Below, piece by piece: positions 1-64,000 of a DNA stretch of 64,000 nucleotides. Under the pieces are notes generated by a model. The model saw only the letters and a list, made by a program, of their open reading frames with translations. It was not told where the DNA came from and searched no databases. The DNA is from Aedoeadaptatus urinae (GTDB lineage Bacteria > Bacillota > Clostridia > Tissierellales > Peptoniphilaceae), in the NCBI RefSeq assembly GCF_900155585.1, contig NZ_LT707415.1, positions 62,001 through 126,000 of the forward strand, read 5' to 3'. Both the position numbers and the translations under genes were made by a program. How positions within the stretch are numbered: position 1 is the first letter of the stretch; each line of letters opens with the position of its first letter.

Positions 1-858
1 CAAGAGGGCGTAGGGGAAGGATTCGGAAACGGAGGTGAGCATATTCACGTCCCCGGCCCCGTAAAGGCTGAAGGGATCGGAAACCTGACCTAAAAAGCTC
101 ACCAAATCCTCTAAACCCTCTTCCTCCACAAAGGCCATGAGCTTTTCACGCTCCGGTCCCCTGCCGGCGATTAAAACGTGGGCGCGGGACAGGGCTTCTT
201 TGTTTAAGGCCACGGCCTTTAACAGGCTCTTGTGGTCTTTCACCAAATCCAAGCGGGCGGCGATGACAAAGAGCATGCGGTCCGAATATTTTCCCAGCCC
301 GTAACGCGCCAGAAAGGCCTCTTTATCCACGGCGGGTTCCGATTTTTTCATATCGATCCCATTGTAGGTGACAAAGATATCCTCTTCCGGAAAACCCCGC
401 TCCACTAACATGGCCTTGAACCGCTCCGTAATGGCGATGTAATTATTAAATCGCTTCAGGGCGTATTGGTTTAGCGCCGTAAACACTTTATCCTTAATGA
501 AATTGTCTTTGAAATCCAACAGATAGTCGCTGTGCAAGGTGGTGACCATGGGCACGTCCACGCGCTTTCTCAAATACAGGGCGTTGAAATTGGCCCGCGC
601 GCCGTGGCAATGCACCAGATCGAAACCTTCCTCTTCGATCATGCGAACCACTTTTTTCAAAGTCCCCATGTCGAAGCGGTTTTTCTGCTCCACCAGACGG
701 GCGTCGATGCCCAAGGCCACGGCGCCGTCTAAAAAGGACCCCGGGCGAAAACACACCATACTCACATCGTGATAGGCTTCCAGGCCTTTCAACAAGGTGT
801 ATATATGGGTCTTCGCTCCACCCGTGTCGCCCCCGCTGATAAGATGAAGAACTTTCAT
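1..858 (-). CDS. Glycosyltransferase family 4 protein, 3' end cut by the window edge
   Basis: The reading frame is open from an ATG at 858 to base 1 (286 codons, no stop). The N-terminus MKVLHLISGGDTGGAKTH is the nucleotide-sugar-binding start typical of GT-B glycosyltransferases. Further on come HCHGARANF and TTLHSD in the acceptor domain, then FVIAARLDLVKDHKSLL and AGRGPEREKL of the C-terminal GT4 Rossmann domain. The visible part ends in SESFPYALL, near the conserved E-x7-E sugar-donor region. The likely role is transfer of a sugar to a cell-envelope polysaccharide or lipid at the cytoplasmic membrane; donor and acceptor cannot be told. It sits 12 bases after the exported protein gene and is probably co-transcribed with it. 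Confidence 0.85.
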   Translation of the reverse strand, partial: MKVLHLISGGDTGGAKTHIYTLLKGLEAYHDVSMVCFRPGSFLDGAVALGIDARLVEQKNRFDMGTLKKVVRMIEEEGFDLVHCHGARANFNALYLRKRVDVPMVTTLHSDYLLDFKDNFIKDKVFTALNQYALKRFNNYIAITERFKAMLVERGFPEEDIFVTYNGIDMKKSEPAVDKEAFLARYGLGKYSDRMLFVIAARLDLVKDHKSLLKAVALNKEALSRAHVLIAGRGPEREKLMAFVEEEGLEDLVSFLGQVSDPFSLYGAGDVNMLTSVSESFPYALL

Positions 859-870
859 CGTCGTCTCCCA

Positions 871-1329
871 CTAATTATTCTGTACCACGCGGTAGCTTCC
901 CCGAACCAATACGATGGCGTCGGTCGCGGCGGATAGGCCTCTGCCGTCGCTTCTCGGTGCGATTAACAAATGGTTCATCGGAGCCCGTTGGCCTTGTTTT
1001 AAATCCGATCCGCCGGTGACGTCACTTAGCCCGCCCAAGTCCTGAGCAATGGTGTCGACGCGGCCGCTTCTCGGAATCATTTCCGTCCCCTGAGCGACGA
1101 TTAAACGGTCACCGGCCTTTAGGTTCACCACTTCCAGTGTGGCAGAAGCTTGGGCAGCACCGGGCGCCGAACCTTGGGACATTTTCTTTTCTATGGCTTC
1201 GAGCCGTTGATTTAAATAGCTTAAAGATACTAAGGGATCGTCATCTTTGGCAAAGGCGGGTATGGCCGCACCGATGAGCATAAAGCTGAGTCCGCAGGCG
1301 GCTACGATTTTTTTCCAATTGCGTTTCAC
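871..1329 (-). CDS. Conserved exported protein of unknown function
   Basis: A 152-residue protein beginning MKRNWKKIVAACGLSFML, a clear Sec signal peptide with probable cleavage after AIPAFA. I chose the GTG at 1329 because AAAGGATG lies five bases upstream; the ATG at 1353 would leave almost no leader after the promoter at 1365-1393. The mature part starts with a short coiled-coil-like stretch (LSYLNQRLEAIEKK) and then a compact globular domain with LKAGDRLIVAQGTEMI, a GLSDVTGG turn and a C-terminal NHLLIAPRSDGRG motif. I recognise this pattern from clostridial exported proteins without an assigned role. Its position before a glycosyltransferase suggests an envelope function, which is inference. 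Confidence 0.8.
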   Translation of the reverse strand: MKRNWKKIVAACGLSFMLIGAAIPAFAKDDDPLVSLSYLNQRLEAIEKKMSQGSAPGAAQASATLEVVNLKAGDRLIVAQGTEMIPRSGRVDTIAQDLGGLSDVTGGSDLKQGQRAPMNHLLIAPRSDGRGLSAATDAIVLVRGSYRVVQNN

Positions 1330-1364
1330 AATCTCATCCTTTCTGTGATTCATTCATCCTATCT

Positions 1365-1393
1365 ATTATACAACAATCCCAGTTCCAGACCAA
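1365..1393 (-). promoter_or_regulatory. Sigma-A type promoter for the exported protein gene
   Basis: On the minus strand TTGGTC (1388-1393) and TATAAT (1365-1370) are separated by 17 bases. The predicted transcript start lies about 7 bases downstream, leaving roughly 28 bases of leader before the GTG at 1329. Confidence 0.6.
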
Positions 1394-1401
1394 CGAAAAC
1401 G

Positions 1402-1432
1402 ACAAAAGCGCGGGAATGATCCCGCGCTTTCT
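1402..1432 (-). terminator. Intrinsic terminator after mazF
   Basis: A perfect stem, AAAGCGCGGG paired with CCCGCGCTTT around a six-base loop, followed on the minus strand by a T-rich run. It separates the mazF transcript from the next promoter. Confidence 0.8.
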
Positions 1433-1440
1433 TTTATGTA

Positions 1441-1782
1441 CTATAGTCCGACACTGATTCTTAACGCTTCGTCGACATCGTCCATCACTTTCGATCCGAA
1501 CTTCCCGATCTTTTCGCGCAAGCGCTTTTTGTCGATGGTGCGCACCTGCTCCAAAAGGATGACGGAATTTTTCGGCAAATCGTTATTCGCCGCCTTCACC
1601 TTCACGTGGGTGGGCAGCTTTGTTTTGTTCATTTGCGATGTAATCGCCGCGACGATCGTCGTAGGCGAATACTTGTTGCCCACGTCATTTTGAATGACGA
1701 CCACGGGCCTGACGCCGCCTTGCTCCGAGCCGATGACCGGGCTCAGATCGGCGTAAAACACATCGCCTCTCTTAATAACCAT
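1441..1782 (-). CDS. MazF/NdoA-family endoribonuclease (type II toxin) without a visible antitoxin gene
   Basis: At 113 residues this is the usual MazF/EndoA length. [19 protein letters not shown], then RPVVVIQND and [11 protein letters not shown], are the diagnostic family motifs, including the RNA-binding loop and the conserved Arg/Thr positions. It would cleave single-stranded mRNA at a short sequence. In Bacillus and many clostridia ndoA follows alr and the antitoxin gene ndoAI. Here it begins only 14 bases after the acpS-nnrD gene and no CopG/MazE-like reading frame is present upstream or downstream. The antitoxin may be encoded elsewhere, or the protein may act as a housekeeping RNase. 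Confidence 0.92.
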
Positions 1783-1796
1783 GAATCACAACCTTT

Positions 1797-2960
1797 CTAT
1801 TTTGCCGGCGAAGATTCTCTTATAGCCTCTAGGCGAAGGAAGGCTTCGGATAAGTATGTGATTAAATCCGAAGCGATGAGCCCCCGCTCGCTCTTATGTA
1901 AGGCGCCGAGATCTCCTGCCAGACCGTGAATATATACCCCGAGGCGGGCCGCTTGAAAACAATTCATGCCCTGGGCCAAGCAGGCGGTGATGATGCCCGT
2001 GAGCACGTCACCTGCGCCCGCCGTGGCCATGCCGGCATTGCCCGTTTCGTTGTATACCCGCCCGCTTTCCGAGGCAACGATGCTCCCATGTCCCTTCAGC
2101 ACCACGACGCCGCCGTAGCGCGCGAGAAATTCGTCCACGGCCTCGTCCCTATGGGCGCGGACCCATGAAATATCCCGATTCAAGAGCCGGGCCATTTCCC
2201 CTTCGTGAGGCGTGTAAATTTTTTCGCCCCCTGCAGTCGGTTTTTCCTGCGCCAAATGGTACAGGCCGTCGGCATCCACCACCATGGGCTTGGAGAGGCC
2301 ATAGACCTTTAAAAAAACGTCCCGCGCCTCTTCTCCCCGACCCATGCCCGGGCCCAGGCCGATGGCATCCATGTCGGCAAGCTCACTTATGTCGCTCTGC
2401 TTCTTTACGATGACTTCCCGCATGCGGAGAGAAAAGTCTCTGAAAATTTCATCGGGCACGAAGGCGTAGCTCAGGCCGCAACCGGCCCTCAGCGCCGCCG
2501 AGGAGGCCAGATCCACGGAGCCGTACATGCCCTCGCTTCCGCCGACGAGGGCCGCCCGTCCCCTGCTGCCCTTGTGATCCGTCTCTTGAATCGCGGGAAG
2601 CAGACTCGCCACCTCCTTCGACAGGTTAGAGAGCTCGAGATCTTCGAGGCGGGCAATGGCGACGGCATAATCTTTTTCATGGGAAACAGACAGTCGGAAG
2701 ATCCGGTCCTTATAGCGACCGTAGGGCCTTCCCCTGTCGTCGGTTTCCACGATTAAATTTTTCAACCCCGCCTTAAAAATGCCGTCGCCCAAGGCCTTCG
2801 CCATGGCTTCTTTTGCGGCGAAGCGCCCGGCGATGTGGGCGGCGTTCATTCGAAGGGTGCGGCGCTCCTTGCGGGAAAAAACTTTTTCCAAAAAAGCCTC
2901 GCCACACCGGTCCATTATTTTTTGCACCCGCGGTATGTAAACCATGTCTATGCCGATCAT
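1797..2960 (-). CDS. Fused holo-ACP synthase (AcpS) and ADP-dependent NAD(P)H-hydrate dehydratase (NnrD)
   Basis: One uninterrupted frame of 387 residues carries two enzymes. Residues 1 to about 115 are AcpS: MIGIDMVYIPR with the Mg-binding Asp, then AAKEAMAKALGDG and a C-terminal VSHEKDYAVA; it would move phosphopantetheine from CoA onto acyl carrier protein. Residues about 120 to 385 are the ribokinase-fold dehydratase that repairs hydrated NAD(P)H, with GPGMGRG, VDADGL, TPHEGEMARLL and GNAGMATAGAGDVLTG. The N-terminal YjeF epimerase domain (NnrE) is absent. I start at the ATG at 2960, where AcpS proteins normally begin and GAGGTGG precedes, not at the upstream start. The two genes are commonly neighbours in Bacillota; the fusion is less usual. 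Confidence 0.92.
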   Translation of the reverse strand: MIGIDMVYIPRVQKIMDRCGEAFLEKVFSRKERRTLRMNAAHIAGRFAAKEAMAKALGDGIFKAGLKNLIVETDDRGRPYGRYKDRIFRLSVSHEKDYAVAIARLEDLELSNLSKEVASLLPAIQETDHKGSRGRAALVGGSEGMYGSVDLASSAALRAGCGLSYAFVPDEIFRDFSLRMREVIVKKQSDISELADMDAIGLGPGMGRGEEARDVFLKVYGLSKPMVVDADGLYHLAQEKPTAGGEKIYTPHEGEMARLLNRDISWVRAHRDEAVDEFLARYGGVVVLKGHGSIVASESGRVYNETGNAGMATAGAGDVLTGIITACLAQGMNCFQAARLGVYIHGLAGDLGALHKSERGLIASDLITYLSEAFLRLEAIRESSPAK

Positions 2961-3019
2961 ATGCCACCTCTTTTGTATCATAGCACAATTTTCTTGAAAA
3001 TAAATCACCGTTTTTTCTC

Positions 3020-3048
3020 TTGACAAAAATTCTCGTCCCCCGTATAAT
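3020..3048 (+). promoter_or_regulatory. Consensus sigma-A promoter of tyrS
   Basis: Perfect TTGACA (3020-3025) and TATAAT (3043-3048) with a 17-base spacer. The transcript should begin near 3055, directly before the T-box leader. Confidence 0.85.
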
Positions 3049-3054
3049 GGTGAC

Positions 3055-3200
3055 CAAATTCAATAGATACGATGATGGCGTCCCCAAAATTACAGCGCCG
3101 GAGTATGATGTTTTTTTCGAGGCTTTTTGCGAAGAAAGGTGGTACCGCGTTGGAAGACGCCCTTTCGGCAAGAGCTTTTTTTGTGCTTAAAAAGGAGACA
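3055..3200 (+). promoter_or_regulatory. T-box leader upstream of tyrS, unusually short
   Basis: The conserved T-box element AGGTGGTACCGCG lies at 3137-3149. It is flanked by AAAGG before and CCTTT (3162-3166) after, giving the normal antiterminator pairing. A compact upstream stem can be drawn: ATAC (3067-3070) with GTAT (3103-3106) and GGCG (3077-3080) with CGCC (3096-3099). Tyr codons TAC (3068, 3091) and TAT (3104) lie in this region, but I cannot decide the specifier. From the promoter to tyrS is only about 148 bases, much shorter than a classical T-box. A T-run at 3176-3182 could end the terminator, but its stem is weak by eye. Confidence 0.85.
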
Positions 3201-3202
3201 GT

Positions 3203-4429
3203 ATGACTGAGAATGTATTTGATTTACTTGAACGCAGAGGCTACATCGACCAAGCCACGTTCCCCGAGGAATTGAGGGAACGCCTGGGCGAAGGGCCCAT
3301 CACCTTTTATATCGGCTTCGACGCCACGGCGGACTCCCTTACCCTAGGTCACTACCTTCAGGTAAAGGTGATTCAGCATTTCCAACGGGCCGGTCACGTG
3401 CCCATTACCCTCTTCGGCGGCGGCACCACCATGATCGGCGACCCTTCCGGCCGAACCGATATGCGTAAAATGCTTACGAGGGAAGACATCGATCACAACA
3501 TCGATTGCTTTAAGCGGCAGCTGTCCCACTTCATCGATTACGACGACGGAAAAGCCATCGCAGCAAACAATGCCGATTGGCTCTTGGATCTGGGCTATCT
3601 GGATTTCATGCGCAACATCGGCGTGCACTTCTCCGTGAACCACATGCTGAAGCTGGACGCCTATGCCAATCGCTTAGAGCAAGGCCTCACCTTCTTTGAA
3701 ATGGGCTACATGCTCATGCAGTCCTACGACTTTTTGGTCCTCTACAGAAAATTCAATTGCCAATTACAATTAGGCGGCTCGGACCAATGGAGCAATATGC
3801 TCGGTGGCTACGATTTGGTTCGCAAGCTGGACGACGGCAAGGTCTACTCCATGACCTTCAAGCTGCTTTCCACCGCCGACGGCCAAAAGATGGGCAAGTC
3901 CATGAAGGGTGCCATTTTCTTGGATCCCAACAAGACGCCGCCCCACGAAATGTTCCAATACCTGCGTAACACCGACGACCGCGACGTCATTAAGTTCCTG
4001 AAGCTTTTAACCGACGTCAGCGATGAGGAAATCACCGATTACGCAAGGCTGGAGGGTCAGGAGCTGAACGCTGCCAAGGAACGCCTGGCTTGGGAAATCA
4101 CCAACGAAGTTCACGGCAAGGAAGAGGCCGATAAGGCGCTGGAAGCATCCCGCGTCCTCTTCGGCGGAAGCGGCAACACGGAAGACATGCCTACCACGGA
4201 GCTTGCCGAAGATGAAGTCAACGACGGCATCACCATCGTCGAGCTCATGCAAAAAGGCGAGCTTATCGCCTCTACCAGTGAAGGTCGTAGGCTGATTAAG
4301 CAAGGCGGCGTCTCCGTCAACGACGAAAAAGTCGCCTCCCACGATCAAATGATCACGAAGGATGACTTAAAAGAAGGTGTCCACGTCCGAAAGGGCAAGA
4401 AGGTTCACCACTTATTTAAATTAAAATAA
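3203..4429 (+). CDS. tyrS: Tyrosyl-tRNA synthetase
   Basis: A class I aminoacyl-tRNA synthetase of 408 residues that charges tRNA-Tyr in the cytoplasm. The catalytic core shows FYIGFDATADSLTLGHYLQ (HIGH-box equivalent, around residue 45), GGSDQWSN of the tyrosine pocket, and KMGKS (the KMSKS loop, around residue 230). A C-terminal S4 RNA-binding domain ends the protein (LIKQGGVSVND). Length and order match bacterial TyrRS. The start at 3203 is preceded by AAGGAGACAG. Control by the T-box leader implies induction when tRNA-Tyr is uncharged. The gene is monocistronic, with a terminator directly after it. Confidence 0.97.
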   Translation: MTENVFDLLERRGYIDQATFPEELRERLGEGPITFYIGFDATADSLTLGHYLQVKVIQHFQRAGHVPITLFGGGTTMIGDPSGRTDMRKMLTREDIDHNIDCFKRQLSHFIDYDDGKAIAANNADWLLDLGYLDFMRNIGVHFSVNHMLKLDAYANRLEQGLTFFEMGYMLMQSYDFLVLYRKFNCQLQLGGSDQWSNMLGGYDLVRKLDDGKVYSMTFKLLSTADGQKMGKSMKGAIFLDPNKTPPHEMFQYLRNTDDRDVIKFLKLLTDVSDEEITDYARLEGQELNAAKERLAWEITNEVHGKEEADKALEASRVLFGGSGNTEDMPTTELAEDEVNDGITIVELMQKGELIASTSEGRRLIKQGGVSVNDEKVASHDQMITKDDLKEGVHVRKGKKVHHLFKLK

Positions 4430-4443
4430 TTTCCCACACAAAA

Positions 4444-4491
4444 AAAGCGACCGGCGGTTCGAGAGACGAACCCATCGGTCGCTTTTCTTTT
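4444..4491 (+). terminator. Bidirectional terminator between tyrS and yacL
   Basis: AAAGCGACCG pairs with CGGTCGCTTT with further pairing of GGTTCG and CGAACC inside. A-rich and T-rich flanks allow it to end both the rightward tyrS and the leftward yacL transcripts. Confidence 0.85.
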
Positions 4492-5599
4492 AATTCACCG
4501 GCTTGGCGAAGATCATTTTCCCCGCCGCCGTTTGCAACATGCTGGTCACGATGCAATGGACGCTTTTGCCTAAGTAATCGATGCCGTTTTCCACGACGAT
4601 CATGGTGCCGTCGTCCAGGTAACCCAAGCCCTGTTTCTCCTGGCTCCCCGGCTTCACGACGAAGACGTCGATGACTTCCCCGGTTACGAAGACGGGCTTC
4701 ATGGCGTTGGCCAAAGCATTAATGTTCAGGACGGTAATGCCCTGCACCTCGGCCACCTTGTTTAAATTGTAGTCGTTGGTCACGACCACGCCCTTCATTT
4801 CTTTCGCCATGCGCAAAAGCATGGTGTCCACCTCGGTCAAATCGCCGTAGGCTTTCTCCACGATTCTGATTTTGTACCGGCTATCTTCCCGAAGCTCTTT
4901 CAGCGCATCCAGACCCTTCCTGCCCTTGGCCCGGCTCATTCCGTTAGACGAATCGGCGATACCTTGCAGCTCGCTTAAAACGAAGCTGGGCACGATTATG
5001 GGCCCTTCGATAAAGCCCAGCTCGATAATGTCCACGATGCGGCCGTCGATAATGACCGACGTATCCAAAAGCTTCGGCGCCGCTTGTCGTCGATCGCCGC
5101 TTTTTAAGCGAACGGCGCCGGTGCCCTGTGCGAGAAGCCCCCGTATGGAGGCGGCTATTTCCTCGCGTTTATAGAGCATGATCCGTATGCCCAAGACGCC
5201 GAGGACGATGTAAATAATCAATGACAAAAAGCTGCTGACGTAATCAATGTTCAGCCGGTAAATGGGCAGGGACACGAGAAAGGCAATTAATATGCCGATA
5301 ATCAGGCCAAAAACGCCCCAAAGAATGTCGCCGGCCGGAAGGTCTTTCACTTCAGATTCCACGCGATCCACGAATCGCCACAAAGCCCCGTAAGCATATT
5401 TCCCGAGAATAAAAAATAAAATAGCAAATAAAATAAATACGACGACGGGAACAGCTCCTTGGGGAATGAGACGACCGATGGCTCTCATGGCATTTAAATC
5501 GCGCAACAGTCCCAAAACCAGGCGTCCCACTGCCAAGCCCAAAAGGGTAAACAGCAGACGGAACACGATTTGGAAGATGCGGTTCGATCGAATTCCCAT
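4490..5599 (-). CDS. yacL: PIN/TRAM domain membrane protein of the YacL family
   Basis: This 369-residue protein has four N-terminal membrane segments (for example VFRLLFTLLGLAVGRLVL and FVSLPIYRLNI). A cytoplasmic PIN nuclease-like domain follows from about residue 185, with LLDTSVIIDGRI, VLSELQGIAD and VVVTNDYNLNKVA supplying the acidic residues. A C-terminal TRAM domain starts near GEVIDVFVVKPG. The PIN residues suggest a metal-dependent RNase, but the substrate of the family is not established. I place the start at the ATG at 5599, preceded by AGGAAGG, because the longer frame would overlap carD. It lies 8 bases after carD, a common pairing in Bacillota. Confidence 0.9.
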   Translation of the reverse strand: MGIRSNRIFQIVFRLLFTLLGLAVGRLVLGLLRDLNAMRAIGRLIPQGAVPVVVFILFAILFFILGKYAYGALWRFVDRVESEVKDLPAGDILWGVFGLIIGILIAFLVSLPIYRLNIDYVSSFLSLIIYIVLGVLGIRIMLYKREEIAASIRGLLAQGTGAVRLKSGDRRQAAPKLLDTSVIIDGRIVDIIELGFIEGPIIVPSFVLSELQGIADSSNGMSRAKGRKGLDALKELREDSRYKIRIVEKAYGDLTEVDTMLLRMAKEMKGVVVTNDYNLNKVAEVQGITVLNINALANAMKPVFVTGEVIDVFVVKPGSQEKQGLGYLDDGTMIVVENGIDYLGKSVHCIVTSMLQTAAGKMIFAKPVN

Positions 5600-5607
5600 A
5601 ATCCTTC

Positions 5608-6120
5608 CTACCTTCTTTCCTCCACGTCCTTCAGGCATCCTTCCGCCATGGTTTTATCTACGAGGTCGACCACTTCGTCGAAGCTTTTGTCGTAGACCAG
5701 AACCATTTCAGACAGGATAATTTGCCGAGCCGTGTTCAAAATCTTTCGTTCTCCGGTGGAAAGAGCCTTTTCTCTGTCCAGGCTTTCCAGATTCTTAATG
5801 ACCTTGGCGATTTCTTCCAAATCCCCGGTCTTGATCTTGTCTTGGTGGAAACGATAGCGGCGATTCCAGTTGGCGGGCATCTTTTCCTTGGCGGGATCCT
5901 TTAACACGTCCAGGACCTTATCCATTTCCTCCGGCGACTTAATGTCTCGAATGCCCACATCGGCCATGCTGCCTAAAGGTACCAGTACCTTCATTTCGTT
6001 GACGGGAATCTTCATGACGTAATATTCCTTCTTTTCGCCCAAAATCACCTTGGACTCGATGTCGACGATGACGCCGGCACCGTGTGCGGGATAAACAATT
6101 TTATCTCCAATTTTAAACAT
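5608..6120 (-). CDS. CarD/CdnL-family RNA polymerase-binding transcription regulator
   Basis: 170 residues. The N-terminal RNAP-interacting Tudor-like domain begins MFKIGDKIVYPAHGAGVI and continues with EYYVMKIP and MKVLVPLGSM. The rest is the helical DNA-contacting domain of CarD/CdnL (NWNRRYRFHQDKI, SEMVLVYDKSFDEVV). Proteins of this family bind the beta subunit and stabilise open complexes, chiefly at rRNA and other sigma-A promoters. GGAGGG precedes the ATG. Upstream lies an AT-rich segment (6121-6245) with several possible -10 elements, so the promoter is there but not pinpointed. It is first gene of a two-gene unit with yacL. Confidence 0.92.
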   Translation of the reverse strand: MFKIGDKIVYPAHGAGVIVDIESKVILGEKKEYYVMKIPVNEMKVLVPLGSMADVGIRDIKSPEEMDKVLDVLKDPAKEKMPANWNRRYRFHQDKIKTGDLEEIAKVIKNLESLDREKALSTGERKILNTARQIILSEMVLVYDKSFDEVVDLVDKTMAEGCLKDVEERR

Positions 6121-6245
6121 AATTCCCTCCTATCCATATTATCTCTATTTAATTATAGCATAATTATAAAATTGATTATAGTATCACATTCAAGAAAATG
6201 TTGCAAGGCATTTGTATCGAAAGCTTTCCCCGTTTTATTGCAAAT

Positions 6246-6266
6246 AAAAAGGAGCCGAAGCCCCTT
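6246..6266 (-). terminator. Terminator after the SpoIIE-type phosphatase gene
   Basis: On the minus strand AGGGGC and GCTCCT form a six-pair stem around TTCG, followed by TTTTTATTT. Confidence 0.7.
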
Positions 6267-6294
6267 CATTTTCATTTGATTTTTATGGCGTCCT

Positions 6295-7386
6295 TTAAAC
6301 CATTTTTATATAGACGCAGGTCATATCGTCGACAATGTCTTCGTAAATAAAATCCTGAAGGACACGGCGAATGTCCGTCAAGGGCTCCTCGCCGATTTCA
6401 CTGAACAGGGCGCGCAGGGCACCTACACCGTACTGCTCCCCGCGCTTGTTGCGGCCTTCCGTCACGCCGTCGGTGTAAAAAAGAAGCTCGTCTCCCTTTT
6501 GCAGATAGGCAGTGCGGCATTCGTAAAAGCTCGCCTCCACCAAGGGGGTGACGGGAAAGCCCGAGTTCATCAAAAGACGCACGTTGCCGTTTCGCTTAAA
6601 CAGCGGCGGGCAGTCGTGGCCCGCATTGGCGTAGGTAAATTTCCGCTGCTTTTTCGAAAACACGCCTAAAAACATGGTGAAGTACATGTCCGCCGGCAGG
6701 TTCAAGTCCCGGAAGCGATGCACCAGCTCCATCATGGCCACCGTGGGATCCGATAATATGTCGGGATCCATGTTCCGCATCGTCTGGGAGATAAACAGCG
6801 TGGCCATGGAGGATGCGAAGCCGTGGCCCACGACATCGGCAATGTAGATCGCCGTGCGGTCCTCGTCGATTTCGATGAGGTCGAAAAAATCGCCGCTTAA
6901 CAGCTCCGCCGGTTGATAAAAATAGTCCATAAAGAAGAAGCGGTCGTAGCCCCTTTGGGGCAAGAGGGCCCCTTGAATGGAGGCGGCATTCATCTGCTCG
7001 TCCATGAGGGCGCGGTTTTTTTCGATCAACTCGACCTGCAGCCGCTTCTCCAAGCTTTTATCCCGAAACACCTCGATGGCTCCGATAATTTCTCCGGCTT
7101 CCGTACGAATGGGATTGGTCTTCACGGAGTAATAGGTTTCGCCGATGTAGGTTTCCCGCTGAATGTTTTCTCCGCTTCCCAGGCAGCGGGCGGTCATGCG
7201 AAAATCGGCGTGACCGTCGCCTTTGGCCTCGTCGTCCTCTGTCCCTTCAAGCTTTTCCAATGCCTGTTTCATGGCATGATTATAGTAGACCACGCGATTG
7301 TCCTTATCCACGACGCGAATTAAATCGGTCATGGTGTCCAACAGCTTGATCTCGATTTTTTTGTATAAAATCTCTCTATCCTTCAT
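6295..7386 (-). CDS. PAS domain and PP2C/SpoIIE-type serine phosphatase
   Basis: 363 residues. Residues about 15-125 form a PAS sensor (DLIRVVDKDNRVVYYNHA, then VKTNPIRTEAGEIIGAIEV). A helical linker with NAASIQGALLPQ follows, then a SpoIIE-type phosphatase domain: SGDFFDLIEI and YIADVVGHGFASSMA supply the metal-binding aspartates, with NAGHDCPP and LFYTDGVTEGRN near the end. Such enzymes usually dephosphorylate an anti-anti-sigma (STAS) protein in a partner-switching pathway. No STAS or HATPase kinase gene is in this window, so the target is unknown. The protein is soluble, with no membrane segment. It lies 19 bases downstream of the methyltransferase gene. Confidence 0.88.
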   Translation of the reverse strand: MKDREILYKKIEIKLLDTMTDLIRVVDKDNRVVYYNHAMKQALEKLEGTEDDEAKGDGHADFRMTARCLGSGENIQRETYIGETYYSVKTNPIRTEAGEIIGAIEVFRDKSLEKRLQVELIEKNRALMDEQMNAASIQGALLPQRGYDRFFFMDYFYQPAELLSGDFFDLIEIDEDRTAIYIADVVGHGFASSMATLFISQTMRNMDPDILSDPTVAMMELVHRFRDLNLPADMYFTMFLGVFSKKQRKFTYANAGHDCPPLFKRNGNVRLLMNSGFPVTPLVEASFYECRTAYLQKGDELLFYTDGVTEGRNKRGEQYGVGALRALFSEIGEEPLTDIRRVLQDFIYEDIVDDMTCVYIKMV

Positions 7387-7405
7387 GCCCGCCTCTTTCG
7401 AAAAC

Positions 7406-8524
7406 TTAGGGTCTGGGACCGTAGTACTGATAGTAGTCCGTCTTTATCGTGCCGTTGTAAAGCTTTCGCTTCCTGTCCGCCCGCTTGCCGAAGCCTTTTT
7501 CAAAGCCTTCATCCGCCGTAATAATGTAGTGGCTCCAGGTGGGAAGGGTCCTTGCCAAATCGCCCAGCTCCCGATTCAGTGCCATGACCGACTCTCGGTC
7601 TTCGATTCGCTTGCCATAGGGCGGATTGGTGATGATGACGCCGTATTCCCCGGCCAGATCCAACTCAGCGATGTCCTTTTCCCGCAAGGTCACATCGTCT
7701 AAAAAGCCCAGGGAGTCCAAATTGATTCGCGCGGCCTCCAGCGCCTTGGAATCCACGTCAAAGCCGTATAGCTCCAGCTTGCTGTCGTAGTCGATCATTT
7801 CAAAGGCCTCTTTTCGCACGGCCTTGTCCTCGACGCCGTCAAGATTCCAGTATTCGAAGTCGAATCGACGGTTCAGGCCGGGAGCGATGTTTCGGCCCAG
7901 TAAAATGGCTTCGATTAAAATCGTGCCGCTGCCGCAAAAGGGATCCACGAGCATGCGGTTTTTATTCCAGTAGCTGAGCTGCACCAGACCCGATGCCAGG
8001 GTCTCCGTTAAAGGCGCCTTCACCGAGCGCTTTCTGTAGCCCCTGTCGTGGAGGCCGTCACCGGAGGTATCCAGATAGACCGTGGCAAGGTCGTTGACGA
8101 TGCGCACGCCGATGCGAAAGCGGGCCCCGTTTTTTTCAAACCATTCGGTCTTGTATCGGGTCTGCATTTTATTGACCACGGCCTTTTCCGTGATCCGCTG
8201 AATGTCGGAAAGAGAAAAGAGCTGCGACTTTTTGCTCTTAGCTTCCGTGACGAAGTTCGCCGTCTTCGGCATGATGTCCGGCCAAGGCAAGTCGTAGACG
8301 CCGTCGAACAAGTCCGTAAAGCTTCGGGCTTCGAAACGGGCCAGCACCCAGTGCACCCGCTCCGCCGTCCTTAAATGTAAATTCAAGCGGCTGATGTCCG
8401 GCATCTTGCCTTCCATGGACACGAGTCCGTCCTGCACCCGAATATTTTCCATGCCCAAGGCCTGTGCTTCTCGCTTCAAAACGGCTTCCATACCCACGTT
8501 TGCTGTCGCTTCCAAATTAATCAT
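7406..8524 (-). CDS. THUMP-domain RNA guanine-N2 methyltransferase (RlmL/YpsC-like)
   Basis: 372 residues. The N-terminus carries a ferredoxin-like plus THUMP RNA-binding module (about 1-155). A SAM-dependent methyltransferase follows, with DPFCGSGTILIEAI (motif I/X region), YGFDVDSKALEAARINL and the catalytic TNPPYGKRI (NPPY, motif IV). These features match the YpsC/RlmL family that modifies 23S rRNA guanine (E. coli G2445). The RlmK-like second methyltransferase domain of the E. coli fusion is absent, as usual in Bacillota. GAGGTGG precedes the ATG. The target nucleotide is inferred from family only. Confidence 0.9.
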   Translation of the reverse strand: MINLEATANVGMEAVLKREAQALGMENIRVQDGLVSMEGKMPDISRLNLHLRTAERVHWVLARFEARSFTDLFDGVYDLPWPDIMPKTANFVTEAKSKKSQLFSLSDIQRITEKAVVNKMQTRYKTEWFEKNGARFRIGVRIVNDLATVYLDTSGDGLHDRGYRKRSVKAPLTETLASGLVQLSYWNKNRMLVDPFCGSGTILIEAILLGRNIAPGLNRRFDFEYWNLDGVEDKAVRKEAFEMIDYDSKLELYGFDVDSKALEAARINLDSLGFLDDVTLREKDIAELDLAGEYGVIITNPPYGKRIEDRESVMALNRELGDLARTLPTWSHYIITADEGFEKGFGKRADRKRKLYNGTIKTDYYQYYGPRP

Positions 8525-8683
8525 AGTCCACCTCTTCTTTATTATACTAAATTACAAAGGGAATGAACATGACCGTTCACCGACTTCCGATAAGAAAAAG
8601 TGAATTTGTTGTGGTTTTTCTTTTATAGTGGGTATATAAAAAACGTCAAGCAGAAGTTTGGAATTACTGGGAGGTATTCATTT

Positions 8684-9040
8684 ATGGCAAAATTAACCGA
8701 AACCGTCAAAAGCGGCGACTTTAAAAACGAAAAACACGTACCCGAGATCGAAGCATCCTTTGAAGGCGGCTTAGTTAAGGTTTCCGTCGCTGTCGGCAAG
8801 GAAATTGATCACCCCAACACATTAGAACACCATATCTCTTGGATTAAGGTCTTCTTCAAGGCCGAAGGCGCTGCAGCACCTGTCGAAGTCGGAAGCTATG
8901 AATTCAACGCTCACGGCGAAAGCGACGTCTTCACCGTTCCCTGTGTTGAAGCTTGCTTCAAGAGCGAAAAGAAAGGCACTGTTTACGCATTGAGCATGTG
9001 CAACATTCACGGCCTTTGGGAAAATGCCGTCGAGCTCTAA
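8684..9040 (+). CDS. Superoxide reductase (neelaredoxin-type desulfoferrodoxin)
   Basis: 118 residues, starting at the ATG at 8684 because GGGAGGT stands just upstream; the longer frame from 8600 has no ribosome site. The iron centre ligands are visible: Glu and His in NEKHVPEIE, the His pair in LEHHISW, and the C-terminal Cys and His in SMCNIHGLW. There is no N-terminal desulforedoxin CxxC domain, so this is the one-iron type. It would reduce superoxide to hydrogen peroxide without making oxygen, using rubredoxin-like donors, a classic defence of anaerobes. A weak promoter (TTGTGG 8609, TATATA 8633, 18-base spacer) precedes and a strong terminator follows, so it is monocistronic. Confidence 0.93.
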   Translation: MAKLTETVKSGDFKNEKHVPEIEASFEGGLVKVSVAVGKEIDHPNTLEHHISWIKVFFKAEGAAAPVEVGSYEFNAHGESDVFTVPCVEACFKSEKKGTVYALSMCNIHGLWENAVEL

Positions 9041-9063
9041 TCGAAGATCAATCTTTTGATCCA

Positions 9064-9092
9064 AAGCCCTCGTTTATACGAGGGCTTTTTTT
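9064..9092 (+). terminator. Terminator of the superoxide reductase gene
   Basis: GCCCTCG (9066-9072) pairs with CGAGGGC (9079-9085) and is followed by seven T residues. Confidence 0.9.
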
Positions 9093-9111
9093 GTGCCCTT
9101 TGTTTGACCGT

Positions 9112-9155
9112 AAAAATCCCCGAGGGCACTCCATAAGGCTCTCGGGGATTTTCAT
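9112..9155 (-). terminator. Terminator of the opuC operon
   Basis: AAAATCCCCGAG pairs with CTCGGGGATTTT around a short loop; on the minus strand the stem runs into TTTT. It follows the last opuC gene. Confidence 0.85.
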
Positions 9156-9179
9156 CGTCATGCTTTTTTCTCTGCATTT

Positions 9180-9827
9180 CTATTCGAGATCGACGGTTTC
9201 TTTCTTCAGCTTTTTCTCGATCGCCTCAAGGAGCAAATCCGACAATACGGCCATCAGTGCCGTGGGGATGGCACCGGCTAAAATAATGGCGGATCCGTTG
9301 GAGACGGTGGTTCCCCACGTAATAATGTCGCCCAGGCCGCCGGCGCCGATAAAGGTGCCGATGGCGGCCACGCCGATGCCGACGACCAATGCATTTCTGA
9401 TCCCGCCCATAATCACCGACACGCTCAAGGGAAATTCCACCTTGACCACTTGTTGAAAGCGGGTCATGCCCATTCCTCTCGCCGCATCGATAATCCCCGG
9501 ATGAATGGAGTCGATGCCGGTGACGGTATTTTTTATTATGGGCAGGAGGGCGTACAAAAAGACGGACAGAACCACGGTGTTGGCGCCGATGCCCAGAAGC
9601 ATCATGAGTATGGCGAGCATGGCGAGGCCGGGGATCGTTTGAATAATATTGACCAGACCGATCACCACGTTTCGCGCCTTTTCCCTTTCGGAAACCAAAA
9701 ATCCCACGGGGATTCCCACGATGCAGGCAAAGAGAACGCCGTAGACGGCGATCAGAAAGTGTCTGGTGAATTGCTCCGCGATATAGCTAAAGTTCATGGC
9801 GTAGTAATTGATCAGCTCATTGAACAT
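9180..9827 (-). CDS. opuCD: Glycine betaine/carnitine/choline ABC transporter permease (OpuCD)
   Basis: 215 residues with about five or six membrane segments. The binding-protein-dependent permease (EAA) loop appears as DAARGMGMTRFQQVVKVEFP, and GIGVAAIGTFIGAGGLGD is typical of the OpuC/ProW-type permeases. I start at the ATG at 9827, which has AGGTGAGG just upstream, giving an 11-base overlap with the substrate-binding gene. It is the fourth gene of an ATPase, permease, binding protein, permease operon, the same order as Bacillus opuCABCD. It works with OpuCB to import compatible solutes across the cytoplasmic membrane. Confidence 0.92.
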   Translation of the reverse strand: MFNELINYYAMNFSYIAEQFTRHFLIAVYGVLFACIVGIPVGFLVSEREKARNVVIGLVNIIQTIPGLAMLAILMMLLGIGANTVVLSVFLYALLPIIKNTVTGIDSIHPGIIDAARGMGMTRFQQVVKVEFPLSVSVIMGGIRNALVVGIGVAAIGTFIGAGGLGDIITWGTTVSNGSAIILAGAIPTALMAVLSDLLLEAIEKKLKKETVDLE

Positions 9828-10779
9828 GGACCTCACCTCGTATTCTTTCCAGCTCCTTCGCATTCACCTGAACGTCCTCGAAGTAATGGTTCTCTTCCAA
9901 AAATTCCTTCGCCACGATTTGCGGCTCGATTCGATCCTCCGACGCCCGCTTATTGAGCTCCTGCATTTTTTCCGAGGAGATGGACCCTTCCAGCCTCAGT
10001 AAAATTTCGATCAGCTCCGGATGCTTCCTCAGTATTTCCACCGTGGCCACAGGCGAGCAGTCGTAGGCGGGAAAAAGCTTCAGATCGTCCTCCAGCAGCA
10101 CCAAATCGTAGGCGTTGATGCGCCCGTCGGTGGAGTAGCCCAGGACCACGTCCATATTGCCGCTTGCCAAAGCCGAATAGACTAGGCCGATGTCCATGGA
10201 ATAGAAGTTTGAAAATTCAAATCCGTACCTCGCCTTAAAGGCTTCGTAACCGTCGCCTGGCCGCTCTACCCAGGACGAATCCACACCGACCTTGGCCACG
10301 TCCTTTAAGGCTTCCAGCTGAGACACCTTGCTCAAATGATGTTGCTCCGCAAAGTCCTTTCGCACCATAAAGGCGTAAGTGTTGTCAAATCCGTAGGAAG
10401 GGAACCATATGCGATGGAATTTTTTTAAGTAGTTTGTCCGCACCAGCTCCATGGCTTTTTCCGGATCCGTTTCGGGCGCCATGGCCAATTCTCCGGTAAG
10501 GGATGTGCCGGTGTACATGCCGCCCACCACATTCAGGGATTTTTTCTCCATGGCGATGTGGGTCATGGTGGTGGAGCCCAAATTTTTTATCTGAGTCACG
10601 GACATATCCGTGTCGTGTTCCACCATTTGGGTGACGATCTCAGCCAAAATTTGCCTTTCCGTGTAGGTTCCCGATGCGACGATAATGTCATCTTCCACAG
10701 ACGACGATACGCCGGGAAGGGAACAGGAGGCGAGGATGAACGCCAATAATATGGGGACAATGCCTTTTATTTTATTCAT
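9817..10779 (-). CDS. opuCC: Osmoprotectant-binding lipoprotein (OpuCC)
   Basis: 320 residues. The signal sequence ends in a lipobox (LASC, Cys about residue 18), so the mature protein is lipid-anchored on the outer face of the membrane. The body is an OpuAC-type periplasmic-binding domain (IIVASGTYTERQILAEI, GSTTMTHIAM, YGFDNTYAFMVRKDFAEQ, VLGYSTDGRI). It captures glycine betaine, choline or carnitine for the permease pair. I start at the ATG at 10779, right after the opuCB stop and with AGGTGAG upstream; a GTG nine bases earlier is the alternative. Substrate specificity cannot be read from sequence. Confidence 0.92.
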   Translation of the reverse strand: MNKIKGIVPILLAFILASCSLPGVSSSVEDDIIVASGTYTERQILAEIVTQMVEHDTDMSVTQIKNLGSTTMTHIAMEKKSLNVVGGMYTGTSLTGELAMAPETDPEKAMELVRTNYLKKFHRIWFPSYGFDNTYAFMVRKDFAEQHHLSKVSQLEALKDVAKVGVDSSWVERPGDGYEAFKARYGFEFSNFYSMDIGLVYSALASGNMDVVLGYSTDGRINAYDLVLLEDDLKLFPAYDCSPVATVEILRKHPELIEILLRLEGSISSEKMQELNKRASEDRIEPQIVAKEFLEENHYFEDVQVNAKELERIRGEVHVQ

Positions 10780-10780
10780 T

Positions 10781-11410
10781 TCACTCACCTACCTTATAGG
10801 GAGAGAGGCGTTTTTCCATTTTTCTGAGCAGATAATCCGTCGCCAGAGCCAACAAGGTGATGGGGATGGTGCCCCAAATAATCATCGGCGGCACGTAATT
10901 ATTCAGCCCGTTAAAAATAAAATCGCCTAGTCCCCCCGCCCCGACATAGGCCGCCAGGGTCGTCCAAGCCAGGACGTAGACCGCCGACAGGCGAATCCCC
11001 GCCATAATGACCGGAAGGGCCAAGGGAATCTTGACCTTTAAAAGAATCTGCCGCTCTTCCATGCCCATGCCCTTGGCCGCATCGACGATGGATGGCGTAA
11101 CGGAGGTCAGGCCCAGAAATGTGTTCCGCAAAATGGGCAGTAAGGAATAGATAAACAGAGCGGAGATGGCCGTCAGCTTCCCTACGCCGAAAATCGGAAT
11201 CATCAGGGCCAGAAGGGCAAAGGACGGTACGGTCTGGAGCACGGAGGCGACGCGCATGACACCGCTCGAAAGCCTTTCATGCTTCGACAGCACAATGCCC
11301 AACGGCAGTGCCACGAGAATGCCCAGTCCAAGGGACACGAGGGAAATAAACAGGTGCTCCAGCAGCTTTTCGCCTATCAGAGAATAATTTTCTGCGAAAA
11401 AATTAATCAT
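10781..11410 (-). CDS. opuCB: Glycine betaine/carnitine/choline ABC transporter permease (OpuCB)
   Basis: 209 residues, several membrane segments, with the conserved coupling loop DAAKGMGMEERQILLKVKIP and AYVGAGGLGDFIFNG near the C-terminus. It pairs with OpuCD as the membrane channel of the importer. The ATG at 11410 overlaps the end of opuCA by 8 bases and has GGTGAGG in front; an in-frame TTG at 11425 is less likely. Coupled translation with opuCA is expected from the overlap. Confidence 0.92.
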   Translation of the reverse strand: MINFFAENYSLIGEKLLEHLFISLVSLGLGILVALPLGIVLSKHERLSSGVMRVASVLQTVPSFALLALMIPIFGVGKLTAISALFIYSLLPILRNTFLGLTSVTPSIVDAAKGMGMEERQILLKVKIPLALPVIMAGIRLSAVYVLAWTTLAAYVGAGGLGDFIFNGLNNYVPPMIIWGTIPITLLALATDYLLRKMEKRLSPYKVGE

Positions 11411-12527
11411 CCGCCTCACCGCCAATAATATTGTTATAAATGGTATCCACGATGGAAGCCCGCGTCACGATGCCCACCAGCTTTCCGTTTTCGTCTACGA
11501 CGGGAAGATTTCGATAGCCCAGCTCCACGATTAGGTGGATGGCTTCGATGATTTTCGTCGAATTTAATATGGACACGGGATCCTTCATGATCTCAGAAAC
11601 GTAGGTATCCAGCCTGCCCAGCTTTCCCAACTCAAAAATGCCTACGACGCCCTTCAAATTGTTTTTAGCGTCCGTAATAAAGAGGGTGTCGACTCTTTTT
11701 TTCCGCATTAATTTAATGGCATCTCTGGTGGTCTTACCTTCGTTGATAAAGGCGGGGTTTTTAATCATAATCGTCTCTACCGAGTTGTAAGACGTCTTCG
11801 CCTTATTTAAATTGTCTTCGCCTAACAGCCCCCGAACGTAATCGTTGGCCGGATTCTTTAAAATATTTTCAGGCGTGTCGTACTGCACCATGTGACCCTT
11901 GTCCATAATGAGGATCTTGTCGGCCAGGCCGATGGCCTCGTTCATGTCGTGGGTGACGAAGACCACCGTCTTTCCCAGTTCTTTTTGTATGTTCTTAATT
12001 AAACTTTGGAGCGATTCCCTTGTAATCGGGTCCAGTGCGCCGAAGGGCTCGTCCATTAAAATAATATTCTGCTCCGCCGCCAAGGCTCGAATCACGCCGA
12101 TCCTCTGTTGTTGACCGCCGCTCAGCTGGCTGGGGTATTTTTCTAAGTACTCCACCGGAAGATCGACCTTTTTGATGAGCTCCTCCGCAATTTTTCTCTT
12201 CTTCTCTTCGTCCCATTTAAGTAAGGCCGGAACCAAGGTGATGTTTTCGTAAACGGTCATATGGGGCAAGAGACCGATCTGCTGGATGACATAGCCGATC
12301 TCTCGGCGCAATTGCACCGGGTTTTTCGTCATAATGTCTTCGCCGTCGATGAGGATTTTGCCCTTTGACGGCTCCGTCATTCGATTGATCATTCGCATAA
12401 TCGTCGTCTTTCCCGATCCCGAGGTGCCGATGAGGCAGACAAACTCGCCGTCGTCTATTTTGAAGCTAATATCTTCCACAGCCGTTTGAGTTTTATAAAT
12501 TTTCGCTACGTCTATAAATTCAATCAT
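11403..12527 (-). CDS. opuCA: Osmoprotectant ABC transporter ATPase with CBS domains (OpuCA)
   Basis: 374 residues. The ABC domain has Walker A GTSGSGKTT, Q-loop YVIQQIGLLPHM, signature LSGGQQQR, Walker B IILMDEPFGALD and H-loop VTHDM. Two C-terminal CBS domains (about 255-370) are present, the second with YRNLPVVDENGKLVGIVT. In OpuA/OpuC systems the CBS pair senses ionic strength or cyclic di-AMP and gates transport. It is the first gene of the operon. A purine-rich ribosome site (GGGGGAAAG) precedes the ATG, and an AT-rich region upstream probably holds the promoter. Confidence 0.95.
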   Translation of the reverse strand: MIEFIDVAKIYKTQTAVEDISFKIDDGEFVCLIGTSGSGKTTIMRMINRMTEPSKGKILIDGEDIMTKNPVQLRREIGYVIQQIGLLPHMTVYENITLVPALLKWDEEKKRKIAEELIKKVDLPVEYLEKYPSQLSGGQQQRIGVIRALAAEQNIILMDEPFGALDPITRESLQSLIKNIQKELGKTVVFVTHDMNEAIGLADKILIMDKGHMVQYDTPENILKNPANDYVRGLLGEDNLNKAKTSYNSVETIMIKNPAFINEGKTTRDAIKLMRKKRVDTLFITDAKNNLKGVVGIFELGKLGRLDTYVSEIMKDPVSILNSTKIIEAIHLIVELGYRNLPVVDENGKLVGIVTRASIVDTIYNNIIGGEADD

Positions 12528-12623
12528 CGCTTTCCCCCTTTTCGGTTAATCTGTATATACCCGGCGATACTTCTCTTTAAAAGAATAATTAATTATTGTA
12601 TTTTTTCCCTTTCTCCAATAAAA

Positions 12624-12664
12624 AAATCCTCGAGAGGCGCAGTGTCCCTCGAGGATTCTTATTC
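12624..12664 (-). terminator. Terminator of the metal ATPase operon
   Basis: AATCCTCGAG and CTCGAGGATT form a ten-pair stem, with A-rich sequence at 12618-12628 reading as a T-run on the minus strand. Confidence 0.85.
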
Positions 12665-12692
12665 ATCGTTTTTTTGTTGTAATCGTTCGTTT

Positions 12693-14771
12693 TTAAGCTA
12701 CGGTATAGTCCCTCATGTTTTCCATGGCAATGGCCACGGTGGATGAGTTGTGCAGGAAGGACGACGCCGTGTTGGAAAGGACGCCGAAGTAACCCAAGGC
12801 GATCAAGAGGGTATTGAAAGAGATAATCTTGTTGTAATCCCTATGAATACGCGACTGCAGTTCCTTGGCGATCTTCACCACTTCCACAATGGAAGCCAAG
12901 TCGTCGCTGCCGATGGCGATGTCTGCAATTTCCCGGGCAATGTCTGCGCCCTTGTGCATGGCGATGCCCACGTCGGCACCGGAAAGGGCTACGGAATCGT
13001 TGATCCCGTCGCCGATCATAACGACTTTTCTTCCCAATTCTTTTTGTTTGTGGACGTACTCCGCCTTGTCTTCCGGGAGCACTTGGGAGCGGTAGTAGTC
13101 CAGACCCAAGCTTTCCGCCACATAGCGGGCGGAGTTTTCCGCATCGCCGGTGAGCATAGCAATATTGGTAAAGCCCAGCTCTCTTAAGGCGTCCACGGTT
13201 TCCTTCGCATCCTCGCGAATGGGATCGGCGATACATAATACGGCAATGAGCTCGCCGTCGTAAGCCAGGTAAAGGAGGGAATAATTTTCCTTGAGCTCTT
13301 CGATCGTGGCATCTTTTTCCGCCGTCAGGCGCACCTTTTCATCGTCAAAAATAAAATGTCTCGAACCGATCAAGGCTGTCTTGCCGTCGATCTTAGAGGA
13401 AATTCCGTGGGCCACGATGTATTCCGTTTCCGAATGCATTTCATCGTGGTGTAGGCCTTTTTTTATGGCCGCGTCCACGACGGCATTGGCGATGGAATGG
13501 GGGAAGTGTTCTTCCAAACAGGCGGCGATACGCAAACAGCCGTCTTCCGTATGACCGTCGAAGGCGATGACCTTTTCCACGGTCGGCGTGGATTTCGTCA
13601 GGGTCCCCGTCTTGTCAAAGACGATGGTGTCCGCTTGAGCCAGACTTTCCAAATACTTTCCGCCCTTCACCAGGACGTCCGTTTGACCGGATTGGCTCAT
13701 GGCCTTCATGACGGCAATGGGAATGGTTAGCTTCAATGCACAGGAATAGTCCACCATCAAAAAGGCCTTGGCCTTGCTGACGGAACGTGTCAGCGCGTAA
13801 GACGCAACGGCGCCCAGGAAGGAATACTTCACCAGAGAATCCGCCATGCTTTCCGCTTTTTTCTGCGCCATGGACTTGTTCTTTTCACTTTCGCCGATCA
13901 ACTTAATAATATTGTTCATGCGGCTTTCGTTGTAAAGTTTCTCCGTCTTGATGTGGAGCATGCCTTCTTCGAGGACCGTGCCCGCGAAGACGCTTTTGCC
14001 CTCTTCTTTTTTCACGGGCACGCTTTCGCCGGTAAAGGACGATTGATTCACCATGCCGACGCCTTTAATGACGGTGCCGTCCACGGGAACAACGGTGCCC
14101 ATGGTCACTTCCACCACATCGCCGATGGCGACGTCACGCAGATTTTTGACGTATTTTTCTTCGCCTTCTACGACGAAGACCTTGTCGACTTTTAATTCCA
14201 GGGTGCGGACCAAATCGCTTTGAGATTTTTTGAAGGTCCACTCTTCCAATTTTTCGCCTAAATTTAACAGGAACATAATGGAAGAGGCCGCACCGAAATC
14301 GTTGGTGGCCAAAGAAACGCCGATGGCCGTAGCATCGAGCACCTCTACATTTAGCTTTCGGTTGTACAGGGCGATGACGCCGCGTTTAATAAACCGGGAT
14401 GCCCGCACCAAGGTGACCACGGTCCGAATGGGCATGGGCAAAAAGTTTTTCATCACGAAACGCACTTCAAAGGCGTCGCGAACGATGTGGAAGAGCTCTT
14501 TTTCTTCCAGAGGAATATAAGACGTGTCGTCGATTTCGAAATCATCTAAACTCGTAACGTCTAAATCCAGTAACATGCGACAGGCTCTTTTTAATCCGGC
14601 TTCGTCGTGATTGACGATAATGCTGCCGGATACAGTAGAGACCTTTGCATAGGAAACGCCGGGCACTTGTTCCAAAAGGTATTTCACCTTATTGGCCCGG
14701 GCATAGCTTAATGGGTACTCGGTGGAAAAACGTGTCCGCCCGGGTACGCGATGGGCAATGGAAACTTTCAT
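12693..14771 (-). CDS. Heavy-metal (P1B-type) translocating P-type ATPase with non-canonical membrane motif
   Basis: 692 residues. An N-terminal HMA-like ferredoxin fold (KVSIAHRVPGRTRF to about residue 75) lacks the CxxC of copper HMA domains. The core has FTGESVPVKK (actuator), DKTGTLTKS (phosphorylation site), an FPHSIANAV HP-type locus and MIGDGINDSVAL (hinge). The ion-path segment reads DYSCALKLTIPIA in place of the usual CPC or SPC, so the metal is not obvious; related ATPases have been linked to zinc, manganese or iron, which is inference. The ATG directly follows the stop of the upstream small gene (TAAAATG), so the two are translationally coupled. Confidence 0.9.
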   Translation of the reverse strand: MKVSIAHRVPGRTRFSTEYPLSYARANKVKYLLEQVPGVSYAKVSTVSGSIIVNHDEAGLKRACRMLLDLDVTSLDDFEIDDTSYIPLEEKELFHIVRDAFEVRFVMKNFLPMPIRTVVTLVRASRFIKRGVIALYNRKLNVEVLDATAIGVSLATNDFGAASSIMFLLNLGEKLEEWTFKKSQSDLVRTLELKVDKVFVVEGEEKYVKNLRDVAIGDVVEVTMGTVVPVDGTVIKGVGMVNQSSFTGESVPVKKEEGKSVFAGTVLEEGMLHIKTEKLYNESRMNNIIKLIGESEKNKSMAQKKAESMADSLVKYSFLGAVASYALTRSVSKAKAFLMVDYSCALKLTIPIAVMKAMSQSGQTDVLVKGGKYLESLAQADTIVFDKTGTLTKSTPTVEKVIAFDGHTEDGCLRIAACLEEHFPHSIANAVVDAAIKKGLHHDEMHSETEYIVAHGISSKIDGKTALIGSRHFIFDDEKVRLTAEKDATIEELKENYSLLYLAYDGELIAVLCIADPIREDAKETVDALRELGFTNIAMLTGDAENSARYVAESLGLDYYRSQVLPEDKAEYVHKQKELGRKVVMIGDGINDSVALSGADVGIAMHKGADIAREIADIAIGSDDLASIVEVVKIAKELQSRIHRDYNKIISFNTLLIALGYFGVLSNTASSFLHNSSTVAIAMENMRDYTVA

Positions 14772-14772
14772 T

Positions 14773-15072
14773 TTATTCAGCGGCTTCCGCCAATTCTTCA
14801 CAAGCTTCGGCTAAATCTTCTGCCGTTTCCTTGGCTTCTTTGGCTTCTTTCTTCGCTCTTTCGTCTTCTTCCTTTTTAATCTTCGCTTCAGCTACGATGT
14901 CTTCGGTGTTTTCTTTCGCTTTTTCGATGGTCTTATCGATGCCTTCTTTCACCTTCATGCCTTCGCTGACAGTGTTGACTGCCAAATTCTTTACTGCGTT
15001 AGACTTAAGGATTTTGTCTCCTACGACGCCCAGCAAAACGCCGGCGCCAATGCTTAATAATTTCTTTTTCAT
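14773..15072 (-). CDS. Small membrane-anchored coiled-coil protein linked to metal ATPases (DUF6110-like)
   Basis: 99 residues. MKKKLLSIGAGVLLGVVGDKIL gives one hydrophobic N-terminal segment. The remainder is a highly charged Lys/Glu/Ala helix (for example ARAKK-like runs KKEAKEAKETAEDLAEA) predicted to form a coiled coil. I recall this type of gene standing directly in front of HMA-type P-type ATPases in Bacillota; the family name is from memory. It may anchor a scaffold or bind metal weakly through its acidic tail. AGAGGTG precedes the ATG, and a promoter with an AT-rich palindromic spacer lies 25-50 bases upstream. Confidence 0.8.
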   Translation of the reverse strand: MKKKLLSIGAGVLLGVVGDKILKSNAVKNLAVNTVSEGMKVKEGIDKTIEKAKENTEDIVAEAKIKKEEDERAKKEAKEAKETAEDLAEACEELAEAAE

Positions 15073-15095
15073 AAATAATCACCTCTTTGATTGAC

Positions 15096-15124
15096 ATCAT
15101 ACCATCTTCATTATCATTTATCAA
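15096..15124 (-). promoter_or_regulatory. Promoter of the metal ATPase operon with a Fur/MntR-like AT-rich spacer
   Basis: On the minus strand TTGATA (15119-15124) and TATGAT (15096-15101) are 17 bases apart. The spacer begins AATGATAATGAAG, resembling a Fur-superfamily or DtxR-family box and placed to block RNA polymerase. Metal-dependent control of the downstream ATPase is inferred. Confidence 0.55.
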
Positions 15125-15490
15125 TACATAATTTACATTCTCTTCTTTTATTTTTTACTTTTTAGAAATACATACATGTAATTCCCTTATACTCAGGTTT
15201 TTATAAGCCTTTTTTCTTCGCTTATTTATGAATGGTTGCCGCTTACGAATATTTAAATGATATTGATAAGCATCTTCCTATATGATTCCCGTTTATTTAC
15301 TTCCTTTTCCCTCACTATTCTTCAGTTTACTTTATATGCTTCTTTTCGAAACCCGGGCGTAAAGGATAAGCTCCATCATTTAGCCCTTTTCGTGAGGCTT
15401 TTCTTTTTTATCGTCGGCGCCTTTTATTTCGCCGTCGCCCCTTTTTCTTTATTTTGAATTTTACAAATGATAAACGAAATCATTCTATCA
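15125..15490. other. AT-rich intergenic region with no supported gene
   Basis: Between the metal ATPase promoter and the aldolase terminator. A 66-codon plus-strand frame at 15257-15457 has no ribosome site and looks accidental. A second GATATTGATAAG-like stretch at about 15260 resembles the metal-box sequence upstream of the ATPase operon but has no gene to control. Confidence 0.5.
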
Positions 15491-15493
15491 ATT

Positions 15494-15519
15494 AAAAAAT
15501 CGACGATTGCTCGTCGATT
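15494..15519 (-). terminator. Terminator of the class II aldolase gene
   Basis: AATCGACGA and TCGTCGATT form a nine-pair stem with a TTGC loop; the minus strand then runs into T residues. Confidence 0.8.
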
Positions 15520-15522
15520 GTC

Positions 15523-16167
15523 TTATTGCCCGTAGGTCTTCATTTGTTCGATGACTTCTTTTATTTTCTCTTCCGGAATCAATTGAATGGGCTTGTTCGT
15601 GGAAAGGGCGGTCATATACATAAAGGCGCAAAATTCCATATCCCGCGTCAAACTCAGGGCTTCCTTTAAATTTTTTCCTCCGGCGATAAGGCCGTGATTA
15701 GCAAGGATGACCGCCTTGACATCCTTCCCCATGGCCTTTACCGCGGACTCAGCCAGCGCTTCGGTGCCGAAAGTTTCGTAGGGTGCGAGAGGCACGGTCC
15801 CGGCACCTGAGGATGCGATTAAATAGCTGATGGGGCCCAGATCTTCGCCTAAGGTGGAAAAGGCGCTGATGTAGGGACTGTGACAATGGATCAAGGCGCG
15901 AATGTCGGGACGTGCCCGATAGATGGCGGCGTGCATATGCCATTCCGACGAAGGCTTCCGCGTCCCGCCCAAGAGATTGCCCTCCGGATCCATGTGCACC
16001 AGGTCGCTTTTTTTCAGGACATCATAGGCCATGCCGGACGGCGTGATAAAAAAGCTTTTGCTGTCGTCGCTTCGCACTGACAAATTACCGCCGCTGCCCG
16101 ACGTCAGCCCCTCCTTCACCAGGGTCAGACCATACTGTATCAGATCGTTTCTATCCTTCGTTTCCAT
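15523..16167 (-). CDS. Class II aldolase/adducin family protein (fuculose-phosphate aldolase-like)
   Basis: 214 residues. The zinc-aldolase signature is present: SGSGGNLSVR, ITPSGM, the catalytic Glu in KPSSEWHMH, zinc-binding His pair in HCHSPY and a third His in ANHGLIAGG. Enzymes of this family split sugar phosphates (fuculose-1-P, ribulose-5-P, methylthioribulose-1-P) into dihydroxyacetone phosphate plus an aldehyde, or dehydrate them. No pathway partner stands nearby, so the substrate is open. GGAGGAA lies 11 bases upstream of the ATG. It is transcribed divergently from the helicase gene and ends at its own terminator. Confidence 0.9.
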   Translation of the reverse strand: METKDRNDLIQYGLTLVKEGLTSGSGGNLSVRSDDSKSFFITPSGMAYDVLKKSDLVHMDPEGNLLGGTRKPSSEWHMHAAIYRARPDIRALIHCHSPYISAFSTLGEDLGPISYLIASSGAGTVPLAPYETFGTEALAESAVKAMGKDVKAVILANHGLIAGGKNLKEALSLTRDMEFCAFMYMTALSTNKPIQLIPEEKIKEVIEQMKTYGQ

Positions 16168-16255
16168 AATTTTCCATTCCTCCTTGGCACATTATACTCT
16201 CGCAAGAGATTGCCTTGCAAGAGCTAAAAGCGTGTATAATACTATTGGTGATAGT

Positions 16256-18538
16256 ATGAAAAACCATTGGTCCGTACGAAAACTGGTGGACTTTACTTTG
16301 CGTAGCGGCGACATCGATTCCGGCTTTCTTTCTCATAAGCGGGCACAGGAAGGCATTCGCCTTCATCAAAAATTACAGAAAGACTATCCGCCCACCTTCG
16401 AAACCGAAGTGGAAATCGAAGGCCCCGTGGTCTACGACGGTGGCGAAATTTATTTACAGGGCCGCATCGACGGCTTAGATAGAGACGCCCACCTACTCGA
16501 TGAAATAAAATCCACGGTCTACTCCAAGGAAGCCATCGACGCCCGGCCCGACGAGCTCCACTGGGCCCAGCTCAAGTGCTACGGCTATCTCTACGCCAAG
16601 GCCGAGGGGCTGGATGAGGTGCATCTGCGCCTCACCTACATTCGTATCGAAGACGAAGAGGTCTTTCGCTACGACAAAACCATGTCCTTCGCCGAGCTGG
16701 ACGATTTTATGAAGGAGGTCATGGCGCGGTTTCAGCGCATACAGAAGCGGTTGAAGGATTTCGAAGCCCTCTCCCTTCAATCGGCGCGGGATTTGCAATT
16801 TCCTTACGACGATTTTCGCAAGGGCCAACGGGACATGGCGGTGGCGGTTTATAATATGATCCAGACCGAAGGCACCCTCCTCGTGCAGGCGCCGACGGGC
16901 ATCGGCAAGACCATCGCCACCTTGTTTTCATCGATTAAAGCCATCGGCGAGGGATTAATCGACGGCGTCTTTTACGCCACGGGCCGCTCCACGCAAAAAA
17001 CAGTGGCCGTAGAAACCCTTGCTCTTCTAAGGGAGAAAGGGCTTCGGATTAAAAGCACGGAGCTGGTGGCCAAGGAGAAGGCCTGCCTCAACGACGAGGT
17101 AGTCTGCACTCCCGAGAGCTGCCCCTATGCCAAGGGCCACTACGACCGCCTCATCGACGGCATCGTGGCCATTTACGACGCAGAGGATTTGTTCGACGGG
17201 CCCACCGTGGCCCGCTACGCCGAAAAGCACAGGCTCTGTCCCTTTGAATTTGCCCTGGATCTGAGCAATCTGTCCTCGTTTTTAATCGGCGATTACAATT
17301 ACGTCTTTCATCCGAAAAGCTATTTGGAGCGGCTCATGGAGGATCGGGACCGCTTGAAGCGCACCTGCCTTCTTATGGACGAAGCCCACAATCTCATCGA
17401 CCGGGGGCGCGATATGTATTCCGGCGCCCTTTCCGTCCATGCATTAGAATCCGCGGACTATCCTTCGAAAAAAATCGAGACCTTGGCCCGCGACCTGGCA
17501 GAAAAGCTTTGCGAGCTGACGGCGGTGGAAAATAAAACCTACGACGCCCTGCCCGACGCCTTAACGGATGCCGTAGAGGATTTAATCGATGCCATGGCCG
17601 ACTACCTGGGCCGGCTTCACGTGGAGCCCGAGGAGGATTTTCTCGAGCTGTACTTCCGGCTATTGAATTGGCAAAATCTAAATCTCTATTACGACGAGGA
17701 ACGCTTTACTTTTTTCGTTCCCGAGAAAAACACCCTGGCCCTGATGTGCTTGGATCCTTCCCGGGTGCTTTCCGCGCGACGGGGCCTGTTTCAATCGGCG
17801 GTGTATTTTTCCGCCACTCTATCTCCCATGAACTACCACGCCTACTGCTTAGGTGCCGGCGAGGAGAAAAAGACCATGGCACTGGAGAGCCCCTTCGATC
17901 CCGCTCATCTCCTGGTCCTTCACCCGCCCGGCTTGTCTACCCGATACAAGGACCGTGCCCGCACCTTGGATGAGATCAGCCGCTACCTAAGGGCCTTTTC
18001 CACAACGAAGGAGGGTAATTTCATCCATTTCTTCCCCTCCTACGCCTACAAGGAGCAGGTATATACCGCCTGCGCCCTTTGGGAGGACGAGGGCCACGAT
18101 CAGGCTCGCTTTATGACGGAAGGGGATCGGGCCGCCTACATCGATCGCTTTCGAAGGAAGAAGCCCGTCCACGGCTACGCGGTCATGGGCGGCGCCTTTT
18201 CCGAGGGCGTGGATCTTTCCGGCGACGCCCTCATGGGGGTCAGCATCTTGACCCTCTCTCTCCCCGGCCTATCCCGGGAGCGGGAGCTGATTAAGGATCG
18301 TTTTAATCGACTGGGCAAAGACGGCTACGCCTATGCCTACACCTATCCGGGGCTCACGAAGGTGGTACAGGCCGCCGGGCGCATCATCCGTTCCCACGAG
18401 GACCGGGGCCAGCTCCTTCTCTTAGACGACCGCTACCTGCGCCCCGATATTCGCGCCTTGATTCCCGCCCAATGGCGCGTTGAAATCGTGGCATCGGTTC
18501 GGGACATGGAAGAAAAAATAAAATCATTTTGGAGGTAA
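16256..18538 (+). CDS. XPD/DinG-like superfamily 2 DNA helicase with N-terminal PD-(D/E)XK nuclease-like domain
   Basis: 760 residues, starting at the ATG at 16256; the frame upstream lacks a ribosome site. Residues about 40-165 resemble a Cas4/RecB-type nuclease (LQGRIDGL, LDEIKS, then WAQLKCYGYLYA). Walker A is APTGIGKTIATLF and the DEAH box is LMDEAHNLID. Four cysteines between them (ACLN, VVC, ESCPY, RLCPF) fit the iron-sulfur cluster of Rad3/XPD/DinG helicases. The C-terminal domain has GAFSEGVDLSG and QAAGRIIRS (motifs V and VI). A role in DNA repair is likely. TATAAT at 16235-16240 places the transcript start only about 9 bases before the ATG. It begins a unit with trmL and birA. Confidence 0.9.
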   Translation: MKNHWSVRKLVDFTLRSGDIDSGFLSHKRAQEGIRLHQKLQKDYPPTFETEVEIEGPVVYDGGEIYLQGRIDGLDRDAHLLDEIKSTVYSKEAIDARPDELHWAQLKCYGYLYAKAEGLDEVHLRLTYIRIEDEEVFRYDKTMSFAELDDFMKEVMARFQRIQKRLKDFEALSLQSARDLQFPYDDFRKGQRDMAVAVYNMIQTEGTLLVQAPTGIGKTIATLFSSIKAIGEGLIDGVFYATGRSTQKTVAVETLALLREKGLRIKSTELVAKEKACLNDEVVCTPESCPYAKGHYDRLIDGIVAIYDAEDLFDGPTVARYAEKHRLCPFEFALDLSNLSSFLIGDYNYVFHPKSYLERLMEDRDRLKRTCLLMDEAHNLIDRGRDMYSGALSVHALESADYPSKKIETLARDLAEKLCELTAVENKTYDALPDALTDAVEDLIDAMADYLGRLHVEPEEDFLELYFRLLNWQNLNLYYDEERFTFFVPEKNTLALMCLDPSRVLSARRGLFQSAVYFSATLSPMNYHAYCLGAGEEKKTMALESPFDPAHLLVLHPPGLSTRYKDRARTLDEISRYLRAFSTTKEGNFIHFFPSYAYKEQVYTACALWEDEGHDQARFMTEGDRAAYIDRFRRKKPVHGYAVMGGAFSEGVDLSGDALMGVSILTLSLPGLSRERELIKDRFNRLGKDGYAYAYTYPGLTKVVQAAGRIIRSHEDRGQLLLLDDRYLRPDIRALIPAQWRVEIVASVRDMEEKIKSFWR

Positions 18539-18540
18539 GT

Positions 18541-19008
18541 ATGACCCTGCATATCTGTTTAGTAGAACCTGAAATTCCCCACAACACCGGTGCCGTCGCC
18601 CGCAGCTGCGGTCTGACGAAAAGCGTCCTGCACCTGGTGCGTCCCCTGGGCTTTTCCGTAGACGACAAGCATTTGAAGCGCTGCGGTCTCGATTATTGGC
18701 ACCTGGTGGACATTCGCTACCACGACAGCATCGAGGAGGTGATGGAGGAATACAAGGACCACCGCTTCTTCTTTGCATCGACAAAGGCCCACAAGCGCTA
18801 CAGCGACATCGAATTTCAAGACGGAGACTTCTTGGTCTTCGGCAAGGAAACCAAGGGACTGCCCGAGCCGTTATTGAAGGCTCACGACGAAACGGCCATT
18901 CGCATTCCCATGCTGAAGGATTTCGGCCGCAGCTTAAATCTTTCCGTCTCCGTCAACATTATTCTCTTCGAAGCCCTGCGGCAATTGGATTATCCGGGGA
19001 TGGCATAA
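18541..19008 (+). CDS. trmL: tRNA (cytidine/uridine-34-2'-O)-methyltransferase TrmL (SPOUT family)
   Basis: 155 residues, the normal TrmL size. The SPOUT trefoil-knot motifs are visible: NTGAVARSC near the N-terminus, VFGKETKGLP in the SAM-binding knot, and RSLNLSVSVNIILFEALRQ at the C-terminus. The enzyme methylates the wobble 2'-hydroxyl of certain leucine tRNAs. GGAGGT, which lies inside the last codons of the helicase gene, precedes the ATG at 18541. Its stop overlaps the birA start by one base. Confidence 0.93.
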   Translation: MTLHICLVEPEIPHNTGAVARSCGLTKSVLHLVRPLGFSVDDKHLKRCGLDYWHLVDIRYHDSIEEVMEEYKDHRFFFASTKAHKRYSDIEFQDGDFLVFGKETKGLPEPLLKAHDETAIRIPMLKDFGRSLNLSVSVNIILFEALRQLDYPGMA

Positions 19009-19958
19009 TGAAAAGCAAGGACTATATTTTAAAGGCGCTGAAGGAAGCCGACGACTACCTTTCCGGAGAAGAGCTGGCGGGAGAATTAGCCATTTCCCGC
19101 GCCGCCGTGTGGCAAGCCATTAAGGCTCTGCGAAAGGAAGGCCACCACATCGACGCCGTCACCAATCGCGGCTACCGTTTAAACGAGGGCTACGAAGCGC
19201 TGAACGAGGATGTGATGAGGAGCCGCCTTGCTCCCGAGTTAAATCGCGTCGCCGTTCTGATTCGAAACAGTGTGGATTCTACCAACGACGCCCTTTTCCG
19301 CGAAGACGCCGCCGCACCTCTTCCCTCCTTTTCCTTTATGGCGGCGGAAGAGCAAACCGCAGGCAAGGGCCGTGTGGGAAAGTCCTTCCACTCCCCCTTC
19401 GGCACGGGCCTATACTTTTCCACCATTCTTCACGGTGAGGACGTAGCCGATCCCGCCGTCCTCACCATGGCCGCCGCCGTAGCCTGCAAGGAAGCCCTCT
19501 TGATTCAGACCGACGAGGACGTAAGGATCAAATGGGTCAACGATTTGTATTTGGACCACAAAAAAATCGCCGGCATCTTAACGGAAGCGGACTTTTCTCG
19601 TGGCCATGCCCGCTACGTCATCGGCATGGGCATTAACACTGCCACGGCAGATGCCGTCTTTAAAAAGCATACCCTGGCCGCGGCCGGCTCCCTCCATGAG
19701 CACGTCTTTAGAAATCAGCTGGCGGCGGATATTATGAACCGCCTCTTCGCCCTTCTCCACGGCCCGGCTCGCGTCATTCTCGATTCCTATCGCAAATACA
19801 ATCTCACCATCGGAAAGACCGTGCGCTTCGCCAAAGGCGATATCGAATACACCGGACGGGCCGCGGCCATCGACGACCACGGCTCTCTTATCGTGAAAGC
19901 GGGCGGCGAAACTGTCGTTCTTTCCGCCGGCTCCATTTCCATCGAAGGCGATTGGTAA
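19008..19958 (+). CDS. birA: Bifunctional biotin operon repressor / biotin-protein ligase
   Basis: 316 residues. An N-terminal winged helix (about 1-65, with GEELAGELAISRAAVWQAIKA) marks the repressor-type BirA. The ligase domain has the adenylate-binding loop TAGKGRVGKSFHSP and the WVNDLYLDHKKIAGIL motif with the catalytic Lys. A small SH3-like C-terminal domain ends the protein. It attaches biotin to carboxylase subunits and, when loaded with biotinyl-AMP, represses biotin genes. The ATG overlaps the trmL stop (TAATG), implying coupled translation. Confidence 0.95.
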   Translation: MKSKDYILKALKEADDYLSGEELAGELAISRAAVWQAIKALRKEGHHIDAVTNRGYRLNEGYEALNEDVMRSRLAPELNRVAVLIRNSVDSTNDALFREDAAAPLPSFSFMAAEEQTAGKGRVGKSFHSPFGTGLYFSTILHGEDVADPAVLTMAAAVACKEALLIQTDEDVRIKWVNDLYLDHKKIAGILTEADFSRGHARYVIGMGINTATADAVFKKHTLAAAGSLHEHVFRNQLAADIMNRLFALLHGPARVILDSYRKYNLTIGKTVRFAKGDIEYTGRAAAIDDHGSLIVKAGGETVVLSAGSISIEGDW

Positions 19959-19981
19959 TCTTACAAAGTTCATACTTTCTC

Positions 19982-20010
19982 TTGACAAAAAACGGATTCG
20001 GCCGTATAAT
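19982..20010 (+). promoter_or_regulatory. Strong promoter for tRNA-Ser and probably SRP RNA
   Basis: Perfect TTGACA (19982-19987) and TATAAT (20005-20010) with a 17-base spacer, about 18 bases before the tRNA. Confidence 0.9.
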
Positions 20011-20028
20011 TTTATACTGTAATCCAAT

Positions 20029-20120
20029 GGAGAGATGGTTGAGTTGGTTTAAGGCGCTCGCCTGGAAAGCGGGTATACGTTTATAGCGTATCGGGGGTTC
20101 GAATCCCCCTCTCTCCGCCA
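20029..20120 (+). tRNA. tRNA-Ser (anticodon GGA)
   Basis: A 92-base class II tRNA. The acceptor GGAGAGA pairs with TCTCTCC; the anticodon stem-loop reads CGCCTGGAAAGCG with GGA in position. A long variable arm (GGTATACG...CGTATC) is typical of serine tRNA, the T-loop is GGGGGTTCGAATCCCCC, and CCA is encoded. Confidence 0.97.
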
Positions 20121-20130
20121 GGAAAAGTTT

Positions 20131-20397
20131 GCCATGCTAGATGGGGAGTTAGCGGCACCCTGTAACTTGTAATCCGCTACAACAAGATTGAATCCCCGAT
20201 CCAGCGCATTTTTTTTGCGGTCTGCCCGGAAAAAGTGATGTTGATGAGTGGGTCCTACGCAATAAGCCCTTGTGAACCGTGTCAGATCTTGACGGAAGCA
20301 GCACTAAGCAAGTTCGCTTATGTGACGTAGACTCGCCTACTCTGAGTTAACTCTTTCGGTAACGCGTGGAAAAAATGTGCAAAGTCGGGTGCATGGC
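20131..20397 (+). ncRNA. ffs: Signal recognition particle RNA, long Gram-positive type
   Basis: About 267 bases. The 5' end GCCATGCTAGATGGGGAG and the 3' GTGCATGGC close the molecule. GGAGTTAGCGG...CCGCTACAAC matches the Alu-type domain of Bacillus/Clostridium SRP RNA. The Ffh-binding helix 8 is seen as GTCAGATCTTGACGGAAGCAG near 20280-20300. With Ffh it forms the particle that targets nascent membrane proteins to FtsY. It lies 10 bases after the tRNA-Ser, which suggests processing from a joint transcript. Ends are estimated from pairing. Confidence 0.93.
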
Positions 20398-20404
20398 TAC
20401 ATAC

Positions 20405-20433
20405 AAAGAGCGGCTCTTCGGAGCCGCTTTTTT
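20405..20433 (+). terminator. Terminator after SRP RNA
   Basis: GCGGCTC, a TTCG tetraloop and GAGCCGC, followed by TTTTTT. Confidence 0.92.
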
Positions 20434-20435
20434 AT

Positions 20436-20765
20436 TGGCTCTATAATATCCATTGGGGAGTAACCTCCTCAATGGATGTTTTTATGCAAAAATATAGCAC
20501 TTGTTTTCCCTATCGCCTAAAATTAAATCACCACAATAAAATAAAGGAGGTCAAACAAGTGCAAAACAACATTACCACATTACTTTTAGGAATCCAAGAT
20601 GTCGAGGTCACCGGTGTCTCAGAAGAAGGACGTCCGATTACCAATGACTGTAAGTCCGTTCATGATCGGGTTTATCCGCACTGCGGCTCGCCCCACGCAT
20701 GGATCCACGATCACCGGGGACAATTGCTTGGGATGCTCAGATGCGACGTAAGCATGTGCTTCTTC
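20436..20765 (+). pseudogene. ISL3-family transposase fragment at the left edge of the AT-rich island
   Basis: AAAGGAGGT precedes a GTG at 20559, and the next codons read MQNNITTLLLGIQDVEV, the usual beginning of ISL3 transposases. A degenerate zinc-ribbon part follows (VYPHCGSPHAWIHDHRG) and the frame then breaks off at the ecfA end near 20765. The catalytic part is gone. A 13-pair imperfect hairpin at 20448-20477 (ATCCATTG arms) precedes it and could be an element end or a second terminator. This marks an insertion or recombination scar where GC content drops sharply. Confidence 0.7.
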
Positions 20766-22172
20766 TCATCCAGAAGACACGTTATGCTTCTTAAGCTTTA
20801 CAAGTCTATCACAAACTGACTCTAAAAACTCAACATCATGGGATATTATTAAAATCAACTTATCTTCTTCCTTTACTTTCTTTATGTTTTTAGCTGCTAT
20901 TTTCATATTTCTATAGTCCAGTCCACTGGTTGGCTCATCGAAAAATAGAATTTTCTTATCTGATAGTAAAGCGGATAAGATAATTACTCGCTGTTTTTGT
21001 CCTCCCGATAAAGTGTGAGGATTCCTATCACTGATATTTTTTAACTCCATATCTTTTAGCCAAGTATCTAAAACATGATCATCTTTAATGGTTGATGTTA
21101 ATACTATTTCATCTTTAACACTGTCCGTGAATAACTGACAGTTCACTTCCTGCATTATAAGCAAACTTTCATTTAACCTGCTTCTTATATTGAAATTCTC
21201 ATCCTTTTTTAAAATTTTCCCTTTATTTGCTTTGTATAAGCCACATATGATTTTTGCTAAAGTAGACTTTCCAATTCCATTTTCTCCAACAATCCCAATA
21301 ATATTCCCATAGCAAAATTTAAGATCCTCAATGGACAAAATTATTTTGGTATTTCTTTTGAATATCAGATTTTTTAACTCTAATAAAGTCCCTTTATTTG
21401 AAATTTCAAAATCATCAAATCCTTCAATAGCTTTATAATCAGAATGCCTAAGTCCTGTTCTCATTCGTTCATCTTCACTTAGATTTTCAATTTCGTCCAT
21501 ACTATATTGTCTGATGATTTTTCCATCCTCTAAGTATATTGCTCTATCAACAATGTCTTTTAAATACCACAACCTGTGTTCTGCAATAATAATAGTTTTT
21601 CCTAAAGATTTAAGCTTTTTTATTGTAAGCGATAGTTCTTTCATTGACTTTATGTCTAAGCTTGAAGATGGTTCATCAAGAATAAATATCTCAGGGTTTA
21701 ATGCGTAAATACTTGCTATAGCAATCTTCTGCTTTTCTCCTCCGGAAAGATTGAATATATTTTTATTCATCAAGTTTTCAAGATGAAGCTCTTTTCCAAC
21801 TTCTTCAATCCTTTTGTTAATTACTTCTCTTTCTATGCCGTAATTTTCTAAACCAAAAGCGATTTCATCGGTTGTATTGGTTGTATAAAATTGTGTTTTA
21901 GGATTTTGAAAAACCGAACCTACATTCTTAGATAATTTATAAATTGGTGTGGTAAATGTATTCATACCATTGACCATAACGCTGCCAGAAATGTCTCCAT
22001 CATAAAACTCAGGTATTATACCGTTCATAAGCTTTAAGAGAGTCGACTTTCCACAACCACTCCTACCACATAGAAGAATGCATTCTCCTTTTTTTATATT
22101 CAAATTAATTCCTTTTAATGAGTAATTAGCTCCTCCCTTGTATTTAAAACTTAATTCTCTAATTTCAATCAT
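20766..22172 (-). CDS. Double ECF-type ABC ATPase (two ATP-binding domains in one chain)
   Basis: 468 residues with two complete nucleotide-binding domains. The first has GRSGCGKST, a FNLSGGEKQ signature and FILDEPSSSLD; the second has GENGIGKST, TLSGGQKQR and LFFDEPTSGLD. This replaces the separate EcfA1 and EcfA2 of most ECF transporters. The start overlaps the EcfT stop as ATGA at 22172-22169. It powers the S component and EcfT encoded just upstream. Codons are AT-rich, unlike the flanking core genes, in agreement with transfer. Its 3' end abuts a transposase fragment. Confidence 0.92.
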   Translation of the reverse strand: MIEIRELSFKYKGGANYSLKGINLNIKKGECILLCGRSGCGKSTLLKLMNGIIPEFYDGDISGSVMVNGMNTFTTPIYKLSKNVGSVFQNPKTQFYTTNTTDEIAFGLENYGIEREVINKRIEEVGKELHLENLMNKNIFNLSGGEKQKIAIASIYALNPEIFILDEPSSSLDIKSMKELSLTIKKLKSLGKTIIIAEHRLWYLKDIVDRAIYLEDGKIIRQYSMDEIENLSEDERMRTGLRHSDYKAIEGFDDFEISNKGTLLELKNLIFKRNTKIILSIEDLKFCYGNIIGIVGENGIGKSTLAKIICGLYKANKGKILKKDENFNIRSRLNESLLIMQEVNCQLFTDSVKDEIVLTSTIKDDHVLDTWLKDMELKNISDRNPHTLSGGQKQRVIILSALLSDKKILFFDEPTSGLDYRNMKIAAKNIKKVKEEDKLILIISHDVEFLESVCDRLVKLKKHNVSSG

Positions 22173-22897
22173 AAGTCCCACCCTGATACTTTCATAAATA
22201 TTACTATTGATAAAATTAAAATCATAAGAATTAGAGCACCAATATCATTTTTTCTAAACTTAATTAGGTGTCTACTTGTTTTGTTAACAGGAGCATCGAG
22301 TCCCCTTATAATGGCTGATTGAGAGAGCTCATCCCCAATTTCTATCACACTTACGAACAATGGCACAAAAAAATATTCCATAATTAATGTTGGTTTCCTT
22401 ATTAAATTTATTAAGTTAAAATTAATTCCTCGAGTTTTCATCGCCATATTTATATGGCTCCATTCGTCTTTAATAGTAGGCAAACATCTAAATATTACAG
22501 AAATCATTATGAGCGAGTCTTTTGAAAGTTTTAATTTTTGTAAAGTTGCCACTGCACTGGAAACAGATGTTGAATTTAAAATCCATTTGCCCACGATAAT
22601 ACATGGCAGAAATTTTCTTCCAATTGCTAAGATAAATAAAATTAAATTCAAAAGAAAATTCACATTAAAATAGGCTAAAGATTTTTCCAATACTACACTT
22701 ATTACAAAAAATAAAATATACCTTATAGCGGATTTTTTATAACCATCGCTAATAATAATGACAAGGAAAAATAATGTAATAAGGCTTTGATAGTTCCAAT
22801 CAAACCCTAAAAAAATTAAAATGTTCGCACCTATAAGTAAGATAAGTTTTGTTCTGAGGTCATATTTTGACCCCAGAACAAACTTTGAATTTTCCAT
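22169..22897 (-). CDS. EcfT-type transmembrane component of an ECF transporter
   Basis: 242 residues with about five hydrophobic segments in the N-terminal two thirds. Coupling-helix features are present: the A-R-G type motif appears as MAMKTRGINF and SAIIRGLDAP, which dock on the two ATPase domains. It starts at the ATG overlapping the S-component stop (TAATG) and ends overlapping the ATPase gene. It would link the substrate-specific subunit to ATP hydrolysis. Base composition is AT-rich as in the rest of the island. Confidence 0.9.
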   Translation of the reverse strand: MENSKFVLGSKYDLRTKLILLIGANILIFLGFDWNYQSLITLFFLVIIISDGYKKSAIRYILFFVISVVLEKSLAYFNVNFLLNLILFILAIGRKFLPCIIVGKWILNSTSVSSAVATLQKLKLSKDSLIMISVIFRCLPTIKDEWSHINMAMKTRGINFNLINLIRKPTLIMEYFFVPLFVSVIEIGDELSQSAIIRGLDAPVNKTSRHLIKFRKNDIGALILMILILSIVIFMKVSGWDL

Positions 22898-23487
22898 TAT
22901 AAAACTCCTGCGGATTCCAACTTTTTATTTAGTATTTTCTTTGTAAAATAAGAACCAATCAAAGAGAATATAAATGTTCCTATAATCATAACTGGTAACA
23001 TCCATATTGGTGTCCATGCTCTTACTGTGTTACAAAAGCTTTGATCTAAGCCACCTTTTATTACACTTTCAAAAAATGCTTCTCTCATAACCCAAATTGG
23101 TAAGAATCCTCCAAATAAGTTTAGAGAAAAAAACATATGACTAATTGTATTTTTCTTAAAGTCTGTATAATTTCCACCTTTTGCTATGAACATAGCAATT
23201 ATTCCGGCAGGCACTGCCACTAATGGCGCAATTGGAATATGTCCAGTTGCAACTAATAAAATACTTGGTAAGATAGCTGCGATTACAATAGCAGTAGCTG
23301 ACTTTGTCTTTGCAAGAAGCATATGATAGGTTGGTGCAGCAAGTAGTGCTACAAGCATAGGCATTAGTAAAAATAAAACAGGAACAGGCATTGATATTGC
23401 CCCAATTACTAAATATGTTACAAAGTAAAGTGCAATTAAAACACCGGCTGTAACTGCGTTTTTTGATGATTTCTTTTGTGTTTTCAT
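22897..23487 (-). CDS. MptD/Trep_Strep-family ECF transporter S component
   Basis: 196 residues and about six membrane segments (TAGVLIALYFVTYLVIGAIS, VLFLLMPMLVALLAAPTY, ILLVATGHIPIAPLVAVPAG, PIWMLPVMIIGTFIFSLIG). Length and pattern fit the Trep_Strep integral membrane family, which I believe is treated as MptD-type ECF S components. The family's ligand has not been settled to my knowledge. AGGAGG precedes the ATG at 23487. Position between the exporter-fold ABC genes and EcfT makes it the likely substrate-specific subunit of the module. Confidence 0.82.
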   Translation of the reverse strand: MKTQKKSSKNAVTAGVLIALYFVTYLVIGAISMPVPVLFLLMPMLVALLAAPTYHMLLAKTKSATAIVIAAILPSILLVATGHIPIAPLVAVPAGIIAMFIAKGGNYTDFKKNTISHMFFSLNLFGGFLPIWVMREAFFESVIKGGLDQSFCNTVRAWTPIWMLPVMIIGTFIFSLIGSYFTKKILNKKLESAGVL

Positions 23488-23512
23488 AAGTTTCCTCCTT
23501 TAAAATTGATTG

Positions 23513-25237
23513 TTACTGTACAATCTTCCATTCTTTAGACTTTTCTTGATAATTCCATAAGTCTTTATATAGTCCTTCATTTTTAATAAGTTCTTCATGC
23601 TTCCCAACTTCCTCTACCTTTCCTTTGTTTAAAACAACAATTTTATCAGCTCCCATTACGCTCCTTAATTTATGAGCTACAACCACAACTGTTTTATTTT
23701 TAATTAAATTTGATATTGCTTCTTGTATAATAAGTTCATTTTCAGGATCAAGGGATGATGTTGCTTCATCAAGTAGTATTATTGGGGCGTTTTTTAATAT
23801 TGCTCTCGCTATTGATATTCTTTGTTTCTCACCTCCAGACAGAGTCGCACCTCCTTGTCCAATCATAGTGTCAAATCCATCATCTTTATTGACTATAAAG
23901 TCATAAGCTCCTGCCATTTTTGCAGCATTCATGATTTCATCTTTACTTGCATTTTCATTACCAAATTTTATGTTGTTATAAATTGTGTCTTTAAAAAGAT
24001 ACACATCTTGAAAAACAACAGAGAATTTATCCATTAATTTATCAGGGTCGGCTGTTAGCAAATCTACCCCACCAATTTTAATTGTCCCTTCATTAGGATC
24101 ATAAAATCTGGAAATTAATTTAATTAGTGTAGATTTTCCAGAGCCAGAGTAACCAACAAAAGCAGTTAATTCGTTTTCATTAATGTCTAATGAAACATTA
24201 TCGATAACCTTAGATTCCTTGTAAGAAAATGAAACATCACAGATTTCAATTTTGTTACTTTCGTTTACACCGGAATTTCCTGACATAGGTTTAGCGTTAA
24301 GTAAATTTATGATTCTCTCTCCTGAAACTGATGCCATTTGTAGACCTGTATAATTTACAAGTGCAAGCTCCAAGGGATCAAAAATCCTTGTACCTACAAA
24401 TAAGAACATTAAAAATGTATCAATTTCCAAAGATCCATTTATAAATAAATAGGAACCAACTAAACTCATCAAAGGAAGTCCTATTCTTAAAATCATACTT
24501 GCTATAGTAGTTAATGAACCAACCCCTTTCTCACTCTTAATATTTGCATTTCTTGAGTTTTCTATATCTTCTTCAAGTTTTGTTAATGTATCATCTAAGC
24601 TGTTATAAGCTTTTAGAGTCTTAATGGCATCCAAATATTCATTTATATCTTCTTCCTCTTTTATCCTAATTTTCTTTGTTTTCAAATAAATTTTTTTCTG
24701 AAAGTTTTGCATGAGTGTAAGAAGTAGAACAGAAATAGGTAGTCCAATAAGAGTTGCTATTCCCATTTTTACATTAATTATCAAAAATAATATTGAGCAA
24801 AGAACCGCTACACATATACCACTGAAAAATTGAGGTAATTGGTGAGTTACTGCCGTTTCAACTTTGAAAAAATCATTCATTAATGTATCTAAGATCTCTG
24901 CTGAACTTTTCCCTGAAATATAACCTATTGGCAGTTTTCTTATGTGGTCTGCAAGCTCTATTCTTCCATCTGCACTTGTCTTGTATCCAAGTTCATAGGT
25001 ATATTTTGTTGCTAAATTTTCCAATAAGAATGTTATTAAGAAAAATACTGCCATTATCCCAAAATACTTCCATAAAAGGCTCGTATCTATACTATCTGCA
25101 CCTCTATTTAAAAATAGTGTTTCTACAATTTTCGCCAAAGCAATAAATGGTATAAGGTTGGAAATAGATGCCAAAACATTTAAAATAATTGATTTTCTTA
25201 TATTATTTATCTTTCCTAATGTAATATTTCTTATCAT
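23513..25237 (-). CDS. ABC half-transporter (exporter fold), second subunit
   Basis: 574 residues: a six-helix membrane domain (about 1-300) fused to an ATPase domain with Walker A GYSGSGKST, signature LSGGEKQR, Walker B IILLDEATSSLD and H-loop VAHKL. The ATG overlaps the stop of the partner gene (ATGA), so the two probably form a heterodimer. The exporter fold is used both for efflux (LmrCD-like) and, in YbtPQ and IrtAB, for iron-siderophore import. The ECF genes next to it favour uptake, which is inference. Codon use is AT-rich. Confidence 0.88.
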   Translation of the reverse strand: MIRNITLGKINNIRKSIILNVLASISNLIPFIALAKIVETLFLNRGADSIDTSLLWKYFGIMAVFFLITFLLENLATKYTYELGYKTSADGRIELADHIRKLPIGYISGKSSAEILDTLMNDFFKVETAVTHQLPQFFSGICVAVLCSILFLIINVKMGIATLIGLPISVLLLTLMQNFQKKIYLKTKKIRIKEEEDINEYLDAIKTLKAYNSLDDTLTKLEEDIENSRNANIKSEKGVGSLTTIASMILRIGLPLMSLVGSYLFINGSLEIDTFLMFLFVGTRIFDPLELALVNYTGLQMASVSGERIINLLNAKPMSGNSGVNESNKIEICDVSFSYKESKVIDNVSLDINENELTAFVGYSGSGKSTLIKLISRFYDPNEGTIKIGGVDLLTADPDKLMDKFSVVFQDVYLFKDTIYNNIKFGNENASKDEIMNAAKMAGAYDFIVNKDDGFDTMIGQGGATLSGGEKQRISIARAILKNAPIILLDEATSSLDPENELIIQEAISNLIKNKTVVVVAHKLRSVMGADKIVVLNKGKVEEVGKHEELIKNEGLYKDLWNYQEKSKEWKIVQ

Positions 25238-27003
25238 TCATTCTCACTCCCTTCTATATCCATTTGCCAAATATTTGTCTTCTTATAAATACCAAAGAGT
25301 CTCTTATATATTCCATCTGCAAGGATTAAATCTTCATGCTTACCTCTTTCTGCAATTTTTCCATCAGATATAACTAAAATTTGATTTGCATGTTCTATGG
25401 TATTTAACCTATGAGCAATCATAATAACCGTCTTATCCTTAACCAATTCAGATAAAGCTTCTTGCATAAGATATTCATTTTCAGAGTCTGCAAAACTTGT
25501 TGCCTCGTCTAATACTAATATTGGTGCATCCTTTAAAATCGCTCTTGCTACTGCAATACGTTGTTTCTCTCCGCCGGATAAATAAGTTCCTTTACCCAAA
25601 ACAGTGTCATACCCATCAGGAAGTTTGACAATAAAATCATGACATCTTGCTTTCTCACATGCTTTTATGACATCTTCTTTTGTAGAACCTGTCTTTGCCA
25701 TAGCAACATTATTGATGACTGTATCTGTGATAAGATCGCTGTCTTGAAAAACAAATGCTATACTATCCATTAAAACATTTATTGGAATGTTTTTTATGTT
25801 AACTCCACCAATTTTAATAGAGCCTTCTGAAGGATCATAAAATCTCGGTATTAGCGATCCAATTGTAGATTTCCCTGCTCCCGAATAGCCAACTAATGCT
25901 GTAACTTCTGCTTGTCTAGCACAGAAGCTTATATTTTTTAAAACCTCTTCATTTATATAAGAAAAGCTTACATTATTAAATTCAAGATCGTGACCTTTTA
26001 TCTCTTCCTCACTATTTTCAATTGCCAATTCTTTTTGATCTATAATTTCATAGACTCTCAAAACAACTTCATTTAGTAAATTCATTCCTTCTGCAAAATC
26101 TCTAAGTTTTAATGCAGGTACGCTAATGGCAGGTGCAAGAATCAAATAGAAAATAAAAACTGTAGCAAAATCCAAGTTATCATTTCGTGACATTAAAAGT
26201 ATTCCTACTGGAACTATGAATGTAGCAACAGATAAAATAAACATTCTAAATGAAACAAATCCCGGTCTTATCATTGATGTCATCGATCTTGTAAAGTCTC
26301 TATATTCTCCTACTGACTTTGAAAAAGTTTTAAATGATTTTGCTCCTGTTCCAAATATTTTCACTTCCGGCATACCTTTAACGTATTCAGTAGTTGCTGA
26401 ATTAATTTGATCCAAAATCGCAAAGTTCTTCTCAAGTCCACCCGACTTTATAATCTTTGCCATGATTGTAATCTGAATTCCTAAACCAACAAATATAATT
26501 AACAAAGTCGTAAGACCTAATATTAAATTTATCTTTAACATAACAATTATCATTGCTAAAATTAGTGTTAAAGTTGAAATTAAATTTGGTAATTGATGAG
26601 AAAAGTATCCCTCAATTTGATTCATATCCGATCCTAATACTTGCCTTATTTTTGACTTGTTGTCCCCAGTAAAAAATCCTAAAGGAAGTTTCCCAATATG
26701 AAATAATATCTTCTTTTTTAAATTAGCTATTAAAACATATGAAAACTTATGGCATACAATACCGCCAATGTAAGTTAAGCAATATGACAATATCACTGCT
26801 GCAAGTCCATCGATACAGAACTGTATTGTACTTTGTTCTAATTTTCCATATAAAAATAGAGATTTTATGACTTTGTATATCACCAAAATTGGACAAATAC
26901 TTAATAGCATACCAAGACTAACAAATAATATCCCTCCTACAAGTTGTCCTTTTTTTATTTCAGTATAGGAAATAATATCTTTGATTGATTTCTTCTTTTT
27001 CAT
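25234..27003 (-). CDS. ABC half-transporter (exporter fold), first subunit
   Basis: 589 residues: membrane domain to about residue 325, then an ATPase with GYSGAGKST, LSGGEKQR, ILVLDEATSFAD and AHRLNTI. The Walker B is followed by SFAD where the partner subunit has SSLD, so the two ATPase sites may differ, as in heterodimeric transporters. AAGGAGG lies 9 bases before the ATG, and a palindrome (27024-27037) lies just upstream. It is the first structural gene after the TetR regulator. Function is discussed under the partner gene. Confidence 0.88.
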   Translation of the reverse strand: MKKKKSIKDIISYTEIKKGQLVGGILFVSLGMLLSICPILVIYKVIKSLFLYGKLEQSTIQFCIDGLAAVILSYCLTYIGGIVCHKFSYVLIANLKKKILFHIGKLPLGFFTGDNKSKIRQVLGSDMNQIEGYFSHQLPNLISTLTLILAMIIVMLKINLILGLTTLLIIFVGLGIQITIMAKIIKSGGLEKNFAILDQINSATTEYVKGMPEVKIFGTGAKSFKTFSKSVGEYRDFTRSMTSMIRPGFVSFRMFILSVATFIVPVGILLMSRNDNLDFATVFIFYLILAPAISVPALKLRDFAEGMNLLNEVVLRVYEIIDQKELAIENSEEEIKGHDLEFNNVSFSYINEEVLKNISFCARQAEVTALVGYSGAGKSTIGSLIPRFYDPSEGSIKIGGVNIKNIPINVLMDSIAFVFQDSDLITDTVINNVAMAKTGSTKEDVIKACEKARCHDFIVKLPDGYDTVLGKGTYLSGGEKQRIAVARAILKDAPILVLDEATSFADSENEYLMQEALSELVKDKTVIMIAHRLNTIEHANQILVISDGKIAERGKHEDLILADGIYKRLFGIYKKTNIWQMDIEGSENE

Positions 27004-27023
27004 CTAAAACATACCTCCTTACC

Positions 27024-27037
27024 GAACGAGTTCGTTC
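27024..27037. promoter_or_regulatory. Candidate TetR operator A
   Basis: The palindrome GAACGAGTTCGTTC (arms GAACGA and TCGTTC) stands immediately upstream of the ribosome site of the first ABC gene. A near copy occurs in front of the tetR gene. Confidence 0.6.
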
Positions 27038-27055
27038 ATTTGCCTTAAAACTAAT

Positions 27056-27088
27056 ACAAGGAAAACACCATTGATGTTTCCCTTGTAA
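27056..27088 (-). terminator. Hairpin between tetR and the ABC genes
   Basis: ACAAGGAAAACA pairs with TGTTTCCCTTGT around CCATTGA with one mismatch. The T-run that follows on the minus strand is imperfect, so it may be a partial terminator that lets some transcription pass into the transporter genes. Confidence 0.5.
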
Positions 27089-27110
27089 AATACTTATATT
27101 TTATTTTTCT

Positions 27111-27725
27111 CTAATGAGGTCTTTGAAATAGTTCGCTTATTATTCCAAAGGCTTCACTTGAATTTGTTTTGTTTTCTCCCTTAATAATATAGTCGTTATA
27201 TATTGTGCCAACAGCTCCGTATAAAATAAAAGCTGCAAAACTTCTCACATTTTCTCTGTTTATTCCCATATTATTTTCTATTTTTTTATTTTCTATTCCT
27301 TCAATTATAAACTCTGAATAGACATCTATAAATTTCCCAATGTAATGAATCAATTCCCATAGCCTGTAAGAGTTATCTGTAATTGAATTCTCTTTTGAAA
27401 AATTATATCTTGTTGTAAATTGACTGATATCTTTTACTATGAGTTCTCTTAGAATTTTTATTCTTTCTTCGTAATCTATTTCCTTGTTTTGAAGGATACC
27501 TAACTTATTTTTTAATTTTTCATCAAAGTATGTTTCCATACACGCCAAGAAAATATCTTCTTTTGATTTGAAATAATAATAAAACATTCCTGGCGCTCCA
27601 TTAACTTCTGCGAGAATATCTCTAACAGAAACTTTCTCATACCCATACTTTTCAAAAAGTCTGGATGCTATGTTTATAAGCTCCTGTTTTCTTTCTTCTG
27701 GATCTTTTACATTTCTCTTTGCCAA
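27111..27725 (-). CDS. TetR/AcrR-family transcription regulator
   Basis: 204 residues from a TTG at 27725, chosen because GGAGGTGAGG stands just upstream; the longer frame to 27794 would begin inside the promoter. The N-terminal helix-turn-helix is standard for TetR: ELINIASRLFEKYGYEKVSVRDIL followed by GMFYYYFKSKEDIF (only parts quoted matter: KYGYEK and YYYFKSKED). The C-terminal ligand domain is not similar to a named group by eye. It stands at the head of the ABC/ECF unit and two similar palindromes flank it, so it probably represses itself and the transporter genes. Its ligand is unknown. Confidence 0.9.
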   Translation of the reverse strand: MAKRNVKDPEERKQELINIASRLFEKYGYEKVSVRDILAEVNGAPGMFYYYFKSKEDIFLACMETYFDEKLKNKLGILQNKEIDYEERIKILRELIVKDISQFTTRYNFSKENSITDNSYRLWELIHYIGKFIDVYSEFIIEGIENKKIENNMGINRENVRSFAAFILYGAVGTIYNDYIIKGENKTNSSEAFGIISELFQRPH

Positions 27726-27741
27726 AACCTCACCTCCTATT

Positions 27742-27756
27742 GACCGACACTCGTTC
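27742..27756. promoter_or_regulatory. Candidate TetR operator B
   Basis: GACCGACACTCGTTC has the same arms as operator A (GA-C-CGA and TCGTTC) with a three-base centre. It lies between the tetR promoter and its TTG start, as expected for autoregulation. Confidence 0.55.
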
Positions 27757-27765
27757 TTTTGAAGT

Positions 27766-27794
27766 AGGTTATCATTCTCATTTGTTTTTGTCAA
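27766..27794 (-). promoter_or_regulatory. tetR promoter overlapped by a Fur-like box
   Basis: On the minus strand TTGACA (27789-27794) and TAACCT (27766-27771) are 17 bases apart. The spacer and -10 region contain AAATGAGAATGATAAC, with the TGAGAATGATAA core typical of Fur boxes. This suggests repression by iron in addition to TetR control. Confidence 0.6.
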
Positions 27795-27839
27795 GAGCGA
27801 AGCCTAAACAAACTACATATAGAGTACTCCTGTTAATTT

Positions 27840-28197
27840 GGTCATAATTTTCAATGCTTCGCTTGCTGCATTTTTTTACATTACATTCGAGCTAGGTTTT
27901 AATCAATCGTTCACGATATTATTTCGGACTCTCGTCTTTTTACTTTTCTCTGACTCGATCGGTGGTGTCGTCGCGTGTAAAGCTTTTGATTGCCCCACGC
28001 ATCCTTGTCAGCTTCGATAGACGTATCTTCTTTTTTCAGTGCACTGAAAAATTTTGAATGGGCGTGTTGTCGTAGCAGTTGCCTTTCCTCAGCCTGCTTT
28101 AAAAGATTTTATGCTCCTCTTTCTTCTATTCGTCATTGTATTTTGCCATTAAAAGACCCCCAAAGGTTGGATTTCTTGGTCCAACTTTTGGGGGTCA
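27840..28197 (-). pseudogene. Collapsed IS3-family (IS150-like) element at the right edge of the island
   Basis: Reading leftward from 28196, TGACCCCCAAAAGTTGGAC is a typical IS3/IS150 terminal repeat. It forms a hairpin with CCAACCTTTGGGGGTC and is followed by ATGGCAAAATACAATGAC (MAKYND, the usual orfA start) and then a stop. The sequence jumps directly to RKGNCYDNTPIQNF, a motif close to the C-terminal end of IS3 orfB transposases, with further stops and frame breaks. An internal deletion has removed almost the whole transposase. No matching right-hand terminal repeat is visible, so the element is dead. Confidence 0.7.
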
Positions 28198-28222
28198 GTG
28201 CAATTGCCGGGGCTTCTTCGAT

Positions 28223-28870
28223 TTAATCTTTTTTCTTTACCTCGCCACGAAGCCAGGGGTGGAAATAATATTTTCTGAAACGCAGTACCTCGCCTGTGAG
28301 CTCGACCAAAAGCCGCTCCAGGGCATAATCCCGCACCGTCCAGTACAGGCGCAGCTCGCCCTTTCCCTCCCTTTCGGGAATCAGCGAAAGCCATTGATCC
28401 AAGGGATCCGAGACCTTGACACCCTTCCCCTGAAAGACGCGGGCAAAGTCGTCAGCGCGGTAGCTGTAGCCTAAAAGGCCGAGGACCGCCGTGCCCTCCT
28501 TGGGTAGCCGCTCGGCGTAGCTGTCGATCATGTGCAGGACGTAGCTGTGATGAAAGAGGCCGTCTGCCAGAGTGTGGTATAAAAATTCCGTGTTGAAATC
28601 CGAATCTCTTAAGCCGACGGTAAAGCCCTCGTCCCTTGCGTCATGAAGCAGGCCGTAAAAGCTACCGTCTCCCCTGTAGTCTTCACCGAGATAGAGGCAG
28701 GGACTCAGCTTCATGGACTGAAAGCGCCCCCGATTCCTTTCGTGAAAATCGGACGCGTCCCCTTCGGGATCGTAGAGCACAGTAAAAGAAAGGTCCGGCC
28801 TGCGCCGAAGCAAGGCGGCTGCAGCATAGACGCCTGCCCTATCCCTTATGGCAATCCCCAGTCTCTCCAT
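28223..28870 (-). CDS. Protein of unknown function downstream of ispE
   Basis: 215 residues beginning MERLGIAIRDRAGVYAAAALL. I start at the ATG at 28870, with GGGAGAGG just upstream, giving a 32-base overlap with ispE. The protein is soluble and has no membrane segment or signal peptide. Its N-terminus (LGIAIRDRAG, then SFTVLYDPEGDASDF) loosely recalls an alpha/beta fold such as Asp/Glu racemase-like proteins, but the cysteines of that family are missing. The middle contains GLLGYSYRADDFARVF. I do not recognise it. The overlap with ispE implies coupled translation. Confidence 0.75.
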   Translation of the reverse strand: MERLGIAIRDRAGVYAAAALLRRRPDLSFTVLYDPEGDASDFHERNRGRFQSMKLSPCLYLGEDYRGDGSFYGLLHDARDEGFTVGLRDSDFNTEFLYHTLADGLFHHSYVLHMIDSYAERLPKEGTAVLGLLGYSYRADDFARVFQGKGVKVSDPLDQWLSLIPEREGKGELRLYWTVRDYALERLLVELTGEVLRFRKYYFHPWLRGEVKKKD

Positions 28871-29687
28871 GTTCCTCTCCCAATATCTTCGTTTTAATGA
28901 CGACGGCATACTTTTCTCTTAGTATAGCATAGGCGACGTCCCGTTCCTCAACTTTTTTAAACAAACCGTAAACCGTGGGTCCCGAGCCGGACATGTGGGA
29001 AAAGGCGCAGCCGGCCTCGTAAAGATCGGCGATCATCTCGTCGATGACGGGATGCATTTTCGCCACGGAATCATAAAGATCGTTGGCCACGACATCCTTC
29101 AGCCCTTCCAAACGACCGCTTGCGAGGCATTCCACGGCAGCTTCCGGTGAGCCGTCGGAATGCTTGAGCTTTACGGCGGCGTAGGCGTCCTTTGTGGACA
29201 CGGCAAAGCCCGGGTTTAATAAAAGCAACGGATAGGAGGGAACGGACACGGGGCGGAGCTTATCGCCGATCCCTTCCCCCACGGCTGCCCTTCCGTAAAG
29301 ACAGTAGGGAAAATCCGCTCCGAGAACCGCCGATTGAGGGATCAGCTCATCGTCGCTTATGGGCAGGCTGTAAAGGTCTCTCACGGCCTTTAACACCGCT
29401 GCGCCGTCAGCCGTGCCGCCGGCGAGGCCCGCCCCCGCCGGAATGTTTTTCTCTATGCGTATATGTACGGGCAAGGGACCGAACTTTTCTTCCAAAAAGC
29501 GGTGAGCCACGGTCATTAAATCCTTCTCGCTGTAATGGGGCCCCTCAATAGAAAAGGCTCGGGCCTTTGACACGGCAATGTCGTCGTAAAGCCCGATGGG
29601 CAGAAAAAGTGTTTTAATTTCGTGGTAGCCGTCGGCTCGTTTTCCCGAAACCCACAGGCCCACATTGATTTTTCCGTAAGCGCGCAA
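28839..29687 (-). CDS. ispE: 4-diphosphocytidyl-2-C-methyl-D-erythritol kinase
   Basis: 282 residues, a GHMP-family kinase of the MEP isoprenoid pathway that phosphorylates CDP-methylerythritol. The N-terminus AYGKINVGLWVSGKRADGYHE is diagnostic for IspE, and PAGAGLAGGTADGAAVL is the GHMP ATP-binding loop. A late SHMSGSGPTVYG matches motif 3. The start is TTG at 29687, with GGGAGG upstream. The MEP pathway is therefore used rather than mevalonate. Confidence 0.95.
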   Translation of the reverse strand: MRAYGKINVGLWVSGKRADGYHEIKTLFLPIGLYDDIAVSKARAFSIEGPHYSEKDLMTVAHRFLEEKFGPLPVHIRIEKNIPAGAGLAGGTADGAAVLKAVRDLYSLPISDDELIPQSAVLGADFPYCLYGRAAVGEGIGDKLRPVSVPSYPLLLLNPGFAVSTKDAYAAVKLKHSDGSPEAAVECLASGRLEGLKDVVANDLYDSVAKMHPVIDEMIADLYEAGCAFSHMSGSGPTVYGLFKKVEERDVAYAILREKYAVVIKTKILGEEHGETGDCHKG

Positions 29688-29699
29688 GATATCCTCCCA

Positions 29700-29728
29700 T
29701 AAAAAAAGCTCCTCGCGGAGCTTTTTCT
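29700..29728. terminator. Bidirectional hairpin between veg and ispE
   Basis: AGCTCC, a TCGC loop and GGAGCT, with A-runs before and T-runs after. It ends the veg transcript on the minus strand. Confidence 0.85.
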
Positions 29729-29994
29729 TACGATATTTTCAAATCAGCCGAGTTCGCATCCTCTTCCAAAATCATAATCTTTACCGTCGACGTCAGGACG
29801 TCGGCGTAGGTAAAGGAAATGTTTCGGTCCGTGCGCTCGTCGGAAGCGATGGAGACGACGAACAGGGACGGGTAAACCGCCTGAAGCACGCCCTTTCGCG
29901 TGACAATGCGCTTGCGTCCTCGATTTGCCTTCACGATCACTTCTTTGCCAATATGCTCTGACAATTCGTTTTTAATCATATCCATTTGTGTCAT
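29728..29994 (-). CDS. veg: Veg family protein
   Basis: 88 residues, close to the 86 of Bacillus Veg. Motifs are IGKEVIVKANRGRKRIVTRKG and FVVSIASDERTDRNISFTYADVLT (shortened: GRKRIVTRKG and NISFTYADVLT). In Bacillus Veg promotes biofilm matrix expression by opposing SinR, and veg is commonly next to ispE, as here. The ATG at 29994 has AAGGGCGG upstream; a GTG seven codons earlier is possible. A consensus promoter lies 40-70 bases upstream. Confidence 0.9.
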   Translation of the reverse strand: MTQMDMIKNELSEHIGKEVIVKANRGRKRIVTRKGVLQAVYPSLFVVSIASDERTDRNISFTYADVLTSTVKIMILEEDANSADLKIS

Positions 29995-30033
29995 TGGGAC
30001 CGCCCTTCTATCCACACAATCCTAAGTGTTATC

Positions 30034-30062
30034 ATTATACAAAATTTTAGGTCCCATGTCAA
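30034..30062 (-). promoter_or_regulatory. Consensus promoter of veg
   Basis: On the minus strand TTGACA (30057-30062), 17 bases, TATAAT (30034-30039). A perfect 14-base palindrome TATGATATATCATA (30077-30090) sits 15 bases upstream of the -35 and could bind a regulator. Confidence 0.85.
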
Positions 30063-30179
30063 GTCAAATAACGCTATATGATATATCATAAGATTGGCCG
30101 GGTCAAGTGAAATGTTCGTGAATATTAAAATAAATTTCACGACCCCTTTACTTTTTATTTACACCGCCGATTTTTCCCA

Positions 30180-30211
30180 CAAAAAAAGAGCCGTCGCCGG
30201 CTCTCTTTTCT
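30180..30211 (-). terminator. Terminator of the SLH 5'-nucleotidase gene
   Basis: GAGCCG, a TCGC loop and CGGCTC, bounded by A7 on the left, which reads as a T-run on the minus strand. Confidence 0.88.
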
Positions 30212-32493
30212 TATGCAGCTTTCTTTTCAGCTTCAGCTACTTTCTTTTCAACAGCTTTCTTTTCAGCTTCGGCTGCTTTCTTATCAACAGCTTTCTTCTC
30301 TGTCGCTTTTTTGTCTTTTTCAACGACCTTGCCCTTGTCGTCGACTTTCTTCAGACTACGGACGATTTCATCTAAATCGTTCATCACCTTGGCCAGCTCG
30401 GCACGAGTAGCCGATGCCTTGGGTACGAATTTGTTGTTTTCGCGGCCTTGCATTAGGTTGGCGTGGCGAACGATGTCGATGGGTTCGAGGGCCCATTTAG
30501 AGATCATGTTTTGATCGGCGAAGGGCTCTTTCAGATCCAGGGTATAGGGAACTTTCTTTCCTTCGATGTAGCGACCTAAGATGGTTGCCATTTCTTCACG
30601 AGTCACTTTTTGATTGGGTTTGAAGGTGTTGTCTTCATAGCCCATGACGTATTTGTTCTTTGCTGCCCAGATCACGGCGTTTTCGTACCAATCGCCTGCC
30701 TTCACATCCGTAAAGGGATTGGCGGAGGTTTGTTTCACGTCTTGACCTTCGAGACGAGCCAGTACGGAGACGAGCATGCCTCTGGTAATGGGAGAGTTGG
30801 GCGCGAAGGTGGCTTCCGTTACGCCTTTAAAGAGGCCTTTTTGAGTAGCGGAAAGAATGACTTTTTCTGCCCAGTGGCCTTTAATGTCGGTGAAGGCATT
30901 GGGTGCGGCAGGAACCACAGGTTTTTCGCCGGTCTTTTCCTGAACGACGATGCGGCCTTCCACCTTCGGGTTCACGTCCTTGTGTTCGCTCAGGTATTTT
31001 TCGAGAACTTCCGTGTACATACCGTAATCGCCGAGCTTTTTGCCCTTGGCAAACATGGTGTAACCGTCGCCGCCGCCGGCCATAAAGTCGTTGGTAGCTA
31101 AGGTATAGGTTTTTTCGAGATCAAGTGCCTTATCTCCAACCTTTACGTCAAAGACGCGCTTGCCGGCTTCTTGCTTCGGATCGTATTTAAAGCTGACACC
31201 GGAAACTTGGGGGAACTTCCCTTGAGGTGCCGGTGCGTCGGCCACGCCGTATTCCAATGCGGCCAGTAAGTCGGCGCCCTTCACTTCGATCTTCATAATG
31301 GTGTTGCCGAAGGGGAAGCTGGTCCAAATTTGGGTCATGTTGATTTTCCCTGCGGGAATGGATTCGCGAATGCCGCCGCCGTTAGTAATGGCGATGTCGG
31401 ACTTCGCCGCATGACGCATGGCGTCTGCGACCATGTTGCCGAAATTGGTTTCCTGAGCACGTACGTGTTCTCTTGCGCCGTCTAAGTCCACTGCCGTGGT
31501 GCCGACGACCCGTTCCAGCTTGTCCTTATTGGCTGCGTAAATATCGTCGATTTTCTTGGCGATGTCCTTGTTTTCTTCGATCTTTTCGAAGAAGGCGGCA
31601 TCGCGAAGAACGGCGGTTTTGGAAATAATGGTCTTGCCCCGCAAGGTAATGTTTACTTCGCCTAAATTTTTCAGGTAGTTGCCCGTTTGAGCGATCAAGG
31701 TGTTGTTGACCACTTGGCCATTGTCCAGCTTCGTGTGAGAGTGACCGTCGATAATGACGTCGATGCCGTCCACGGCCTTGGCAATGTCGGTGGTCTTGAC
31801 TACGGTGGCATCGTCGATGCCCACGTGGGCCAACATAACGACGACGTCAACGCCTTGATCCTTCAAGGATTTCACTTGGGCGCGAGCCACTTCTACCGGG
31901 TTCAAGAAGGTAATGCCTTCGGTGTTTTTCGGATTGGATTTAACCTTCGTTTCTTCCGTGGCGATGCCGAAGACGCCGACTTTCACGCCGTCCACATCGA
32001 TAATGGTTTGGCCTTTAAAGTCGTTGGTGCCGGTGTTTTTAATGATGTTGGCAGCCAAAATATCGAAACCTTCGGCGGAGCCTTTTGCGGGAGCCGCTTG
32101 ATTTTTAAAGTCTACCAATGCATTGTAGCCGTAGTTGAAATCGTGGTTGCCGGGTACCATGGCCTTGTAGCCCATGGCCTTCATCAAGCCGATGACGCCC
32201 TTTCCGTTTTCAATGCCGGCAATGGCGGTTCCGTGAGTCACGTCCCCTGCATCGAGAAGAACCGAATTTTTAATGCTGTCCGCATAGGTCTTGACTCTCG
32301 CATAGCCGATATTGGTGAGTTTTTTGTCCTTGCCGTATTCCGCTGCCACATGACCGTGAACGTCGTTGGTATGTAGCAGGGTAATGGTCTTCGTTTGCGT
32401 GTCTTCCGGCGCTGCAAAGACGCTTGCCGGTCCGGCGACGATGCCGAGAACCATTGCCGTTGCCAGTGCCAAGGATAAAAATTTTCTTTTCAT
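30211..32493 (-). CDS. Surface-anchored 5'-nucleotidase/metallophosphatase with three SLH domains
   Basis: 760 residues. MKRKFLSLALATAMVLG begins a signal peptide cleaved after SVFAA. The metallophosphatase domain (about 35-270) has LLHTNDVHGH, LLDAGDVTHGT, PGNHDFNYG and IDGHSHTKLDNG as metal ligands. The 5'-nucleotidase C-terminal domain (about 320-490) includes ITNGGGIRESI and NDFMAGGGDGY. Three SLH domains follow (about 525-700; FTDIKGHWAE, ENAVIWAAKNKYVMGYEDNTFKP, then DQNMISKWA) for cell-wall anchoring. A lysine-rich repeat tail ends the protein. I start at the ATG at 32493, which has AAAGGAGG upstream. It should hydrolyse extracellular nucleotides. Confidence 0.93.
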   Translation of the reverse strand: MKRKFLSLALATAMVLGIVAGPASVFAAPEDTQTKTITLLHTNDVHGHVAAEYGKDKKLTNIGYARVKTYADSIKNSVLLDAGDVTHGTAIAGIENGKGVIGLMKAMGYKAMVPGNHDFNYGYNALVDFKNQAAPAKGSAEGFDILAANIIKNTGTNDFKGQTIIDVDGVKVGVFGIATEETKVKSNPKNTEGITFLNPVEVARAQVKSLKDQGVDVVVMLAHVGIDDATVVKTTDIAKAVDGIDVIIDGHSHTKLDNGQVVNNTLIAQTGNYLKNLGEVNITLRGKTIISKTAVLRDAAFFEKIEENKDIAKKIDDIYAANKDKLERVVGTTAVDLDGAREHVRAQETNFGNMVADAMRHAAKSDIAITNGGGIRESIPAGKINMTQIWTSFPFGNTIMKIEVKGADLLAALEYGVADAPAPQGKFPQVSGVSFKYDPKQEAGKRVFDVKVGDKALDLEKTYTLATNDFMAGGGDGYTMFAKGKKLGDYGMYTEVLEKYLSEHKDVNPKVEGRIVVQEKTGEKPVVPAAPNAFTDIKGHWAEKVILSATQKGLFKGVTEATFAPNSPITRGMLVSVLARLEGQDVKQTSANPFTDVKAGDWYENAVIWAAKNKYVMGYEDNTFKPNQKVTREEMATILGRYIEGKKVPYTLDLKEPFADQNMISKWALEPIDIVRHANLMQGRENNKFVPKASATRAELAKVMNDLDEIVRSLKKVDDKGKVVEKDKKATEKKAVDKKAAEAEKKAVEKKVAEAEKKAA
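30216..30298. repeat. 36-base tandem repeat encoding the charged C-terminal tail
   Basis: Two full 36-base units (30216-30251, 30252-30287) and part of a third. Each encodes 12 residues of the form AVEKKVAEAEKK. This tail follows the SLH domains of the 5'-nucleotidase. Confidence 0.85.
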
Positions 32494-32563
32494 ACATGCC
32501 TCCTTTATTTTCCTAAAGTATATTAGCATTATACCCCAGCAGGGGCCGACTATTCTTTTCAAT

Positions 32564-32998
32564 TTAGAAACAATTCAGCCAAGAACCGTACCCTTTTTCT
32601 TCCATTTCCGCCTTGGGAATAAATTCGATGCTGGCGCCGTTAATGCAGTAGCGCAGGCCTCCCGCCTCCTTCGGCCCGTCGTTAAAGACGTGGCCCAGGT
32701 GGGTAGTTTCCGTCTCCACCTCCGTGCGAAGCATGCCGTAGCGCGTATCCGTGGTCTCTTTGATCGGCGCATCGGGCGCCGTCTTGGAAAAGGCGGGCCA
32801 GCCGCAGCCGGAATCGAATTTATCCTTCGATAAAAACAAGACCTCTTTCGTGATGACGTCCACGTAAATGCCTTCGTCAAACAGCTCGTCGTAGGGATGA
32901 GAAAAGGGCGGCTCCGTCCCCTTCTCTCTCGTCACGTGGTAGGCCCCGTCGCCTAAGGACGCCCGCAGCTCCTCTTCGTTCCACTGTTTCTTATCCAT
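32564..32998 (-). CDS. msrB: Peptide methionine-R-sulfoxide reductase
   Basis: 144 residues. MsrB hallmarks are SGCGWPAFSK, LGHVFNDGP and the catalytic Cys in RYCINGASIEF. The zinc-binding CxxC pairs of many MsrB proteins are absent, as in several Bacillota forms. The first cysteine (SGCGW) may act as the resolving residue. The enzyme repairs oxidised methionine in proteins using thioredoxin. AGGAGG precedes the ATG. It is 9 bases after the zinc-ribbon protein gene and probably shares its transcript. Confidence 0.95.
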   Translation of the reverse strand: MDKKQWNEEELRASLGDGAYHVTREKGTEPPFSHPYDELFDEGIYVDVITKEVLFLSKDKFDSGCGWPAFSKTAPDAPIKETTDTRYGMLRTEVETETTHLGHVFNDGPKEAGGLRYCINGASIEFIPKAEMEEKGYGSWLNCF

Positions 32999-33007
32999 AA
33001 AAACCTC

Positions 33008-33514
33008 CTAAGCCAAAGGCGTGCCGCAACGGGGACAATAGGTAGCCCCGGCTTCCGCCTGGAAGTGGCAATTTCTGCATTCGATGAAATCCGGATCCTC
33101 GGTGATCAGCTCCACCCGCTCAATTTTTTTGCCGCAGTGAGGACAAAAATTCGTCCCCTCGGAAATTTCCGTGTGGCAATCCGGACATTCGTAGCGAAAC
33201 ACATCTCCCTCCAGCTCCTTGGACTCCATGCGATTTTGCAGGCTCGCCTTTTCCTTCTGCAATTCGTCGATGGCAAACAAAAGCTCGGAGCTGGTGGTGT
33301 CCGCCATGTGAGACTGCTCCCGCATTTCCATATAATAAACTTCCCCTAAATGGGTGTATTCATCTAAAATTTTACTTTCCAGTTCTCGAATCTGTAGGCG
33401 CAGCTTCGCCACATTGGATGCTTCCTTTGCGTTGTAAAAGCCTTTAATGCCCAAGTCCTTTACTTGGTTGGACAAGTCTTCAAAGCCCTTGCCGATGCTG
33501 TTAAAAATATCCAT
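33008..33514 (-). CDS. Coiled-coil and double zinc-ribbon protein of unknown function
   Basis: 168 residues, starting at the ATG at 33514 with GAGGTGAAGG upstream. Residues about 35-105 are helical and charged (LRLQIRELESKILDEY, ELLFAIDELQKEKASLQNR). Two zinc ribbons follow: CPDCHTEISEGTNFCPHCG and CRNCHFQAEAGATYCPRCG. No membrane segment is present. The layout resembles small zinc-ribbon adaptor proteins in many Bacillota, with no assigned function. It is the first gene of a unit with msrB. Confidence 0.8.
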   Translation of the reverse strand: MDIFNSIGKGFEDLSNQVKDLGIKGFYNAKEASNVAKLRLQIRELESKILDEYTHLGEVYYMEMREQSHMADTTSSELLFAIDELQKEKASLQNRMESKELEGDVFRYECPDCHTEISEGTNFCPHCGKKIERVELITEDPDFIECRNCHFQAEAGATYCPRCGTPLA

Positions 33515-33658
33515 ACCTTCACCTCGAATAAAGCATATCACATGGCTGTAGCAAATGAACCGACTTAGTAAAGGATTAGACTTTTTTCAAGAATTTCCCA
33601 TCATGTGTGAAAATGCGGCTGTTGGGTATAGATGATCAGAGAATAAAGGAGGATGAAA

Positions 33659-33895
33659 ATGGATTACAAATTATACGCCATGACCTACTGCCCCTTTTGC
33701 CAAAAGGTTCAGGGCTTTATGAAGAAAAATAACATCGACAACGTTGAAGTCATTTATATCGATAAAGATGAAGACGCCAAGGCAGCTTTAATCGAAGGCA
33801 GCGGCGGCAAGCAAGTGCCCTGTCTCCACTTTGGCGACACATGGATGCTCGAAAGCAACGACATTATCGACTACATGAAGGAAAATTTGCTTTAA
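33659..33895 (+). CDS. Glutaredoxin-like small thiol protein
   Basis: 78 residues. The active site is TYCPFCQKVQ (CPFC) close to the N-terminus, the cis-proline loop is KQVPCLHFG, and ESNDIIDYM ends the fold, all as in glutaredoxins. The start is the second ATG (33659), seven bases after AAAGGAGG; the ATG at 33653 directly abuts the ribosome site. It would carry electrons or reduce disulfides in the cytoplasm. It stands alone before the DUF1858 gene. Confidence 0.88.
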   Translation: MDYKLYAMTYCPFCQKVQGFMKKNNIDNVEVIYIDKDEDAKAALIEGSGGKQVPCLHFGDTWMLESNDIIDYMKENLL

Positions 33896-33896
33896 C

Positions 33897-33925
33897 TTGC
33901 CAAACTTTTTCTCATAGGATAGAAT
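33897..33925 (+). promoter_or_regulatory. Promoter of the DUF1858 gene
   Basis: TTGCCA (33897-33902), 17 bases, TAGAAT (33920-33925), about 30 bases before the ATG. Confidence 0.55.
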
Positions 33926-33956
33926 AAACTGAAAACAAAGCTCGAAGGAGGCTAGG

Positions 33957-34154
33957 ATGATTACAAAAGATATGTTAATCGGCGATTTAGTTCGCCAATA
34001 CCCGGAAGCTATTCGCATTCTCATGCAATTCGGCATGGGCTGCGTCGGTTGCCCTTCCAGTCAAATGGAATCTTTGGAAGAAGCCGCTTACGTACACGGC
34101 TTCGATGTCGATGAGCTGATGAAGGCTTTAAACAAAGTCGTCGAAGCACAATAA
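33957..34154 (+). CDS. DUF1858-domain small protein
   Basis: 65 residues covering a single DUF1858 (ScdA N-terminal-like) helical domain: MLIGDLVRQYPEAIRILM, then the conserved GMGCVGCPSS with its CxxC, and SLEEAAYVHGFDVDEL. Such domains occur alone or fused to hemerythrin-like and hybrid-cluster-type proteins and are linked to iron-sulfur repair or redox sensing; the role of the stand-alone form is not known. GGAGG precedes the ATG and a terminator follows. Confidence 0.9.
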   Translation: MITKDMLIGDLVRQYPEAIRILMQFGMGCVGCPSSQMESLEEAAYVHGFDVDELMKALNKVVEAQ

Positions 34155-34187
34155 AAAAAGCCTCCCGCCAAGGGAGGTCTTTTTGTT
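34155..34187 (+). terminator. Terminator of the DUF1858 gene
   Basis: GCCTCCC and GGGAGGT around a short loop, followed by CTTTTTG. A second GC hairpin with a T-run (GCCCGG and CCGGGT, 34197-34219) follows on the same strand. Confidence 0.85.
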
Positions 34188-34217
34188 ACTTTCAAGAGCC
34201 CGGCGTGCCGGGTTTTT

Positions 34218-35090
34218 TTATTTGTTGAAAATGGAGCTGAAGAGATCGGCGAAAAAGGCTTTGATCCTTTGAATCAGACTTTGACCTTCCTCACTGTTAA
34301 GATAATCCTTCGCCTGATCGGCAGCGCCCTTGGCCTTGTCCGCCAAGCCGTTCCAGTCAATGTCGGTCTTTCTCAGGTGATCGAAAAAGTCCGTCAGCTG
34401 CTCCGTTTGTTCCGGGGTGATGTTGATATTATACTCGTTGATAATATTGACGACGATGGCTTGCACCTCTTCCCGGCTCTTCGGAGCTTCCGTGGCGATC
34501 TTTTCCTTAATGTCCTTGACCAGGCCCGTGGCATTGTCCGCGCCCACGTCTTGGGCCAAATTCGATGTGACCACCATTTCTTCGTTGGCGGCTTTTTTTA
34601 CCTTGTCGCTGATTTTTTTGCCGGTGGACGTTTCGTAAGCCTTCATAATGCCGGTGAGTGCCGCCGTACCGCTGACATTGACGGGGGCGTCCACGGTAAT
34701 CTTTGCGTCCTTCACCCCTGCCGTTTCCAAGGCTTGGCGATACATATCGTGGGTAATGTAGCGAATCCTCTTAGACGTTTCCACTTGAATTCCGCTACCT
34801 TCAGCCGTGTATTCCACCTTGGCACTGGAAATCGCCTTGCGACCGATTTTTGATTCGGGAACGAAATCACCCAGGTATTTGTGCTCTTCCGCATTGGTGA
34901 CCTCGATGATTTGATCGTCCTCCGAGCCGTTAAAGCGTTTCATAAGCTCGTCTCGTTGGGCGGGCGTCAGGTCCTGTCCGAAAGATAAAATCACATCCCC
35001 TTCCAGGGAATCGGCGAATACCGGCGCCTGGATCGATGCGAGCATGACCAGAGCCAAGGCCATGGCCGTGAATCTTTTAAAAAATTTCAT
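34218..35090 (-). CDS. DUF1002-family exported protein
   Basis: 290 residues. A signal peptide (MKFFKRFTAMALALVML, cleavage after VFA) is followed by the domain I recognise as DUF1002: LSFGQDLTPAQRDELMKRF, EVTNAEEHKYLGDF, IRYITHDMYRQALETAGV and DAPVNVSGTAALTGIMKAYE. A helical C-terminal part ends in an amphipathic segment. The family is widespread in Bacillota with no known function. The ATG at 35090 has GGAGGAG upstream. The gene stands alone. Confidence 0.88.
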   Translation of the reverse strand: MKFFKRFTAMALALVMLASIQAPVFADSLEGDVILSFGQDLTPAQRDELMKRFNGSEDDQIIEVTNAEEHKYLGDFVPESKIGRKAISSAKVEYTAEGSGIQVETSKRIRYITHDMYRQALETAGVKDAKITVDAPVNVSGTAALTGIMKAYETSTGKKISDKVKKAANEEMVVTSNLAQDVGADNATGLVKDIKEKIATEAPKSREEVQAIVVNIINEYNINITPEQTEQLTDFFDHLRKTDIDWNGLADKAKGAADQAKDYLNSEEGQSLIQRIKAFFADLFSSIFNK

Positions 35091-35198
35091 AATCTCCTCC
35101 ACTTCTTTTACTCGTTGCCATTATATCATAGGGCCTTTTTCAGAAAGGGCTCACGCAAGAGTCTTCGACGGATTTTAGAAAACTTTTGCATTTCTAAC

Positions 35199-35228
35199 AC
35201 AAAAAAAGAGGCCGAAGCCTCTTTTCCT
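35199..35228 (-). terminator. Terminator after the glutaredoxin gene
   Basis: GAGGC, a CGAA loop and GCCTC next to A7, which reads as a T-run on the minus strand. Confidence 0.8.
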
Positions 35229-35234
35229 TTTCGA

Positions 35235-35465
35235 TTACTTGTCCAACGCGCCGTCGATTCGTGCGCGGTCGAAGCCGACGATTTCTTCTTCGCCGATGAC
35301 GAGAACGGGAACGCCGGTGTAGCCCATGGAGATCAATTCATCTCTTGCGGCCGCATCGTTTTGCACGTTCTTTTCTTCAAATTCGACGCCTTTTTCTTTT
35401 AAATAATCCTTTGCCATGGTGCAGTAAGGACAGGTGTTGCTCGTATAAACTACTACTTTAGACAT
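35235..35465 (-). CDS. Glutaredoxin (NrdH/YruB-like)
   Basis: 76 residues beginning MSKVVVYTSNTCPYCTMAKD with the CPYC active site. YTGVPVLVIGEEEIVGFD carries the cis-proline and the glycine-rich end typical of NrdH/YruB-type glutaredoxins. I start at the ATG at 35465, preceded by GGGAGGAAC, rather than at the longer frame. It lies 62 bases after an ArsR-type regulator on the same strand, so it may be metal- or redox-controlled through it. Confidence 0.92.
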   Translation of the reverse strand: MSKVVVYTSNTCPYCTMAKDYLKEKGVEFEEKNVQNDAAARDELISMGYTGVPVLVIGEEEIVGFDRARIDGALDK

Positions 35466-35527
35466 TTGTGTTCCTCCCAAATTAAAATTCAATTCACTGC
35501 CGTCATTTATACCCGCGAGGTGCGGTC

Positions 35528-35854
35528 TCAATCATTTTCTCCGATTTTATGCATGGCGTGGGTATAGCCCATGGAGAAGAGGGTCTCCACGTGATCGTCG
35601 TCCAGAGAATAGAATACCTTTCGCCCTTCTTTTTTCGAGCGGATCAATCCCTCTTGCTTCAAAAGAATGAGCTGATGGGATATGGACGACTGGCTCATGC
35701 CTAAAAGCTCCACCAGTTTCGACACATTGCAGGTGCCCAGCATGAGGGCGTATAAAATTTTTAAACGTGTGGGATCGGCCATGACTTTGAAGATGCCGCT
35801 TAGACTGTCGATTAATTCGTCGTTTTCGGCAAAGGCGCGAAATTTTTCGTCCAT
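35528..35854 (-). CDS. ArsR/SmtB-family metal-sensing repressor with an alpha-5 zinc site
   Basis: 108 residues. The winged helix is clear: MADPTRLKILYAL, then VSKLVELLGMSQSSISHQL (recognition helix) and GLIRSKKEGRKVFYSL. The C-terminal helix contains DDHVETLFSMGYTHAMH, whose Asp-x-His, His and His are spaced D-x-H-x10-H-x2-H exactly as in the zinc/cobalt sensors CzrA and SmtB. A single Cys (TCNVS) stands where ArsR/CadC sensors have CVC, so a zinc-type sensor is more likely. It begins 1 base after rsmA. Its targets may include itself and the following glutaredoxin gene; no metal exporter is adjacent. Confidence 0.9.
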   Translation of the reverse strand: MDEKFRAFAENDELIDSLSGIFKVMADPTRLKILYALMLGTCNVSKLVELLGMSQSSISHQLILLKQEGLIRSKKEGRKVFYSLDDDHVETLFSMGYTHAMHKIGEND

Positions 35855-35855
35855 G

Positions 35856-36728
35856 TCATTCCCTCTCCTTTTCTACTTTCGGAAAATTCTTCGCAAGGAT
35901 GCGATACTCTTCCACGGTAATGGCTTCGGCCCGCCTGGTGGGCTCGATGCCCGTGTCCTCAAGAGCCTGTAGAATCTGTTCCTTCTCCACGTCGAAGCCG
36001 TAGGTGGACAGGGCGTTTAACACGGTCTTGCGCCGCTTGGAAAACGCCGCCCGCACCACGGCCTCCGCCCGCTTTAGATTTTCGCCGTGATCGGTTTTGA
36101 AATTCGTCAGACTCAACACGGCGCTGTCGACATTGGGCTGGGGCATGAAACAGGTTCTGGGCACGGTAAGGGCCACGGCCACTTCCGTGCGCATTTGCAA
36201 AAAGACGGAGATGGAGCCGTAGGCCTTCGTCCCCGAGGATGCCGCCATGCGGTTCGCCATTTCTTTTTGCACCATGACGTGAACCGATTCCAAATTGAGC
36301 CCCGAATCAAAGAGATGGACCAGTATGGGCGTCGTGACGTAGTAGGGCAGATTCGCCACCACTTTGATCTTTCTGTCGCTGAAGCGGGTTTCGATTTCTT
36401 TTTTCAAATCTGTCTTTAATACGTCTCTGTAAAAAATTTCCACGCCGCTATAGCCGCCCAGGGTCTCGTCTAAAATCGGCTTTAGGTGCTCGTCGATTTC
36501 CACGCAAAAGACCTTGGCGCCTCTTAGGGCCAGCTCTTCTGTCAAGGTGCCGATGCCGGCGCCGATTTCCAGAATCACGTCCCCTTCGTTTACATGGGCG
36601 CTGTCGGCGATGGCGCGGACGATGTTGCCGTCGATGAGAAAGTTTTGTCCCAGGGATTTTTGAAAGCGAAAGCCCCATTTCTCTTGAATCTCGCGAATCC
36701 GCGCCGGGCTGTATAGTCGTTTATCCAC
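35856..36728 (-). CDS. rsmA: 16S rRNA (adenine1518/1519-N6)-dimethyltransferase
   Basis: 290 residues from a GTG at 36728 with AGGAGGTG just upstream, overlapping rnmV by 8 bases. RFQKSLGQNFLID is the KsgA N-terminal signature, EIGAGIGTLTEEL is SAM motif I, and VVANLPYYVTTPIL carries the NLPY catalytic motif. The C-terminal helical domain has AAFSKRRKTVLNAL. It dimethylates two adjacent adenines near the 3' end of 16S rRNA and acts as a late 30S checkpoint. The order metG, tatD, rnmV, rsmA is the classic Bacillus arrangement. Confidence 0.96.
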   Translation of the reverse strand: MDKRLYSPARIREIQEKWGFRFQKSLGQNFLIDGNIVRAIADSAHVNEGDVILEIGAGIGTLTEELALRGAKVFCVEIDEHLKPILDETLGGYSGVEIFYRDVLKTDLKKEIETRFSDRKIKVVANLPYYVTTPILVHLFDSGLNLESVHVMVQKEMANRMAASSGTKAYGSISVFLQMRTEVAVALTVPRTCFMPQPNVDSAVLSLTNFKTDHGENLKRAEAVVRAAFSKRRKTVLNALSTYGFDVEKEQILQALEDTGIEPTRRAEAITVEEYRILAKNFPKVEKERE

Positions 36729-37269
36729 GGAACACCTCCTCGTAGATGCGCTCAAATTCTTCCACGGTAATGCCGAAGCTGTTGAGTCTGCGCAAAAATT
36801 GCTTGCCGTTGCCGTGACCGATGCCCAGGGCTTCGGCCATTTTGTTTCGCCGCTCTGTGGCATCCGATGCGCCCGTCATGCCGTAGCGAATCATATCGGC
36901 CTTGGTAAAGGTCTCCTCGAAGGATTTTTTCATGGGCTTGGCGCGAAAAATCGCCTCGCGAATGTCTTCGGGCTTGGCGTTTTCGATGCCGATGTCGTCC
37001 TTACACAGGGCCTTGTCCTGTGGCAAATAGGCCTGCTTCGGCGAAGACAGTGCCTCGGTAAGCCGCTTTCGAATCTGCTTGCCCATGTAGTCCGGGTCCG
37101 TGAGGATGATGATGCCCCGCCGCTCTTCGACCTTCCTCAGCTCACGAAGGAATTTTTCGCCGAAGGCGTAGCCCCCCGTGGCCATGACGTCGCAGTTTAA
37201 GGCACTCTTTACCCGGGCGATGTCGTCTTTTCCTTCGACGACGATGATTTCCTGAATTATTTCTTCCAT
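36721..37269 (-). CDS. rnmV: Ribonuclease M5
   Basis: 182 residues. The TOPRIM domain shows IIVVEGKDDIARV (catalytic Glu) and IIILTDPDYMGKQIRKRL (DxD). The C-terminal part has GIENAKPEDI and RRNKMAEALGIGHGNGKQFL, found in RNase M5. It matures 5S rRNA from the precursor in low-GC Gram-positive bacteria. The ATG overlaps the tatD stop by 13 bases and lacks an obvious ribosome site, so translation is probably coupled. Confidence 0.95.
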   Translation of the reverse strand: MEEIIQEIIVVEGKDDIARVKSALNCDVMATGGYAFGEKFLRELRKVEERRGIIILTDPDYMGKQIRKRLTEALSSPKQAYLPQDKALCKDDIGIENAKPEDIREAIFRAKPMKKSFEETFTKADMIRYGMTGASDATERRNKMAEALGIGHGNGKQFLRRLNSFGITVEEFERIYEEVFRG

Positions 37270-38030
37270 TGGTAAAACCGTTTCGTATTTTCGTCGGTGC
37301 GGGCCACCAATTCCGCCACGTCCATTCCCCTGAGGGCGGCGATGTTTTTCGCCACATCCGCCACGAATTTCGGCTCGTTGCGCTTGCCCCGATTGGGCTC
37401 GGGGGTCATGTAGGGGCAGTCCGTTTCAAGAAGCAGGCGGTCCATGGGAACCGCCGCCGCCACTCTCTTCGGCACCTTGGCGTTTTTAAAGGTGGTGACG
37501 CCGCCGAGGGATAGGTAGCAGCCCAGGGCCATAAAGCGCTCCATCATTTCCACGGAATAGCTGTAGCAATGGATGAGCACGTGATGGCCGGGATGGGCGT
37601 CCAGAAATTCGCGGACGATGTCGTAGGTCTCCTCCGCCGCATCTCTGGAGTGGATCACCAGGGGCAGGTCCACCTCCGCCGCCAAGTCGCACATGGCGCG
37701 AAAGACATCCCGCTGCACCTCCCGCGGCGAATTTTCGTAATAGTAATCCAGGCCGCATTCGCCGATGGCGAGGACCTTTTCCTCTTTTGCGAGCTCGACG
37801 AGCTCCTCCCGCACCTCGGGATTGTAGCCGTCCGCTTCCTGGGGATGGATCCCCACCACGGCGTAAAGCTTGTCGTACTTTCGCGCCAAGTCCACCACGG
37901 CGCGGGATGTTTCTATATCGCTGCCCACATTGACCACGGCGTCCAGGCCGTCTGCGTTCATGCGGGCGATGATTTCTTCTCGATCGTCGTCAAATGCCTC
38001 ATTTTCCAAATGGGAATGGGCGTCTATCAT
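37257..38030 (-). CDS. tatD: TatD-family metal-dependent hydrolase/DNase
   Basis: 257 residues. Metal-binding residues are visible: MIDAHSHLENE, GECGLDYYYE, VIHSRDA, HCYSYS and ETDCPYMTPEPNRGKRNEP. TatD proteins are 3'-5' DNases acting in repair of oxidised DNA and possibly RNA turnover. GGAGG precedes the ATG. It lies 8 bases downstream of metG and overlaps rnmV. Confidence 0.94.
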   Translation of the reverse strand: MIDAHSHLENEAFDDDREEIIARMNADGLDAVVNVGSDIETSRAVVDLARKYDKLYAVVGIHPQEADGYNPEVREELVELAKEEKVLAIGECGLDYYYENSPREVQRDVFRAMCDLAAEVDLPLVIHSRDAAEETYDIVREFLDAHPGHHVLIHCYSYSVEMMERFMALGCYLSLGGVTTFKNAKVPKRVAAAVPMDRLLLETDCPYMTPEPNRGKRNEPKFVADVAKNIAALRGMDVAELVARTDENTKRFYQWKK

Positions 38031-38038
38031 ACTTCCTC

Positions 38039-40009
38039 CTAACTAAGCTTGGCGCCGGACTTTAACTCTTCCATGGTCGTTGCCAAAGACAGTTTGCCGT
38101 CCTTATCTTCCGCCGCAAGGAGCATGCCTTGGGACAAGACGCCGCGAAGCTTCGTGGGCTTTAGGTTGGCGAGGAGCAAGATTTGTTTGCCCGTCAGCTC
38201 TTCTTTCGTGTAAAAATCTTTGATGCTGGAGCAGATCACGCGCTTTTCGCCGCCGACGGTGAGATTTAACACGTAGAGGCGATCGGCATTGGGGTGATCT
38301 TCCACGGAGTCAACGGTGGCGACGCGAATGTCCAGCTTCGCAAAGTCGTCGATGGTGATCTCCGGCTTCAGATCCAATTCTTCCTCTTCTTCTACCTCTT
38401 CGCCCTTGGCGATTTTTTCAGCCTTTCTCTTTTCGATAAGGGCGTGGTTGGCATCCCAGAGGCGCTTCGTTTCTTCTTCGATGTCCAAACGCGGGAAGAT
38501 GATTTTCTTTTCGCCTACGTGTTTGCCCGGCTCCAGAAGGCCCCAACGGGTGGCGTCTTCCGCCTTAAATTCCTTGGTCGCCGTAATTTGTTCGGCGATG
38601 GAATTGGCCGTATTGTTCATAAAGAAGGACAGAAGGATGGAGATGATACGCAAAGATTCCGCCAGATTGTATAGTACGGTGTCGAGACGTTTCTTTTCTT
38701 CGTCGCCGCCCTTGGCCAGGATCCAGGGCTCGTTTTCGTCCACGTATTTATTGCTGCGGCGAACCAATTTCCAAACGGCTTCCAGAGCCGTGGAGAATTG
38801 GTAGGTTTCCATTTCCTTTTCAAGTTCAGCCCATACGCCGACAGCCAGTTCTTTTAATTCCTTGTCCAGAGCCGTTTCGTCGTGGGGCGTGGGGACCATG
38901 CCGTCGTTGTATTTTTCGATCATGGAGACGGTGCGGGAGACCAAATTCCCCAAGTCGTTGGCCAGGTCGGAATTGAGGCGCTTCATAAAGCTTTGTACAT
39001 TAAAGCTGCCGTCGTGACCGAAGGAAAATTCCCGCAAGAGGAAGTATTTCAACGCGTCCACGCCGTAAAGGTCGATAATGGGCTCGGGATAGATGATATT
39101 GCCCTTGGACTTGCTCATCTTGTCGTCGTCAAAGAGGATCCAGCCGTGACCGAAGACTTGTTTCGGCAGGGGCAGATCCAATGCCATAAGCATGGCGGGC
39201 CAAATAATGGTGTGGAAACGCATGATTTCCTTGCCTACCAAGTGGACATCCGCCGGCCAGAAGTCATTAAATTTTTCTTCGTCGGTGCCCAGGCCGCAAC
39301 CCGTTAAGTAACAGGACAGGGCGTCGATCCAGACGTAGATGACGTGTTTGTCGTCGAAGGGAACGGGCACGCCCCAATTAAAGGTGGAGCGGGTGACAGA
39401 AAGGTCGTCCAAGCCGTCTTTTAAGAAAGAATTCACCATTTCGCTCTTGCGATAGGCCGGTTGAATAAATTCGGGATGGTCTTCGTAGTATTGAATCAGC
39501 TTGTCGCGATAGGCGGACAGGCGGAAGAAATAGCTTTCTTCGTGTTGCAAATGGGTGGGCCGTCCGCAGTCCGGGCAAAGATGATCTTCTCCTAATTGGG
39601 ATTCCGCCCAGAAGGATTCGCAGGGCGTGCAGTAATAGCCTTCGTATTCGCCCTTATAGATTTCGCCTTTGTCATAGAGCTTTTGAAACAACATCTGCAC
39701 GTTTTTTTCGTGCACGGGATCCGTGGAGCGGACAAAGGAATCGTAGTCGATGTCCATGGTCTTCCACAGCTTTTTCGTGTCGGCTACAATGGCGTCGATG
39801 TATTCCAAGGGCTCCTTGCCGACTTCCTTGGCCTTTTCTTCGATCTTTTGGCCGTGTTCGTCGGTACCGGTGGTAAACAAGACATTGTAACCTTGAAGGG
39901 TTTTATAGCGCTTAATGGCGTCGGCCGCTACGGTACAGTAGGTGTGGCCGATGTGCAAATTGTCGCTGGGGTAATAAATGGGTGTTGTTACGTAAAAGTT
40001 CTTTGACAT
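38039..40009 (-). CDS. metG: Methionyl-tRNA synthetase with C-terminal tRNA-binding domain
   Basis: 656 residues, class I synthetase. HIGH box is PSDNLHIGHTY (about residue 20); zinc knuckle cysteines CTPCES and CPDCG lie near 130-150; KMSKSKGN is near 300. A C-terminal EMAPII/Arc1p-like OB domain (about 555-656, IDDFAKLDIRVATV, VICSSIKDFY) gives the dimeric long form. It charges tRNA-Met. A strong promoter and two adjacent hairpins precede the GAGGAGG ribosome site. It heads the tatD-rnmV-rsmA unit. Confidence 0.97.
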   Translation of the reverse strand: MSKNFYVTTPIYYPSDNLHIGHTYCTVAADAIKRYKTLQGYNVLFTTGTDEHGQKIEEKAKEVGKEPLEYIDAIVADTKKLWKTMDIDYDSFVRSTDPVHEKNVQMLFQKLYDKGEIYKGEYEGYYCTPCESFWAESQLGEDHLCPDCGRPTHLQHEESYFFRLSAYRDKLIQYYEDHPEFIQPAYRKSEMVNSFLKDGLDDLSVTRSTFNWGVPVPFDDKHVIYVWIDALSCYLTGCGLGTDEEKFNDFWPADVHLVGKEIMRFHTIIWPAMLMALDLPLPKQVFGHGWILFDDDKMSKSKGNIIYPEPIIDLYGVDALKYFLLREFSFGHDGSFNVQSFMKRLNSDLANDLGNLVSRTVSMIEKYNDGMVPTPHDETALDKELKELAVGVWAELEKEMETYQFSTALEAVWKLVRRSNKYVDENEPWILAKGGDEEKKRLDTVLYNLAESLRIISILLSFFMNNTANSIAEQITATKEFKAEDATRWGLLEPGKHVGEKKIIFPRLDIEEETKRLWDANHALIEKRKAEKIAKGEEVEEEEELDLKPEITIDDFAKLDIRVATVDSVEDHPNADRLYVLNLTVGGEKRVICSSIKDFYTKEELTGKQILLLANLKPTKLRGVLSQGMLLAAEDKDGKLSLATTMEELKSGAKLS

Positions 40010-40021
40010 GTATGCCTCCTC

Positions 40022-40059
40022 GCATATAGATGATATGCTCGACCATAGAGGATGGTCGA
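40022..40059 (-). promoter_or_regulatory. Two back-to-back hairpins in the metG leader
   Basis: TCGACCAT pairs with ATGGTCGA (40039-40059, five-base loop) and GCATAT with ATATGC (40022-40038). They fill the space between the transcript start and the ribosome site of metG. No T-box or SAM motif is visible. They could stabilise the mRNA or bind a regulator. Confidence 0.5.
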
Positions 40060-40077
40060 TAAAAATTTCTTGTTTTA

Positions 40078-40106
40078 ATTATACTATCAAGGCAAGTTCT
40101 TCGCAA
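40078..40106 (-). promoter_or_regulatory. metG promoter
   Basis: On the minus strand TTGCGA (40101-40106), 17 bases, TATAAT (40078-40083). Confidence 0.75.
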
Positions 40107-40148
40107 TGTAGCCCCGAAAGTGCTATACTTTTCACAGAAAAGATGGCT
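40078..40148. repeat. Left copy of a duplicated divergent promoter region
   Basis: This 71-base segment matches 41203-41273 in direct orientation with about 7 mismatches. It ends in GATGGCT, the start of the pentapeptide-repeat gene in the right copy. Here the start is followed by a different 20-codon frame (MALTKKSRKINKTFRLPAA) and a stop, so the left copy retains only the metG-facing promoter as a working unit. A terminator hairpin at 40229-40272 closes the left side. Confidence 0.85.
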
Positions 40149-40228
40149 TTGACAAAGAAAAGCAGAAAAATCAATAAAACCTTCCGCTTGCCTGCGGCGA
40201 TTTAACAGCGGCATCCGCTTGTAATTAA

Positions 40229-40275
40229 AAAAGAAGAGGCCTTCGCCGATAAATGGCTTATGCCTCTTCTTTGTC
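40229..40275. terminator. Terminator-like hairpin left of the 1 kb insert
   Basis: AAAGAAGAGGC (40230-40240) pairs with GCCTCTTCTTT (40262-40272). A-rich sequence on its left gives a T-run on the minus strand, so it may end the transcript of the insert genes before metG. Confidence 0.65.
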
Positions 40276-40345
40276 ATTTCATGATGATGACTCTTTCTGA
40301 ATTTAATCTTACCTTTTAACGCCGCACCACTACCTATACACATAC

Positions 40346-40777
40346 CTATTGCAATGACTTCACATGAGAATCAATAGAGAACAGATCCACGATGAACGTG
40401 GCAAACCATACGGCAATGAGAGGGAGTTTCGACCCCGCGATTGGTGCGAGCTTAACAAAAGGAACATCCCACGAAACGCTCCGTCCGGCGCTGATGATTT
40501 CTAATGGCATAAAAACCAATAGTTCATTAACGAGCAATGCGATAACAAGGGATACAATCTGCGACCTTAAAAAATCCCGCTCCGTTATTTGCGATCTTTT
40601 TCTGAGTCCGCGCAAGAGCAAAAGCCACAGAAAGAAAGTAAGAAGCTGACCCACTCGACAGACCACAATATCATCCCCGAACATAAAGTCGAAAAGAAAT
40701 GCGACAGCATTTGGAAACAATGCCCAAGGAAGAATTCGAAATACAAATGGATTACCTAGTTTTCTCATAAGCAACAT
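40346..40777 (-). CDS. Unknown membrane protein in the inserted segment
   Basis: 143 residues with about four hydrophobic segments (ILPWALFPNAVAFLFDF, QLLTFFLWLLLL, IVSLVIALLVNELLVFM, LPLIAVWFATFIVDLF). A basic loop with RKRSQITERD sits between the second and third. I do not recognise a family. The ATG at 40777 overlaps the end of the preceding gene by 13 bases and has TAAGG upstream. Composition is AT-rich compared with metG. A small membrane protein following a soluble one could be an immunity or partner protein, which is speculation. Confidence 0.6.
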   Translation of the reverse strand: MLLMRKLGNPFVFRILPWALFPNAVAFLFDFMFGDDIVVCRVGQLLTFFLWLLLLRGLRKRSQITERDFLRSQIVSLVIALLVNELLVFMPLEIISAGRSVSWDVPFVKLAPIAGSKLPLIAVWFATFIVDLFSIDSHVKSLQ

Positions 40778-41097
40778 GGAACCTTACCCCCAACAATCCC
40801 GGAATGCCCGGTACAATATGTCGATGTCTTTTTATTGGTAATTAATTTATCTCCATCTAAATACCCGAATCCTCCATATGTTACTCCATACGTCGTATTC
40901 TGATTCTCGCTCTCATACGCCGCAATTTCCTCACGTATCTTCGGCATTTGTTCTTGAAGCATTTTTTCTTCTTCAATTTTTTTATTCTCGAAGAAAGCAC
41001 GTTTGTCTCTTGTTAAAAGTTCATCCCTTTCCGCCTTCTCTTTCTTTATATTATTAAACGGATAGGTTGAATCTAAAAAACCAAATGCAATCAGCAT
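40765..41097 (-). CDS. Unknown protein, possibly a truncated 3' fragment
   Basis: 110 residues. The N-terminal half is charged and helical (KKEKAERDELLTRDKR, EEEKMLQEQMPKIREEI); the C-terminal half is Gly/Tyr/Thr-rich (TTYGVTYGGFGYLDGDKL, then TGHSGIVGGKVPCC). No convincing ribosome site precedes the ATG at 41097 and an in-frame stop lies ten codons earlier, so the gene may have lost its 5' part. The look of a helical stalk with a small C-terminal domain recalls the ends of secreted polymorphic toxins, but no catalytic motif is visible. It overlaps the next gene, a membrane protein. Confidence 0.5.
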   Translation of the reverse strand: MLIAFGFLDSTYPFNNIKKEKAERDELLTRDKRAFFENKKIEEEKMLQEQMPKIREEIAAYESENQNTTYGVTYGGFGYLDGDKLITNKKTSTYCTGHSGIVGGKVPCCL

Positions 41098-41116
41098 GTC
41101 AAATAAAGTATGAGAA

Positions 41117-41195
41117 TTGGCGCTTTAGCGCCAACTGGGGAATTGTTGCAAGAGGAAGAAATTCAGAGCATGAGAGTGCTGCCGGCTAAGCCGGT
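41117..41195. other. Two GC-rich hairpins at the right end of the insert
   Basis: TTGGCGC-TTTA-GCGCCAA (41117-41134) and CCGGC-TAA-GCCGG (41182-41194), 47 bases apart, in a region without a gene. They may be mobile-element end structures, or lie in the leader of the minus-strand insert genes. Confidence 0.55.
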
Positions 41196-41202
41196 GGTTC
41201 TG

Positions 41203-41273
41203 ATTATACTTTCAAGGCAAGTTCTTCGCAATGCAGCCCCGAACGTGCTATACTTTTGACAGGAGGGATGGCT
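41203..41273. repeat. Right copy of the duplicated divergent promoter region
   Basis: Partner of 40078-40148. It holds a plus-strand promoter (TTCGCA 41225-41230, 18 bases, TATACT 41249-41254) for the pentapeptide gene, and a minus-strand promoter (TTGCGA/TATAAT, 17-base spacer, 41203-41231) that could drive the insert genes. Confidence 0.85.
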
Positions 41274-41882
41274 ATGGAAGAAAGAAAAATGAACTATAAA
41301 GATCAAAACCTGACGGGAAAAGATTTCAGCAATCAGGATTTGTCCGGCGCGGATTTTTCCGGCAGCGATTTATCCCACGCCTGGTTCGACCACGCCGTCT
41401 TAAAGGGCGCGGACTTGTCCCGCTGCAACTTACAGGAAGTGAATTTCAGAAACGCCGATTTGAGGGGCGCGAACCTGAGCGGCGCCTATCTCTTCGGCGC
41501 CGTCTTGGAAAATGCCCTCTTAGACGATGTGATCACCGACGAGGACACGCAGTTTTTCCGCCTCCACTGTCCGGAAGAGGGCGCCTTTATCGGCTACAAG
41601 AGATGTTATAACCACCGACTCGTCACGCTCTACATTCCCGCCGATGCGGCACGCACCTCCGCCACCATGAACTCGTGCCGCTGCGACAAGGCCTATGTGG
41701 TGTCCGTTACGGATTTCGCCGGCAAGGAACATTTCAGCGACGCCGTCAGTTTAATCGACGATGATTTTATTTATAAACCCCGCACCATGATGTATGCCGG
41801 CAATTTCAATCCCGACCGCTGGCGGGAATCCACCGGCGGCATCCATTTCTGGTTGACGAAAGAAGAAGCCTTCGCCTACTGA
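41274..41882 (+). CDS. Pentapeptide-repeat protein with a C-terminal DUF5758-like domain
   Basis: 202 residues. Residues about 10-85 are pentapeptide repeats of the A(D/N)LxX type (LTGKDFSNQDLSGADFSGSD, then GADLSRCNLQEVNFRNADL), which fold into a right-handed quadrilateral helix. The C-terminal half has YKRCYNHRLVTLYIPADAARTSATMNSCRCDKA in part (key: RCYNHRLV, SATMNSCRCDKA), matching my memory of DUF5758. Function is unknown; some pentapeptide proteins mimic DNA and protect gyrase. The start is the ATG at 41274, six bases after GGAGGG. A terminator follows. Confidence 0.88.
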   Translation: MEERKMNYKDQNLTGKDFSNQDLSGADFSGSDLSHAWFDHAVLKGADLSRCNLQEVNFRNADLRGANLSGAYLFGAVLENALLDDVITDEDTQFFRLHCPEEGAFIGYKRCYNHRLVTLYIPADAARTSATMNSCRCDKAYVVSVTDFAGKEHFSDAVSLIDDDFIYKPRTMMYAGNFNPDRWRESTGGIHFWLTKEEAFAY

Positions 41883-41902
41883 CAATTAAATTTTTCCACG
41901 AA

Positions 41903-41936
41903 AAAACGACGGACCTTTCGGTTCCGTCGTTTCTTT
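41903..41936. terminator. Bidirectional terminator between the pentapeptide gene and yitT-like gene
   Basis: AAACGACGGA pairs with TCCGTCGTTT around ACC-TTTC-GGT, with A-run before and T-run after. Confidence 0.88.
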
Positions 41937-42592
41937 TATGCACTCTTTTCTACCGTTCCCTGGCTCACTTGCCATGCGGGTGCTTTCATCTTTAACTCGA
42001 ATTGACCCACTAAGTAAGACGAGATAATCGTCGTCATAAATGAGAAGATCAGTCGAGTCGGTGCGATGTAGCTCAAGGACAGGGCCAGCACCACGGCGTC
42101 GGAAATAAAGTAGGCGCGAGAAATGGGCCACTTCATTTTTTTCGAGATCACCATGGCCAGGGCGTCGTCGCCGCCGGCACAGCCCCCGGCCGTGACGGCG
42201 ATACCGCAGCCGCAGCCGATAAAGATCCCGCCGGCGATGGCGGCGAGAAAGGGCAGGTGGTAGAGATTGGGAAGCACCGGGCCGATAAAGTTAAAGATCC
42301 AATAGAAAATGGAAAAGGCCACGGTGGCTACGCCGGACTTCTTCAGGAAACGGGTTCCCAGCATAGAAAAGCCCAAGGCGTAGCAAATTCCGTCTAACAC
42401 CGGAGATACATAGGCCAGGTTTAAGCCGACGACTTTCTTTAAAAACAGACTCATACCCAAGACACCGCCTTCGGTGATTTGGGATGGCTCGTGGACATTG
42501 ACCACGCCGAAAGCCATAATGGCACAACCTAGCAGGATTTTGAAAAAATCTTTTTTCTTCAGTTCAAGGGGTCTCAGCAAATGACTGAGCAT
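41936..42592 (-). CDS. YitT/DUF161-family membrane protein
   Basis: 218 residues with about five membrane segments. FFKILLGCAIMAFGVVNV at the start, ITEGGVLGMSLFL in the first loop and GCGIAVTAGGCAGGDDALAMVISKK in the middle (key: GGCAGGDD) are features of the YitT/DUF161 family. There is no DUF2179 C-terminal domain. The transported or sensed substrate is unknown. I start at the ATG at 42592, with AGGAGTG upstream. A roughly 255-base structured leader with a terminator just before the ribosome site suggests control by attenuation. Confidence 0.87.
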   Translation of the reverse strand: MLSHLLRPLELKKKDFFKILLGCAIMAFGVVNVHEPSQITEGGVLGMSLFLKKVVGLNLAYVSPVLDGICYALGFSMLGTRFLKKSGVATVAFSIFYWIFNFIGPVLPNLYHLPFLAAIAGGIFIGCGCGIAVTAGGCAGGDDALAMVISKKMKWPISRAYFISDAVVLALSLSYIAPTRLIFSFMTTIISSYLVGQFELKMKAPAWQVSQGTVEKSA

Positions 42593-42594
42593 AA

Positions 42595-42847
42595 ATGTCA
42601 CTCCTAATTTGGCGATTAAGAGAACCAAAAAAAGACTGCCGTCTTAGGTTCTCCTAAATTCGCAATCTTGGATGGTGTCGATGCTTTTTGTTTTGCTGAT
42701 TTTTTCTTATAAAAACTCTGAGCGGGGGTGTGCTTAACGGCTCGAAATGTCCCACATCAGGCACTCCTCGAACACCCATCGCACACCCTGCATCAGATAA
42801 AAACTACCGACTAAAATCGGTAACCACCGTAATCAAACAGTACTACT
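42595..42847 (-). promoter_or_regulatory. Long structured 5' leader of the YitT-family gene (candidate riboswitch or attenuator)
   Basis: Between the promoter and the ATG at 42592 the minus strand forms several helices. First TACCGA-TTTTAG-TCGGTA (42808-42825 region) with a T-run. Then a rod closed by GGGTGTGC (42781-42788 complement) with GCACACCC (42726-42733 complement), extended by TCTGA with TCAGA and with inner pairings, ending in GAGTTTTT. Last, AAGAC-GGCA-GTCTT followed by seven T (42627-42645), nested in GAGAACC/GGTTCTC (42620-42653). No protein-coding frame here is convincing. I could not match it to a named riboswitch class. Confidence 0.6.
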
Positions 42848-42853
42848 GGGATG

Positions 42854-42882
42854 ATTATACCACAGTTCGCTCGACTATTCAA
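42854..42882 (-). promoter_or_regulatory. Promoter of the YitT-family leader transcript
   Basis: On the minus strand TTGAAT (42877-42882), 17 bases, TATAAT (42854-42859). It overlaps the 3' end of the class V aminotransferase gene. Confidence 0.8.
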
Positions 42883-43981
42883 TCACTTTTAATACGTCAA
42901 GTACTCGATCGATCTCTTCCTCTGTATTAAAGTAGGAAGGCGTCAGGCGGCACAGTCCCGATTCCTTCGTGTGAAGGTATTCGTGGAGCAGGGGCGCACA
43001 GTGGTAGCCCGGCCGCGTGGCGATGTCTTCTTCCTGAAGGAGCATGGCAAGCTCTTGACTGCTCATGCCGTCTTTTAAAATGCTCACGCAGGCGGTGCCC
43101 GGGTGCGAGGGATAGAAAATCCTGTAGCCCTCCAGCTCATAGAGGCCGTCTAAGAGGCGCTTGAAGATTTTATTTTTCTTTTCGTAATAGCTGTCCTCGG
43201 ACACGAAGGAGGCGCCTTCCGCCAGACCGCAAAAGCCGTGGACATTGGCCGTGCCCGCTTCCCAGCAGACGGGCTTTTCGTGAGGCATGGCGTGATTGAA
43301 GCTGTCGATGCCGCTGCCCCCATGGGTCAGTGGCGGCATGTCGATGTCCTTGCCGTAGAAAAAGCCGCCGGTGCCCATGGGGCCGTAAAGGGATTTGTGC
43401 CCGGCAAAGCAGTAGACCAGCTTGTCCGTCCACTTTTCCGACAGATCCACTTTAATCTGTCCCAGTGCCTGTGCGCCGTCGATAACCAAAAAGAGATCGT
43501 GGGCCTTGGCAAAGTCCAAGACGCCGTCGAAATCCGTGACGCTGCCCACCACATTGGAGGCGTGGGAAATGACGATGGCCTTGGTGTTGGGTTTTAAAAA
43601 TTTATCCAGGTAATTTAAATCCGGTTCGTAATCGTCGTTTAAGGGAAGAAAATCCAAGTCGCAGCCCGTGGCGTAAAGGGGTCTTAGGACGGAATTGTGT
43701 TCCATCCTCGAGGTGATCACGTGATCTTCTTTTCTGATCAGGCCGTGAACGGCGATGTTCAGGCTTTCCGTGACGCCGCTATTCAGCGCGATGGTCGGTT
43801 CCGAATGAAGAAGGGCCGCCATGTTTTTCCGCGCCTTTCTCAGGGCGTGGTAGGAGCGCTGCGCCCATTCGTGGCTGCCTCTTCCGGGATTGCCGTAGCC
43901 TTCCGTGAGCCCCGCATAGACGGCCTTTGCCACGGCTTCGGGCTTAATCGCCGTCGTGGCGCCGTTGTCTAAATAAATCAT
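42875..43981 (-). CDS. Cysteine desulfurase-like class V aminotransferase
   Basis: 368 residues, PLP-dependent. MIYLDNGATTAIKPEAV and YGNPGRGSHEWA form the N-terminal substrate region, LVIDGAQALGQ carries the PLP-binding Asp, and FAGHKSLYGPMGTGG the Schiff-base Lys. IATRPGYHCAPLLHEYL holds the catalytic Cys, as in the SufS-like 'cysteine desulfurase family' group. It would take sulfur (or selenium) from cysteine (or selenocysteine). The ATG overlaps the DUF3343 stop (ATGA), so the two are coupled. No SufU/IscU gene is nearby, which favours a specialised sulfur or selenium route. Confidence 0.92.
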   Translation of the reverse strand: MIYLDNGATTAIKPEAVAKAVYAGLTEGYGNPGRGSHEWAQRSYHALRKARKNMAALLHSEPTIALNSGVTESLNIAVHGLIRKEDHVITSRMEHNSVLRPLYATGCDLDFLPLNDDYEPDLNYLDKFLKPNTKAIVISHASNVVGSVTDFDGVLDFAKAHDLFLVIDGAQALGQIKVDLSEKWTDKLVYCFAGHKSLYGPMGTGGFFYGKDIDMPPLTHGGSGIDSFNHAMPHEKPVCWEAGTANVHGFCGLAEGASFVSEDSYYEKKNKIFKRLLDGLYELEGYRIFYPSHPGTACVSILKDGMSSQELAMLLQEEDIATRPGYHCAPLLHEYLHTKESGLCRLTPSYFNTEEEIDRVLDVLKVIE

Positions 43982-44226
43982 AGTTCCTCCACCTTTCGAT
44001 TGCCGTGTTCTCTTTCGTAGGAATAGACGCCGTTGTAGGGAAGTTGCTTTTCCTTCAGTATACCCACCACGTCATCCACCTTGTCGATGTCCCCCATGAG
44101 AGACAGGCCGCAGGATTCTCTGATCTCCGGCAAGAGGGGAATCACCCGCGTGCCGAAGGCTTCCGTGGCATCCAATGCGTCGTAAACTTCGTCTTGATTG
44201 TCGAATGCGATGACAAATTTTTTCAT
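43978..44226 (-). CDS. DUF3343 small protein, putative sulfur/selenium carrier
   Basis: 82 residues: KKFVIAFDNQDEVYDALDATE, then IRESCGLSLMGDI with a single conserved Cys and VYSYEREHG at the end. DUF3343 proteins are often next to class V aminotransferases or YedF and are regarded as possible Se/S carriers; the cysteine in ESCGLS would be the carrying residue. GGAGAAG precedes the ATG. It forms a two-gene unit with the desulfurase-like enzyme. Confidence 0.87.
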   Translation of the reverse strand: MKKFVIAFDNQDEVYDALDATEAFGTRVIPLLPEIRESCGLSLMGDIDKVDDVVGILKEKQLPYNGVYSYEREHGNRKVEEL

Positions 44227-44286
44227 CTTCTCCTCCTTCTCCCTCTTAAGTCTACTATAGCACAGCTTGCCCTTTTCAGAGGCAAA

Positions 44287-44315
44287 AAATAAAGCGGGGC
44301 AAACCCCGCTTCTGC
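44287..44315 (-). terminator. Terminator of the tex gene
   Basis: AGCGGGG and CCCCGCT around CAAA; A-rich sequence on the left gives the T-run on the minus strand. Confidence 0.85.
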
Positions 44316-46378
44316 TAATGTTGCATGTCTAAGGAAATTCGGCCCCGCTCTTTATCCACTTTCTCGATAACCACCGTCAGGCGGTCGCCGACTTTCAGCA
44401 GATTGTAAATGGCCTTTTTTCCCTTGCCTTTCATTTTGGAAATATGAAGCAGCCCTTCCTTCTTGACGCCGATGTCGATAAAGGCGCCGAAGTCCACCAC
44501 ATTCTTCACGACGCCTTCCAGCTCGAGACCGGGAATCAATTCTTCCATGGTGAGAGCCGAGCGGCGAAGGCCCACATCTTCCGTGTCGCCACGAGGGTCT
44601 CTCCCCGGCTTCTCCAACTCCTTGCGAATGTCTTCCACGGTAAAGGAGCCGGCTTCACGAAGGATTTTCTCCTCGCCCTCGGTGAGATCTTCTTCCCGTA
44701 AAATCAAGGCCGCCAAATCGTAGGATTCCGGGTGCACGCCGGTGCGGTCCAAAATATTTTCCGCGTCCTGAATGCGCAAAAAGCCCGCCGATTGCTTAAA
44801 GGCCTTTTCGCCTAAGCCCTTGACCTTTTTAATGTCCCGGCGATTTTTAAAAGCGCCTGTCGTCTCCCGATAGGAGACGATGTTTTTCGCGAGGCTCGGG
44901 CCGATGCCCGCCACAAAGGACAGCAAGGAGGCGGAGGCGGAGTTTATGTCCACGCCCACTTCGTTCACCGCTCCTTCCACCACGCCCTGCAGGCGATCGT
45001 CTAGGGCCTTTTTGTCCAGGTCGTGTTGGTATTGGCCCACGCCGATGTGGCGCGGCTCGATCTTCACCAGCTCCGCCAAAGGATCCTGGAGGCGTCTCGC
45101 AATGGAGATGGCGCCTCGCACGGTGACGTCCAGATCGGGAAATTCTTCGATGCCCAGCTCCGATGCGGAATAGACGCTGGCGCCGTCTTCGCTGACCACG
45201 GCATAGGCTACGTCTAAATTTTTTTCTTCGATGAGGCCCGAGACGAATTGCTCCGTTTCATAGCTGGCCGTGCCGCTGCCGATGGCGATAAATTTGACGT
45301 CGTATTTTTTCGCCAGGCCCGCGATGATCCGCTTCGCCTCTTCCACCTTTTGCACCGGCGGCGCGGGATAGATGACGGCGTTGTCTAAAAACTTTCCGTT
45401 TTCATCCACCACCGCCACCTTGCAGCCCGTGCGGTAGCCCGGGTCCAGTCCCAAGACCACGTAATGACCCAAGGGCGGACTGAGGAGAAGGGGTTTTAAA
45501 TTATGGGCAAAGACCTCGATGGCATCGGCTTCCGCCCGCTCTTTTAAATCACGGCGGATTTCCCGCTCCAATGAGGGAAAGAGCAAGCGCTTAAAGGCGT
45601 CCTCCGCCATGGGAGAAAAGGCGTCGCTCTTGTCTTCGGCGGGTCGTCTGATTTGGGTGATCATGGAGATCAGCGCCTCTTCGTTGCACTGAATTTTGAC
45701 CTTCACCGCCCCTTCCCCTTCGCCGCGATTCATGGCGAGGATGTTGTGATTCTTTACCTCTTTTAAGGGCGCGTGGAAATCCTCGTACATGGCGTAGGCA
45801 GCGTCTTCTTCCTTGCCGCTTTCCGTAAGGATTTCGCCCCGCCGCCATAAATAGCTTTTCAAGAGGCGGCGCACCGCCGGGTCGTTGGAAATGGATTCCG
45901 CCACAATGTCGCTGACACCGGCTAGGATTTCTTCCCTCTCCAGTCCCTCGAAGCCGTCCACCATGGCGTTAAAGGCGTCCATGCTTTCATCGGACATGAA
46001 GTTTTCCGCCAAGGGCCCCAAGCCCTTTTCTTCCGCCGCCGTGGCTCTGGTTCTGCGCTTGGGCTTGTAAGGGCGGTAGAGATCCTCCAGGGTCTGCATG
46101 TCCCAGGTGTTGTCGATGGTGCTTTTTAATTCCTCGGTAAGCTTTCCCAAGCCCTCGATGGTATTCAGCACCGTTTCCCGTCGGTCCGCCACCTTTTCCA
46201 GCTCCTGCTTGCGGCCTTCGATTTTGCGAAGCACTTCGTCTTCGATGCCGCCAGTGGCTTCCTTTCGGTAGCGGGCGATAAAGGGCACGGTGTTGCCCTC
46301 GTCTAAAAGCTTTAGCGTAGCGTCGATTCGCTCGGGGGCGATGTTAAATTCCCCGGCCAAAATCCTTCCAATGGTCAT
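44315..46378 (-). CDS. Tex family RNA-binding transcription accessory protein
   Basis: 687 residues. N-terminal Tex helices contain EGNTVPFIARYRKEATGG (key: VPFIARYRKE), the YqgF/RNase H-like domain has GLDPGYRTGCKVAVVD, and a helix-hairpin-helix module contains GVDINSASASLLSFVAGIGPSLA. The C-terminal S1 domain reads LEGVVKNVVDFGAFIDIGVK. Tex proteins bind nucleic acids and affect transcription and toxin expression in several bacteria. GGAGGAA precedes the ATG. Length is slightly shorter than the usual 715-780 residues because the tail after S1 is short. Confidence 0.94.
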   Translation of the reverse strand: MTIGRILAGEFNIAPERIDATLKLLDEGNTVPFIARYRKEATGGIEDEVLRKIEGRKQELEKVADRRETVLNTIEGLGKLTEELKSTIDNTWDMQTLEDLYRPYKPKRRTRATAAEEKGLGPLAENFMSDESMDAFNAMVDGFEGLEREEILAGVSDIVAESISNDPAVRRLLKSYLWRRGEILTESGKEEDAAYAMYEDFHAPLKEVKNHNILAMNRGEGEGAVKVKIQCNEEALISMITQIRRPAEDKSDAFSPMAEDAFKRLLFPSLEREIRRDLKERAEADAIEVFAHNLKPLLLSPPLGHYVVLGLDPGYRTGCKVAVVDENGKFLDNAVIYPAPPVQKVEEAKRIIAGLAKKYDVKFIAIGSGTASYETEQFVSGLIEEKNLDVAYAVVSEDGASVYSASELGIEEFPDLDVTVRGAISIARRLQDPLAELVKIEPRHIGVGQYQHDLDKKALDDRLQGVVEGAVNEVGVDINSASASLLSFVAGIGPSLAKNIVSYRETTGAFKNRRDIKKVKGLGEKAFKQSAGFLRIQDAENILDRTGVHPESYDLAALILREEDLTEGEEKILREAGSFTVEDIRKELEKPGRDPRGDTEDVGLRRSALTMEELIPGLELEGVVKNVVDFGAFIDIGVKKEGLLHISKMKGKGKKAIYNLLKVGDRLTVVIEKVDKERGRISLDMQH

Positions 46379-46390
46379 GGTTCCTCCATT

Positions 46391-46420
46391 TAAAAAGAGA
46401 GGGCGAGCCTCTCTTTTTAT
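46391..46420 (-). terminator. Terminator of prfB
   Basis: AAAAAGAGAGG and CCTCTCTTTTT around GCGAG. Confidence 0.82.
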
Positions 46421-46440
46421 TCTTTATATCTTTATTCCAA

Positions 46441-47550
46441 TCAGGCTTCCGCCTTGTCTTCCAAGTAGGCGTTGATGAAAGGATCCAAGTCGCCGTCCAT
46501 GACGCGACTGACATCCCCCACCTCGGTGCCGGTGCGATGGTCCTTCACCATGGTGTAGGGTTGGAAGACGTAGGAACGAATTTGGGATCCCCAGGCGATT
46601 TGGGAATAGTTCCCCGCCAGGTCCTCGATCTTTTCCTTCTGCTCTTCCTCTTTCAAAGCCACCAGCTTGGCCTGCAGCATTTTCATGGCCTGTTCGCGGT
46701 TTTGTATTTGACTCCGCTCGTTTTGGCACTGCACCACGATCCCCGTGGGAATGTGGGTGATGCGCACGGCGGAATCCGTCGTGTTGACGTGTTGGCCGCC
46801 GGCACCGGAAGCGCGGTAGGTGTCCACCTTAATGTCTTCCTGATTGATTTCCACATCGGTGTTGTCGTCCAGCTCCGGATAGACGTCCACGGAAGTGAAA
46901 GAGGTGTGGCGTTTTTTCGCCGCATCGAAGGGCGAAATGCGCACCAAGCGGTGCACGCCCTTTTCCGATTTTAAATAACCATAGGCGTGGGGCCCGGAGA
47001 TCAAAAGTGTCGCCGACTTAATCCCCGCCGTGTCCTCTTCCAGCATATCCAGCACTTCCACGGAATAGCCCTTGTCCTCGGCATAGCGCATATACATTCT
47101 CAACAGCATCCCCGCCCAGTCCTGAGCTTCGGTGCCGCCGGCACCGGCGTGAATGGCGAGAATGGCGTTGTTCATGTCGTACTCGCCGTTTAAAAGGGTT
47201 TGAATTTTAAACTCGTGGGCTTGCTTTTCGATGGCGTCCAGACTTTTTGTCAGCTGATCGTAAAGACTGTAGTCCTCTTCCTCTTCCATGAGCTCCAAGG
47301 TCACCGACGCCTCTTCCATAGCTTCTACTAGGTCGTCGTAAACGTCGGTGCGGGACTTAATGGCATTTTGTTGGCGAATAATTTTTTGCGCCGCCTCCGT
47401 GTCGTCCCAAAAGCCCGGCTCCATGGTTTTTTCCGTCAGCTCTCGGTTTTGTTGCTTCAGGCCTTCGATGTCGATGCTGTTGGCCAGTCGCTCGACCAGC
47501 TCCTCTACGGATTCCAGGCGATCCCGATCCAAAAATAAATTTTGCTCCAT
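46441..47550 (-). CDS. prfB: Peptide chain release factor 2
   Basis: 369 residues in a single frame. The RF2 stop-codon tripeptide SPF stands in VRISPFDAAKKRHTSF, and the peptidyl-hydrolysis GGQ in SGAGGQHVNTTDS. N-terminal coiled helices contain EPGFWDDTEAAQKI. It releases peptides at UGA and UAA. Most bacteria need a +1 programmed frameshift near codon 25; here no in-frame UGA interrupts the early codons, so the autoregulatory frameshift is lost. It lies 17 bases downstream of secA, the usual Bacillota pair. Confidence 0.96.
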   Translation of the reverse strand: MEQNLFLDRDRLESVEELVERLANSIDIEGLKQQNRELTEKTMEPGFWDDTEAAQKIIRQQNAIKSRTDVYDDLVEAMEEASVTLELMEEEEDYSLYDQLTKSLDAIEKQAHEFKIQTLLNGEYDMNNAILAIHAGAGGTEAQDWAGMLLRMYMRYAEDKGYSVEVLDMLEEDTAGIKSATLLISGPHAYGYLKSEKGVHRLVRISPFDAAKKRHTSFTSVDVYPELDDNTDVEINQEDIKVDTYRASGAGGQHVNTTDSAVRITHIPTGIVVQCQNERSQIQNREQAMKMLQAKLVALKEEEQKEKIEDLAGNYSQIAWGSQIRSYVFQPYTMVKDHRTGTEVGDVSRVMDGDLDPFINAYLEDKAEA

Positions 47551-47567
47551 AGAGATCCTTTCCCGTC

Positions 47568-50306
<2,739 letters not shown>

Positions 50307-50385
50307 TTATACACGTTCCTTTCACTAACTTTTTATTTTAACAAATTCGGCTCATTCTCGCAAGAAACGGGAGATATTTCATCGT

Positions 50386-50637
50386 TTATACACTTTCATC
50401 TTCCTCCGGTTCTTTCGCCAATCGATGATGAACGATGGCCACCATTTTGTCGCCTTCTTTTATTTTCCTGACCCGCTTTTCAAAATCCATGCGGGCCATC
50501 CAAATGGTACGATCGCAGCCCATGCAGGCCAGTTTTATATCCACCCCGGTCCGCAAAATCTTCCACAGATTTTCGCCGCAGGGATGGCCTTTCTTTAAGG
50601 TCACCACGTCGCCTTCTTCGTAATACAGTCGGTTCAT
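50386..50637 (-). CDS. DUF951-family protein
   Basis: 83 residues. EEGDVVTLKKGHPCGENLWKI (key: LKKGHPCG) and the second Cys pair in KLACMGCDRTIWM make a likely zinc- or nucleic-acid-binding fold with four cysteines or three plus His. The family is common in Bacillota, often next to MscS-type channels or ParB-like genes, and has no known function. Its ATG overlaps the mscS stop (ATGA), with GGAGAGGTG upstream. Confidence 0.9.
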   Translation of the reverse strand: MNRLYYEEGDVVTLKKGHPCGENLWKILRTGVDIKLACMGCDRTIWMARMDFEKRVRKIKEGDKMVAIVHHRLAKEPEEDESV

Positions 50638-51470
50638 TTCACCTCTCCTTTAAAGGGGATTTCGTAACGGGCGATGGGAATGCTGATGTCCGCCTCGTTC
50701 ATGGCCTTGGCGATGGCCTTTCTTAAATCGTACTCCAGCTCAAATTGATTGTGGGCATCGTCCCAGGCGACAACGGTGATTTCGTAGCCGTTGGGAATAA
50801 AATTCGTCACGCCCCACACGTCGGATTCGGACTTGGGATATTTTTCTCCTAAGCTCTTTGCCGCCAAGTCGATGACGGCAATGGCCCGGTCGGGATCTTC
50901 CTTTCGGTCGACGGGAACCACGACCTTGGCCCGCTTGCGACCGCGTCCTTGATTGGTGACGATGCGAATGGCGGAATTGGGAATGGTATGCAGGGCACCG
51001 TCGAAATCGCGAATCACCGTGGCACGAAAGCCCAGGGATACCACATAGCCCTTCTTATCGGCGCACTCCACGTATTCCCCCACGGCAAACTGATCGTCGA
51101 AAATAATAAAAAAGCCGTTGAGGAAGTCTTTAATAATTTCCTGCGCCCCCATAGCCAGGGCCAAGGAACCGATCCCCGCCGTGGCGATTAAGGCGGAGGT
51201 GTTGATCCGGCACAGATTCAAAAAGATCAACAGGGCCACGCCGTAGACGGCGTATTTCGATGCATTGCCCGCCAGGTGGGTGAGGGTAATGACACGGCGC
51301 TTGTTGCGGATCGCCTTTCGCTCGCGATTGGCGATGTATTTCGTCAGGGCGCTGCCGATTATGCTCACCGCGATGCGGGCAGCAAAAAAGAGCAGGACTC
51401 CTGCGATGATGATGCCGGGAATACTTAATTTCCCCGGCGCCGTAAATAAAAAGGCTCTCACTTCAGTCAT
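50634..51470 (-). CDS. MscS-family mechanosensitive ion channel
   Basis: 278 residues. Three N-terminal membrane segments lead to the pore helix region ALIATAGIGSLALAMGAQEIIKDF, the hallmark Gly/Ala packing of MscS, followed by the beta domain NGFFIIFDDQFAVGEYVE and the C-terminal alpha/beta part (IPNSAIRIVTN). It opens under membrane tension to release solutes after osmotic downshift, complementing the OpuC importer elsewhere in this window. The next gene is DUF951. Confidence 0.93.
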   Translation of the reverse strand: MTEVRAFLFTAPGKLSIPGIIIAGVLLFFAARIAVSIIGSALTKYIANRERKAIRNKRRVITLTHLAGNASKYAVYGVALLIFLNLCRINTSALIATAGIGSLALAMGAQEIIKDFLNGFFIIFDDQFAVGEYVECADKKGYVVSLGFRATVIRDFDGALHTIPNSAIRIVTNQGRGRKRAKVVVPVDRKEDPDRAIAVIDLAAKSLGEKYPKSESDVWGVTNFIPNGYEITVVAWDDAHNQFELEYDLRKAIAKAMNEADISIPIARYEIPFKGEVK

Positions 51471-51486
51471 AGAAACTCCAGTCTGA

Positions 51487-52557
51487 TTACTCCGCGTACT
51501 TTAATTCCTGAATTTTGTTTTTGCTCAATGACAGATGAGGCTTTAGGCGATAAAAGGCCAGGTGCTTGTGTTCGTAGGCCGCCACATAGCCGTCTTTTAA
51601 AATGAGCTTTTCCTGATTGTCGTCGAAGCGAATGTGATAGGGCGCGGCGGAAGTGGGCCGGGATAAAATTTCCCGATTGCCGTAGGCGAATAGGCCTTCC
51701 TTCATGACCGCCAAACGATCCACATTAGCCTCCATAAGGTAGTGCTTTCTTTCCCTGAGCTTGGAGTCGTAGACGCTGAGCAAGCCGCTGTGAAGGGAAT
51801 AGAGGCGATTGTGGTACATGGCCACGTCGGAGAGGATCGGCGTCTTTTCCGTCATAAGCTCTTTGCTTAAGCCGTACAAATGCTTTTCCGTGAGAATCAC
51901 GGGATACTTGCCCACGACCATGCGCATGGCCACTTCCATGGGAAACTCCGCACTTTCCATGGCGCCGGGATCGGCTTTGCCCGATCGACTGTAGACCGTG
52001 GTCTTGTAGCCGTTGGCCGCATTGGAAAGCTCCGTGACCACGAAGGACTTCCGCGAATCGAATCTGTAGTCTAAAATATAATTTTTCGTTTGAAAGACTT
52101 CGGACAGGCTGCCGCCGTCGGAAGCTACAAAAAGTTTTTCGCCGTCGTCGTAGCGGCAATGGAATATGCGCGTGCCGTTTTGGACACAGGCATTAAACAA
52201 AGCGCCGTCCAAATGGTAGGACTGCTTTTCCTTGCCGTCTTCGCCGAATACCGCCACCTTGTCCACGTCTTTGTCGTAAAGCATGGCGTCGGCTTCGCCG
52301 AAAAATGCCTTCTGCCCTTCCCCTAAACGGTCCACCACTTTTTTCCGCTGCTGCTTGTCGTAAAAAACCAAACGGTCCCCGTCGAAGGTGGCGAGGACGC
52401 CGCCCTTCAAAATGCCCATGGCGGTGATTTCCTGATTGGTCTTCGTTTGAAATAATGCTTCGGCCTTGTAGGGAAGGAGCGTCTTTCCTTTGATTCCCAA
52501 GAGGGCGACGCTTATAATGATAAGAAAGAGGAGCATCCTCTTTTTAAATTTTCTCAT
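51487..52557 (-). CDS. Membrane-anchored beta-propeller-like protein (DUF5711-like)
   Basis: 356 residues from the ATG at 52557 with GGAGGAA upstream. KRMLLFLIIISVALLGI is a single N-terminal membrane anchor. The rest is an extracytoplasmic domain made of repeated beta-strand units of the pattern GGVLATFDGDRLVFYDKQ, KVAVFGEDGK, GLLSVYDSKLRE and GLFAYGN, suggesting a seven- or eight-bladed propeller. I recall DUF5711 proteins having this layout, but the match is by appearance. No catalytic residues stand out. It is transcribed divergently from pgeF and is 16 bases before mscS. Confidence 0.75.
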   Translation of the reverse strand: MRKFKKRMLLFLIIISVALLGIKGKTLLPYKAEALFQTKTNQEITAMGILKGGVLATFDGDRLVFYDKQQRKKVVDRLGEGQKAFFGEADAMLYDKDVDKVAVFGEDGKEKQSYHLDGALFNACVQNGTRIFHCRYDDGEKLFVASDGGSLSEVFQTKNYILDYRFDSRKSFVVTELSNAANGYKTTVYSRSGKADPGAMESAEFPMEVAMRMVVGKYPVILTEKHLYGLSKELMTEKTPILSDVAMYHNRLYSLHSGLLSVYDSKLRERKHYLMEANVDRLAVMKEGLFAYGNREILSRPTSAAPYHIRFDDNQEKLILKDGYVAAYEHKHLAFYRLKPHLSLSKNKIQELKYAE

Positions 52558-52614
52558 AAATTCCTCCAGAACCATTATAACCAATGGAAAGAGAGTTGGA
52601 AAGGCGGTTAAACC

Positions 52615-53340
52615 GTGTTATTAAGAGATTCCCGCGGGATACGCTTCGCCGTGTCTCAAAAGCCCTACGATTTTCGCGCCTCCCTCGGCGGCGATCACAT
52701 GCGAAAAGACACCGAAGGCTTCTTAAATGAATTGCAAGTGAATGCCCGCGCCGTTTATTTTATGAACCAAACCCATTCCGATCATGTGGCTCTCATCGAC
52801 GGCGAGCAATCGGGCGACGATTACTTCGGCTATCGAATCGTGGCCGACACCGACGCCATGGTGACGAATGAAAAGCACTTAGCCCTCGTCAGTCGCATCT
52901 CCGACTGCACGCCGGTGCTTCTTTACGATCCCGTAAATGAAGCCATGGCATGTATCCACGCGGGCTGGCGCTCCACGGTGAAAAAGCTGCCCGCAAAGGC
53001 CCTTGCCGCCATGACGAAAAATTACGGCACGGATCCCGAGGACGTCCTGGCCTTTATCGGCCCATGCATCGGCCCCGACAGCTTTCAGGTGGGCAAGGAA
53101 GTGAGCGCCCTGTGGCGGGAGGCCTTTTCCTTCGCCGAAGACGTCATCCGCCCCGACGACGATCATCACGACTTTATCGACATGAAAAAAACCAATGCCC
53201 TCATGCTTCAAGAAGCGGGGGTTAAAATGGAAAATATTACCGTGGATCCCGCCGACACCTTTACCGATCCCCGCTACCATTCCTATCGCCTAAGCGCGCC
53301 GGAATACGGGAGCAACGCCTTGTTTGCCCTGCTCCTGTAA
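52615..53340 (+). CDS. pgeF: Multicopper/laccase-domain purine nucleosidase (PgeF/YfiH family)
   Basis: 241 residues. NQTHSDHV, SDCTPVLLYDP and CIHAGWRSTVKK give the His, Cys and His metal ligands, and IGPCIGPDSFQVG is the family signature. Homologues act as purine nucleoside phosphorylase/deaminase and as a peptidoglycan editing factor in E. coli; which role dominates here is unknown. The start is GTG at 52615, with AAAGGCGG upstream. The 57-base gap to the divergent anchored protein gene must hold both promoters. Confidence 0.92.
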   Translation: MLLRDSRGIRFAVSQKPYDFRASLGGDHMRKDTEGFLNELQVNARAVYFMNQTHSDHVALIDGEQSGDDYFGYRIVADTDAMVTNEKHLALVSRISDCTPVLLYDPVNEAMACIHAGWRSTVKKLPAKALAAMTKNYGTDPEDVLAFIGPCIGPDSFQVGKEVSALWREAFSFAEDVIRPDDDHHDFIDMKKTNALMLQEAGVKMENITVDPADTFTDPRYHSYRLSAPEYGSNALFALLL

Positions 53341-53347
53341 AAAGGGC

Positions 53348-53376
53348 TTGACATTTTTCCTCCATCCCCGTATACT
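53348..53376 (+). promoter_or_regulatory. Promoter of tRNA-Ala
   Basis: TTGACA (53348-53353), 17 bases, TATACT (53371-53376), about 18 bases before the tRNA. Confidence 0.88.
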
Positions 53377-53394
53377 AATCAAGAACTCAATTGC

Positions 53395-53470
<76 letters not shown>

Positions 53471-53471
53471 A

Positions 53472-53499
53472 AGTCGCCTTTACGGCGGCTTTTTTTATT
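53472..53499 (+). terminator. Terminator after tRNA-Ala
   Basis: AGTCGCC and GGCGGCT around TTTAC, then TTTTTTT. Confidence 0.85.
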
Positions 53500-53589
53500 G
53501 GTTTTTTACGAATCTTAGAAAACCTCGGCGCCGCTGTTACGAAGCGGCGCCTTTCATCTGTTATAATAGGTCGAGAAAGGATGTGACCT

Positions 53590-54384
53590 ATGTCAGGCTC
53601 GATTGTTGTTTTCGACTCCGGCCTCGGCGGCATCACGGCGCTTAAAGAAGCCATGAAGGCCATGCCGGCGGAGAATTTCATATACTACGGGGATACGGCC
53701 CACGTGCCCTACGGCCCGAAAGATGCCGAGGACATACGGAGCTATTTAGATGAGATGATGGATCGGGTTCGAGGCTTTTCGCCGAAAGCCGTGCTCCTCG
53801 CCTGCAATACGGCCACGGTGACAGCCGCCGATTACCTGCGAAAAAAATATTCCATTCCCATCGTCGGCATGGAGCCCGCCGTCAAGCCCGCCATCGAACA
53901 CGATATGGACCGCAAGCGGATTTTGGTTCTGTCCACGGAGGGCACGGGCAAAAGCGCCCGCCTGCGCCGCCTGGTGGAAAAATTCGACGACGACCGGCTG
54001 GTGGACATTCTTCCCCTTCCCAATTTGGTGGATTTCGCCGAGCGCTTGGAATTCGACAGCGACGCCGTCAGGTACGATTTGGAAACCATCCTCGCCTCCT
54101 ATCCCCTGGAGGAATACGGCGCCCTGGTTCTGGGCTGCACTCATTTTATTTGGTACAGGGCTCTGTTTAAAGAGCTCTTGCCCGATCACATGGAAATTTT
54201 AGACGGAAACGCCGCCACCGTTCGCCAGCTCATGCGAAAATTAAAGGGAAATATAAAAGAGGAGGGCGAGGGATCCCTTCAGGTGGCATTTACCGGCGAG
54301 GTCAAAGACGAAACGGCTGCGTTTTTGCGCCGCACCCTTGCCAGGGATTTCGAATTCCTTTCCCTCGAGGACCATGATGACTAA
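53590..54384 (+). CDS. murI: Glutamate racemase
   Basis: 264 residues. VVFDSGLGGITALKEA is the N-terminal signature, FIYYGDTAHVPYG follows, and the two catalytic cysteines lie in LACNTATV and LGCTHFIW. It makes D-glutamate for peptidoglycan. GAAAGGATG precedes the ATG. The stop overlaps the start region of the next glycosyltransferase gene, so the two are co-translated. Confidence 0.95.
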   Translation: MSGSIVVFDSGLGGITALKEAMKAMPAENFIYYGDTAHVPYGPKDAEDIRSYLDEMMDRVRGFSPKAVLLACNTATVTAADYLRKKYSIPIVGMEPAVKPAIEHDMDRKRILVLSTEGTGKSARLRRLVEKFDDDRLVDILPLPNLVDFAERLEFDSDAVRYDLETILASYPLEEYGALVLGCTHFIWYRALFKELLPDHMEILDGNAATVRQLMRKLKGNIKEEGEGSLQVAFTGEVKDETAAFLRRTLARDFEFLSLEDHDD

Positions 54385-55462
54385 TTGCACCGCTCAACAT
54401 AAAGAGGACCTGGTCCTGATCCCCGCCTTCGAGCCCGACGACGGCCTCCTGTCTTTCGTCGATGATCTTTTGGCCCGAGAGCTCAACGTCCTCGTCGTGG
54501 ACGACGGCAGCGGCAGCGACTTCGCACCGCTCTTTGCCCGCCTCCCCGAGGCCGTTACTTTTCTTTCCTACGAAACCAATCGGGGCAAGGGCTACGCCAT
54601 GAAGTACGCCATGAAGACCGTGGCCGAAGCCATGCCTCAGGTGAAATTTATCGTCACCGCCGATGCCGACGGCCAACACAGCCCCGAGGATACACTGAAA
54701 ATTTTACAGGCGGCACACGACAATCCCCATGCCCTGATTCTGGGTGTGCGCGATTTTCCCGAAAATACGCCTCTGCGCTCCCGCATCGGCAATCGCCTGA
54801 CGGCGAAGGTCTTCGGTCGCTTGACGGGCATTAAGGATTTGGAAGACACGCAAACGGGACTTCGGGCCTTCAGCACCGAGCACTTGGACTTTCTTTTAAG
54901 CATCGAAGGCGAGCGATACGAATACGAAATGCGCCAGCTTATGGATTGGTCGAAGAAATCCCTTCCCATGGTGCAAGTTCCCATCGAAACCATTTACCGG
55001 GACAAGGAAAATTCCACCTCCCATTACAATGTGGCGAAGGATTCCGCCCGGATCTTCAAAAGCCTGTTGGACAATGGCGAAGCCCTGCTCTTTACATTGA
55101 GCGGCGTCGTCAGCTTTACCCTGGACTTTTTACTCTTTAATCTGTTTTATTACTTCACCCGTCCCATGCACATGGCCTACGCTCTGGCCATCCCCAATGT
55201 GGCGGCGCGACTGATCAGTGCCAATTTAAATTTCTATTTAAACCGCAATTACGTCTTTGAATCCAAGGACCCTATCGTTAAAGACATGGTGCAGTACGGC
55301 GCCCTGGTGCTGGCTCTTCTTGCGGCCAACAGCTTGCTCTTAAGCTTTTACGGCAATGTCCTTGGCCTTCAGGCCACCGTGGCCAAGCTCTGCGTGGAGA
55401 TCACGGTCTTCATCGTCAGCTATCTGGTTCAACACTTTTATATTTTCGCCAATAAAAAATAA
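54374..55462 (+). CDS. GT2 glycosyltransferase fused to a GtrA-like membrane domain
   Basis: 362 residues. The N-terminal GT-A domain (about 10-230) shows VLIPAFEPDDGL, LVVDDGSGSD, NRGKGYAMKYA and the DxD-type TADADGQHSPED, as in dolichol/undecaprenyl-phosphate mannose or glucose synthases. The C-terminal GtrA domain (about 235-362) has four membrane segments and NFYLNRNYVFESKD. Such fusions make and flip an undecaprenyl-phosphate sugar for wall polymer decoration. Two adjacent ATGs (54374, 54377) follow GAGGACC; either may be used. Confidence 0.92.
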   Translation: MMTNCTAQHKEDLVLIPAFEPDDGLLSFVDDLLARELNVLVVDDGSGSDFAPLFARLPEAVTFLSYETNRGKGYAMKYAMKTVAEAMPQVKFIVTADADGQHSPEDTLKILQAAHDNPHALILGVRDFPENTPLRSRIGNRLTAKVFGRLTGIKDLEDTQTGLRAFSTEHLDFLLSIEGERYEYEMRQLMDWSKKSLPMVQVPIETIYRDKENSTSHYNVAKDSARIFKSLLDNGEALLFTLSGVVSFTLDFLLFNLFYYFTRPMHMAYALAIPNVAARLISANLNFYLNRNYVFESKDPIVKDMVQYGALVLALLAANSLLLSFYGNVLGLQATVAKLCVEITVFIVSYLVQHFYIFANKK

Positions 55463-55541
55463 GCACGTCGTGAAAGACTTCCAAGGCCTCCGATTTTTTT
55501 CGAAAGCTTTCAAGAAAGTCTATTCGCCACGTGCTTTTTAT
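55461..55541 (+). terminator. Long hairpin terminator between the GT2-GtrA gene and metF
   Basis: AAGCACGT (55461-55468) pairs with ACGTGCTT (55529-55536), with an inner GACTT/AAGTC helix, followed by TTTTTA. The loop region is about 60 bases. No SAM or cobalamin riboswitch core is recognisable here. An AT-rich TATTATAATAATAT after it may serve as the metF -10 region. Confidence 0.65.
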
Positions 55542-55574
55542 ATTATAATAATATCTTCATTCTTGGAGGTAATT

Positions 55575-56438
55575 ATGCATATTAAAGAATTTTTTACACC
55601 TGAACGCACGCGACTCTCATTTGAAATTTTTCCCCCGAACCAACGCATGTCTCTGAAAGCCGTCATGGCTTCGGCGGCGCGCATGGCCGCTTACGATCCG
55701 GACTTTATGTCCGTCACCTTTAAGGCCGACGGAAGCGGCGGGGATCAAACCATACAAATTTCAAATGCCGTCAGCGAGGTTATGGGAATTCCCTCCATTG
55801 CCCATCTGACCTGTTCGGGAATTCCGAAAGCGGAGCTTGCCGCCGTATACGACGAGCTCACGGAAAAGAACGTAAAAAACATTTTGGTCCTGGGCGGCGA
55901 CTCCCGGCGGGAATTAGGCGAAGACGCCTATTTCAAATACGCCAAAGACATGGTGGCCTACTTCCGCGAGCGGGGCGATTTCACCATCGGCTGCGCCTGC
56001 TTCCCCGAAGGCAATAACCCCGCCCTCTCCATGGAAGAGGAGCTTCGCCATTTAAAGGAAAAAGTGGACATGGGCGTGGATTTCTTAACCACCCAGATGT
56101 TTTTCGACAACGACGTCTTCTACCGCTTTTTAGATAAGGCGCGGGCCATGGGCATTGACGTCCCAATTTTAGCCGGCATCATGCCCATTACAAGCGTAGC
56201 TCAAGTGCGCCGAATCAAAGATTTAAGCGACGCGGCTCTCCCCGATTCCCTGCTACGCATGGTGGATCGGTTTAAGGACAAGCCGGACGCCATGTTTGAT
56301 GCGGGACTTACCTACTGCGAAAATCAGATGGCCGACTTGGTGGCTGCAGGCGTAAGCGGTATTCACGTCTACACCATGAACAAGCCCGCCGTGCCCGAGC
56401 GCATCGTCCGCGATCTGGGCCGCCTGTTCCATGCTTGA
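55575..56438 (+). CDS. metF: Methylenetetrahydrofolate reductase
   Basis: 287 residues, TIM-barrel flavoprotein. LSFEIFPPNQ holds the catalytic Glu, FMSVTFKADGS follows, LGGDSRRE and FLTTQMFFDND line the flavin and folate sites. It reduces methylene-THF to methyl-THF, the methyl donor for MetH. The ATG at 55575 is preceded by GGAGGT. It is the first gene of a three-gene methionine unit and overlaps the next gene by 8 bases. Confidence 0.95.
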   Translation: MHIKEFFTPERTRLSFEIFPPNQRMSLKAVMASAARMAAYDPDFMSVTFKADGSGGDQTIQISNAVSEVMGIPSIAHLTCSGIPKAELAAVYDELTEKNVKNILVLGGDSRRELGEDAYFKYAKDMVAYFRERGDFTIGCACFPEGNNPALSMEEELRHLKEKVDMGVDFLTTQMFFDNDVFYRFLDKARAMGIDVPILAGIMPITSVAQVRRIKDLSDAALPDSLLRMVDRFKDKPDAMFDAGLTYCENQMADLVAAGVSGIHVYTMNKPAVPERIVRDLGRLFHA

Positions 56439-57069
56439 TTTAAAATCCATTCATAAAATCCCCCCGCTCTCCTTAGATCAATTGCGGCGCAGGGAAATTT
56501 ACCGCTACCTGCGCCTGGAGGGTCACGCCCCCGACGAGGCCACCTCCGCCGATGTGGAGCGAAATTTAATTCGCCTTCGCGACATCGTGGACGTGCGCTG
56601 TGTCGCCTCCCTTCGTCCGGTGACGAAGACGGGAGATGCCATCGTCTTCGGCGATTTTTCTACGGAGAGCGCCATGCTGCAGAAGAACATGAAGACCAGC
56701 GAATACGCCGTCATCTTCGCCATGACCCTGGGCCCCGCCGTGGACCGACTCATCAGCCGCCTCCTCGTGACATCGAAGGCCGACGCCTTTATTACCGATG
56801 CCTGTTGCACCGAGTATTTGGAAAGCTGTGCCAATCACTACTGCGCTCAGGTGCGGGATGAGGCGGCGGAGTACGGTCTCATCGCCCATCCCCGCTTTTC
56901 CCCGGGCTTCGCCGATTTCGGTTTGGAATTTCAGTGGCCCTTGATTCGCAGTCTCCACGCGGATAAAAAAATGCACATTGCCCTCACCGAAGGCAATATG
57001 CTCGTCCCGACAAAAACCATTACCGCCCTTATGGGATTGGATCGGAGGAATCATGACCTCACTACTTAA
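56431..57069 (+). CDS. Methionine synthase reactivation-domain protein (stand-alone)
   Basis: 212 residues that correspond to the C-terminal activation (SAM-binding) domain of MetH, encoded separately. Visible features are FAMTLGPAVDRLIS, DACCTEYLESCANHYC and RFSPGFADFGLEFQWPL, the last resembling the RxSPGY-type SAM site. It would help reductive methylation of oxidised cobalamin in the shorter MetH that follows. It overlaps metF by 8 and metH by 17 bases, tightly coupling the three. Confidence 0.9.
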   Translation: MLDLKSIHKIPPLSLDQLRRREIYRYLRLEGHAPDEATSADVERNLIRLRDIVDVRCVASLRPVTKTGDAIVFGDFSTESAMLQKNMKTSEYAVIFAMTLGPAVDRLISRLLVTSKADAFITDACCTEYLESCANHYCAQVRDEAAEYGLIAHPRFSPGFADFGLEFQWPLIRSLHADKKMHIALTEGNMLVPTKTITALMGLDRRNHDLTT

Positions 57070-59422
57070 GCAATTAAAAAGCGGCCGCCTCTACTACGAC
57101 GGCGCCTGCGGCACCTATTTGCAGGCCACGGGCTTGGAGGCCGGCGCCCTGCCCGAAATGCTGAACATCGACGCACCGGAGGTAATCGTGGACATGCACC
57201 GGGCCTATTTAAAAAGCGGCGCGGACATCATCCTCACCAATACCTTCGGCGCCAATCGCTATAAGTTTGCAGGCACCGATGCTTCGGTAAAAGACGTGGT
57301 TGCCGCCGCCGTCGCCAATGCCAAGGCCGCCGTTCGCGCAGAAGGCCGCGGCTATGTGTCCCTGGATATCGGTCCTCTTGGAAAGATCCTTGCGCCCCTC
57401 GGCGATGTGGCCTTCGAGGATGCCTACGACGCCTTTAAGGAGCTCGTGGTGGCCGGCGTCGATGCCGGCGCGGATCTCATCACCATCGAGACCATGTCCG
57501 ACACCTACGAAATCAAGGCCGCCCTCCTCGCCGCCAAGGAAAATTCCGAGCTTCCCGTCTTCGTCACCGCAGCCTTTCAGGAAGACGGACGCCTGCTCAC
57601 CGGCTGCGATATGGAGACCTTTGTGGAAATCACCACGGCCCTCGGCGCCGATGCCATCGGCATGAACTGCAGCTTCGGCCCGGTGCAGACTTTGCCCCTG
57701 ATGAGGGAAATGGCCGCCCTTTCCACTCTTCCCTTAATCGTAAACCCCAACGCCGGTCTGCCCCACATCGTCGACGGAAAAACCTCCTACGACATCGACG
57801 CCGAGGTCTTTTCCGATTACATGATTCAGTTCGCGGACATGGGCGTGCAAATCCTCGGCGGCTGTTGCGGCACCCTTCCCGATTACATCGAAAAAACCGT
57901 GGCAAAAACCCGGGACATCCCCGTAGCTTCGCCGAAGGGCAGCCCACGCTCGGCCATTACTTCTTACACCCGACTGGTGGATCTAGATGACAAGCCCCAC
58001 ATGATCGGCGAGCGACTCAATCCCACGGGGAAAAAACATTTGCAACAGGCATTGAAGGACGGCCACACCTCGGCGGTGCTGGCCATCGCCTTGGAGGAAG
58101 AGGAAGACGGCGCCCACATTCTCGACGTCAACGTCGGCGTGCCCGGCTTAGACGAGGTGGCGGTGCTCCCGGAAATTATTCGCGCCCTGCAAGGGGTGTG
58201 CGAGCTGCCTCTTACCATCGACACGAGCAACGCCCGCGCCATGGAAGCCGCCGCCCGCATCTACAACGGCCGGCCTTTGTTAAATTCCGTCAGCGGCAAG
58301 CAGTCCGTCATGGACGGGGTCTTTCCCATTGCAAAAAAATACGGCGGCATGTGCATCGCCCTCTTGCTCGACGACGAGGGCATTCCGAAAACCGTGGAAA
58401 AGCGCATGGAAATCGTCGATAGCATCCTCAAGGAAGGGGCCCGCTACGGCCTGACCGACAAGGATTTTCTCTTCGATCCCCTGGCCATGACCATCTCCAG
58501 CCAAAAAGACGGCGCCGTCGTCGTCCTAGAGACCCTGCGCCGATTAAAGGACCGCGGGCTCCACTCCACCCTGGGGGTCTCCAATATTTCCTTCGGTCTG
58601 CCCAATCGGGAACTGATTAACAGCAGCTTTTATTCCATGTGTCTCGCCGCGGGACTCAGCGCCGGGATCGTCAATCCCTCCTCAGCCCTGATGCAAAAGG
58701 CCTACAAATCCTCCATGGCCCTTTTAGGCTTCGATCCGGATTTTACCGATTTCATCGACGCCTTTACGGAGGAAGAGACGCAGCTGCCCCAAGGAGGCAC
58801 TCGCGATCTTTCCTACGCCATCGAAAAGGGCCTGAGCAAGGATGCCAAGGACATGACCGTCGCCCTTCTCACCGACCACAGTCCCCTGGACATTATTAAC
58901 GACTACCTGGTGCCCTCCCTGGACAAGGTGGGCCGGAGCTTCGAGGCAAAGACGCTGTTTCTGCCCCAGCTCCTTCGCGCCGCCGATGCCGCCGCCGCGG
59001 CCTTTACGGTGATCCGCGCCCGCATGGACGAGAGCGGCCACGCCGGGGAAAACAAGGGTCGCATCCTCGTGGCCACGGTGAAAGGCGACATTCACGACAT
59101 CGGAAAAAACATCGTGAAGGCCCTGTTGGAAAACTACGGCTTCGATATTTTAGATTTGGGCAAAGACGTCTCGCCGGAAAAAATTCTGGAGACGGTGAAG
59201 GAAGAAAGCATTCCTCTCGTCGGCCTTTCCGCCCTCATGACCACCACGGTGCCCTTTATGGAAGAGACTATTCGCCTCTTGAAAAAAGATGCCCCCGAGA
59301 CGAAGGTCATGGTGGGCGGCGCCGTCCTGACGAAAGATTACGCCGAAGAGATCGGCGCCCACGCCTATTGCAAGGACGCCATGGCCTCCGTGCGCTTTGC
59401 GGAATCCTTTTTTGAAAAATAA
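57053..59422 (+). CDS. metH: Cobalamin-dependent methionine synthase lacking the activation domain
   Basis: 789 residues. The homocysteine domain (about 1-290) has NTFGANRYKF, GMNCSFGP and GGCCGT for zinc. The pterin domain (about 310-570) contains MIGERLNPTGKKHL and FDPLAM. The B12 cap and binding domains close the protein with the cobalt-ligand motif DIHDIGKNIV and VGLSALMTTTVPFM. It makes methionine from homocysteine and methyl-THF. The reactivation domain found at the C-terminus of E. coli MetH is encoded just upstream. GGAGGAA precedes the ATG. No cobalamin riboswitch is visible upstream of the unit. Confidence 0.96.
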   Translation: MTSLLKQLKSGRLYYDGACGTYLQATGLEAGALPEMLNIDAPEVIVDMHRAYLKSGADIILTNTFGANRYKFAGTDASVKDVVAAAVANAKAAVRAEGRGYVSLDIGPLGKILAPLGDVAFEDAYDAFKELVVAGVDAGADLITIETMSDTYEIKAALLAAKENSELPVFVTAAFQEDGRLLTGCDMETFVEITTALGADAIGMNCSFGPVQTLPLMREMAALSTLPLIVNPNAGLPHIVDGKTSYDIDAEVFSDYMIQFADMGVQILGGCCGTLPDYIEKTVAKTRDIPVASPKGSPRSAITSYTRLVDLDDKPHMIGERLNPTGKKHLQQALKDGHTSAVLAIALEEEEDGAHILDVNVGVPGLDEVAVLPEIIRALQGVCELPLTIDTSNARAMEAAARIYNGRPLLNSVSGKQSVMDGVFPIAKKYGGMCIALLLDDEGIPKTVEKRMEIVDSILKEGARYGLTDKDFLFDPLAMTISSQKDGAVVVLETLRRLKDRGLHSTLGVSNISFGLPNRELINSSFYSMCLAAGLSAGIVNPSSALMQKAYKSSMALLGFDPDFTDFIDAFTEEETQLPQGGTRDLSYAIEKGLSKDAKDMTVALLTDHSPLDIINDYLVPSLDKVGRSFEAKTLFLPQLLRAADAAAAAFTVIRARMDESGHAGENKGRILVATVKGDIHDIGKNIVKALLENYGFDILDLGKDVSPEKILETVKEESIPLVGLSALMTTTVPFMEETIRLLKKDAPETKVMVGGAVLTKDYAEEIGAHAYCKDAMASVRFAESFFEK

Positions 59423-59476
59423 GTAAATTTCGACATTGAAAAAGCGAGCCGGCGCGCTCGTTTTAGAGTAATGACT

Positions 59477-59516
59477 ATGGAAGGGAGAATCACCGAATTC
59501 ACCCTTCCTTTTTTAT
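59477..59516 (+). terminator. Terminator of the metF-metH unit
   Basis: GGAAGGG (59479-59485) pairs with CCCTTCC (59502-59508), followed by TTTTTT. A smaller hairpin with CGAGC and GCTCG arms (59443-59460) precedes it. Confidence 0.85.
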
Positions 59517-59713
59517 GTCTTCAAACCTCTTTAAGCTCTAAGTAGTAAAATATTAAAAACGGTCGGTCGGCTCCGCACCATAAAAAAGAGAGAAGATTCG
59601 AGATTTATCTGCAGTCCGGGATGAGTGGCCTCGTCTTTTTTATAAGAAGCTCCTTCAAAAATAATGTCAGAACGACGACTCTCAACACGAATATATTAGT
59701 GAAAGGAGGAAAT
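59517..59713 (+). other. Leader region upstream of the ECF sigma gene
   Basis: No gene is supported here; a frame upstream of the sigma start lacks a ribosome site until AAAGGAGG at 59702. It contains a GC-rich GGTCGGTCGG stretch and an AGAAC element that could belong to a sigma-dependent autoregulated promoter, but no convincing -35/-10 pair was found. Confidence 0.4.
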
Positions 59714-60229
59714 ATGGAGAATAAAGATTTGATACAAAGGCTGAAGAACAGAGATGAAGACGCTTTATACGTCGTGATCGAAGTTTATGGCAAAGTGTTA
59801 AAGGGCGTTATTTCAAAAACACTTTGGAAATACCCGAGCCTTTGGGATGAGGCGATGAATGATTCTCTTCTAAGCATCTGGCAAAATATCGACTATTTTG
59901 ATCCGAAGAGATCTTCTTTTAAAAATTGGTGTGCTGCGGTTTCAAAATATAAAGCCATCGATTTGCTCCGAAGAGAAAGTAGATTTAAAGCTATTCTTCT
60001 CGATGAAAATTCCGCGACAAAAGATCCCGACTTCCACTCCAATTTAGAAATAGAAGAAGCTCTGTCCGCCTTGGACGATGAGGATAAAAAGCTCTTTGAA
60101 AATATTTTTATTCGCGGGCTTTCCTATGACGCGGCGGCATCGGAGCAACATATTTCTACAAAAAACGTCTACCAAAGAGTCAGCAGGGCGAGGAAGCTTT
60201 TAAGAAGATGGAGAGGTGAAAATGTATGA
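59714..60229 (+). CDS. ECF-type RNA polymerase sigma factor
   Basis: 171 residues. Region 2 includes DEAMNDSLLSIWQNI and FDPKRSSFKNWCAAVSKYKAIDLLRRE (key: FKNWCAAVSKYKAIDLLRR), with the DLLRR promoter-melting helix. Region 4 contains LFENIFIRGLSYDAAASEQHISTKNVYQRVSRARKLLRR (key: SYDAAASEQHISTKNVYQRVSRAR), the -35 recognition helix-turn-helix. AAAGGAGG precedes the ATG. It overlaps the anti-sigma-like gene by 4 bases (ATGA), the normal sign of a sigma/anti-sigma pair. Confidence 0.93.
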   Translation: MENKDLIQRLKNRDEDALYVVIEVYGKVLKGVISKTLWKYPSLWDEAMNDSLLSIWQNIDYFDPKRSSFKNWCAAVSKYKAIDLLRRESRFKAILLDENSATKDPDFHSNLEIEEALSALDDEDKKLFENIFIRGLSYDAAASEQHISTKNVYQRVSRARKLLRRWRGENV

Positions 60230-61272
60230 AAGACAATCTTTATGATCGATTAAACGATATGGAAATAAATTACGAAGAGGTCCCTCTCGAAGATTTTGAA
60301 AGAGAAAGTCTTAGAGAAACGGTGAAACGTTTAAAAGTTAAAAATACGCGACGACATTTCGTCAGAAAAATAGGAGCCATGGCGGCCCTATTACTGTTAG
60401 TCCTGGGAATGACGAACTACGCATCCGGCGGCTATGTTTTGGCAAAGACGAGAGAGGTCGCGGAAAACATCACACTGAGCTTGTCGAGCGCAATGGGTCT
60501 TTCACCCGATGTAGACAAGTATAGCGTCAAATTACATGAACCCTTCGAAATCGACGGCAAAAAATATGTTTTGGATACCATCACGACAGAGGACAATAAT
60601 CTCTACGCCGTGCTTTTGAGCTTCAATGGTCCAGGTGAAAAGCTGTCGGAGGGTGCCAACTTAGCGGAGCTTAAAGTAAACGGAAAAAAAGTCAGCGTCC
60701 TCGGCTCAAGCGGCCAGGAAGGAAATTTGCCGGGCAAGCCCAATGTAACCGCCACATCTTTAATATATTCCTTGGAAAGTCCCCTACCGAAGGAAGGCAC
60801 GGCACAGCTGGAGTTTATCTTTGACACGCTTTTAGGCAACAGCAAAAAAATTTCTATTACCACCCATGTGGATATGGCGAAGATGAAAATGGAGAAAAGG
60901 ATCATCGCAAAAGATTTTGCCGTACCGAATTCAAACGGGATTATGATTAAGGAATTCACCATGAGCCCGGCTTCACAAAAAATGATACTCACCTATCCGC
61001 CATCGGCGAAGGACTCTATTTTTTCAGTGAAGGCGAGAGATTCCAAAGGTCGCTTGGTTTATTTTGAAACGATCGAAGCAGATGAAAAAACGTCGACCCT
61101 CTACTTCTCGCCGGTTACCAGCGAAGTCACTGCCGATGAATTGTTAAACGACATCACATCATTGAAATGTCAATTATACAAAGCGGAGCTTTCAAACCGT
61201 AGCGGGAAAGAATCCGATGGGGAACGGGCGATAGGCGACGAATTTACCTTTGAATTGACTGCAAGTAAATGA
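60226..61272 (+). CDS. Membrane anti-sigma-like protein (DUF4179-type)
   Basis: 348 residues. A short cytoplasmic N-terminus (about 1-45, charged) would hold the sigma factor; KIGAMAALLLLVLGMTNYASGG is the single membrane segment. The extracytoplasmic domain (about 75-348) is beta-rich (VKLHEPFEIDGKKYVLDTI, LYAVLLSFNGPG) like DUF4179 anti-sigma proteins. No zinc-binding HxxxCxxC motif is seen. It likely senses an envelope signal and releases the sigma factor; the signal is unknown. Confidence 0.82.
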   Translation: MKDNLYDRLNDMEINYEEVPLEDFERESLRETVKRLKVKNTRRHFVRKIGAMAALLLLVLGMTNYASGGYVLAKTREVAENITLSLSSAMGLSPDVDKYSVKLHEPFEIDGKKYVLDTITTEDNNLYAVLLSFNGPGEKLSEGANLAELKVNGKKVSVLGSSGQEGNLPGKPNVTATSLIYSLESPLPKEGTAQLEFIFDTLLGNSKKISITTHVDMAKMKMEKRIIAKDFAVPNSNGIMIKEFTMSPASQKMILTYPPSAKDSIFSVKARDSKGRLVYFETIEADEKTSTLYFSPVTSEVTADELLNDITSLKCQLYKAELSNRSGKESDGERAIGDEFTFELTASK

Positions 61273-61353
61273 ATCGTGCCTCTTCGCAAAATGACGTCTT
61301 TGAACGTTTAAAATAAATCACATCAACTATGATGAGCCTTTTGATCGCAAAAA

Positions 61354-61386
61354 ATGCCGGATCCCCTTTGGACTCCGGCATTTGTC
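61354..61386. terminator. Hairpin after the anti-sigma gene
   Basis: ATGCCGGA pairs with TCCGGCAT around a 12-base loop. A second hairpin with AGCGAG and CTCGCT arms and a T-run (61399-61427) follows. Between them they end the plus-strand unit; the first may also act on the minus strand. Confidence 0.75.
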
Positions 61387-61444
61387 TGCAATCTGAAGCG
61401 AGCGTTCTGCTCGCTTTCTTTTTATGCTTTTTTAATCGCGCATT

Positions 61445-62797
61445 CTACCTTCGGACGTCGCTCTCTTTAATTACCGAGACCATGCCGTCTTCAAAGCCCA
61501 TGGCGTTCTCGCTTTCTTCCACGGCGCGGATCACCTCCTCCGTGATCCTTTCGCCGTAGGTGACGATGGGGATTCCCGGCGGGTAGGGCGTTAAATTTTC
61601 TGCCGCCACACGATCCTTCGCCTCCCTAAGGGGCAGCCGCTCCGTCTCCATAAAAAAGGCCTCACGGGGACTGTAGACCGCCTCCGTCTTCGGATAGGCG
61701 CCCTTCGGCGGAGCCATGTCTTCTTCTTTTACGGGAAGGGCGTTCAGGCCGCGGATTAGGCGCTCCAGGTCTTCTTCACTATTGTAGGGCGAGAGAATGG
61801 CCAGGGCGTAATAGGCGTCGCCCATTTCCAAATAAATGCCCTTCTCGGCCAAAAGAGACACCACCTCGTCGCCTCGGTAGCCGGGCAGGTGAAAGAGAAG
61901 CTTCATGGGATCGGTGCAGGCGAAAAGATTCCCCCGCTCCTTCACCACGTCGATCTTCGGCAAACTTACCTCCAAATGCTTTCTGTAGGCAAGAAGCTTT
62001 CGCCAATCAAAGGCCTTCCCTGCCGCCACGGCATATTCCGACGAGAGCATGAGAAGATAGGAAGGCGAGGTGGAGAGAAAAAGCCCCATACCCTTTAAGA
62101 GCTTCCGCTCATCTACATCGCCGTTGATGTGCAAGAGGGCCGCCCCCGTGAGCGCCGCCATGGTCTTGTGCAGAGACTGCACCGTGTAATCGGCGCAGGT
62201 AGTGGCGCTGTAAGGCGCGAAGGGCGTAAAGGCCCAGTGGGCGCCGTGGGCCTCGTCGACGATAAGCACCTTTTTTCTTTCGTGGACGATGTCTGCGATC
62301 TCTTTCAGCTTCAGCCCGCCGCCGAAGTAATCGGGGCTCGTCAAAAACACGGCGGCGATGGCGGGATCCGCCGCCAAGGCATTTTCCACATCGGCCGGAT
62401 CCACGCCCGCGAACAGCCCCGTGGCCTCGTCGACTTTCGCGGGAAGGTAGACCAACTCCAGGCCCAATTCCACGGCGGCGTGAAAGAGGGACAGATGAGA
62501 GTTGCGCTGAATTAAAATCTTGCCGCCGGGCTCGGCGGCGAGATAGAGGGCAAGCTTCACGCCGGTGGTGGAGCCCGCGGGAATCAAGACGCTTTTGTCC
62601 ACGCCGTAGGCCGCGGCGATTTCCTCTTGGGCCGAGGCGATGACGTCCTCGGGATTTAGAAGATTGTCCGCCCCCGCCACCTCCGTCCAGTCGTCGGCAA
62701 AATCGAAATCGAAGGCCACCCGTCCCTTATGTCCCGGCATGGCAAAATTAGCGCCGCCGCGAAAAGTCTTCAGTCGTTCGTATAAATAACGCATCAT
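61445..62797 (-). CDS. Orn/Lys/Arg decarboxylase-family PLP enzyme
   Basis: 450 residues, the short form lacking an N-terminal receiver-like domain. Features are ANFAMPGHKGR at the start, PAGSTTGVKLAL for phosphate binding, VDEAHGAHWAF with the PLP Asp, and QSLHKTMAALTGAAL with the Schiff-base Lys. The C-terminal domain has NLTPYPPGIPIV. In Bacillota such genes (speA/yaaO type) often precede tmk and holB; the true substrate is uncertain (lysine, arginine or ornithine), and polyamine synthesis is likely. The start is one of two adjacent ATGs right at the stop of the radical SAM gene, so translation is coupled. Confidence 0.9.
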   Translation of the reverse strand: MMRYLYERLKTFRGGANFAMPGHKGRVAFDFDFADDWTEVAGADNLLNPEDVIASAQEEIAAAYGVDKSVLIPAGSTTGVKLALYLAAEPGGKILIQRNSHLSLFHAAVELGLELVYLPAKVDEATGLFAGVDPADVENALAADPAIAAVFLTSPDYFGGGLKLKEIADIVHERKKVLIVDEAHGAHWAFTPFAPYSATTCADYTVQSLHKTMAALTGAALLHINGDVDERKLLKGMGLFLSTSPSYLLMLSSEYAVAAGKAFDWRKLLAYRKHLEVSLPKIDVVKERGNLFACTDPMKLLFHLPGYRGDEVVSLLAEKGIYLEMGDAYYALAILSPYNSEEDLERLIRGLNALPVKEEDMAPPKGAYPKTEAVYSPREAFFMETERLPLREAKDRVAAENLTPYPPGIPIVTYGERITEEVIRAVEESENAMGFEDGMVSVIKESDVRR

Positions 62798-63675
62798 CAA
62801 TAACCGTAGCGCTGACGGCGCATATTCCTTTCCTCGTCGCTCATCCCCTCGTATGCCGCCCTGAGTTTTGCAAGCATCTCTTCCTTTTCTGAAAAGCGAC
62901 CGATGACCGGCGCCGCGTTATAGGCGTGAATGCCGAAGAAAAGGGCCTTGGGGTGTAAATCCAAATGCTCAAGCAGATGAATCTCCTCGAGCAAAATATC
63001 CCCCTCGGTCAAGGGCACGAAATCTCCTCGCCGCACTTCCTCGGCCAGCTCCGTATTGGGGTGGACCGTCGTCGTGAGAGGCGCCACGCTTCGGGGCCGG
63101 TGCTTGTTTAAAAGAGCCGCCGTTTCCTCGGCGTGGGTGAAGCTGTCCTCCTTGCCGGCGATGCCCGACATCACCATGCAGATCCAGTCCATCCCCGCCT
63201 CTTCCAGCTTGGCCAGCTCCCGATACTCGTCTTCTTGTGTGCAGCCTTTTTTTATGCGCTTCAAGGTGGGGTCGTGAGCCGATTCGATGCCGATGTACAG
63301 CTGATTGTAGCCGGCCGCTCTCAAGCGCTTTAAGTCCTCGAGTGATTTGTTTTTCAAATTGTAAATGGAGGCGTAACAGGTGATGGTCTCCACATGAGGC
63401 AGATACTCGTGGATCCAACCGGCGATTTCCAGCAGATACTCCGCGTCCAAAACAAAGGGATCGCCGTTTACGAGAAAAATTCGGTCGATGCGGTCGGCAT
63501 AGGCGGAAAGCTCCCGCAGGTCCACCAAAATTTGTTCCTTCGGCGCCTTTCTGAAGGACACATCCTTGTACATGGCGCAATAGGTGCATTGATTATGAGA
63601 ACATCCTACCGTCACCTCCAGCAAAGGGTTGTAAGCCTCGCTGGGCGGACGAAATGTTTGTCCCGTATAGTGCAT
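62797..63675 (-). CDS. Radical SAM protein of unknown specificity
   Basis: 292 residues. The cluster motif is VGCSHNQCTYCAMY (CxxxxCxxC spacing: Cys, four residues, Cys, two, Cys). FLVNGDPFVLDAEYL and YIGIESAHDPTLKRIKKG are typical of the YgiQ/ELP3-like radical SAM barrel. The C-terminal helix-rich part has LLEEIHLLEHLD. No auxiliary cluster is obvious. It might act in a polyamine-linked or cofactor pathway because it is coupled to the decarboxylase gene, but this is inference. GGAAAG precedes the ATG. Confidence 0.87.
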   Translation of the reverse strand: MHYTGQTFRPPSEAYNPLLEVTVGCSHNQCTYCAMYKDVSFRKAPKEQILVDLRELSAYADRIDRIFLVNGDPFVLDAEYLLEIAGWIHEYLPHVETITCYASIYNLKNKSLEDLKRLRAAGYNQLYIGIESAHDPTLKRIKKGCTQEDEYRELAKLEEAGMDWICMVMSGIAGKEDSFTHAEETAALLNKHRPRSVAPLTTTVHPNTELAEEVRRGDFVPLTEGDILLEEIHLLEHLDLHPKALFFGIHAYNAAPVIGRFSEKEEMLAKLRAAYEGMSDEERNMRRQRYGY

Positions 63676-63825
63676 AATACTTTCCTTTCCGTTTCAACTA
63701 TTCTGTGCTTCCATCCACTATATCATGAAAGCCCCGTTGGTTTAAAACAAAAAAGCGGCCCGAGCGGCTCACTAAATGCAAGTCTTATAAGAACCAGTGT
63801 AGAGAATCCTTAGATGGCAAGAGAA
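63676..63825. other. Upstream region of the radical SAM gene, no gene seen
   Basis: AT-rich, with a GCGGCC-CGAG-CGGCT imperfect hairpin at about 63752-63768 that would read as a terminator on the minus strand. A plus-strand frame in this region has no ribosome site. Confidence 0.4.
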
Positions 63826-63859
63826 AAGGCTGTGAACTTGAATGCTCACAGCCTTTTTT
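63824..63859. terminator. Strong terminator downstream of the right-edge gene
   Basis: AAGGCTGTGA pairs with TCACAGCCTT around a ten-base loop, with TTTT on the plus side and an A-rich arm that serves the minus strand. Confidence 0.85.
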
Positions 63860-63883
63860 CTTGCTAACACAACATGAATGTTT

Positions 63884-64000
63884 CTATTCTAAACTTTTAA
63901 TTCTACTTACAAGAGTGTTTTGACTATGCTTTTCATAAAACTTACAAGTAAATATTATTCCAATGATTATATTCGCAAAGTTCACGAGAATAAGAGGTCT
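63884..64000 (-). CDS. C-terminal end of an unidentified gene running in from the right
   Basis: The minus strand is open from base 64000 for 38 codons to a TAG at 63884-63886. The residues include LILVNFANIIIGIIFTC, a hydrophobic segment, and end in VSRIKSLE. A terminator 25 bases downstream supports a real 3' end. AT-rich. Too short to assign. Confidence 0.4.
   Translation of the reverse strand, partial: RPLILVNFANIIIGIIFTCKFYEKHSQNTLVSRIKSLE

Follow-up and report, generated by a model that had tools for sequence, protein, structure and literature searches.

The described systems closest to the locus studied here are transcriptional riboswitches, two structured small RNAs, 6S RNA and the raiA motif (ModT RNA), and activators with MerR and GyrI-like domains, which we take to be of the BmrR type. 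GyrI-like domains bind drug-like molecules. The raiA RNA was first proposed as a riboswitch, and complementation then excluded a cis role, according to the available part of PMC11706538. Our literature search found no paper joining yitT and a riboswitch. Term searching gave no yitT, Peptoniphil-, Anaerococcus, Finegoldia, or COG1284 in the main text of four discovery papers (PMC11109978, PMC8632094, PMC6429828, and PMC2864571); the available part of PMC7266159 held no yitT, and nothing related was found in the accessible portions of the riboswitch literature on Peptoniphilus and Anaerococcus. Here, we consider it likely, from sequence comparison, that the leader of one short-YitT gene is a cis-acting, signal-sensing RNA and hence an orphan riboswitch candidate.

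The window, by which we mean the whole 64-kb stretch of DNA analyzed, carries the element entirely on the minus strand in the order promoter, leader, Shine-Dalgarno sequence, and ATG, between a cysteine-desulfurase-like gene (42875 to 43981) and a gene for a short YitT-family protein (Table 1). The initial annotation had described a consensus-like promoter followed by about 255 untranslated bases, and both were found, the leader lying between this promoter and the ATG at 42592. Taken by itself, a promoter scan of the sequence was no better than chance (2 found versus 1.7 expected), and neither was a simple terminator scan (3 found versus 2.5 expected), which flagged the P2 hairpin with the U5 run and two sites within yitT and missed the yitT-proximal terminator. 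The P2 hairpin together with the invariant U5 (42802 to 42825, minus strand) resembles a weak intrinsic terminator and could be a pause site. At the Rfam gathering score, the whole window contained SRP RNA and two tRNAs and nothing else; the bacterial large SRP RNA (RF01854, 194.6 bits) lies beside a tRNA at 20132 to 20396 on the plus strand. Directly 5′ of the leader, the cysteine-desulfurase-like gene (EF2568-like, under the NCBIfam cutoff) is accompanied by a gene for a small Se/S-carrier-like protein (PF11823; 42875 to 44226 for the two, minus strand), and a pentapeptide-repeat protein with a DUF5758 domain is encoded convergently with yitT (41256 to 41882, plus strand). Among named relatives, Aedoeadaptatus pacaensis is the nearest, at a protein identity of 95%.

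Table 1. Positions of promoter, leader RNA, and gene features in the window
Feature	Position	Strand	Basis
Promoter TTGAAT-17-TATAAT with extended TG	42854..42882	-	promoter scan
Transcript start, estimated	~42847	-	inferred from promoter position
Conserved RNA core (aptamer-like domain), 170 nt	42661..42830	-	covariance model, 170.8 bits here
P1 5′ strand CGGUGGU, partner ACCAUCC at 42676-42670	42823..42829	-	4 pairs counted, 94.5% of cells paired
P1 3′ strand ACCAUCC	42670..42676	-	alignment
P2 hairpin UACCGA-UUUUAG-UCGGUA	42805..42822	-	92.1% of cells paired; both-side changes in 3/6 pairs
GUUUUU, five U invariant	42799..42804	-	alignment
P4 UCUGA/UCAGA (42797-42793 with 42721-42717), closes variable arm	42717..42797	-	99% paired, without covariation
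Rod GGGTGTGC/GCACACCC, 8 pairs, inside variable arm	42788-42781 with 42733-42726	-	
Apical loop UGAUGU, invariant	42754..42759	-	proposed pseudoknot with GCAUCG 42684-42679
GCAUCG, proposed pseudoknot partner of apical loop UGAUGU	42679..42684	-	
P5 hairpin GUUUUUAUAAGAAAAAAUC (GUUUUUAYAAGAAAAAAU)	42698..42716	-	99.2% of cells paired; U-A to C-G in 4/41 distinct rows
Predicted intrinsic terminator S1: AAGAUUGC (42669-42662) with GCAGUCUU (42639-42632), inner UUAGG/CCUAA, T7 42633-42627	42627..42669	-	z -4.2
S2 5′ strand UUAGGAGAACC; possible partner GGUUCUCUUAA (42626-42616) in an alternative helix of 11 pairs	42647..42657	-	
S2 3′ strand; CUCUUAA can instead pair with ribosome site, 8-pair helix CUCUUAAU/AUUAGGAG	42616..42626	-	
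Shine-Dalgarno AGGAG	42601..42605	-	read from sequence
Short YitT-family membrane protein gene, 218 aa from ATG 42592	41936..42592	-	PF02588

Leader DNA was present in all eight genomes of the genus, our own counted, the other seven showing 80 to 97% identity over the matched part. All 15 yitT relatives taken from named genomes (Aedoeadaptatus, Urinicoccus, Anaerococcus, and species filed as Peptoniphilus) likewise carry the RNA upstream. With 17 sequences as input, namely, the window, genome G007, and these fifteen loci, a covariance model recovered exactly one copy per genome in 42 of the 130 family genomes, in 14 of 39 genera, at 59 to 193 bits under stricter filters with which weak copies can be lost. 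Across the class, where seven candidates per genome were scored and weak copies can again be lost, 7 of 391 genomes matched, all from the same family. An exact pattern, which misses family members in which the pattern has changed, matched 5 of 398 phylum genomes, only our own being real by inspection (the reversed control gave 1 match), and 44 of 249 order genomes, comprising the 42 known ones and two chance-like ones (G042 and G947). Of 90 viral-contig stretches, we inspected by eye the ones that a loose motif filter let through, and none was real. Neither the class covariance search, the phylum and order pattern searches, nor the viral contigs yielded a real copy outside the family. We regard the leader as a candidate new RNA that is absent from Rfam 15 and whose conservation extends over part of a single family of anaerobes.

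The RNA is closely tied to one gene. Short yitT is next downstream on the same strand in 41 of the 42 copies, the last (L056, genome G112) being cut by a contig end. With the downstream gene defined as the longest open reading frame (ORF) starting within 700 nt, BLAST showed it to encode a YitT homologue at 40 of the 42 loci; at L042 (G003) the ORF script chose another frame, and yitT lies just downstream by coordinates. All 42 RNA-bearing genomes fall among the 51 of 130 family genomes with a short YitT, whereas some PF02588 protein occurs in 127 of 130. In the nine short-YitT family genomes without the RNA (G039, G041, G078 to G081, and G087 to G089), the upstream regions lack the strings TTTTTATCTG and CTGATGTG. 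The upstream ORFs of 37 loci fell into 21 BLAST clusters, these ORFs being crudely called and some of them spurious; loci L025 and L043 represent one genome. The protein encoded in the window matches PF02588 at 122.6 bits (cutoff, 24.3; 1.8e-35), and its AlphaFold model is all-helical with a mean pLDDT of 82. A fold search of this model against the PDB gave 0 of 247 matches at an E value of ≤0.001, and a sequence search against the PDB gave none at ≤1. A tree of short-YitT proteins was made from 48 sequences, comprising 31 of the 42 RNA-linked proteins and 17 RNA-less ones, among which were two of the nine that the family contains. In this tree, the RNA-linked proteins make up one side of a branch with support of 100/97, present in 100% of 200 bootstrap trees. 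YitT mutations occur among many others in drug-selected Mycoplasma in the available parts of PMC10240068 and PMC13148045, an observation too weak to serve as evidence here.

The tie to short yitT bears on whether the RNA acts in cis or works in trans as a structured small RNA of the 6S or raiA/ModT kind, ending by chance at the terminator before yitT. Its own promoter and terminator, its single copy per genome, and the raiA precedent of a riboswitch proposal later overturned (PMC11706538, available part) are what a trans-acting RNA might show. However, the RNA stays with short yitT while genes further upstream change, and the only 6S RNA match of its own genome (RF00013, 72.1 bits) is on another contig. 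No raiA RNA (RF03072) was found in that genome (G000) and none over the cutoff in 31 genomes, the weaker matches in 10 of the 31 all lying away from the places of the leader RNA. We regard a trans-acting RNA as unlikely. The initial annotation had left the choice between riboswitch and small RNA undecided; because short yitT follows in nearly every copy while the genes further upstream vary, a riboswitch-like leader acting in cis is favored and a free small RNA less so.

The leader of about 255 nt has a predicted folding energy of -83.4 kcal/mol (z, -4.57), equaled by none of 200 shuffles, and a 186-nt part of it reaches a z of -3.50, again with none of 200 shuffles as good. A covariation check on orthologous leaders had been suggested at the outset, and covariation was found. 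We counted 55 hand-drawn pairs on a MAFFT alignment (A5) made without structure and containing 42 rows, 41 of them distinct, and compared them with shuffled alignments and with a slid control in which partners were moved by 1 to 3 columns. Both sides had changed in 27 of the 55 pairs, versus 22.2 ± 1.4 in shuffles (1 of 500) and at most 18 in slid controls; 85.3% of cells were paired, versus 78.6% and at most 50.7%; cells changed on both sides numbered 195, versus 100.8 ± 8.1 (0 of 500) and at most 117; the covariation score was 0.203 versus 0.111 shuffled (0 of 500); and further pair types, at 83 versus 75.1 ± 3.6 (13 of 500), were only modestly above shuffles, none of these shuffle figures being a probability because the structure was partly drawn from the same sequences and the rows are related. 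Of the 27 pairs with both sides changed, 22 lie in helices 5 to 7 of the variable arm, which are paired in 64 to 82% of cells on this structure-blind alignment; three lie in P2 and one each in P1 and P5. There is too little variation in the pseudoknot UGAUGU/GCAUC[A/G], in P4 and P3, and in most of P5 for covariation to speak for or against these elements; UGAUGU/GCAUCG is paired in 99.6% of cells yet is invariant except for UA/UG, which leaves it without covariation evidence. This comparison shows a conserved folded core with a covarying arm.

The eight-pair rod reported earlier is present inside this arm. The T-run after it (GTTTTT) is also there, but it is no terminator, because it forms one arm of the conserved P5 hairpin, in which U-A pairs change to C-G. 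The other GUUUUU, that between P2 and P4, is a candidate helix or triple-helix strand that may form a tertiary contact with the A-rich stretch before GCAUC. In the G007 leader (L040), the P1 5′ strand can be tied up by a perfect hairpin at the 5′ end, AACCACCGUAA/UUACGGUGGUU, a possible competing state. The leader might be read by a protein, as an antiterminator or attenuator target, rather than by a small molecule, and a conserved RNA with a terminator upstream of one gene would fit such a reading as well. Most protein-binding leaders, however, are smaller than the ~170 nt found here, where long invariant stretches alternate with internal loops, and a search for linked regulators of the MerR-like kind gave none at the 42 loci. 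A protein-read leader is improbable in our view.

The leader could also belong to a known riboswitch class and have diverged so far that it passes unnoticed, since covariance models can miss such members. However, the leader matched no Rfam 15 family at the gathering cutoff and had no Rfam match at an E value of ≤5, in line with the earlier statement that it could not be matched to the fluoride, guanidine, Mn, preQ1, THF, or SAM classes, and at the same threshold the 14 matches in 13 related loci (12 genomes) were chance ones, all of them outside the RNA. Given how well the core is conserved within the family, we find a diverged known class very unlikely. Ribosome-mediated attenuation via a leader peptide is disfavored and scarcely credible, since short ORFs behind loose Shine-Dalgarno-like strings occur in 15 of 42 leaders but 27 have none, and those present share position and peptide only among close relatives.

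A cis-acting switch also calls attention to the region between core and gene. An intrinsic terminator with an AAGAC/GTCTT stem and T7 had been described here; the T7 (42633 to 42627) stands, but the conserved stem is instead AAGATTGC/GCAGTCTT, with eight pairs enclosing TTAGG/CCTAA. AAGAC/GTCTT is possible in this locus and in close relatives, and AAGAC is absent from distant ones, e.g., L044, L045, and L053. The predicted terminator begins right after P1, the closing stem of the core. A U-run lies within 60 nt of the core in 39 of 42 copies (L043 and L062 have none, and L056 is cut), and in 37 of these 39 testable copies the terminator z is below -1.5, a threshold of our own choice; the exceptions, L047 (z, -0.2) and L050 (z, -0.7), each have only a 4-pair helix at the terminator. 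Terminator pairs changed on both sides in L060 and L063, and partner changes include GCAAUCUU in L049, L053, and L068.

Both strands of the alternative helix GAGAACC/GGTTCTC noted earlier are likewise present before the ribosome site. Without a control in each case, sequence between the terminator arms can pair with sequence after the U-run (GAGAACC/GGUUCUC, UUACGACC/GGUCGUAA, and CGACCGAC/GUUGGUCG), the longest ungapped S2-type helix has at least 7 pairs in 25 of 39 copies, at varying places, and the S2 3′ side can alternatively pair near the Shine-Dalgarno sequence in many copies. Transcription reaches the S2 3′ strand only once the U-run has been passed, so that S2 cannot by itself keep termination from occurring. 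An extended P1, which would compete with the terminator 5′ strand as an antiterminator, did not stand out from shuffles (mean z, -0.05; 1 of 34 distinct copies at P ≤ 0.05), and a link from P1 to the terminator by this route was not supported.

In our preferred reading of a cis-acting RNA, the core (P1, the U/A-rich helices, and the apical-loop pseudoknot) would sense a signal. In one state, AAGAUUGC would pair with GCAGUCUU and transcription would stop, and any read-through RNA would have its ribosome site masked; in the other, S2 would form and the ribosome site would be freed. The leader joins a covarying structured domain, a position upstream of a gene on the same strand, and an expression platform by prediction, and it probably switches the short-YitT gene on or off in response to a signal. 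The riboswitch-like reading of the initial annotation, supported by both the Rfam and the covariation tests, remains that of a candidate.

The nature of the signal may be reflected in relatives that lack the RNA. A divergent MerR-like gene lies upstream in 9 of 28 RNA-less short-yitT relatives (L201, L202, L204, L209, L213, L222, L227, L229, and L230), versus 0 of 42 RNA-bearing loci. The search used three of the nine regulator proteins as queries and covered 28 of 29 RNA-less relatives, leaving out L221 at a contig end and including L208 with 154 nt upstream only. Five of the nine proteins were scanned against Pfam, and all five matched MerR and GyrI-like domains at an E value of ≤0.001, one GyrI-like match being just under the domain cutoff (25.5 versus 26 bits). 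These neighbors hint at a foreign small molecule as the signal, and induction by a foreign compound is a reasonable guess. By analogy with MerR/GyrI-like activators, the most likely sign would be that the ligand turns the gene on. More speculatively, and with considerable doubt, the leader may represent a riboswitch class of its own, one in which direct sensing of a foreign or toxic small molecule turns on a short-YitT membrane protein, as an RNA counterpart of these drug-sensing activators.

Since the RNA is tied to one gene, the identity of its ligand would suggest a role for short YitT proteins. The regulators beside RNA-less relatives make foreign small molecules a testable hint, and the 42 natural variants allow probing and mutagenesis to be planned directly. 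Among the described systems, 6S RNA shares with the leader a rod-like arm and an intergenic setting, but the 6S match of this genome is at another place. The raiA motif (ModT RNA) shares a length of about 200 nt, a complex fold, and occurrence in Bacillota, whereas RF03072 has no match over the cutoff in 31 genomes and none in this genome, and the leader RNA stays with yitT. Transcriptional riboswitches share the promoter, the conserved folded core, and the terminator and ribosome-site helices before one gene, and differ in that the leader is without a matching Rfam class. The BmrR-type activators, with the GyrI-like domain scanned in five of nine, stand divergently upstream of 9 of 28 RNA-less short-yitT relatives; there the regulator is a protein, whereas at our locus the corresponding part may be played by an RNA.
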